35,641 nt of DNA from the NCBI GenBank assembly GCA_013694745.1, contig JACDBU010000101.1:1-35641 (forward strand), given 5' to 3'. Of this stretch, positions 1-35,641 are shown in pieces (positions within the stretch are counted from its first letter, which is position 1; every line of letters begins with the position of its first letter). The DNA is from Chitinophagaceae bacterium (lineage in GTDB: Bacteria > Bacteroidota > Bacteroidia > Chitinophagales > Chitinophagaceae). A program made the translations under genes and the position numbers. The notes under the pieces were generated by a model. It saw nothing but the letters and a program-made list of their open reading frames with translations, had not been told where the DNA came from and did no database searches.

Positions 1-363
1 ACACTCCCTCCTGTGGTAACCCCGCCATCAACAGGCGCACTTTATATAACTGGAAGCGCAACCCCGGCTAGCTGGCAATGTGGTTGTGGAGAAGCTGCTC
101 CTGCAAGTCAAACATTTACAAAAATCAGCAATACATTATTTGAGATAACCATAAATCTTACCGCTAACGGGTCTTATCTTTTTCTTCCACAATACGGCAG
201 TTGGTCAGTAAAATATGGTGGTACAGGCTCTAATAATGCAAATAATGTTAATGGTGATAATTTTAAAATCAATGGTGGCGATTTGAAAGCACCTTCTACC
301 GGCGGTAATTATAAAATCCGGGTTGATTTTCAGGCTGGAACTTTTTCTGTAATAAAATTATAA
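1..363 (+). CDS. SusE/SusF-like outer-membrane polysaccharide-binding protein, C-terminal fragment (5' end outside window)
   Basis: Frame is open from base 1 (TLPPVVTPPSTGALYITGSATPASW...), stop TAA at 361-363. 'LYITGSATPASW...YKIRVDFQAGTFSV' matches the repeated SusE/SusF-type domain seen in the next gene. Confidence 0.75.
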   Translation, partial: TLPPVVTPPSTGALYITGSATPASWQCGCGEAAPASQTFTKISNTLFEITINLTANGSYLFLPQYGSWSVKYGGTGSNNANNVNGDNFKINGGDLKAPSTGGNYKIRVDFQAGTFSVIKL

Positions 364-384
364 TAAGCTTTTAATAAAATCATT

Positions 385-1524
385 ATGAAATCAATTCTCA
401 ATTCAATTGTGTTAATAACTGGCTGCGTCTTTTTATTAACCTCGTGTGATAAAGCAGACAAGCTTTCATCTTACGGTAATGGCACGGTGCCTGTGCTCAC
501 CGCTTCGGCTACAAGTATTGCACCTGCTGCCGCAGATTCAAATAAAGTGGCGCTAACATTGAGCTGGTCTAATCCAAAATATGCTACGGATTCAGCGAAA
601 TATAAATATGTTATAGACATAGATTCATCTGGTAAAAATTTTTCTAATCCATCAAGCTTTACTGTAACAGGGGCTATGAGCAGGGGATTGCTGGCTAAAG
701 AAATAAATAATGTACTGTTATCAAAGGGGTATGCGTTTAATGTTCCCGTAAGTATTGATGTGAGGGTGTCTTCTTCATATTCTAATAATAATGAAAGACT
801 TACTTCCAACACCATTAAACTCCAGGTTACTCCTTATAAGATACCACCAAAAGTTGCCTTACCATCATCCGGAAAATTATTTTTGGTAGGTGATGCATCA
901 GATGGGGGATGGAACAATCCTGTTCCGGTTCCAAGCCAGGAATTTGCGCAGATAGATGAAACTATTTGGGGAGGAATATTTCATTTGACAGGCGGAAAAC
1001 AATTTTTGATTTTACCCGTCAACGGTGATTGGACACATAAGTTCGCTATTAGTAATAATGGAGCTGCTACATTGAATCAAACAGGGGATTTTGGCTTTGA
1101 TTTGGGCGATAATTTCCCTGGCCCAACCGCCACTGGATTTTATAAGATCGTAGTTGATTTCCAGTCAGGTAAGTATACAGTAACACCTTACTCAGGCACA
1201 TTGCCAACCAACCTCTACATCGTTGGTGACGCAACCACCTGGGGATGGAATAATCCTGTTCCGGTTGCAACGCAGCAATTCACAAGATTAAATTCTTCAG
1301 TATGGCAATTGACTGTACCATTAATTGGCGGCAAACAATATTTATTGTTACCCGTTAATGGTGACTGGAGTCATAAGTATGCAGTAAATGATAATTCAAT
1401 TGCAGGACTTGCAGCGGGTGGTAGTTTTGGATATGATCTTAGTAGTAACTTCCCTGCCCCGGCAGCATCAGGAACGTATAAAATAACCGTTAATTTTTTA
1501 ACCGGAACTTTTACCGTCCAATAA
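385..1524 (+). CDS. SusE-like outer membrane lipoprotein with two C-terminal starch/galactan-binding-type repeats
   Basis: Lipobox FLLTSC; N-terminal SusE-like Ig-type domain; two homologous modules (LFLVGDASDGGWNNPVPV... and LYIVGDATTWGWNNPVPV...). Confidence 0.85.
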   Translation: MKSILNSIVLITGCVFLLTSCDKADKLSSYGNGTVPVLTASATSIAPAAADSNKVALTLSWSNPKYATDSAKYKYVIDIDSSGKNFSNPSSFTVTGAMSRGLLAKEINNVLLSKGYAFNVPVSIDVRVSSSYSNNNERLTSNTIKLQVTPYKIPPKVALPSSGKLFLVGDASDGGWNNPVPVPSQEFAQIDETIWGGIFHLTGGKQFLILPVNGDWTHKFAISNNGAATLNQTGDFGFDLGDNFPGPTATGFYKIVVDFQSGKYTVTPYSGTLPTNLYIVGDATTWGWNNPVPVATQQFTRLNSSVWQLTVPLIGGKQYLLLPVNGDWSHKYAVNDNSIAGLAAGGSFGYDLSSNFPAPAASGTYKITVNFLTGTFTVQ

Positions 1525-1546
1525 TATTTTATTAAATTTAATTTCA

Positions 1547-1577
1547 AAAACCACCCTTTAAAAGGTGGTTTTTTTAT
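1547..1577 (+). terminator. Rho-independent terminator or attenuator between susE-like and GH53 genes
   Basis: AAAACCACC cttTAAAA GGTGGTTTTTTTA hairpin followed by a T tract. Confidence 0.75.
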
Positions 1578-1647
1578 TTTAAGATATTACCCTAATAAAT
1601 TTTTATTGACCCCGGAATTACAGAACTTTAGTAATGTTAATTGAGTC

Positions 1648-2688
1648 ATGAAAAAAATCCTCATCTGTTTTTTAATCTTGTTTATAACTTCTGATTGCAA
1701 TAAAGCAGGTAATACAACTGGCGGAAATATTATTGTTACACCACCACCACCGCCACCTTTGCCTTTTTTTGCTAAAGGGGCCGATGTAAGCTGGTTGACA
1801 GAAATGGAATCGCTGGGAATAAAATTTTATAACAGCAATGGAAACCAACAGGACTGCATGCAGATCCTGAAAAGTTTAGGTATGAATTCTATCCGCTTCA
1901 GGGTTTGGGTTAACCCGGCCAACGGATGGAATAATACTGCAGATGTTGTAGCAAAGGCAGTTCGTGCTAAAAATTTGGGTTTAAAGATCCTGCTTGATTT
2001 TCACTACAGTGATTCCTGGGCAGACCCCGGTAAACAAAACAAGCCGGCAGCCTGGGCAAGCGAGGATATTACCATGCTTCAAACATCTGTTTACGATCAC
2101 ACACTAACGGTATTGAATACACTAAAAGCAAATGGTATTACACCCGCCTGGGTGCAGGTTGGTAATGAAACAAACGATGGCATGCTGTGGCCGGAGGGCC
2201 GGGCTTCTGTAAACATGCAAAATTTTGCCCTGCTCGTTAAGGCAGGATACAACGCAGTAAAAGCCGTAGATGCTTCCATTAAAGTAGTGGTGCATATTTC
2301 CAATGGCTATGATAATGGCTTATTCAGGTGGATATTTGATGGTCTTAAAACCAATGGGGTTTCCTGGGATGTTGTCGGTATGTCAATGTATCCAACGGCC
2401 GCTAATTGGTCTACATTAAATTCACAATGCCTGGTTAATATGAATGACATGGTTACACGCTATAACAAAGAGGTCATGATATGTGAAGTGGGCATGAGCT
2501 GGAACGACTCTACAGCATGCAATTCATTTATTGCTGACCTGATAGTAAAAACAAGATCTGTTAGCGGAAACAAAGGCCTCGGTGTTTTTTACTGGGAGCC
2601 GGAAGCCTACAACAACTGGCAGAGATATTCACTCGGTGCCTTTGATAATTCAGGTAAACCAACGGCTGCTTTAAATGCTTTCAACTAA
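1648..2688 (+). CDS. GH53 arabinogalactan endo-beta-1,4-galactanase, exported
   Basis: GH53 motifs: FAKGADVSWLTEMESLG, RFRVWVNP, LLDFHYSDSWADPGKQNKPAAW, acid/base QVGNETNDGMLWPEG, nucleophile region VMICEVGMSW; N-terminal signal peptide and Pro-rich linker PPPPPPLPF. Confidence 0.92.
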   Translation: MKKILICFLILFITSDCNKAGNTTGGNIIVTPPPPPPLPFFAKGADVSWLTEMESLGIKFYNSNGNQQDCMQILKSLGMNSIRFRVWVNPANGWNNTADVVAKAVRAKNLGLKILLDFHYSDSWADPGKQNKPAAWASEDITMLQTSVYDHTLTVLNTLKANGITPAWVQVGNETNDGMLWPEGRASVNMQNFALLVKAGYNAVKAVDASIKVVVHISNGYDNGLFRWIFDGLKTNGVSWDVVGMSMYPTAANWSTLNSQCLVNMNDMVTRYNKEVMICEVGMSWNDSTACNSFIADLIVKTRSVSGNKGLGVFYWEPEAYNNWQRYSLGAFDNSGKPTAALNAFN

Positions 2689-2697
2689 ATTTCGATA

Positions 2698-5600
2698 ATG
2701 TTCAAACACGCCTGGATCATCATCTGCCTGTTACATTTTTCATTGCGAACTTTCTCCCAGTTCGATTCCCCAAGAAAAAATATTGATTTTGATGAAGGGT
2801 GGAAATTTCATCCCGGCAATGCAGCTGATGCTGTTAAGGATTTTAACTACAGCATTGCCAATATCTTTTCAAAATCCGGTAAAGGTGATGGTTCTGCGAT
2901 CGATGTAAAATTCAATGATGCAGGATGGCGTAATGTTGATCTGCCACATGACTGGGCCGTTGAATTACCATTTGTAAATTCGCCATCTTTTGATGTGATG
3001 GCACATGGCTACAAACCTGTTGGAGGCTTGTTCCCCGAAACAAGTATAGGCTGGTACCGCAAGCATTTTTTAGTTAACAGGAACGATTCAGGTCAGCGTT
3101 TTCAAATTCAGTTTGATGGTATTTTTCGTGATGCCAACATCTGGATAAATGGATTTTATGTTGGCAACAATAAAAGCGGGTATGTTGGAGTATGTTACGA
3201 CATCACCGATTATATAAACTTTGATAAAGAGAATGTAATAGTTGTTCGGGTAGATGCCTCGCAATATGAAGGATGGTTTTATGAAGGCGCCGGTATCTAC
3301 CGGCATACATGGCTTAATGAATACAATAATTTGCATATTGCCAATAATGGGGTTTTTGTTTATACGGATGCAAATAAAAATAATGCCATTGTTAATATTG
3401 AAACCAATGTAGAAAATAACAACGGCATACCATCATCCTGCAGTATTTCTACAATGATCACGGACCGGGATGGAAAAATTATTGCACACTCAAATGAAGA
3501 GCCGATTTCATTGAACATTGATGAAAGCCGGATTTTTAAACAAAAGATCATTGTTCCCAATCCAAGGTTATGGTCTTTGGAAGATCCTTACCTGTACAGG
3601 ATAATATCTGTAATTAAATCAAACGGAAAGATCATTGACAGCGAAAAAAAACGTTTTGGGATACGCTCTGTAAGTATCACTTCAAATGGTCTTTTCCTGA
3701 ATGGGAAATATGTAAAAATTAAAGGAACCAACAACCACCAGGATCACGCGGGGCTTGGAAGCGCGCTCCCCGATTATCTTCAGTACTATCGCATCAGGTT
3801 GTTGAAAGAAATGGGTGCTAATGCTTACAGAACTAGCCATAATGCACCAGCGCCAGAATTACTTGATGCCTGCGATAGCCTGGGAATGCTGGTACTGGAT
3901 GAACAGCGTTTGCTGAACAGCAGCCCGGAATACATTGACCAATTTGAAAGACTTATCAAAAGAGATCGTGACCATCCCAGCGTTTTTTTATGGTCAATTG
4001 GTAATGAAGAAGGATGGATACAAACCAACAGTACCGGCAAACGCATTTCACAAACCTTGCTTCAAAAACAAAAACAACTTGATCCCTCACGGTTAAGCAC
4101 ATACGCAGCTGATGTGGCAAATATTTACACAGGTGTAAATGAAGTTATACCGGTACGTGGATTCAATTACCGTATCAATGGCGTGGATCCTTATCACAAA
4201 GATCATCCCCTGCAACCCATTGTAGGAACGGAAATGGGAAGCACTGTTACAACCAGGGGCATCTACATAAAAGATACTATAAATGCCTATCTCCCCGATG
4301 AAGATATTACAGCACCCTGGTGGGCAAATACTGCTGAACAATGGTGGACACTGGCTTCCGCACGTGCCTGGTGGATGGGTGGTTTTGTTTGGACAGGCTT
4401 TGATTACCGCGGTGAGCCTACACCTTTCCAATGGCCGAACATTAGCTCGCATTTTGGTGTGATGGATGCATGTGGCTTCCCTAAAAATATTTATTACTAT
4501 TATCAATCCTGGTGGACAGATAAAGATGTTCTGCATATTTCGCCACACTGGAATACGCCTACCGCACAGGAAAGCTGGAACGGCAGTACTGGAAAAGCGG
4601 TTGATGTGTGGGTTAACAGCAATGCTGACAATGTTGAACTTTTTTTAAATGGAAAAAGCCTGGGTAAAAAAGATATGCCTCGCGATAAACATTTGCAATG
4701 GACGGTTAACTACGAGCCAGGTAAACTTGAAGCCATTGCCTACAAAAAAGGGAGAAGATTAAATACCGTTATTGAAACAACCGGTAAGCCTTCCGAAATT
4801 GCACTGACACCTTACAAGACCACCATGCTGGCCGATGGCAAAGATGCAGCAGTAGTGAATATCAGCGTGGTTGACAAGCAGGGAAGGGAAGTGCCTGATG
4901 CAAATGATCTTATTCATTTTTCTGTTACGGGCGATGCGAAAATCATTGGCGTTGGTAATGGCGATCCTAGCAGTCATGAGCAGGATAAATATTACGATGT
5001 TACAGCACAGCGCCATTTGTTCAACGGTAAATGCCAGGTTATTTTACAATCCGGAAAAAGCAAAAGCCTTATAAAATTAACGGCAACATCCAGCTCGCTG
5101 TACAAAGGAGAAACAACCATATTTTCCATTCAGCCTGTTGCTACCTCTTATAAAAATGAAAAAAATTACAGTAGTGTCGTGGTTAAAAAATCAATTGGCA
5201 AAATGCTGGGAGCTGATATATCTTTTTTACCACAGCTGGAAGATCGCGGGGTTAAATTCTCTGATAAAGGAATACAAAAAGATGCCATAGAGATTTTGAA
5301 AGATCATGGTTTCAATTATATCCGCCTGCGAATTTTTAATGATCCGGCAACAGACAGCGGCTACTCTCCCAAAAAAGGATTTTGTGACCTTGCTCATACA
5401 CTTCAAATGGCAAAGCGTTTGAAAAATCTGGGAATGAAATTTTTGCTTGATTTTCATTATAGTGATTACTGGGCTGACCCGCAGCAACAGAATATACCGG
5501 CTGCATGGCGCGGATTAAATTTTAATCAGTTAACACAAGCCCTGCATGATTATACAAAAAAGGTATTGCTTGCATTGAAAGCTCAAAATACTTTACCGGA

Positions 5601-6105
5601 TATGGTCCAGGTAGGCAATGAAATAAATCATGGTATGGTATGGCCCGATGGGCAGATCGGAAATTTGGATAGCCTGGCGGGCTTGCTGCATGCGGGTATA
5701 GTTGCATGCAATGAAGTTGATCCGTCCATTATTATTATGTTGCACATAGCTTTAGGTGGGCAGAATGATGAATCAAGATTTTTTCTTGATAATATGATCG
5801 AACGCAATGTTTTGTTTGATGTGATCGGTGAGTCTTATTATCCAAAATGGCATGGAACACCGGATGACCTGAGGAATAACTTATCCGATCTTATCACCCA
5901 TTATAATAAAGACGTGATAGTAGTTGAATATTCGCAATTAAAAAATGAAGTGAATGATATTGTCTTTAATCTTCCCTGTGATAAAGGAAAAGGTTCATGC
6001 ATTTGGGAACCGTTAAGTACGTGGGAATCTGTTTTTGACAAAGATGGAAAATCAAATGGCTTCTTAAATATGTATGACGAGATAAGTAAGCGGTATCTTA
6101 AATAA
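2698..6105 (+). CDS. GH2 beta-galactosidase (DUF4982/Ig-like type) fused to a C-terminal GH53 endo-galactanase domain
   Basis: GH2: signal peptide, NIDFDEGWKFHPG, VDLPHDWAVELPF, WSIGNEEGW acid/base, PIVGTEMGSTVTTRGIY nucleophile region. C-terminus from about nt 5190: GADISFLPQLEDRGVKF, RLRIFNDPATDSGY, LLDFHYSDYWADPQQQNIPAAW, QVGNEINHGMVWPDG, VIVVEYSQ. Confidence 0.9.
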   Translation: MFKHAWIIICLLHFSLRTFSQFDSPRKNIDFDEGWKFHPGNAADAVKDFNYSIANIFSKSGKGDGSAIDVKFNDAGWRNVDLPHDWAVELPFVNSPSFDVMAHGYKPVGGLFPETSIGWYRKHFLVNRNDSGQRFQIQFDGIFRDANIWINGFYVGNNKSGYVGVCYDITDYINFDKENVIVVRVDASQYEGWFYEGAGIYRHTWLNEYNNLHIANNGVFVYTDANKNNAIVNIETNVENNNGIPSSCSISTMITDRDGKIIAHSNEEPISLNIDESRIFKQKIIVPNPRLWSLEDPYLYRIISVIKSNGKIIDSEKKRFGIRSVSITSNGLFLNGKYVKIKGTNNHQDHAGLGSALPDYLQYYRIRLLKEMGANAYRTSHNAPAPELLDACDSLGMLVLDEQRLLNSSPEYIDQFERLIKRDRDHPSVFLWSIGNEEGWIQTNSTGKRISQTLLQKQKQLDPSRLSTYAADVANIYTGVNEVIPVRGFNYRINGVDPYHKDHPLQPIVGTEMGSTVTTRGIYIKDTINAYLPDEDITAPWWANTAEQWWTLASARAWWMGGFVWTGFDYRGEPTPFQWPNISSHFGVMDACGFPKNIYYYYQSWWTDKDVLHISPHWNTPTAQESWNGSTGKAVDVWVNSNADNVELFLNGKSLGKKDMPRDKHLQWTVNYEPGKLEAIAYKKGRRLNTVIETTGKPSEIALTPYKTTMLADGKDAAVVNISVVDKQGREVPDANDLIHFSVTGDAKIIGVGNGDPSSHEQDKYYDVTAQRHLFNGKCQVILQSGKSKSLIKLTATSSSLYKGETTIFSIQPVATSYKNEKNYSSVVVKKSIGKMLGADISFLPQLEDRGVKFSDKGIQKDAIEILKDHGFNYIRLRIFNDPATDSGYSPKKGFCDLAHTLQMAKRLKNLGMKFLLDFHYSDYWADPQQQNIPAAWRGLNFNQLTQALHDYTKKVLLALKAQNTLPDMVQVGNEINHGMVWPDGQIGNLDSLAGLLHAGIVACNEVDPSIIIMLHIALGGQNDESRFFLDNMIERNVLFDVIGESYYPKWHGTPDDLRNNLSDLITHYNKDVIVVEYSQLKNEVNDIVFNLPCDKGKGSCIWEPLSTWESVFDKDGKSNGFLNMYDEISKRYLK

Positions 6106-6129
6106 TTTTTTATCCGGATACTGGCAATA

Positions 6130-6282
6130 CTACATTATTTTCAACGCTTTTGAAAATGTTGTAATTACGAATGGAAGCGCCATCCAGAAAATTTCCCTTT
6201 TAAATACAAGAAGAAGTATCAGTCCTAGTAAGGAAATAAAAAAATAGATCCACCATTTGCCAGTGCCTTCCATTGTACTCAT
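6130..6282 (-). CDS. Small single-span membrane protein (50 aa)
   Basis: Not in the ORF track (shorter than 60 aa). MSTMEGTGKWWIYFFISLLGLILLLVFKREIFWMALPFVITTFSKALKIM*; hydrophobic helix; TATATTTG (-7-like box) on the minus strand at 6305-6298. Confidence 0.5.
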   Translation of the reverse strand: MSTMEGTGKWWIYFFISLLGLILLLVFKREIFWMALPFVITTFSKALKIM

Positions 6283-6453
6283 GTTTTTTAGTTTGCGCAA
6301 ATATAATCGTTAATTGCTTTCCCGTAAATATCTATGCATAAAAATATGTCATACATTTAGTTTGTATTTTGCAGGGGTATTTTAATTTTGGGTCAGAATT
6401 ATTATTGACTACCAGTTGATTACAAAGCATACTCTAAAAAACTTCCCTGAATT

Positions 6454-6485
6454 TTTGGTAGATTAATATCATTGTCACACCTTTG
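6454..6485 (+). promoter_or_regulatory. Bacteroidota-type promoter for rplM operon
   Basis: TTTG (6454-6457) - N20 - CACCTTTG (6478-6485), close to TTTG/TAnnTTTG; about 80 nt upstream of rplM. Confidence 0.5.
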
Positions 6486-6500
6486 CACTCCTTTAAAAAA

Positions 6501-6520
6501 GCCATTGGGATAGCGATGGC
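6501..6520 (+). promoter_or_regulatory. Hairpin in the putative rplM 5' leader
   Basis: GCCATTG-GGATAG-CGATGGC (7-bp stem including one G-T), close to the expected transcript 5' end. Confidence 0.4.
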
Positions 6521-6567
6521 TTCGTTTCCACACAGGATTCAAAGGCACTTAATTAAAAATAGTAAAA

Positions 6568-7011
6568 ATGAGTAAACTACATTTCACCACTAAACATGCG
6601 AACGAGGCTACCGTGCAGCGTAATTGGTACGTTGTTGATGGTACTAATCAAACCGTTGGTCGTATGTGCGCTAAAATAGCGTCTGTTCTCCGTGGTAAGA
6701 ACAAAGCGTATTATACCCCGCACGTTGATTGCGGAGATTTTGTGGTAGTAACCAACTGCGACAAAATAAAATTCACAGGCAATAAGCTTGATGATAAAAT
6801 TTACATCAATTACAGCGGCTACCCGGGTGGTAAAAAAGAAGAGACAGCAAAAGAATTGCTTCGCCGTCGTCCTGACGCAATTATCGAAAGAGCGGTTAAA
6901 GGGATGTTGCCTAAAAACCGGCTTGGTCGTAAGATGTATAAAAAATTATTTGTGTACGTTGGCGAGAATCATCCCCATACAGCACAGGCACCTAAAACAC
7001 TAACTTTCTAA
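6568..7011 (+). CDS. rplM: 50S ribosomal protein L13 (uL13)
   Basis: WYVVDGTNQTVGRMCAKIASVLRGKNKAYYTPHVDCGDFVVV...; GMLPKNRLGRKMYKKLFVYVGENHPHTAQ. Confidence 0.98.
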   Translation: MSKLHFTTKHANEATVQRNWYVVDGTNQTVGRMCAKIASVLRGKNKAYYTPHVDCGDFVVVTNCDKIKFTGNKLDDKIYINYSGYPGGKKEETAKELLRRRPDAIIERAVKGMLPKNRLGRKMYKKLFVYVGENHPHTAQAPKTLTF

Positions 7012-7020
7012 TTCTATATA

Positions 7021-7410
7021 ATGGAAAAACAAAAAAATGCAGTAGGCCGTCGTAAAGAAGCAGTTACAAGGGTCTTTCTTACAAAGGGCGATGGAAAAAT
7101 AACGATTAACGAAAAGGATTACAAAACGTATTTCCCTTTGGTTTATTTACAAAACCAGGTTGAAGCTCCTTTTAAAACCATTGAGTCTGCCGACAAATTT
7201 GATGTGGTAGTAAATGCGCAGGGTGGTGGTGTAAAAGGCCAGGCAGAGGCCGTAAAATTAGGGATTGCACGTGCTTTATTGCAGGTGAATCCTGATTATC
7301 GTCCGGCATTGAAAGCAGCTGGGTTATTAAAGCGCGATCCTCGTAGTGTTGAGCGTAAAAAACCGGGAAAGAAGAAAGCAAGAAAGAGCTTCCAGTTCTC
7401 TAAGAGATAA
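7021..7410 (+). CDS. rpsI: 30S ribosomal protein S9 (uS9)
   Basis: NAVGRRKEAVTRVFL...; C-terminal RDPRSVERKKPGKKKARKSFQFSKR. Confidence 0.98.
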   Translation: MEKQKNAVGRRKEAVTRVFLTKGDGKITINEKDYKTYFPLVYLQNQVEAPFKTIESADKFDVVVNAQGGGVKGQAEAVKLGIARALLQVNPDYRPALKAAGLLKRDPRSVERKKPGKKKARKSFQFSKR

Positions 7411-7413
7411 AAG

Positions 7414-7530
7414 CAGCCCCCTCTAACTCCCCCGATAGGGGAGAATATGGGAAACGAATTTGGTATGGTAAACTATTTACAAATTTAAAAAATCTTCGCA
7501 AGTCCCTCCTTCGGAGGGATTTAGGGAGGC
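7414..7530. repeat. REP/BIME-like pair of inverted GC-rich elements in rpsI-rpsB intergenic region
   Basis: Left element GCAGCCCCCTCTAACTCCCCCGATAGGGGAG; right element reverse-complemented reads GCCTCCCTAAATCCCTCCGAAGGAGGGAC. Same architecture (CCTCTAA/CCTAAAT plus hairpin), opposite orientation. Confidence 0.6.
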
Positions 7531-7539
7531 ATTAACTTT

Positions 7540-8466
7540 ATGGAACAAAATACTTCTTTGCAACAGCAACTTTTGGAAGCAGGTGTACACTTCGGACATT
7601 TAAAAAAGAAATGGAATCCTAAAATGTTGCCTTACATTTTTGCTGAGAAAAAAGGTATTCATATAATTGATCTCAACAAAACTGTTGAAGGTCTGCAGGA
7701 AGCTGCATCGGCTATGAAATCAATTGCCAAGAGTGGTAAAAAAATAATGTTTGTTGCTACAAAAAAACAGGCAAAGGAAATTGTTACTGAATGTGCCCAG
7801 CGAATAAATATGCCTTATGTAACTGAGCGTTGGCTTGGTGGTATGCTTACCAATTTTAATACCGTTCGTAAAAGTGTTAAAAAAATGCAGAGCATTGAAA
7901 AAATGCTGAACGATGGTACGCTTGATAGCATAACAAAAAAAGAACGTTTAACCCTTGCACGTGATAAAGAAAAGATGGAAAAAGTTTTGGGTGGTATTGC
8001 CCAGATAAGCCGTGTTCCTGCAGCTTTATTTTTGATCGATATCGGGCATGAGCACATTGCGCTTGCAGAAGCAAGACGCCTTGGCATCACAACTTTTGGA
8101 ATGGTAGATACCAATTCTGATCCAAACAAAATTGATTTTGCAATACCGGCAAATGACGATGCAACAAAATCCATCGCTATCATAACAAATTATGTTGTAG
8201 CTGCTATCGCTGAAGGATTAGCAGAAAGACTTGCTGAAAAAGATGATGAGCCTGCAGAAACAACAGATGAATCTGAAAATAAAGAAACCAAGTTTGAAGT
8301 TGGTAGTGATGAAGACAGGGAGCGCAGAAGACGCACAGGCGGCCCGGGTGGAGCAGACAGGGGCAGAGGTCCGGGTGGCCCCGGAGGTCCTCCAAGACGG
8401 CGCACAACAGGTGGACCAGGTGGTGGTGGTGGCAACAGGCCAGGTGGTCCGGGTGGACGCAGGTAA
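7540..8466 (+). CDS. rpsB: 30S ribosomal protein S2 (uS2) with long disordered C-terminal tail
   Basis: LLEAGVHFGHLKKKWNPKMLPYIFAEKKGIHIIDLNKTVE...VTERWLGGMLTNF...; extension DEDRERRRRTGGPGGADRGRGPGGPGGPPRRRTTGGPGGGGGNRPGGPGGRR. Confidence 0.98.
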   Translation: MEQNTSLQQQLLEAGVHFGHLKKKWNPKMLPYIFAEKKGIHIIDLNKTVEGLQEAASAMKSIAKSGKKIMFVATKKQAKEIVTECAQRINMPYVTERWLGGMLTNFNTVRKSVKKMQSIEKMLNDGTLDSITKKERLTLARDKEKMEKVLGGIAQISRVPAALFLIDIGHEHIALAEARRLGITTFGMVDTNSDPNKIDFAIPANDDATKSIAIITNYVVAAIAEGLAERLAEKDDEPAETTDESENKETKFEVGSDEDRERRRRTGGPGGADRGRGPGGPGGPPRRRTTGGPGGGGGNRPGGPGGRR

Positions 8467-8528
8467 AAATTAATAATTATAATTAATAATTGTGAACGCA
8501 CAAATTCATGATTTAAAAATATTATTCT

Positions 8529-9359
8529 ATGAGCACAACAGCAACAATAACAGCAGCAGAAATAAATAAATTACGCCAGCAAACCGGCGCCGGTATGATG
8601 GATTGCCGTAAAGCATTAACAGAAAGCAATGGAGATTTTGAAGCAGCTATAGATTACTTAAGAAAAAAAGGACAAAAAGTTGCTGCACTAAGAGGCGACA
8701 GGGAAGCAAAAGAAGGCGTTGTAATTGCTAAAACTACTGATGATAATAAAACAGGATTAATTATAAATGTAAGTTGCGAAACCGATTTCGTTAGTAAAAA
8801 TGCCGAGTATGTTGCATTTGCACAATCCATTATGGATGCAGCAATTGCTAATAATGTAAAGAATGTTGAAGAGCTAAATGGTGTAAAGATCGGCAATGAT
8901 ACGGTGGCTGATAAAGTAAACGAGCAGGTAGCAAAGATCGGCGAAAAAATAAGTGTTTCAAGATTTGAACGGCTCGATGCAGAATTTGTTGCAGCCTATA
9001 TACACGGGGCTTATCGCATGGGTGTGCTTGTTGCTTTTAATAAAACTGCCGGAGAAGCTGGTAAAGATATTGCCATGCAAATTGCCGCTATGAATCCTAT
9101 TGCAGTAGATGCGGCATCTGTGCCGGCTGAAACAATTGCAAGAGAAAAAGACATTGCAATGGAGCAGGTAAAAGCGGAAGGAAAACCGGCAGAAATGGCT
9201 GAGAAAATTGCCATGGGAAAAATAAATAAATTTTTTAAAGAAAGCACATTACTTGCACAACCCTTTGTAAAAGACAATAACAATTCAGTTGGTGATTATT
9301 TAAAAAGTATTGATGCTGATTTAAAGGTTATCTCTTTTAAAAGAGTTGCCTTGGGATAA
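8529..9359 (+). CDS. tsf: Translation elongation factor Ts
   Basis: ITAAEINKLRQQTGAGMMDCRKALTESNGDFEAAIDYLRKKG...; NVSCETDFVSKN. Confidence 0.98.
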   Translation: MSTTATITAAEINKLRQQTGAGMMDCRKALTESNGDFEAAIDYLRKKGQKVAALRGDREAKEGVVIAKTTDDNKTGLIINVSCETDFVSKNAEYVAFAQSIMDAAIANNVKNVEELNGVKIGNDTVADKVNEQVAKIGEKISVSRFERLDAEFVAAYIHGAYRMGVLVAFNKTAGEAGKDIAMQIAAMNPIAVDAASVPAETIAREKDIAMEQVKAEGKPAEMAEKIAMGKINKFFKESTLLAQPFVKDNNNSVGDYLKSIDADLKVISFKRVALG

Positions 9360-9381
9360 AATTAGAATAATCTTATAAAAG

Positions 9382-9411
9382 AAGAGCTGCCAAATATGGC
9401 GGCTCTTTTTA
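9382..9411 (+). terminator. Rho-independent terminator after tsf
   Basis: AAGAGCTGCC-AAATAT-GGCGGCTCTTTTT. Confidence 0.8.
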
Positions 9412-9489
9412 GTTTTAGTAGTTCAAAAAATGCTGATTTTTAAAATCAACAATTTTTATATATTTTAGTTTTTACTAAAACGCATCATA

Positions 9490-10455
9490 ATGAGAAAGGC
9501 TTTAAAAATATTACTCATAATTATTGTGATAATAATTATTCTTGCCGGTACCGCAGCCTCCTACATTGCTTTAAGAAGTATTCCAAAGTATGATGTACAA
9601 AAAATAGACGTTAAAGTAGAATTAACTCCTCAGCGTATACAGACAGGAACAAAGCTGGCATCTATGCTTTGTCGTACTTGCCATTATAGTGAAGACACTA
9701 AAAAATTTACCGGCAGAGAATTAACGGAAGCGCCGCAATTCGGCAAAATCTATACTGCAAATATTACACAGGACACCATTGCAGGGATTGGGAAATGGAC
9801 AGATGGTGATCTTATTTATTTTATAAGAACGGGCCTGAAACCTGACGGTCAATATGTTCCTTTTTACATGCCGAAGCTCATCCATATTTCTGATGAGGAT
9901 CTTTATTCCATTGTGGCATTTTTGCGTTCTGATAATAGCTGGGTTAAAGCTGATAATACAAGGCAATCAGAATCAAAGCCTTCTTTTCTTACCAAATTTT
10001 TGGTAACCATCGGCGCAGCAAAACCATTTGCCTATCCAAAAGCCCCGCTCATGGGGCCAGACACGACCAGCCAGGTTAAGTGGGGACAGTACATCGCACT
10101 TTATCAATTAGAATGTTATGCCTGCCATTCTAAAGATTTTGCCAAGAATGATTATTACAACCCGGAAAAATCTCCAGGCTTTTTTGCCGGTGGTAATAAA
10201 ATGTTTACCCAGGAAGGTAAAATGATCAATAGTCTTAATATAACTAATGATAAAACTACCGGGATAAGTAGCTGGACGGAAGAACAATTTGTTAAGGCTG
10301 TGAAATCGGGTATAGTTCCCACAGGGGAGCAGACCTTACGTTATCCCATGATACCATATAGTAACCTGAGTGATGAAGAAGTAAAAGCCATATATGCTTA
10401 CCTGCAAACAGTTCCGCCCATTACCAATAAAGTTGAAAGGAAATTTGATCAGTAA
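9490..10455 (+). CDS. Membrane-anchored diheme c-type cytochrome
   Basis: N-terminal TM helix; two CxxCH heme motifs (CRTCH, CYACH) in two cytochrome c-like modules, each followed by a W(T)xxxF/L-type segment. Confidence 0.85.
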   Translation: MRKALKILLIIIVIIIILAGTAASYIALRSIPKYDVQKIDVKVELTPQRIQTGTKLASMLCRTCHYSEDTKKFTGRELTEAPQFGKIYTANITQDTIAGIGKWTDGDLIYFIRTGLKPDGQYVPFYMPKLIHISDEDLYSIVAFLRSDNSWVKADNTRQSESKPSFLTKFLVTIGAAKPFAYPKAPLMGPDTTSQVKWGQYIALYQLECYACHSKDFAKNDYYNPEKSPGFFAGGNKMFTQEGKMINSLNITNDKTTGISSWTEEQFVKAVKSGIVPTGEQTLRYPMIPYSNLSDEEVKAIYAYLQTVPPITNKVERKFDQ

Positions 10456-10475
10456 TATTTTTACGGAACTCACCA

Positions 10476-11156
10476 CTACATCACAACACCCGCAGCAACA
10501 AACTGGCAAATCAATCCGCAAATTAATCCGGCATATATTTCTTTTGCGGAATGATCGCTTACGATCAATCTTGATGTGCATACTATGCCGGCAATTAAAA
10601 TGGCAACCATAAGCGGTAATGAAAGCGGTGCTGGATTTGTGTAGAGACTTACAATCATTAAGCCCATAAGCCCGCCTACTCCTACAGCGTGCATACTTAT
10701 TTTAAAATAAATATTGGCGAGCAATGCTGCAGAAGAAGAAATAAAAACACCAAAAGTAAAAGCGGTCAGGATTGACGGGATCTCAATTTGATTGTGAAAA
10801 ACCAGGTACATCCAGAAATAAAATATCCCGGCTGCTATGTAAGGTATTATCCTGTCTTTTTGAGAATTAAGAAAAACGGAATCAATAAATCCTACTCCTT
10901 TCAGCAGCAAAACAGTAATGCCCGGAAATATTACCATGTTCAAAAAAACCATTCCCATAATCGTCCATCGCTCTTTTTGTTCAAATCCAAGGAAATAACG
11001 GGGATGGATAAACGCTAAATAATAAACGGCATATAGGGGAATAAATAAGGGATGAAAGAGATAAGAAAAAACATATGCGAAAAATCTGGTGATCCCTGGT
11101 TGTGTGGTATTTGTGTTATGCTTAAGTATTTGACCGGGACTATTTTGAGCATCCAT
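10476..11156 (-). CDS. Multi-pass membrane protein, divergent PAP2-like phosphatase family
   Basis: Several hydrophobic helices; PAP2-like motif set QKDRIIPY / SMHAVG / SRLIVSDHSAKEIYAG. Confidence 0.6.
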   Translation of the reverse strand: MDAQNSPGQILKHNTNTTQPGITRFFAYVFSYLFHPLFIPLYAVYYLAFIHPRYFLGFEQKERWTIMGMVFLNMVIFPGITVLLLKGVGFIDSVFLNSQKDRIIPYIAAGIFYFWMYLVFHNQIEIPSILTAFTFGVFISSSAALLANIYFKISMHAVGVGGLMGLMIVSLYTNPAPLSLPLMVAILIAGIVCTSRLIVSDHSAKEIYAGLICGLICQFVAAGVVM

Positions 11157-11170
11157 ATAAATCGTAAGTC

Positions 11171-12655
11171 TTAAAGTTCTTTTCGCAGGCGTGCTACAGG
11201 AATGTTCAGTTGCTCTCTGTATTTTGCTACCGTTCGCCTGGCAATATTGTAACCCTTTTCCTGCAATAACTCTGTTAATTTTTCATCACTCAGCGGATGT
11301 TTTTTACTTTCTGCTTCTATCAAATTACTCAATATTTTTTTTACTTCCCGGGTACTCACTTCTTCGCCGCTATCAGTGACGAGGCTTTCACTAAAGAAAA
11401 ATTTTAAACGGTAGGTGCCAAATTCTGTTTGTACAAACTTGCTGTTCGCCACCCGGCTTACCGTGGAAATATCCAGGCCGGTACGTTCAGCAATATCTTT
11501 CAATATCATTGGTCTTAGCTCAGTTTCGTCGCCGGTTAAGAAAAATTCCCGCTGGTAATCCATGATGGTTTGCATCGTACTTAACAACGTGTGCTGCCGC
11601 TGCTTAATAGCATCAATGAACCATTTTGCCGAATCTATTTTTTGTTTTATAAAAAGCACGGCTTCTTTTTGGCGCTTATCTTTTTTTGTACCGCGGTCGT
11701 ATTCTTTCAGCATGTCGCGATACCCTTCGCTAATCCTGAGGTCAGGTGCATTTTTTGAATTCAGGGTGAGTTCGAGCTTGCCAATATTATTGATCACAAA
11801 AAAATCAGGAATAACATAGTTTTCTAACTTGTTGGTATCACCAACCTGCCCGCCTGGCTTCGGATTTAATTTGATGATCTGGTTGATCACCTCTTTAATA
11901 TGTTCATCTGTTAAATTCAATCCACGCTGGATTTTTTCGTAATGTTTTTTGGTAAACTCTTCAAAATATTTATCCAGCACCTTCATCGCGATCTCCACTG
12001 ATTTTCCTTTTCCTGATTTACGTACAAGCTGCAACAGCAGGCATTCTCTAAGGTCGCGGGCCGCAACACCGGGAGGGTCAAATTGTTGTATATATTGTAC
12101 TATTTCTTCAATTTCTTTTTCGGTAGCATCTATATTTTGCCTGAAGGCAAGGTCATCTGCAATGGCACTTAGATCTCTTCTTAAATATCCATCATCATCA
12201 ATGCTGCCAACAATTTGTTCTGCGATCTTTTGTTGCCGCTCGTTAAGATCGAGCATAGTAAGCTGGTTAAGCAATATCTCGTGAAAGGAGGTCTCAACCC
12301 GGTGGGGAATCGTTTTGGTATCATCGGCTTCCGGGTAATTGTCATCCCGTAATTTATAATCTCCAATATCATCATCACCATCACTCACATACTCACTTAT
12401 ATCGATATTTCCATATTCATCTTCGCTGCCATCTTTTTCAAAATCATCTTCACTGTTATCAAAATCATCTTTTACATCGTCAAAATTATCTTCATGGCCA
12501 TCTTCGCCGGGTTCAAGCGCCGGGTTTTCTTCAAGTTCTTCCTTGATCCTTTCTTCCAGGTGGGCCGTAGGAACCTGTAGCAATTTCATCAACTGAATTT
12601 GCTGGGGTGATAATTTTTGCAGTAACTTTTGCTGCAGGCTCTGGCTTAAGGACAT
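11171..12655 (-). CDS. rpoN: RNA polymerase sigma-54 factor
   Basis: QLMKLLQVPTAHLEERIKEELEENPALE; core-binding and HTH regions; C-terminal RpoN box ARRTVAKYREQLNI. Confidence 0.96.
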   Translation of the reverse strand: MSLSQSLQQKLLQKLSPQQIQLMKLLQVPTAHLEERIKEELEENPALEPGEDGHEDNFDDVKDDFDNSEDDFEKDGSEDEYGNIDISEYVSDGDDDIGDYKLRDDNYPEADDTKTIPHRVETSFHEILLNQLTMLDLNERQQKIAEQIVGSIDDDGYLRRDLSAIADDLAFRQNIDATEKEIEEIVQYIQQFDPPGVAARDLRECLLLQLVRKSGKGKSVEIAMKVLDKYFEEFTKKHYEKIQRGLNLTDEHIKEVINQIIKLNPKPGGQVGDTNKLENYVIPDFFVINNIGKLELTLNSKNAPDLRISEGYRDMLKEYDRGTKKDKRQKEAVLFIKQKIDSAKWFIDAIKQRQHTLLSTMQTIMDYQREFFLTGDETELRPMILKDIAERTGLDISTVSRVANSKFVQTEFGTYRLKFFFSESLVTDSGEEVSTREVKKILSNLIEAESKKHPLSDEKLTELLQEKGYNIARRTVAKYREQLNIPVARLRKEL

Positions 12656-12688
12656 TTAGTTAAATTCTTATCTTGTTTAGTTAGAAGC

Positions 12689-12700
12689 TGTAAATTTACA
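12689..12700. promoter_or_regulatory. 12-bp perfect palindrome TGTAAATTTACA between divergent rpoN and the 109-aa ORF
   Basis: Perfect inverted repeat; both strands read TAAATTTA, a near match to TAnnTTTG. Confidence 0.35.
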
Positions 12701-12717
12701 TACACTAAATCAATGAT

Positions 12718-13047
12718 ATGAATAATTGGAATAAAATTTGTGGCTTTATTGCAATTTTTTTTCTGTATGCTACTTTTTTACCTGCACAGATACCGGCCAA
12801 AACGACGGCAATAAGTGCATCAACGGGGGGAAATATAACGACACATTCAATATTTACAATGTACCCCGGTAAAGATATTTTGAATTCTTCAAAGCCTGTA
12901 TCTACAATTTCTTCTGATTATTATACACAGCATTTTGGTTTTTTTTGCAAGAAAGAACTCCAGGTTGAGAAAGCAACAAAAGTTCCTTTACGATTCAGGC
13001 TTGGTTCATTACAGCAATGTAATTATTACGAAGGGAAAAAATTATAA
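12718..13047 (+). CDS. Small exported protein of unknown function
   Basis: Signal peptide ending LPAQ; distinctive C-terminus [37 protein letters not shown]; its stop overlaps the convergent neighbour's stop. Confidence 0.7.
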
Positions 13048-14604
13048 CGAGCCTGGTACCCACTGGCCGTTTGTCCTGGATATATTATACAATTTACTAA
13101 ATTCACTTTCATTGTTTGTATTACTAACTGCGGAAATGGCAAGATAAAAATTATTCCATTCAGCCGGTATCATCTTAGCTGCCAAACGGATGTATAAATC
13201 ATTTCCTGCCAATACGATCTTGTATATCCTCGCATTTTTTATATCCTCTTTTTTAGGAGTAATATACACGGCATAATGTTTTATCGAAGGCAAATTATTT
13301 TGAATGTGAAAGACCATTTCAATTGAATTGGAATGGTCTATTACCGTTAAATTATTAATAACCGGAATGGCCGGCTTTGCATTGTCGATCCATTCCATGG
13401 GTGGTATTAGCGCAGGATATTTATAATAATTATTTTTCAGGCTATCGTTCCATCCGTTAGGATCGCTTTCAAATGTTTTGCTGCTGAAATAAATACTGCC
13501 TTTTACCTGGGGATATTCACGAAGCTTTTTTATTTGATTGGGCAGCTCACCGGGATTTTTCCAGGCACCACTTTTTGAGTCAAAAGCCTTATAAATACCA
13601 TGGCCGATGTATAAATGTCGTCCGTATGAATGCCGTGCCCACCAGTCTATAAGGGTTTCGTAGCCCACCAGTTTATGGCCAAATTCCCAATACAATTGAG
13701 GGGCAGCATAGTCTATCCATTTCATTCTCAGCCATAATAAAATATCGGCATACAGATCGTCATAATTGGTTTGACCCGCACGGGTGTTGCTTCCTTCCGG
13801 GTCTTTATCAATATTGCGCCAAACACCAAAAGGACTGATACCAAATTTGCAGAATTTATTTTCTTTTTTAATAGCCCTGCTTAATAATAAAATAATTGAA
13901 TCAACATTGCTCCTTCGCCAGTTATCTTTATTTATTCCATGCGCATACTTTACATACGAAACCGAATCCGGAAATTCTTTTCCTGCTATGCGGTAAGGAT
14001 AAAAATAATCATCGAAATGGATGGCATCCACGTTGTACCGATGCACCACATCTGTTACTACATTAGTAACGAAATTTTGCACCTGCTTATTCCCGGGATC
14101 AAAATAAAGTTTATCCCCATAAGGTAAAAACCATTCGGGATGCAGTTTGGTGATGTGTTCAGGGGCGATAGAAGAACCACCGATTTTAAATTCGGCGCGG
14201 TATGGATTCATCCAGGCATGAAATTCCATTCCTCGTTTATGCGTTTCCGTTATCATGAATTCCAGCGGGTCATAATACGGAACCGGCGGCTTCCCCTGTG
14301 TGCCTGTCAGCCACTCACTCCATGGCTCATATTGCGAAGGATAAAACGCATCTGTTGCAGGCCGTATCTGGGCGATTATGGCATTCATCCCGTTGCCCTG
14401 GTGGAGGTCAAGCAATTTTATAAATTCTGCTTTTTGGCTGTCGCTGCTTAAATATTTGGAACTTGGCCAGTCAATATTATCAACTGTAGCAACCCACACA
14501 GCCCGGAACTCATATTTCGGCTGCGCCAAAAGCCTAAGCGGGAAAAGAGAAGTACAAAAAAGAAAAAGAGGTAGTGAAAAATATTTCTTTAGCAGGTGTA
14601 TCAT
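13042..14604 (-). CDS. Exported family-10-like glycosyl hydrolase (GHL10/DUF187, YngK-like)
   Basis: [93 protein letters not shown]. Confidence 0.9.
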
Positions 14605-14696
14605 TTTACCAAAAGTAAAAATTATTATAAGGAACGATGTTGATGAGGTTAAGACTGGATCTTATGGTTATACAATCAACATATAATTTTTATACA

Positions 14697-15731
14697 TTAG
14701 TCATCTTTCCATACGGAAGCCCCTTCGCTGCAATTAGCACATATATCAATATTTTTCCTGCTCGTGATAAGTTCCTTGCGAAACTGTTTATAATTATCAT
14801 TGTGCCAGATCTCTTTAAAAGATTCCATTTTTAAATTGCCTAAACGATGTGTAGCATCCTTGTCAAAACAACACGGAACAACCAGGCCATCCCAGGTAAT
14901 AACGTTTGCATGCCAGAGTTTCCAGCAATGGTTTAAGAGTTTATTTTTGGAGGTATATTTCCCTTCCTTATTTTTTCGGTAGCGGCTGTATTTTTCGTTA
15001 ACAGGGATAAGCCGGTTAGGATCGTTTTCATAATCATATACCTGGGCAGTTTTAAATCTTACTTCATCAACACCTACTTCCAGCGCTAATTTTTTTATGT
15101 CCTCTATCTGGTGCTCATTGGGCTGCACCACTAAAAACTGGAAAAAAACAAATGGTGTCCGGCTGTTTAAGATCTTCTTCCACTTAACAATATTTTTTGC
15201 CCCTTCAATTACTTTATCAATATTGCCGCCCACACGATATTGCCTGTAAACATCCTGTGTAGTGCCATCAATTGAAATGATCAGGCGGTCTAACCCGCTT
15301 TCCACAGTTTTTCGTGCAACCTCATCCGTTAGGTAATGTGCATTGGTTGAAGTGGCGGTATATAGTTTTTTATCCGCGGCATATTTCACCATTTCCAAAA
15401 ATTCACGGTTCAAAAATGGCTCACCCTGGAAATAAAATATCAGGTATAAAATATCTTTATGAATATCATCTATCGTTTCCCTGAAAAAATCTTTTTTCAG
15501 CATTCCTGTTGGCCTTGTAAATGAACGTAGTCCACTCGGGCATTCCGGGCATCTTAGGTTACAGGAAGTTGTTGGCTCAAATGAAATGGATACGGGATAA
15601 CCCCATTGTACGGGTTTATTAAATAAGCGGCTCAGCGAATAACTGGTGTATACTTTTGTAGCATTCCAAACCCTTCTTACAGTTAATTTACTTAAAAAAT
15701 TCTTACTGTCATTTAAGTTGAAATCAGGCAT
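14697..15731 (-). CDS. Radical SAM protein with C-terminal SPASM-type cysteines
   Basis: CNLRCPECPSG (CxxxCxxC); C-terminal CWKLWHANVITWDGLVVPCCFDKDATHRLGNL...CANCSEG. Confidence 0.92.
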   Translation of the reverse strand: MPDFNLNDSKNFLSKLTVRRVWNATKVYTSYSLSRLFNKPVQWGYPVSISFEPTTSCNLRCPECPSGLRSFTRPTGMLKKDFFRETIDDIHKDILYLIFYFQGEPFLNREFLEMVKYAADKKLYTATSTNAHYLTDEVARKTVESGLDRLIISIDGTTQDVYRQYRVGGNIDKVIEGAKNIVKWKKILNSRTPFVFFQFLVVQPNEHQIEDIKKLALEVGVDEVRFKTAQVYDYENDPNRLIPVNEKYSRYRKNKEGKYTSKNKLLNHCWKLWHANVITWDGLVVPCCFDKDATHRLGNLKMESFKEIWHNDNYKQFRKELITSRKNIDICANCSEGASVWKDD

Positions 15732-15735
15732 AAAA

Positions 15736-15765
15736 CAAAGGTAAGCCTAATCGATGAGGTACAAA
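15736..15765 (-). promoter_or_regulatory. Bacteroidota-type promoter abutting the radical SAM start codon
   Basis: Minus strand: TTTG (15765-15762) - N18 - TACCTTTG (15743-15736), then TTTT and ATG at 15731. Confidence 0.65.
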
Positions 15766-15795
15766 ATAACGCCTTATAATATTTACCTGTAATGC

Positions 15796-16629
15796 TTAAA
15801 GAGTAGCATCAATAGGGTCTTCTGCAGGTTCAGTTACTTTAATGGTTTGTACAACAGGGGTAAATACCAGGTTGTTCTTTACAAACTTATCGTAGTTATC
15901 AAAAATCACATTGAGTGCAATGAAATTCATAACATAGTTCCGGGTTTCCGCAGGTAAATATTTTTTTATATCCCAGAAACCCGCATCACTTTTTCCGCTT
16001 TGTTTCATTGCCGATCTAACCTTACCAATTCCACAATTATATGAGGCTACAGTTAGCAGTATGTCATCATTTAAATTTGCAGCCCCCTCGCGCAGGTATT
16101 TAGCGGCAGCATAAGTTGATTTGGATAAATTTTTTCTTTCATCACATTGCCTCATTTTCCCCTTCACTTTTGTACCATTGGATATTTTTAAACCATGTTC
16201 TTTTGCAGCAGCATCCATAAGCTGCCAATAACCAACCGCACCGGCAGGTGATACAGCATTACCATTGAAACCCGATTCAAGTGCTATCAAAACTTTTAGT
16301 TCCGGGGGTAATTGATAACTTTTTAAAATTGCAGAGATCTTAGGAAAAAATTTTTGTCCGGCATTATAAGTATGTATAAGATAAGCTCTTTTTTTATTGC
16401 TTATTTTTTCAACATATCCAATCGTTTGCTGCCTGTGTTTTTCAAGCAATGAAGGATAAGTGATGTTAGAAGGTTTTGTGATAATTATTTCTGATACTGG
16501 AGCAAGTGTTTTGGCATTATTAGCCAGCAACGTCGTAGTGTCGCCTGTAGCAGCATTTGAATGATTTAAAAACAGTACAACCGTTATTAATAGAAAACCA
16601 ATATGATATCTGTAAGTGCTTAAATTCAT
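15796..16629 (-). CDS. Exported lytic transglycosylase (SLT domain)
   Basis: LPPELKVLIALESGFNGNAVSPAGAVGYWQLMDAAAKEHGLKI...DERKNLSKSTYAAAKYLREG...TVASYNCGIGKV. Confidence 0.92.
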   Translation of the reverse strand: MNLSTYRYHIGFLLITVVLFLNHSNAATGDTTTLLANNAKTLAPVSEIIITKPSNITYPSLLEKHRQQTIGYVEKISNKKRAYLIHTYNAGQKFFPKISAILKSYQLPPELKVLIALESGFNGNAVSPAGAVGYWQLMDAAAKEHGLKISNGTKVKGKMRQCDERKNLSKSTYAAAKYLREGAANLNDDILLTVASYNCGIGKVRSAMKQSGKSDAGFWDIKKYLPAETRNYVMNFIALNVIFDNYDKFVKNNLVFTPVVQTIKVTEPAEDPIDATL

Positions 16630-16745
16630 AGATTTTTTTTCGTTTATTAGCGCCCCGGTTCAAAAGGAAATCATTAACGATGGCGCCTTAATTTATATTG
16701 CTTCGTAAAATATTTTTAGGAACTTTACTATAGTTAAATGGCCGG

Positions 16746-16753
16746 CAAAGGTA
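16746..16753 (-). promoter_or_regulatory. -7 element for the lytic transglycosylase gene
   Basis: TACCTTTG on the minus strand, about 117 bp upstream of the start codon; no convincing TTTG -33 partner seen. Confidence 0.4.
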
Positions 16754-16799
16754 AAAGGCAGAGGCTAAAAAGTAGTTAAAGACCAGTTAAAGAAACCAC

Positions 16800-18737
16800 A
16801 TGAGATTTATATTCATATATATTTGTCTATTCTCCACGGCTGTAGCTCAAATTCCCAACGATTATTGTAAACAGGTTAACAATATTGCTGCAGTGGAAAG
16901 GATGAATCATGAAAGATTGATGCTTCCAGCTTCAGGGGAAACCGGTGCTTCCAATAATTTTGATATTAAATACATAAAAGCTGAGTGGCAGGTAGATCCG
17001 TCCGTAAGGTATATCAATGGAAAGGTTACCCTGTATTTTAAAATAATTACTGCAACCAATACTATTTCACTTGACCTGATGAACGACTTAGTGGTTGATA
17101 GTATTAAACAACGAAATGCCACGCTTGTTAATCAGCATACTAATAATATCATACAAATCAATTTCAGCAACAGTATTGCTGCAGGTACTTTGGATTCCAT
17201 TAACATTTTTTACCAGGGTGTTCCTCCTACAACCGGGTTTGGAGCATTTGTGCAAACCACACATGCAACAACACCCGTAATATGGACCTTAAGCGAGCCT
17301 TACGGCAGTCGCGACTGGTGGCCATGTAAAAATGGACTGGATGACAAAGCAGATTCACTGGATGTTTTTATTACTGGCCCATCACAATACACGGCGGCAT
17401 CAAATGGTTTGTTGCAAAGCGAAACAATAACCGGATCACAAAAAATTACACATTGGAAACACAGGTATCCGATCGCAACATACCTCGTATGCTTTGCTAT
17501 TACTAATTATGCAGTCTTTAATAACAGTGTGCAACTGGGAGCTGTAAGCTTGCCTATGCAAACATTTTGTTATCCGGAAAATCTTGCCTTATTCATGACA
17601 AACACTCCGCTGGTTCTAAATGCAATGCAATTATATAACAACACTTTTGGAGAGTACCCTTTCATAAAAGAAAAATATGGCCATGTACAATTTGGATGGG
17701 GCGGAGGGCAGGAACATCAAACCTCAACTTTTATAGTTACTCCTAATGAGGGGCTCATGGCGCATGAACTTGCACATCAATGGTTCGGTGATAAAATAAC
17801 CTGTGGCAGCTGGCAGGATATATGGCTGAATGAAGGCTTTGCTACACATATTGCCAGCATGTATTATGAAAGAAATTACCCTGCAAACATTTTGATCTCC
17901 AGGAAAAATGAGATTGCCAATATTACCGCGCTGCCTGGAGGATCAGTATGGGTTGATGATACAACAAATGTTAACAGGATATTTGATGGCAGACTGAGTT
18001 ATAGCAAGGGTTCGCACCTGTTGTATATGTTGCGATGGATCATCGGTGATTCCGTTTTTTTTAAAGGATTACGGCAATATCAAAAAGATGAAAAAGTGAT
18101 CTATAGCTTTGCAAGAACAGCTGATCTTCAGAGAAATCTTGAGCAGGTTAGTGGCAGGGATCTCAACTATTTTTTTAAAGAATGGTTTTACGGACAAGGA
18201 TATCCTTCTTATAATATTGTATGGAATCAATTAGGGAGCAATTATGTGCGGGTTAAAATGAACCAGGTTACTTCACATCCTTCCGTTCCTTTTTATGAGC
18301 TTCCTGTTGCATTGGAATTTAAAAATGCAACCATGCAAAAAACCGTTATTTTAAATAATAAATTTAATGGCGAATATTTTTTTGAAAATATTGGGTTCAT
18401 TGCAGATACTGTACTGGTTGATCCGGACTATTGGCTGATAACCAGGAACAATACTTCCGTAAAAGAAACAGATAATATCACAGGCCAAAATGTTATAAGC
18501 ATATTCCCCAACCCTGTACAGGATCAATTGTACATGTATTTTGCCAATTTTAATCTTCCCGCTGCCTCCATAAATATTTACAATGCAGCAGGGCAACTTG
18601 TCTATAAAAAACAATTATCCGTAAATGGTTCAGAATTTCTAGAAGTTTTTGTAAAAAATCTTTCACGCGGAATATATATTGTTAGGATACAATCCGGTAC
18701 TGATATTAAATATAGCCGGAAAATTGTAAAAGATTGA
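16800..18737 (+). CDS. M1 family metallopeptidase with T9SS type A C-terminal sorting domain
   Basis: HELAHQWFGDKITCGSWQDIWLNEGFA (HExxH...E); GGGQEHQT (modified GxMEN); C-term ISIFPNPVQDQLYMYF...GIYIVRIQSG...YSRKIVK. Confidence 0.93.
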   Translation: MRFIFIYICLFSTAVAQIPNDYCKQVNNIAAVERMNHERLMLPASGETGASNNFDIKYIKAEWQVDPSVRYINGKVTLYFKIITATNTISLDLMNDLVVDSIKQRNATLVNQHTNNIIQINFSNSIAAGTLDSINIFYQGVPPTTGFGAFVQTTHATTPVIWTLSEPYGSRDWWPCKNGLDDKADSLDVFITGPSQYTAASNGLLQSETITGSQKITHWKHRYPIATYLVCFAITNYAVFNNSVQLGAVSLPMQTFCYPENLALFMTNTPLVLNAMQLYNNTFGEYPFIKEKYGHVQFGWGGGQEHQTSTFIVTPNEGLMAHELAHQWFGDKITCGSWQDIWLNEGFATHIASMYYERNYPANILISRKNEIANITALPGGSVWVDDTTNVNRIFDGRLSYSKGSHLLYMLRWIIGDSVFFKGLRQYQKDEKVIYSFARTADLQRNLEQVSGRDLNYFFKEWFYGQGYPSYNIVWNQLGSNYVRVKMNQVTSHPSVPFYELPVALEFKNATMQKTVILNNKFNGEYFFENIGFIADTVLVDPDYWLITRNNTSVKETDNITGQNVISIFPNPVQDQLYMYFANFNLPAASINIYNAAGQLVYKKQLSVNGSEFLEVFVKNLSRGIYIVRIQSGTDIKYSRKIVKD

Positions 18738-18859
18738 CAACATGAATTTATTTATCAAACTAATTATTTGCCTGCATTCAAAATATTCAACTTAAGATCT
18801 TTACACGGCTAAGATGATTTTTGCCATTTTAAACTCAATGGTAATTGTTATTTTTGCCC

Positions 18860-21676
18860 ATGGAAAAAAAATTGTTTTTGCTGGATGCGATGGCGCTCAT
18901 TTACCGGGCTTATTATGCGTTGATCCGTAATCCCATCATCACTTCAAAAGGCAAAAACACAAACGCCCAATTTGGTTTTACAAATACATTATTTGACCTT
19001 ATAACAAAGGAAAAACCCACTCATCTTGCCGTAGCTTTTGATACTGCTGCACCAACAGAAAGGCATACCGATTTTGTTGATTATAAAGCCAACAGGCAGG
19101 CGGCTCCCGAAGATCTGTCGGCTGCTTTACCTGATATTAAAAAGATAATACAGGGCTTTAATTTACCCGTAATTGAATGTGATGGTTTTGAAGCAGATGA
19201 TGTTATTGGCGGCCTGGCACAACAGGCGGAAAAATATGGCTATGAAGTTTTTATGGTAACACCTGATAAGGATTTCGGGCAGCTGGTTACCGACAAAATA
19301 AAAATTTACAAACCCGGATACCAGGGCGGCAATGTAGAAATTTTAGGCGCTAAAGAAGTATGCGAAAAATGGAATATCAAAAGTGTTTCGCAGGTAATTG
19401 ATATTTTAGGTTTGATGGGTGACGCCATTGATAATATACCCGGCATACCAGGCATTGGTGAAAAAACTGCAGCAAAATTATTGGCAGAATATGAAACACT
19501 TGAAAATGTTTTAGCCAATGCGGATAATATTAAGGGGGCACTTGGCGAAAAAATACGGGCCGGAAAAGAGCTTGCCATTATGAGTAAAAAATTAGCAACG
19601 ATCGTTACTAATGCTCCCTGCGAATTTCATGAAGAAGATTTTAGAGTGAAGGCTTATAATGCCGAAGCACTAAAAGATATTTTTAATGACCTGGAATTTA
19701 AAACCCTGGGAAGAAGGATACTTGGAGAAGAATATTCGGCCTATGTTATGGGCACAACAGTTGTGCAAACAGATCTTTTTGGAAATGCTATGGAACAGCC
19801 AATACCAAAACCAGAAGAGCTGGCAATGGTTGAAGAAAGACCGGCGATAACGGTTGATAAAAATATTGGCAATACGCCACATGAATATATTGCTGTGCAG
19901 GGTGAAGCCGCTATCCTTGAGCTTATCAGTAAATTATCTCTTGAAAAAGAAATTTCTTTTGATACAGAAACCACTGGCATTGATGCCAACAATGCAGAGC
20001 TTGTAGGCTTAAGTTTTTGTTTTGAACCTGGCAAAGGATATTATGTTCCCTGCCCCGCGGACATTGAGGGAACAAGAAATATCCTGCATCATTTTATACC
20101 ACTTTTCAATGATGAAAAAATGATATGGGTAGGACAAAATATTAAATACGATCTGCTTGTTTTGAAATGGTATGGTGTTGAGCTCAAAGGAAAATTATTT
20201 GATACCATGCTTGCTCATTATGTTATTGAATCAGAAGGCCGGCGTAACATGGATGCTCTTAGTGAGCTCTACCTGGGTTACCAGCCGATCGCTATTGAAG
20301 AAATGATCGGTAAAAAAGGGAAGAACCAGGGCAATATGCGGGATGTGGAGCTGGATAAAATAAAAGAATATGCTGCCGAAGATGCCGATATAACCTTGCA
20401 GTTAAAAAATATTTTTACGCCCCTTATGACTTCCCGCCAGGTGGAAAAAGTTTTTACAGAAGTGGAAAGTCCTTTATTGAAGGTGCTTACTGATATGGAG
20501 TTTGAAGGGGTTAAAGTAGATATGGATTTTTTAAACCTATACTCAAAAGAACTTGAAACCGAAGCCAAAAAATGTGAAGAGAGTGTATATGAGCAGGCAG
20601 GGGTGCGGTTCAATTTATCATCGCCAAAACAATTAGGCGAAGTGCTGTTCGATAAATTAAAGCTGGATGCCAAAGGAAAAAAAACCAAGGGTGGCCAGTA
20701 TGCAACCGGTGAAGATGTATTGCTGAAACTTTCTCATCAAAATAAAATTGTTGACGACATCTTAGGATACCGTGAGCTTACCAAATTAAAATCCACGTAT
20801 GTTGATTCACTACCGGCCATCATCAATAAAAAAACAGGTCGTGTGCATACCTGCTACGGGCAGGCCATTGCAGTAACCGGGCGGCTTAGCAGCAATAATC
20901 CCAACCTGCAAAACATTCCTATACGCACCGCGCGGGGCAGGGAGATCCGTAAAGCATTTATTTCCAGGAACAGTGACCATGTAATTATTTCAGCCGATTA
21001 TTCACAGATCGAACTCAGGATAGTTGCCGCCATCAGTGGTGATCCTGCAATGTGTGATGCCTTTAAACAAAACAAGGATATTCATACTGCCACAGCAGCC
21101 AAAGTTTTTAATGTTGCAGAAGAAGATGTTACCAAGGAAATGCGGTACAAGGCCAAAAGTGTAAATTTTGGAATTATATATGGGCAGGGGGCTTTCGGTC
21201 TTTCAGAAAATCTTGGTATATCACGGGGAGAAGCCAAAGAAATAATTGAAACGTACAAAAAAGAATTTGCCAACATCCAGAAATATATGGATGAGATGGT
21301 AAATTTCTGTCGTGCTAACGGTTACGTACAAACGTTAATGGGGCGCAAACGCTGGCTTAAGGACATCAACTCTTCTAATTTTACGGTACGTGGTTATGCC
21401 GAACGCAATGCCATCAACTCGCCGATACAGGGCACCGCGGCAGATATGATAAAGCTGGCGATGATACGTATCCATGATGAATTTAAGCAAAAGAATTTTA
21501 AGTCGAGAATGATCATGCAGGTGCATGATGAACTGGTGTTTGACGCCCATAAAGAAGAAGTGGATATAATAAAGCCGATCATAATCAATTGTATGCAAAC
21601 CGCCCTCCTGCTGCCCAACAATGTGCCCGCTGATGCTGAGATTGGCGTGGGGGATAACTGGCTGGAAGCGCATTAA
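18860..21676 (+). CDS. polA: DNA polymerase I with 5'-3' exo, 3'-5' exo and polymerase domains
   Basis: KLFLLDAMALIYRAYYAL; FDTETTG / GQNIKYDLL / YAAEDAD proofreading motifs; ADYSQIELRI, KSVNFGIIYGQGAFGLS, QVHDELVFD. Track ORF begins at TTG 18845; the ATG at 18860 (MEKKLF) is the more likely start. Confidence 0.97.
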   Translation: MEKKLFLLDAMALIYRAYYALIRNPIITSKGKNTNAQFGFTNTLFDLITKEKPTHLAVAFDTAAPTERHTDFVDYKANRQAAPEDLSAALPDIKKIIQGFNLPVIECDGFEADDVIGGLAQQAEKYGYEVFMVTPDKDFGQLVTDKIKIYKPGYQGGNVEILGAKEVCEKWNIKSVSQVIDILGLMGDAIDNIPGIPGIGEKTAAKLLAEYETLENVLANADNIKGALGEKIRAGKELAIMSKKLATIVTNAPCEFHEEDFRVKAYNAEALKDIFNDLEFKTLGRRILGEEYSAYVMGTTVVQTDLFGNAMEQPIPKPEELAMVEERPAITVDKNIGNTPHEYIAVQGEAAILELISKLSLEKEISFDTETTGIDANNAELVGLSFCFEPGKGYYVPCPADIEGTRNILHHFIPLFNDEKMIWVGQNIKYDLLVLKWYGVELKGKLFDTMLAHYVIESEGRRNMDALSELYLGYQPIAIEEMIGKKGKNQGNMRDVELDKIKEYAAEDADITLQLKNIFTPLMTSRQVEKVFTEVESPLLKVLTDMEFEGVKVDMDFLNLYSKELETEAKKCEESVYEQAGVRFNLSSPKQLGEVLFDKLKLDAKGKKTKGGQYATGEDVLLKLSHQNKIVDDILGYRELTKLKSTYVDSLPAIINKKTGRVHTCYGQAIAVTGRLSSNNPNLQNIPIRTARGREIRKAFISRNSDHVIISADYSQIELRIVAAISGDPAMCDAFKQNKDIHTATAAKVFNVAEEDVTKEMRYKAKSVNFGIIYGQGAFGLSENLGISRGEAKEIIETYKKEFANIQKYMDEMVNFCRANGYVQTLMGRKRWLKDINSSNFTVRGYAERNAINSPIQGTAADMIKLAMIRIHDEFKQKNFKSRMIMQVHDELVFDAHKEEVDIIKPIIINCMQTALLLPNNVPADAEIGVGDNWLEAH

Positions 21677-21694
21677 TGTTTAATAATTTTCTTC

Positions 21695-22504
21695 ATGAAC
21701 TGGAAAAATTATTTTTTTTATTTTGAAAAGATAGGCAGCCGTTATTTTATTGTTGCCGGCCTTGCATTTATCCTGTTTTATTTTCTCATTAAAAATAGCC
21801 TTGGATATAAGAAGATACAAAACCGTTTCCCTGCAAAGGCTGATTATATAAGGGAGATCCTTTATTCGGTTGTTACCATATCCATATTCGCGCTGGTACC
21901 TCTTTTTATCCTGCAATATCCTCCTGTGGCGGCACACACTTTTTATTATACAAAGATCAGCGAACATGGATGGATATGGTTTTTTGCTGCCTTCCCGATA
22001 ATGTTCATCATCCATGATGCTTATTTTTATTTCACTCACCGGCTGATGCATCATAAAACACTCTTCCGCTATTTTCACCTGGTGCATCATCATTCCACTA
22101 ACCCCTCGCCCTGGGCGGCGTATGCATTTCACCCGCTGGAAGCCTTAGTGGAAGCAGGCATTTTTGGTGTTTTTTTATTTATTATGCCGATACATAAATT
22201 GCACCTGCTGATCTTTTTCTTTTTAATGATAGTCTATAATGTTTATGGCCATCTTGGTTTTGAATTGTATCCAAATGGTTTCAATAAGCATTGGTTTGGC
22301 AAGTGGATCAATACCTCGGTAAATCATAACCAGCATCACCAGTTTTTCAAGGGCAACTATGGTTTATATTTTACCTGGTGGGACAGGCTGTTCAGAACTA
22401 TACGAAGTGATTATGATGCACGGTTTAATGAAGTTACTTCGCGGGTAAATGAAGGGAAGAGGCGAGTGGCTAGTAGCAAGAAGCTAGTAGCGAGTAGTAA
22501 GTAG
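21695..22504 (+). CDS. Sterol desaturase / fatty acid hydroxylase superfamily membrane protein
   Basis: Histidine clusters HDAYFYFTHRLMHH, HLVHHHS, HNQHHQ; multiple TM helices. Confidence 0.92.
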   Translation: MNWKNYFFYFEKIGSRYFIVAGLAFILFYFLIKNSLGYKKIQNRFPAKADYIREILYSVVTISIFALVPLFILQYPPVAAHTFYYTKISEHGWIWFFAAFPIMFIIHDAYFYFTHRLMHHKTLFRYFHLVHHHSTNPSPWAAYAFHPLEALVEAGIFGVFLFIMPIHKLHLLIFFFLMIVYNVYGHLGFELYPNGFNKHWFGKWINTSVNHNQHHQFFKGNYGLYFTWWDRLFRTIRSDYDARFNEVTSRVNEGKRRVASSKKLVASSK

Positions 22505-22569
22505 TAAGTGGCGCAGCAAGTAGTAAGAGGCAATGAAGATCGAAAAACGAGAAACCTGAAACGAGAATA
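22460..22569. repeat. Low-complexity degenerate repeat (AGTAGCAAG/AGTAGTAAG units, then CGAGAAACCTGAAACGAGAA)
   Basis: GGCTAGTAGCAAGAAGCTAGTAGCGAGTAGTAAGTAGTAAGTGGCGCAGCAAGTAGTAAG followed by CGAAAAACGAGAAACCTGAAACGAGAAT; overlaps the end of the upstream CDS. Confidence 0.65.
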
Positions 22570-22572
22570 TAA

Positions 22573-23223
22573 ATGACCCTGATATACTGTTATGATGCAT
22601 ATTGCGGATGGTGCTATGGCTTTAGTGAGGTTATGCGCAAAATAAATTCGGAGTACAAAAATTCATTGGAAATAGAAGTGCTTTCGGGCGGTATGATCGT
22701 GCCTGATGAACCCATTCCCATTTCCGCAACAGCTGCATATATAAAAAAATCTTACAAATCAGTAGAAGAATTAACCGGTGTAAAATTTGGAGAAGATTAT
22801 TTATGGCACATCAATCATCCTGAACAAAGTGACTGGTACCCGGATTCTACAAAGCCTGCAATTGCCATGTGCATATTCAAAGAAATTTTTCCTGCAGGAC
22901 AGGTAGGCTTTGCCGCCGATCTTCAGTATGCCTTACATTATGAAGGCAGGGATTTAACCGATAATGAAGCATACCGGCATCTCCTGGAAAAATACAATAT
23001 CCCGCCAGGAGAATTTTATGAAAAACTGGAAGACGAATTATACAAAGAAAAAGCAGAATACGAATTTGCTTTATACAAACAATTGCAGGTAACCGGGTAC
23101 CCTGCTGTATTTCTTCAAACGAGTGACACAAAATTTTTTTTACTGGCAAGAGGATATACGGATTTTGATATCGTAAATGAAAGGATAGAGAAATGTATTT
23201 TCGAAAATGCAAACGATAACTAA
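22573..23223 (+). CDS. DsbA-family thioredoxin-fold protein, probably cytoplasmic
   Basis: N-terminal YCYDAYCGWCYGFSEV (CGWC active site), no signal peptide; cis-Pro region VTGYPAVFL. Confidence 0.88.
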   Translation: MTLIYCYDAYCGWCYGFSEVMRKINSEYKNSLEIEVLSGGMIVPDEPIPISATAAYIKKSYKSVEELTGVKFGEDYLWHINHPEQSDWYPDSTKPAIAMCIFKEIFPAGQVGFAADLQYALHYEGRDLTDNEAYRHLLEKYNIPPGEFYEKLEDELYKEKAEYEFALYKQLQVTGYPAVFLQTSDTKFFLLARGYTDFDIVNERIEKCIFENANDN

Positions 23224-23371
23224 CTTATCGTTCCTTCAATACGCTTTTGTTTCAGAACACAACCTTTAAAATACCGTCAGCAGGGTATTGAACTACTCTT
23301 TTTCAGTCTTTACTTTTATGTAAAGATAAATTTTCTATTTTGTACATTCCAAACTACACAAACTGAATTTT

Positions 23372-25384
23372 ATGAGAAAAAGCTTTTTGCTCATTTTATT
23401 ATTCTCTTCTGTTTTTATTAACGTGCATGCACAGGATCCTAGTAAAGTTGCCCTAATCATAGCGATCTCAAAGTATCCTGCCGCATCCGGCTGGGGCGAA
23501 TTAAGTAGTAACAATGATGTTAAACTGATAAAAGATGCCCTGATGCGCCAGGGTTTTAAAGAACAAAATATTACGGTGCTTACTGATAAGCAGGCAACCC
23601 TTGTGGGTATGACAAATGCGATAGACAAAGACCTCATAGAAAAAGTAAAGCCGGGCGATATTGCCGTTCTTCACTTTTCTGGTCATGGTCAGCAAATTGA
23701 AGACGACAATGGAGATGAAGGGGATGGCCTTGATGAATCGATTATTCCATACGATGCAAATATCGAATATCACCCCGGTCCGGATAAACATTTTCGCGAT
23801 GACCTGCTTGGGAAAAAACTTGCAGAAACAAGAATGAAGTTGGGAGCAAACGGAAACCTTTTAGTGGTTATAGATGCATGCCATTCCGGAACAATGACAA
23901 GAGGTGTTGGAAAAACAAGGGGTACAAACCAGGTCTATGCAAGTCCAGCATTTAAAACAAAAACCGGAATGGCACGAACCATCAGTGATGATTCGTACGG
24001 GATAATTAATGAAACAAAAGGCATGGCACCAATGGCCTGTTTTTTTGCCTCATCACCTTCAGAACAAAATGAAGAGGCAGTTCTGCCCGATGGTTCCGGT
24101 GCAGGCTCTTTGTCTCTTGCGTTTTCACGGGCCTTATCCAAAGCAGATAAAAATACCAGCTACAGGGCTTTGTTTGATAATATTAAAGTAGAAATGAGTT
24201 CATTAGTTTCAAGACAAACTCCAATGGCAGAAGGAGAACTGGATAATACACTATTTGGTGGAAAGGCACTCGGCAAACCTAAATATTATACCATTACCAA
24301 AGATGATAAAGCCAAAACACTTTCGATACCTGTAGGAAAAATTTATGGCGTTTTTGAGGGAACAACCTTAAAATTATTTAAACCAGACACCAGGGATACC
24401 GCGAATGCGTCGCCTATAGCAAGAGCAACGATCACAGATGCCGGCGAATATTCTTCGGAAATAAAACTGGATAAAACAATCACTGATGATGAATTAAAAA
24501 CCGCCTGGGTTTATATGGATGCAGTGAATTACGGAGACCTTGGTGTAAAAATAAAAACGAATATAGCTGATGAGGGATTAAAGAAAAAGATGGAAGGTGT
24601 ATTCAGTAAAATTAAGCAGGCAACAATAGATAATGATGCTGCTGATCTTTTTTTACAGAGTGGGAGTAGTATTTATTCTGCTGATTCCATATATCTTGTT
24701 AATGCAGGAGAGATGGTTATTTGGTCAGCACCTAAAGGTATGGAAGAGCAAAAAATGTTTGAAAATATTTCAATGAAGATCGGTGATTATGCACGATCAA
24801 AATATTTGCGTAACCTGGCATTAACCAACCCTGTTTATAAAGTGTCTTTTGAATTCGTTCCGTTAAAATGTGTATCGGATTGTGGTACGCATAATGCCAG
24901 GTATATGGATAATAAAATAAGAACCAAATCAGATGCATCGGGAAATATTTTCTTTAAAGACGGCGACAGGTTCAGGCTGAATATCATCAACAACAGCGAC
25001 CAGAAAAGGTTGTATTATACCGTACTGGACATACAGCCTGATAATGTTGTAAATGTTTTGATCCCCGGTACAAAAGATGCTCCGGAAGATTTTTTTATCT
25101 CACAGCAAGATACCATCAGGCTTGATAAAATATTTGTAATAGGTCCGCCATACGGAATTGATGTGCTGAAAATAATTGCTTCGGAAGCGCCGCTCGACCT
25201 ACGGTATATTTTTGAAAGCCGTGGTGCACAAACACGTGGTGCTCCAAAAGGCCCGTTTGAAAATATTTTACAGGGAACCTATAATGCCGAAGGCACGCAC
25301 ACACGCGGACCAAAACAGGTTGCCATACAACCGGATGCAGTAAATATAATTACCGTTCCCTATCATATAATTAAAAACGAATAA
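23372..25384 (+). CDS. Exported caspase-family (metacaspase-like, C14) peptidase with C-terminal DUF4384
   Basis: Signal peptide MRKSFLLILLFSSVFINVHAQ; VALIIAISKYP; catalytic His VLHFSGHGQQ followed by acidic DDNGDEGDGLDE; catalytic Cys VIDACHSGT; C-term GDRFRLNIINNSDQKRLYYTVLDIQPDNVVNVLIP...DFFISQQDTIRL...PPYGIDVLKIIAS (DUF4384-like). Confidence 0.92.
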   Translation: MRKSFLLILLFSSVFINVHAQDPSKVALIIAISKYPAASGWGELSSNNDVKLIKDALMRQGFKEQNITVLTDKQATLVGMTNAIDKDLIEKVKPGDIAVLHFSGHGQQIEDDNGDEGDGLDESIIPYDANIEYHPGPDKHFRDDLLGKKLAETRMKLGANGNLLVVIDACHSGTMTRGVGKTRGTNQVYASPAFKTKTGMARTISDDSYGIINETKGMAPMACFFASSPSEQNEEAVLPDGSGAGSLSLAFSRALSKADKNTSYRALFDNIKVEMSSLVSRQTPMAEGELDNTLFGGKALGKPKYYTITKDDKAKTLSIPVGKIYGVFEGTTLKLFKPDTRDTANASPIARATITDAGEYSSEIKLDKTITDDELKTAWVYMDAVNYGDLGVKIKTNIADEGLKKKMEGVFSKIKQATIDNDAADLFLQSGSSIYSADSIYLVNAGEMVIWSAPKGMEEQKMFENISMKIGDYARSKYLRNLALTNPVYKVSFEFVPLKCVSDCGTHNARYMDNKIRTKSDASGNIFFKDGDRFRLNIINNSDQKRLYYTVLDIQPDNVVNVLIPGTKDAPEDFFISQQDTIRLDKIFVIGPPYGIDVLKIIASEAPLDLRYIFESRGAQTRGAPKGPFENILQGTYNAEGTHTRGPKQVAIQPDAVNIITVPYHIIKNE

Positions 25385-25443
25385 AGTATTTAATTTTTTT
25401 TCTTGACTCAACATTTTTAATAATAAAAACAAAACAAATCAGT

Positions 25444-25854
25444 ATGAAAAAGATCATGTTAATTGCAATTGCAATTATTGGATTATCAATCGCCTTCCAG
25501 GCCCATTCTTATGCGCAGACCGCAAAGAAAAAAGTAATGGTTTTTGGAAAACAGGGTGGTGGTAATTCAAATGCTTCATTGCCATCCGAAGACAAGCCGC
25601 GTGAAAAGAAATCTAAAAAAAGAGGTACTTGTTATCTTTATTTAGATAATTACACAGGATACTATGTTGATGTTTGGGTTGAAGATCAATACCAGGGCCG
25701 CCTTTCACCGTATGCAACATCTGTGCGCTTTGATGTTTGGACCCCGGGTAACTGGACAAAATGGTATGCAAAATCTGCCGGCGGAACTTATTATTGGGAA
25801 AATGACAGCTATTGCAATGACAGCCGTGTTTTCACGATCAATTTAAAGCAGTAA
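25444..25854 (+). CDS. Small secreted protein, unknown function, aromatic-rich C-terminal domain
   Basis: Signal peptide ending AHSYAQ; basic linker KPREKKSKKRG; C-terminal domain with two Cys (TCYLYLDNYTGYYVDVWVEDQY...SYCNDSRVFTINLK). Confidence 0.75.
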   Translation: MKKIMLIAIAIIGLSIAFQAHSYAQTAKKKVMVFGKQGGGNSNASLPSEDKPREKKSKKRGTCYLYLDNYTGYYVDVWVEDQYQGRLSPYATSVRFDVWTPGNWTKWYAKSAGGTYYWENDSYCNDSRVFTINLKQ

Positions 25855-25876
25855 TGTTTTAACGCTTTGCTAAACG

Positions 25877-25916
25877 AAGGGTATAAATAATTTTATTTAT
25901 ACCTTTTGTTTTTTTA
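25877..25916 (+). terminator. Rho-independent terminator between small secreted protein gene and CHASE2 gene
   Basis: AAGGGTATAAATAA/TTATTTATACCTTTT inverted repeat followed by GTTTTTTTA. Confidence 0.65.
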
Positions 25917-25925
25917 GATAACAAC

Positions 25926-27164
25926 GTGCTATCAATTTTAATAAGCCGGAAAGCAATGCTTAAAAACAAACACAATACAGCTAAAAGAAAACATTATGGC
26001 GAATATTTACTGATAAATATTTTTGTATTTGCCGGCATAGGGTTGTTATCGTACGTGGTATTTAATGTTTCAATTTTTAACCAGTTCACTGCAGCATTCA
26101 AAGATTTTACGCTTACCGATCTTTATTTTACCCGCATCATAAATCAAAATAAGATCTATAAAGGTCCTTTGGTACTGGTAAATGTAGAAAATAAGGGAAG
26201 AGCCGAGATCGCTTACCTGATTCAGAAAATTGAAGAATGCAAACCCCGTGTGGTTGGCGTTGATGTAATTTTTCCTGATAAAAAAGATTCATCATCCGAT
26301 GCGCTATTAAAAACAACCCTGGGCGCATACGATAATCTTGTACTTCCCTATGTTGCTGCATTGGGAAACGGCACAAAAGAAATCAGGAACGATCCTTATT
26401 TTGGAACCAAATCAAATTCATTTGTGAATGTTGAAGGTGAAGGTCGCCAGTTTTCAACCATACGGTATTACTATCCGTCGTATCACGATCAAATTGCATT
26501 CACTACTGCCATCATGCAAAAATTTGATACATCAAAAACAAATTACCTGCTAAAAAGAAGCAATGCAAAAACAGAAATAAGATATTATGGTAATCTACAG
26601 AATTTTTTTTACCAAACGTTTGATGAAGTAATGAACCCGGGCTTTGATACAACCCTTTTAAAAGATAAGATCATTCTTTTGGGATATACAGGTTCGCCTG
26701 CATCTGTAAATAATGATATTGATGAAGATAAATTTTTCACACCTTTAAATCCCAGACTTTCGGGTCGTAGTTTCCCCGATATGTATGGACCGGTGATTAA
26801 TGCTAACATCTTAAGGATGGCGCTGGATAAAGATTATATAATTTCTTTCCCACGATGGTTAAATATTGCAGTAGCTTTTTTACTAACACTTTTTTTACTG
26901 CCTCTCTTCATCAGCTGGTATATTTATAAGGCTGTGTGGTTTCATTTATTTACTATGATGCTGCAGTTGCTTATAAGTATATTATTTGTTTTTTTTACCA
27001 TCTGGCTCTATGCAAACGAAAATATAAAAATTGAATCATCAGCAGTACTGATAGCAATTTTACTTATCGGCGACTTTCTTTTATTTTATGATCATTTTGT
27101 AAAATTTCTCCGGCATAAACTGAAAATGAATTTTCATTCAATTTTTTTCAATGCGAGTCATTAA
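25926..27164 (+). CDS. CHASE2-domain sensor protein with C-terminal TM helices and no output domain
   Basis: N-terminal TM; LVLVNVENKGRAEIAYLIQKIEECKPRVVGVDVIFPDKKDSSSDALLKTTL...LLKDKIILLGYTGSP (CHASE2); three C-terminal hydrophobic helices and a short basic tail. An internal ATG (MLKNKH, nt 25956) may be the real start. Confidence 0.87.
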   Translation: MLSILISRKAMLKNKHNTAKRKHYGEYLLINIFVFAGIGLLSYVVFNVSIFNQFTAAFKDFTLTDLYFTRIINQNKIYKGPLVLVNVENKGRAEIAYLIQKIEECKPRVVGVDVIFPDKKDSSSDALLKTTLGAYDNLVLPYVAALGNGTKEIRNDPYFGTKSNSFVNVEGEGRQFSTIRYYYPSYHDQIAFTTAIMQKFDTSKTNYLLKRSNAKTEIRYYGNLQNFFYQTFDEVMNPGFDTTLLKDKIILLGYTGSPASVNNDIDEDKFFTPLNPRLSGRSFPDMYGPVINANILRMALDKDYIISFPRWLNIAVAFLLTLFLLPLFISWYIYKAVWFHLFTMMLQLLISILFVFFTIWLYANENIKIESSAVLIAILLIGDFLLFYDHFVKFLRHKLKMNFHSIFFNASH

Positions 27165-27936
27165 GCTTATATACTTTTTGCTTGTGTTTATTGCTTGTGT
27201 AAAACCTGTTACTGCACAAAAAAATATTGTGGTGTATCATATCTCAGGCGATGTTAAGCTACTGTCAGAAAAAAAATTGTCACCGGCAAAAAGAGGTGAT
27301 ATCATTTCAAAGAAAATGGAATTGATGATTAGCGAAAGCGCAACCTGTATGCTTATTGATCCGGCCGGGAGGTCATTACAAATATCAAAGCCGGCCAGTT
27401 ACAGTTTTGATGCACTTATAAAAATGTTTTCTGCTGCCACTTCTTCTAATGTTAGCGCAGCTTTTTTTAAATACGTGTATGAAAATCTTTTCACTGCTGA
27501 TAAAAACGAAAAACTTGCCGCCACGCCTGTAGTTTTTCGCGGCGAGGATCTCATGAAATCGCCTGGCAATTATTCTATTATAGAACCCGGCGCTATCCTG
27601 TTCACCTGGCGTAAGCTTGCCGGCAAAAACCCGGTGAGGATAATCATCAAAAACGAAAAGGAAGTAATTTTTGATTCTGTTTTTAAAAATTCAATCTTCT
27701 TTAAGTTTAAACCTGGCAATAAAATATTGCCGGCTAATTCCTATACCTGGTCTGCAACAATTAGTGGGGGTAATTCCATTAATGAAAATCATTTTTTGGT
27801 TGAAGACGAGACCGACTACCCGCAGATTAAAAAAAACCTGAAACTTTTAGAAAATAAAAAATTATTGCCTGCAGAAAAATTGCAGTTGCAAGTGGATATT
27901 TTTAATAAGTGGATAAAATTTTATTCACCCGGATAA
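27151..27936 (+). CDS. Exported protein, possible FecR-like beta domain, unknown function
   Basis: Signal peptide ending VTAQ; VVYHISGDVKLLSEKKLSPAKRGDIISKKMELMISESATCMLIDPAGRSLQISKP is FecR-like by eye; overlaps the CHASE2 gene by 14 nt. Confidence 0.65.
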   Translation: MRVIKLIYFLLVFIACVKPVTAQKNIVVYHISGDVKLLSEKKLSPAKRGDIISKKMELMISESATCMLIDPAGRSLQISKPASYSFDALIKMFSAATSSNVSAAFFKYVYENLFTADKNEKLAATPVVFRGEDLMKSPGNYSIIEPGAILFTWRKLAGKNPVRIIIKNEKEVIFDSVFKNSIFFKFKPGNKILPANSYTWSATISGGNSINENHFLVEDETDYPQIKKNLKLLENKKLLPAEKLQLQVDIFNKWIKFYSPG

Positions 27937-27943
27937 AATTTTA

Positions 27944-29239
27944 TCAGGCTAATTTATAAAGTTCAACCGGGTGGCTCCATCCTTTAAGATTGGCTTCCGT
28001 TGCAAGTTCGGGCTTAAGTTCCGGCATGTTTGCATATTCAAATGCTTCCCGGGAAAGCAATATTTGCGAATGCAATTGTTTATTGAATTGCTCTATCCTG
28101 GCGGCTAATATCACTACACCACCCGTTATTGAATATTCACTTTTGAGATTGGTTCCTATATTCCCGGTAACGGCTTTTCCACAATGGATCCCTATACCAA
28201 TATTAAAAGGATGTAATTCTCCTTTCTCAATGGTTGCATCCAGCGTTTGCTTGATCTCCAGGGCAGCCTTAATTGCGTTTCGCGGGGGATTTTCAATCTC
28301 TATGGGAGCACCAAAAGTTATCATGCAGCCATCGCCTAAAAACTGGTTTACTATACCATGATATTTATTAATGATATCAATTATAATCCCAAAAAAAGCA
28401 TTTTGAAATGCAACAAGATTTTCGGGAGTTTGCGTTTCAGCATACACGGTAAAATCTCTTATATCAATAAACATCACGCTCACAAATTTCAGTGAGCTGG
28501 GTACCTTGCCATCCTTATCCAGCAATTCAGTAGCGATCTCTTTGGATATCTGCCGGCTGAAAAGATTGAATAATTTGTTTTCATCTTCTACCAATTCCAC
28601 CGACCGCATTATGCTTTTCTTTAACTGGTTGGCCATAAAAGCAGAAGCAACTCCCGCAAGGAAAAGTAATATTCCCGTGGCATAAATAAAGTATTTACTG
28701 TTCACCAGTTCTTCCATAGCTGAAGAATCGGGAACCTTTTGCTGTTCCATCAAATGAAGAATGGTATAGGCAATAGCAGCCAGGGCGCCCGTAACAAGTG
28801 AAATGAACTTATCAAGATAAAAGGAAGATAAAAAAACAATGAGATAATAGAGGCTAACTAATATCACATCCGATAAGAGAGATGATTTTTTGAAGCTTAC
28901 CGCATATAAATATAACATGATGGTGATAAGCGTTAGCTCTACCAGAGCCGTAAAATATTTAAAATGCGGATGTATTGATTTGCTAAGTTTTTTCAACCGG
29001 TGATCAAGTACCCTGTTGGTTATTATCTCATAAGTAAATAAAATTGCCAGGAAGATCAATAAGGCCTCTGGTAATGGTAACTGGTCAATTAAAGTATGAT
29101 TATGATTTAAAAAAAGACTGATAGATAAAATATAAATAAAAGTAAATATTGCATAGCCTGCAAGTATCGCTGCTCTCAGTTTTTCACTCTGAAGTGTTTC
29201 CCATTCAAATTGTTTTGCGAAGCTGGCAGTTATTTTCAT
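27944..29239 (-). CDS. Six-TM membrane-bound class III adenylate/guanylate cyclase-like protein
   Basis: Six hydrophobic helices; catalytic domain VSVMFIDIRDFTVYAETQTPE...IVNQFLGDGCMITFGAP...NIGIGIHCGKAVTGNIG...EYSITGGVVILAARIEQFNKQ. Confidence 0.9.
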   Translation of the reverse strand: MKITASFAKQFEWETLQSEKLRAAILAGYAIFTFIYILSISLFLNHNHTLIDQLPLPEALLIFLAILFTYEIITNRVLDHRLKKLSKSIHPHFKYFTALVELTLITIMLYLYAVSFKKSSLLSDVILVSLYYLIVFLSSFYLDKFISLVTGALAAIAYTILHLMEQQKVPDSSAMEELVNSKYFIYATGILLFLAGVASAFMANQLKKSIMRSVELVEDENKLFNLFSRQISKEIATELLDKDGKVPSSLKFVSVMFIDIRDFTVYAETQTPENLVAFQNAFFGIIIDIINKYHGIVNQFLGDGCMITFGAPIEIENPPRNAIKAALEIKQTLDATIEKGELHPFNIGIGIHCGKAVTGNIGTNLKSEYSITGGVVILAARIEQFNKQLHSQILLSREAFEYANMPELKPELATEANLKGWSHPVELYKLA

Positions 29240-29350
29240 GCAATCCCGTTGGGTTGATACATCTTCTCAAATATAATTAAACATTTCCGCAGTTTTTCTG
29301 CTATCACTTTGAATGGCATGATTTTTTATTTATAAAAAAAAATAATTTTT

Positions 29351-29533
29351 ATGGCACAATCTAAGGGAAGAAATATTTCACAGGACCGCAAAAGAGTAGC
29401 CGGAGGGCAGTACCACGAGGTAGCCTACATGAAAGAAAAATTAGGGATAACCTCCCAACAACTTTCGGGGGCGATAAGAGCAGTTGGCAATGACAGGAAA
29501 AAGATAGAGAGCTATCTTAAGCAAAGAAAGTAA
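29351..29533 (+). CDS. Small DUF3606-like protein (60 aa)
   Basis: DRKRVAGGQYHEVAYMKEKLGITSQQLSGAIRAVGNDRKKIESYLKQ, typical of DUF3606. Confidence 0.8.
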   Translation: MAQSKGRNISQDRKRVAGGQYHEVAYMKEKLGITSQQLSGAIRAVGNDRKKIESYLKQRK

Positions 29534-29551
29534 GAGGTTGTGTACATATTC

Positions 29552-29582
29552 TCCCTAAAAACTATTAAGGGAGGATAATAAA
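29552..29582. terminator. Possible bidirectional terminator / decayed REP-like hairpin
   Basis: CTCCCT AAAAACTATTA AGGGAG inverted repeat between convergent genes. Confidence 0.4.
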
Positions 29583-29591
29583 ATACACCGT

Positions 29592-29897
29592 TTATTTTTT
29601 CCGGTTGGTAGCTACTTCAGTGAATTTTAAAAATTGCTGGGCAGTAGGCGTTGTTTCTTTTTTACGCATGAACCAAGCAATGGTAAAAGTTGGAATAAAG
29701 TCTACCCCTGGAATAAGTTCTTCAATGAATGAAAAAAGGCCACCAAATACGCCGAATTTTTTTCCAAACATAAAATAAAAGATAATTCCCGAAATCACGG
29801 CCCATATAGGTCCAAAGGGTGGTATTATATAGCTAAGACATCCTATCACATCTAAAATGATACATGTTTTTAAAGATGGCAGAACAGATTTTTTCAT
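29592..29897 (-). CDS. Small membrane protein of unknown function
   Basis: 101 aa with hydrophobic segments (LDVIGCLSYIIPPFGPIWAVISGIIFYFMFG). Confidence 0.65.
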   Translation of the reverse strand: MKKSVLPSLKTCIILDVIGCLSYIIPPFGPIWAVISGIIFYFMFGKKFGVFGGLFSFIEELIPGVDFIPTFTIAWFMRKKETTPTAQQFLKFTEVATNRKK

Positions 29898-29991
29898 GTT
29901 TAAATTATTTGACTTACATATAACAAATTAACTTCCAAATTTTAGGTATGCTGTTTTGTCATAAATAAGCTTGTTAAGTTTCAGTAAAAGC

Positions 29992-30022
29992 TTTGTCTCT
30001 CCGTTGTTTTAACGTACCTTTG
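29992..30022 (+). promoter_or_regulatory. Bacteroidota-type promoter for typA
   Basis: TTTG (29992-29995) - N19 - TACCTTTG (30015-30022), 42 nt upstream of the ATG. Confidence 0.7.
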
Positions 30023-30064
30023 CAAACTCAAATTTGAGGTTAAGATCACAGGAATAAAATTAAT

Positions 30065-31879
30065 ATGGAAATCAGGAACATCGCCATCATTGCACACGTT
30101 GATCATGGCAAAACTACATTGGTAGATAAAATTTTGCACAGCACAAATATTTTCAGGGATAACCAGGAAACAGGTGAGCTAATAATGGATAGCAATGATC
30201 TTGAAAGAGAAAGAGGGATCACCATATTCAGCAAGAATATTTCGGTAATGTATAAGGGAGTAAAGATTAATGTAATTGATACACCTGGTCACGCCGATTT
30301 TGGTGGTGAAGTGGAAAGGGTTTTAAAAATGGCAGATGGGGTTGTGTTACTCGTAGATGCTTTTGAGGGACCGATGCCGCAAACCCGTTTTGTTTTGCAA
30401 AAAGCATTGCAGCTTAATCTGCACCCTATAGTGGTTATCAATAAAGTTGATAAGCCAAACTGTCGCCCGGATGAAGTGCATGATGCCGTGTTTGAATTAT
30501 TTTTTAATCTTGATGCAACAGAGGAACAACTTGATTTTTCAACCATCTATGGTTCCAGTAAACATGGCTGGATGAATACTTCAAATACACCCACTGATAA
30601 TATTTTTCCATTACTGGATACGATCCTTGAAAAAGTTCCGGCACCGGTAGTTACAGAAGGAAACCTGCAGTTACAAATCACTTCATTGGATTATTCTTCT
30701 TTTTTAGGAAGGATTGCCGTGGGTAAAATAGCACGCGGTGTAATAAAAGACAACCAGCCAATTTCTTTGATGAAACTTGATGGTACGGTGCAAAAAAGCC
30801 GGGTAAAGGAATTGTACATTTTTGAAGGATTGGGAAAGAAAAAAGTGGCGGAAGTTGTGGCCGGTGATATATGTGCAGTTGTAGGCATTGAAGGATTTAA
30901 TATTGGTGAAACCATTGCCGATTTCGATAACCCCGAAGCCTTACCGGTTACCAGCGTGGATGAACCAACCATGAACATGCAGTTCAGTATTAATAACTCT
31001 CCCTTTTTTGGTAAGGATGGAAAATTTGTTACTTCACGACATTTAAAAGACAGGCTTGAAAAAGAACTGGAAAAAAATCTTGCATTAAGAGTTGCCGATA
31101 CAGACAGTGCAGATAGTTTTATGGTTTTTGGCCGCGGTATTTTGCATTTGAGCATTTTGGTTGAAACCATGCGTCGCGAAGGTTTTGAAATGACCATCGG
31201 GCAACCACAGGTAATTACCAAAGAGATCAATGGTAAAAAATGTGAGCCATATGAAAATCTTGTAGTTGATGTTCCTGCAGAGTTTAGCGGAAAAGTTATT
31301 GACCTGGTCACCCAGCGTAAAGGTGAAATGACCATCATGGAAAGCAAAGGCGAGATACAACATCTTGAATTTGAGATTCCCTCAAGAGGATTGATAGGAC
31401 TGCGTTCTAACATGCTGACAAATACTGCAGGGGAAGCCGTTATGGCTCATCGTTTTCTGGAATATAAACCATGGAAGGGAAATATACCGGGAAGAAGTAA
31501 TGGTGTGCTGGTTTCAAAAAATACGGAAAGAACTACAGGTTATTCTATTGATAAATTACAGGACAGGGGAAGGTTTTTTGTAGATCCGGGTGAAGAAGTT
31601 TATGCAGGTCAGATCATTGCTGAACATATAAAGCCAGGTGATCTTGTAGTAAATGCAACAGAGCCTAAAAAACTCACCAACCACCGCGCGAGCGGAAGTG
31701 ACGATGCCTCGCGGGCTGCTCCTAAAATTTTAATGACCCTTGAAGAATGTATGGAATATATTCAGCAGGACGAATGTATTGAAGTAACGCCTAAACATAT
31801 CCGGATGCGAAAGGTGATCTTAAATGAAGATGACCGCAAGAAGCAACAGAAGAGTATGCAAATGGAAGAAGTTAGTTAA
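30065..31879 (+). CDS. typA: Translational GTPase TypA/BipA
   Basis: IRNIAIIAHVDHGKTTLVDKIL; MDSNDLERERGITIFSKN; DTPGHADFGGEVERVL; NKVDKP; C-terminal BipA-specific LTNHRASGSDDASRAAPKILMTLEECMEYIQQDE. Confidence 0.98.
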   Translation: MEIRNIAIIAHVDHGKTTLVDKILHSTNIFRDNQETGELIMDSNDLERERGITIFSKNISVMYKGVKINVIDTPGHADFGGEVERVLKMADGVVLLVDAFEGPMPQTRFVLQKALQLNLHPIVVINKVDKPNCRPDEVHDAVFELFFNLDATEEQLDFSTIYGSSKHGWMNTSNTPTDNIFPLLDTILEKVPAPVVTEGNLQLQITSLDYSSFLGRIAVGKIARGVIKDNQPISLMKLDGTVQKSRVKELYIFEGLGKKKVAEVVAGDICAVVGIEGFNIGETIADFDNPEALPVTSVDEPTMNMQFSINNSPFFGKDGKFVTSRHLKDRLEKELEKNLALRVADTDSADSFMVFGRGILHLSILVETMRREGFEMTIGQPQVITKEINGKKCEPYENLVVDVPAEFSGKVIDLVTQRKGEMTIMESKGEIQHLEFEIPSRGLIGLRSNMLTNTAGEAVMAHRFLEYKPWKGNIPGRSNGVLVSKNTERTTGYSIDKLQDRGRFFVDPGEEVYAGQIIAEHIKPGDLVVNATEPKKLTNHRASGSDDASRAAPKILMTLEECMEYIQQDECIEVTPKHIRMRKVILNEDDRKKQQKSMQMEEVS

Positions 31880-31902
31880 AGATTACCATCAATAAAATAA
31901 AT

Positions 31903-31928
31903 AAACCAGGCGTATTGCCTGGTTTTTT
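31903..31928 (+). terminator. Rho-independent terminator after typA (possibly shared with the convergent gene)
   Basis: AAACCAGGC-GTATT-GCCTGGTTTTTTTA. Confidence 0.85.
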
Positions 31929-31953
31929 TATTGAGATGAAATATGAAAAAAAA

Positions 31954-33438
31954 CTATCGTTTTAAAAATTGCTTCGTGATATTATTGCCATCTTCGGTTT
32001 TTATTGATAACTGATAAACACCTTTTGCTAATTTATCAATGCCATTTACTGTAAAAGAATTATTACCTGCAGATAGCAGCACATCCTGGGATATCACTTT
32101 TGATCCTCCTGAATTTATAACCGATACAGTTCCCTTATCATTTATCGTATTATAAAAATTTACAAACAAACTTTCTTTAACGGGATTTGGGTAAATAAGT
32201 ATTGATGATAATTTATTGTTTCTTTTTATTGCAACTGATTTACTCAAATAATAAGAGCCATCACGATCATACTGTTTTATTCTGTAATAAAGCTGGGTTG
32301 ATGATACAGTGGCAATATTATCCAGATAAGAATACGAATTGGTATTAGTTGGGTTGGGGGTACTTTTAACATCCCCTACTTTAGAAAAAATTACGCCATC
32401 TGTACTCCGCTCAAGTTGATACCTGTCAACGGATGTTTCATTTTCAACTTTCCAGTTCACTTTAACGGTGTTATTATTTTCAGTTGCACCAATGCTTACA
32501 AATTGTACTGGTAATACAATGGTTTGTATACTAATGCCTGTAATAGCAATAAGATCTATGCCGCCACCTGCGGGAGCGCTGTTAGTAGGAAAATTAGTAG
32601 TGTTTGTATAATCAACCAGGTTAGCAGGAGTAGCTGCTACCGGCAAATCACTTGGAAGCAATGAATAACCGTAAATGGTGGTATTGGCCGTAACTCCCAA
32701 ATCCTGGAATGATATAAGAACACCTCCACGGCTTTGTGTATTACTACCGGCATCTAATAAATTTCCCGGAACATTTGCCTTAACAATTTCGTACGTTACA
32801 TTTGGTCCGGTTTCACCATAGGATGCTGTTGCTACTCTTACAATTTTACTATATGCTGAAGGTTTACCCAATGCATCTAACGCGGTAATAGCCGCGATGC
32901 CAAAAGGATCGTGCGCTCCAGCAGCGCCCCGCTCAAATACTGCAAAACCTACTTTTGCAGGATAAGGTGTAGAATATCCTGCTGCTATAATCCAATCTAA
33001 ACGTTCAATGTTATTACAATTAGATGCAGTGTTATCAAAAAAATTATCAGTTCCTTTATTATAAATATTATTATTGAAAAAGGGTTCCATATCACCCTGG
33101 TATTGGGGATACATGCTAAATGTATTCACGCCAATATTGGCTTCAGCCCAGATTAGCGTATAGTTTCCTGTTATGATCGCATTGTTCGCCCTTCTTATTT
33201 TTACAATACCCGTAAGAAAAGATGCATATGTGTATGCTATACCACCGGAAGTAAAACCGTTAAGTACCGCCGTATTATTATTTGGATTTATTCCCCAGTT
33301 ATAAGTATTAGTACTGTTTGTATAAGATGAAGTAACTGTCGTTGTTGTATTGGTAATATTTACCGCAGTGATAGATGATTGCGCCGTAGCAGTATAATAG
33401 AAAAGTAATACAGCAATAAATGAAATTGTGTTTTTCAT
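31954..33438 (-). CDS. Secreted protein of unknown function with T9SS type A sorting domain
   Basis: Signal peptide; fibronectin-like VNWKVENETSVDRYQLERSTDGVIFSKVGDV; C-term ILIYPNPVKESLFVNF...LAKGVYQLSIKTEDGNNITKQFLKR. Confidence 0.85.
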   Translation of the reverse strand: MKNTISFIAVLLFYYTATAQSSITAVNITNTTTTVTSSYTNSTNTYNWGINPNNNTAVLNGFTSGGIAYTYASFLTGIVKIRRANNAIITGNYTLIWAEANIGVNTFSMYPQYQGDMEPFFNNNIYNKGTDNFFDNTASNCNNIERLDWIIAAGYSTPYPAKVGFAVFERGAAGAHDPFGIAAITALDALGKPSAYSKIVRVATASYGETGPNVTYEIVKANVPGNLLDAGSNTQSRGGVLISFQDLGVTANTTIYGYSLLPSDLPVAATPANLVDYTNTTNFPTNSAPAGGGIDLIAITGISIQTIVLPVQFVSIGATENNNTVKVNWKVENETSVDRYQLERSTDGVIFSKVGDVKSTPNPTNTNSYSYLDNIATVSSTQLYYRIKQYDRDGSYYLSKSVAIKRNNKLSSILIYPNPVKESLFVNFYNTINDKGTVSVINSGGSKVISQDVLLSAGNNSFTVNGIDKLAKGVYQLSIKTEDGNNITKQFLKR

Positions 33439-33650
33439 ACAAAGGAATTTTGGATATACATTAACGCATGGATCTATATGCGACCATTAAAACGGTCACC
33501 CGCTCTGATTATTGTAAATCCCGGAGTAATTTTTGCGTTCCAGGAAATTAAGAAATAAAAAAAAATAAAATAATTCGTGCCTTTTCGCGCGTATTGTTTT
33601 GCTACAAAATAAAATTGGTGGTTGTTTTTTGTATGCCGCTGGAATTATTT

Positions 33651-34652
33651 TTATTTTGGTTTGAATGCTTTTAAAAACGCAGCATTATTAAAAGTGGAAG
33701 CGTAATGATTGCTACCAGTACTTCGGTGTATGGTAACAGTACTAGAGGGAATATTATTTTTCTCCTGCGGTTTAAAGGAATCTTCTTTTATTGAATTAGA
33801 AGATTTGTTATCAGCCTGGTAAAATGCATAGCCTGCAAAAAACCACTTTAAATAATCTTTATATCTAACCCAAACAAAACCTTTATCACCCCAGGTATCA
33901 CCCCACGAATTCATTATTTCTATTGCACCTCCATATTTGATATTATCATATCCTATCGCCAGCACTGCATGGCCCATTTTTTCTTTATCCAGGAGGTCTG
34001 TTGGCTGCGGGATCCACAAGGGAGTTTTTAATTTTTGAAAAGAGGCAGGTGTGAATAAACAAAGTACAACCGGCATGCCTCCGGCAAGCGCAGTTTTTAA
34101 TTGTTGCACAGAAGTAACTCTGTAGATCTCATCAATTTTATAATTTGCTGCACTCTGTTCATCTTCCGTCATGGATGGAGGGTATGATGTGCCGTTTTTT
34201 TGTACGCACAAAACTTCACTTGTAAAAGGATAATACGCTGGATATTCAACATCAACAATTGGCGCAAATCCATTGGCTAATACATCTTTTGCGGCTGTTT
34301 CAATCACCAAACCACTATTACAATTTACATCGTCATCACTTTTGTTCCTGTAATAAATGTAGTAGGGACTAAAGCATAAACCGGTTATCTTTTCCCGGTC
34401 TGTCCAGCCCAAACTTTTAGCCGCAAGTATGGTCCGGGCAGTGGCAAATGATTGTGCTACGCAGGTATTTCCCGATTGCGGATATTCCATCGGGGTATAT
34501 TTTTTAAACGAGATTGAGGCAGGAAGTACATCCCTGCTAATGCCAATAGCTTTGCGTTTTGCAAATGCATTTGCATCAAAAATAAGTCCTTGTGATGTTG
34601 CACTATTACCTGCGATAGAAATAATACAAAGGGTTACCAGCAATTTTTTCAT
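33651..34652 (-). CDS. Exported C1 (papain-like) cysteine peptidase
   Basis: Catalytic Cys region PQSGNTCVAQSFATAR; His GHAVLAIGYDN; Asn IMNSWGDTWGDKGFVWVRY. Confidence 0.88.
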   Translation of the reverse strand: MKKLLVTLCIISIAGNSATSQGLIFDANAFAKRKAIGISRDVLPASISFKKYTPMEYPQSGNTCVAQSFATARTILAAKSLGWTDREKITGLCFSPYYIYYRNKSDDDVNCNSGLVIETAAKDVLANGFAPIVDVEYPAYYPFTSEVLCVQKNGTSYPPSMTEDEQSAANYKIDEIYRVTSVQQLKTALAGGMPVVLCLFTPASFQKLKTPLWIPQPTDLLDKEKMGHAVLAIGYDNIKYGGAIEIMNSWGDTWGDKGFVWVRYKDYLKWFFAGYAFYQADNKSSNSIKEDSFKPQEKNNIPSSTVTIHRSTGSNHYASTFNNAAFLKAFKPK

Positions 34653-34707
34653 AGCAGATTAATTTTGTTATCAGTAAAGATTTGAATCGCAACGATGTGT
34701 AAAAATA

Positions 34708-35641
34708 TTATTTTTCCTTATCCGAAATCTCAGTGATAGCACGGATAAGTTTATCCAGGTCGCTTAGTTTCGTATATACGTGTGGGGTAACTCTCACACA
34801 GCTGATGTTTTCCCAAACAATGCCCACCGTATGAATTTTATAGTTATTAAATAAAGCACTATCTAATTCCCCGGGCGTCATTCCATCAACTGTTACACCA
34901 CAAATAGCACAGGAATATTTTGGATTAAGAGAAGTATGAATTTTTACTTTGGGATTTTTCCTGACTTCCGAGGCCCAATAATTTTTTAAGTAATGTATCC
35001 GTTCCTGTTTTCTTTTTGATCCTATTGCATTGTGAAAATTAACGGCTTCTCCTATAGCCTGCTCAATCGGGAAGCTGCGTGTGCCAATGGTTTCAAATTT
35101 CCTAATGTCACCACTGTCGGGTTTGTCATTGCATATTAACGGCCATATATTTTTTATCTTTTCTTTTTTTATCCATAACATCCCGCTGCCAACAGATGCA
35201 CTTAAAAATTTATGAAGACTCGTTCCAAAATAATCGCAGGAAAGATCTGGTATCTTAAAATCCAGTAATCCGAAAGAATGTGCGCCATCAACCAATACTT
35301 CAATGCCTTTGGTATGTGCCATCTGGGCTATCTTTTTTACAGGCATTATTTGTCCCACCCAATTGATGACATGCGTGATATGAATAATTTTTGTTTTGGG
35401 AGTTATGGCCCTTTCATATGCATTAACAATTGCTTCATCATCTTCTATCGGGAAATCAAAACTTATTTGTTTGTAAACAATCCCTTCACGGGTTGCTCTT
35501 TGTTTCCAGGCATTGATCATATTTGGGTAATCCTGTTTTGTGCCAACAACTTCATCGCCTGCTTTTAAATTCAATCCAAAGATTATGGTGTTCAGCGCTT
35601 CCGTTGAATTGCGGTTTACAGCAATTTCTTCGGGATCACAT
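34708..35641 (-). CDS. Class V aminotransferase (PLP-dependent), N-terminus outside window
   Basis: Frame stays open to the window edge (CDPEEIAVNRNSTEALNTIIFGLNLKAGDEV...), so the track start at 35574 is not the true start; LVDGAHSFGLLDFKIPDLSCDYFGTSLHKFL contains the PLP Lys. Confidence 0.9.
   Translation of the reverse strand, partial: CDPEEIAVNRNSTEALNTIIFGLNLKAGDEVVGTKQDYPNMINAWKQRATREGIVYKQISFDFPIEDDEAIVNAYERAITPKTKIIHITHVINWVGQIMPVKKIAQMAHTKGIEVLVDGAHSFGLLDFKIPDLSCDYFGTSLHKFLSASVGSGMLWIKKEKIKNIWPLICNDKPDSGDIRKFETIGTRSFPIEQAIGEAVNFHNAIGSKRKQERIHYLKNYWASEVRKNPKVKIHTSLNPKYSCAICGVTVDGMTPGELDSALFNNYKIHTVGIVWENISCVRVTPHVYTKLSDLDKLIRAITEISDKEK

Follow-up and report, generated by a model that had tools for sequence, protein, structure and literature searches.

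A conserved Chitinophagaceae gene cassette linking a caspase-fold protease with an orphan CHASE2 protein, a possible sensor-controlled protease module of the cell envelope

The window analysed here was a stretch of 35,641 nucleotides from a Chitinophagaceae bacterium (GenBank assembly GCA_013694745.1, contig JACDBU010000101.1), the source genome of which comprised 2.75 Mb and was about 87% complete. A sequence-only reading had described five ORFs between positions 23,372 and 29,239, and all five were present. The unit itself consisted of the first four genes, which lie on the forward strand and encode a caspase-fold protease, a small secreted protein, an orphan CHASE2 protein and a partner of CHASE2 that had been called 'FecR-like'. 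The CHASE2 gene and the partner gene overlapped by 14 nt, and the remaining gaps within the four-gene unit were 59 and 71 nt. Hydropathy analysis revealed six transmembrane helices in the cyclase encoded by the fifth ORF, and four in the CHASE2 protein; the two small secreted proteins each had a single signal-type segment at the N terminus. A genome search showed that the sole C14 gene and the sole CHASE2 gene of the source genome were both in this unit. The unit was flanked by chromosomal housekeeping genes, here polA and typA, and in many relatives by RlmH-like and rhomboid-like genes. Based on the CHASE2 tree, the relatives of the window belonged to the Chitinophagaceae.

The first gene (23,372–25,384, forward strand) encoded a predicted exported caspase-fold protease of family C14, of the metacaspase/orthocaspase type, recognized by Pfam, by alignment and by its translation, in which an N-terminal signal-type sequence was visible. 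The metacaspase label was borne out by a Pfam Peptidase_C14 match above the cut-off (E 8.7e-22). The C-terminal DUF4384 named together with it was weaker than had been written, scoring 21.1 bits against a Pfam cut-off of 27 bits; the same domain scored 26.2 bits in one relative (L028). His105 (codon 23,684–23,686) and Cys170 (codon 23,879–23,881) aligned with the catalytic dyad of solved metacaspases, and the dyad was kept in 63 of the 63 alignable C14 proteins found near CHASE2–partner pairs. These conserved catalytic residues suggest that the window caspase may be an active protease. The acidic S1-pocket residues D49 and D168 also aligned with metacaspases and were kept in 62/62 and 61/63 nearby homologues, implying a predicted specificity of the nearby caspases for cutting after Arg or Lys. 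The non-metazoan C14 proteases characterised to date cut after Arg or Lys (PMC5756287).

The small secreted protein (25,444–25,854, forward strand) was defined by a family alignment and an AlphaFold model, which showed a signal peptide, a low-confidence basic linker and a beta domain at residues 61–133. Arg60 (codon 25,621–25,623) was located at the boundary between the linker and the beta domain, which begins at residue 61. All 27 sequences of the family alignment had an Arg, nearly always as R-G, ahead of the beta domain, in a linker that was otherwise variable; a second RG farther upstream could be seen in many other members of the family. This pattern suggests Arg60 as a candidate processing site. 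No Pfam family could be assigned to the protein, and a fold search gave insignificant matches only, many of them to the VHL beta domain. When searched on its own, the family was found in 18 of 345 genomes of the class. A C14 gene was nearby in 11 of the 17 credible loci that were fetched, one of which (L192) also contained CHASE2 and the partner. Since these loci were found independently, the link between caspase and small protein is independent of the CHASE2 link. The small protein was confined to a subset of loci and was missing from most CHASE2–partner–caspase loci.

The third gene (25,926–27,164, forward strand, with a likely ATG start at 25,956) matched Pfam CHASE2 (E 1.7e-18) and no further domain, as its description as an orphan CHASE2 protein required. 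Its layout consisted of one transmembrane helix, an extracytoplasmic CHASE2 domain and three further transmembrane helices; a C-terminal output domain (kinase, cyclase or other) was absent among the Pfam matches. Four transmembrane helices were also present in 71 of 86 CHASE2 relatives, in which the median C-terminal tail was 25 amino acids. The fourth gene (27,151–27,936, forward strand) was recognized as the CHASE2 partner by its adjacency to CHASE2 genes, its AlphaFold model and natural fusions. The FecR assignment was rejected for this protein, because neither the window protein nor 27 relatives matched Pfam FecR (PF04773) up to E 0.1; 'FecR-like' is therefore kept here as a name only. The AlphaFold model consisted of a signal peptide, a beta-rich domain (residues 26–113), a linker (120–143), an Fn3/Ig-like domain (148–217) and C-terminal helices. 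Confidence in the linker between the two folded domains was below 50; the low confidence here and in the linker of the small protein may partly stem from shallow alignments (28 and 10 rows). Arg130 (codon 27,538–27,540) lies in this linker within the motif G-[AS]-V-x-R, and Arg was found at this position in 77 of 85 sequences. In seven of the eight exceptions an Arg or Lys occurred one position earlier, so that a basic residue was present in 84/85. Such conservation suggests Arg130 as a second candidate processing site. The basic residue was equally conserved where no protease was nearby (27/27), and it may therefore serve another protease or another purpose.

The gene order caspase, small protein, CHASE2, partner recurred in six other Chitinophagaceae loci (L089, L090, L091, L092, L020 of genome G163, and L093, the cassette of which stops after CHASE2 at a contig edge). 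Across these cassettes, CHASE2 was 63% to 45% identical to its window counterpart, and the partner 42% to 27%. With the first four genes found side by side in other genomes too, chance does not explain their proximity here. The possibility that homologues are not neighbours in other genomes, which had been raised against the five-gene block, thus fails for these four genes and holds in most genomes for the cyclase. The cyclase gene (27,944–29,239, reverse strand) had been labelled correctly as a six-helix membrane cyclase, with a Guanylate_cyc match (E 3.3e-19) of class III. Its inclusion as a fifth member could not be upheld, since a close homologue adjoined only one other cassette (L089, 66% identity), where it was also convergent with the module while the wider flanks were not shared with the window. 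This cyclase was absent next to the L090, L091, L092 and L020 cassettes and from the other CHASE2–partner loci examined, and a search of 200 family genomes returned one homologue (36% identity) at the threshold used. The cyclase was rejected as a module member and is probably a bystander.

A terminator-like hairpin had been pointed out between the two gene pairs. It proved real at 25,872–25,911 (forward strand), where GGUAUAAA...UUUAUACC is followed by a U-rich run, and it was supported by both folding and covariation. The window hairpin folded far better than shuffled sequences (z = -5.6), and the hairpins of six cassettes folded 5.5 to 7.1 standard deviations below shuffles. In all seven cassettes the stem GGUAUAAA/UUUAUACC, with one pair swapped in L092, occurred between the small-protein and CHASE2 genes with a variable loop and a U-rich tail; six of the 17 pairs showed double-sided changes across the seven. 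Although it had been offered as a caveat, the hairpin belongs to the conserved make-up of the cassette. A genome-wide repeat was rejected, as the exact motif occurred once in the source genome; among 61 relatives a longer pattern was found only in one same-genus genome, in a stretch matching the L090 cassette. No Rfam match to a known RNA family was obtained for the hairpin in the window. A DNA operator was also considered for the palindrome, but the varying loop length and the covarying pairs fit RNA better. A Bacteroidota-type promoter before CHASE2 was rejected, since across the window the consensus was no commoner than expected by chance, and it did not occur at that place. The hairpin is read as a putative terminator, attenuator or processing site, which probably sets the ratio of caspase and small protein to CHASE2 and partner; it could also be a plain terminator giving two transcription units.

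CHASE2 relatives were found in 14 of 200 family genomes and 31 of 297 phylum genomes, and the gene is therefore patchy. Across Bacteroidota, the partner was within 400 bp of CHASE2 in 86 of 106 non-redundant loci (under 90% identity), of which those taken from contig searches had been picked by similarity to the window CHASE2. Genes for exported proteases of unrelated classes (C14, CHAT, papain C1 or trypsin-PDZ) occurred within 5 kb in 44 of the 61 such loci with 5 kb or more of flank on either side. C14 was present in 39. The 30 related genomes searched held 73 C14 matches in about 120 Mb, from which about 0.4 loci would be expected. In this comparison the loci are not independent, as one Chitinophagaceae clade supplies about 30. 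On the CHASE2 tree, the presence of a protease changed at least seven times, and its class, orientation or side 19 times; the association is therefore not one inherited neighbourhood. About a third of the pairs lacked a known protease in the 5 kb around them, and in a broader draw from the phylum the association was weaker, at about 8 of 19 pairs. The neighbouring proteases took several forms, namely C14 with weak DUF4384, TPR-C14, WD40-C14, Ig-like-C14, CHAT-TPR, papain with weak DUF4384 and trypsin-PDZ. Weak M48-like and M16 proteases were also seen beside pairs, along with those of the trypsin-PDZ form, and NfeD-like and SPFH-like proteins adjoined pairs in Ignavibacteria, as judged from their sequences. 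M16, UvrD, RlmH, rhomboid and TilS-like neighbours recurred in some lineages and were taken as housekeeping context.

Natural fusions joined the same components. In L074 (genome G474), the gene after CHASE2 encoded a signal peptide, the N-domain of the partner with the linker motif TTASVDR kept, a C14 domain (E 2.8e-16) and an outer-membrane barrel, the match to which (E 2.4e-6) was just above its cut-off. The same partner–caspase–barrel arrangement was found in G828 with 57% identity, beside a 56% identical CHASE2, and a third homologue lay at the edge of a contig in G830. In L077, a single protein comprised CHASE2 and the entire partner, and the signal peptide of the latter apparently acts as a further transmembrane helix. 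As judged from these predicted proteins, the fusions tie the partner to the caspase and the partner to CHASE2, and they would place caspase and partner outside the cytoplasm. The fusions found were of these two kinds, and none held caspase and CHASE2 in one polypeptide.

The linkage of CHASE2, partner and proteases is well supported, whereas protease activity, cleavage, the stimulus, the direction of control and the export of every part are what we infer from sequence. The sequence-only reading had offered two functions. Regulation of a protease by the state of the sensor was supported by the conserved linkage and the fusions. Conversion of an envelope signal into a cytoplasmic nucleotide was left unsupported, as the cyclase is rarely adjacent and the orphan CHASE2 lacks an output domain. 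On the strength of linkage, fusions and compartment, the cassette may be a sensor-controlled envelope protease module in which CHASE2 and its partner control the exported caspase and the output is proteolysis; the chances of this interpretation appear evenly balanced. The orphan CHASE2 would be an inner-membrane protein, the sensor domain of which lies outside the cytoplasm, and it would work with the secreted partner. Because neither protein has a cytoplasmic output domain, the output would be control of an exported protease in the same compartment, here the Arg/Lys-specific caspase-like protease. That protease would cut the partner at Arg130 in the linker, by which the complex would be switched or released, and would cut the small protein after Arg60, by which the beta domain would be freed; the hairpin between the gene pairs would probably set their relative expression. 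In a wider form, which is possible though doubtful, CHASE2 and partner would be a widespread Bacteroidota receptor pair with a non-cytoplasmic output. The pair would switch exported proteases of the envelope, of cysteine and serine types that can replace one another, with the conserved basic cleavage site of the partner as trigger; caspase-family enzymes would then drive a cascade of proteolytic signalling outside the cytoplasm.

The pair may instead be an envelope scaffold or a general envelope sensor that recruits any proteases for maturation or quality control which the organism has, with the caspase as client or neighbour rather than as dedicated output. The third of pairs without a nearby protease, the variety of neighbours (trypsin-PDZ, weak M48-like, M16, NfeD- and SPFH-like) and the resemblance of the partner to Fn3/Ig modules ending in TPR-like helices, typical of scaffolds, all agree with such a role. 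It is nevertheless unlikely, given the partner–caspase fusion beside CHASE2 in two genomes and a C14 frequency far above expectation. A quite unlikely arrangement is that the caspase activates the small protein, which would be its secreted pro-protein, and that CHASE2 and partner gate the release. It would account for the C14 gene near the small-protein gene in 11 of the 17 loci found independently, and for the Arg that precedes the folded C-terminal domain in every family row. Fab1 is cut after an Arg by fragipain, an exported protease of clan CD (PMC8406203); but no immunity gene or toxin fold was found, and most CHASE2–partner–caspase loci have no small protein.

Caspase-like effectors are known from some bacterial conflict systems (PMC8195603), and the window caspase weakly matched the caspase model of PADLOC, so an anti-phage or programmed-death module with the caspase as effector was also weighed. 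PADLOC gave no system-level gene set, only single-gene matches to its caspase and cyclase models, and the defence-system reading was rejected on this ground. The other three cassette proteins matched no PADLOC model, the flanks are housekeeping genes, and export is predicted for the caspase, the partner and the small protein, which makes such a module very unlikely. It is hardly credible that the cyclase lets the block answer envelope signals with a cyclic nucleotide: the cyclase is convergent with the module both here and in L089 despite unshared wider flanks, but it is absent beside four other cassettes and all other CHASE2–partner loci examined, and the 200 family genomes held one weak homologue.

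Several known systems resemble parts of the proposed envelope protease module. A caspase fold is likewise coupled to a CHASE2 sensor in the caspase–CHASE2 fusion of Trichodesmium erythraeum (PMC2853523, PMC3501461) and in EACC2-caspase proteins with a C-terminal CHASE2 (PMC8195603). Those fusions are one polypeptide, with the caspase predicted to be cytoplasmic in Trichodesmium, whereas here the genes are separate, the caspase is predicted to be exported, and the cassette adds a partner in the periplasm as well as a small secreted protein. In the CHASE2 histidine kinase/LysM-FecR operon of Burkholderia and P. aeruginosa (PMC5192318), a CHASE2 gene similarly adjoins a secreted FecR-type gene. 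The CHASE2 protein of that operon includes a kinase and passes its signal to a response regulator; in the window it has no output domain, predicted exported proteases neighbour it, and the partner has no Pfam FecR match. Fragipain of Bacteroides fragilis (PMC8406203) is an exported clan CD protease of the Bacteroidota that cuts secreted pro-proteins after Arg and activates Fab1 and another Bacteroides toxin in this way. The window caspase appears similarly exported but belongs to family C14 rather than C11; no CHASE2 or partner has been described for fragipain, the substrates of which are toxins. The cyanobacterial orthocaspase MaOC1 is also a prokaryotic C14 protein with a His/Cys dyad, and basic P1 specificity is general for its group (PMC5756287); it differs as a p20-only protein without an envelope module. 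A survey of metacaspase operons (PMC3501461) did not mention the present arrangement, and no published account of it was found in the literature outside most subscription journals.

Little is known of what caspase homologues do in prokaryotes, and they are usually discussed in terms of cytoplasmic cell death. The cassette offers predicted extracytoplasmic caspases along with a pair of sensor proteins and two putative substrates, each with a near-invariant basic residue in the linker, which makes substrates and regulation directly testable. It would likewise give orphan CHASE2 proteins a function despite their missing output domain, and it suggests that caspase-type cleavage may have a signalling role in the envelope of bacterial cells.

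A secreted papain-family (C1) protease is encoded in the window at 33651–34652 (−), approximately 6 kb from the cassette, and is one of two C1 matches in this genome. It is kin to the C1-DUF4384 proteases found in other members of the phylum at loci L065, L066, and L067, which carry the orphan CHASE2 gene with its adjacent ‘FecR-like’ partner. A single family of secreted trypsin-PDZ proteases adjoins pairs of the small-protein gene and the C14 caspase gene at five loci (L197, L198, L200, L201, and L203), and also the CHASE2-partner pair at four others (L028, L095, L098, and L102). A family of approximately 320-amino-acid lipoprotein-like proteins likewise occurs near the CHASE2-partner pair (L025, L028, L095, L098, L102, and L108); the one member scanned, from L025, had no Pfam match. 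In Ignavibacteria-type genomes (L070, L073, L082, L158, and L168), the pair is followed by genes judged from sequence to be NfeD-like and SPFH/stomatin-like, and no C14 gene was present at these loci.

Most members of the small-protein family (L190–L205) carry in the linker an additional upstream motif resembling [ST]RGxxPNIK, which would place an RG site on either side of a short peptide. The branch containing the window protein (25444–25854) lacks this motif.

The neighboring cyclase (27944–29239, −) matched the PADLOC PycC models. In class III cyclases, the residues at the base-selecting and catalytic positions are usually Lys and Asn; there, the window cyclase and its homologue at L089, a locus with the same four-gene order, share the motifs NQFLGDG and GGVVILAARIE. 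Given this departure from the usual residues, the sequences suggest that their product nucleotide may be unusual.
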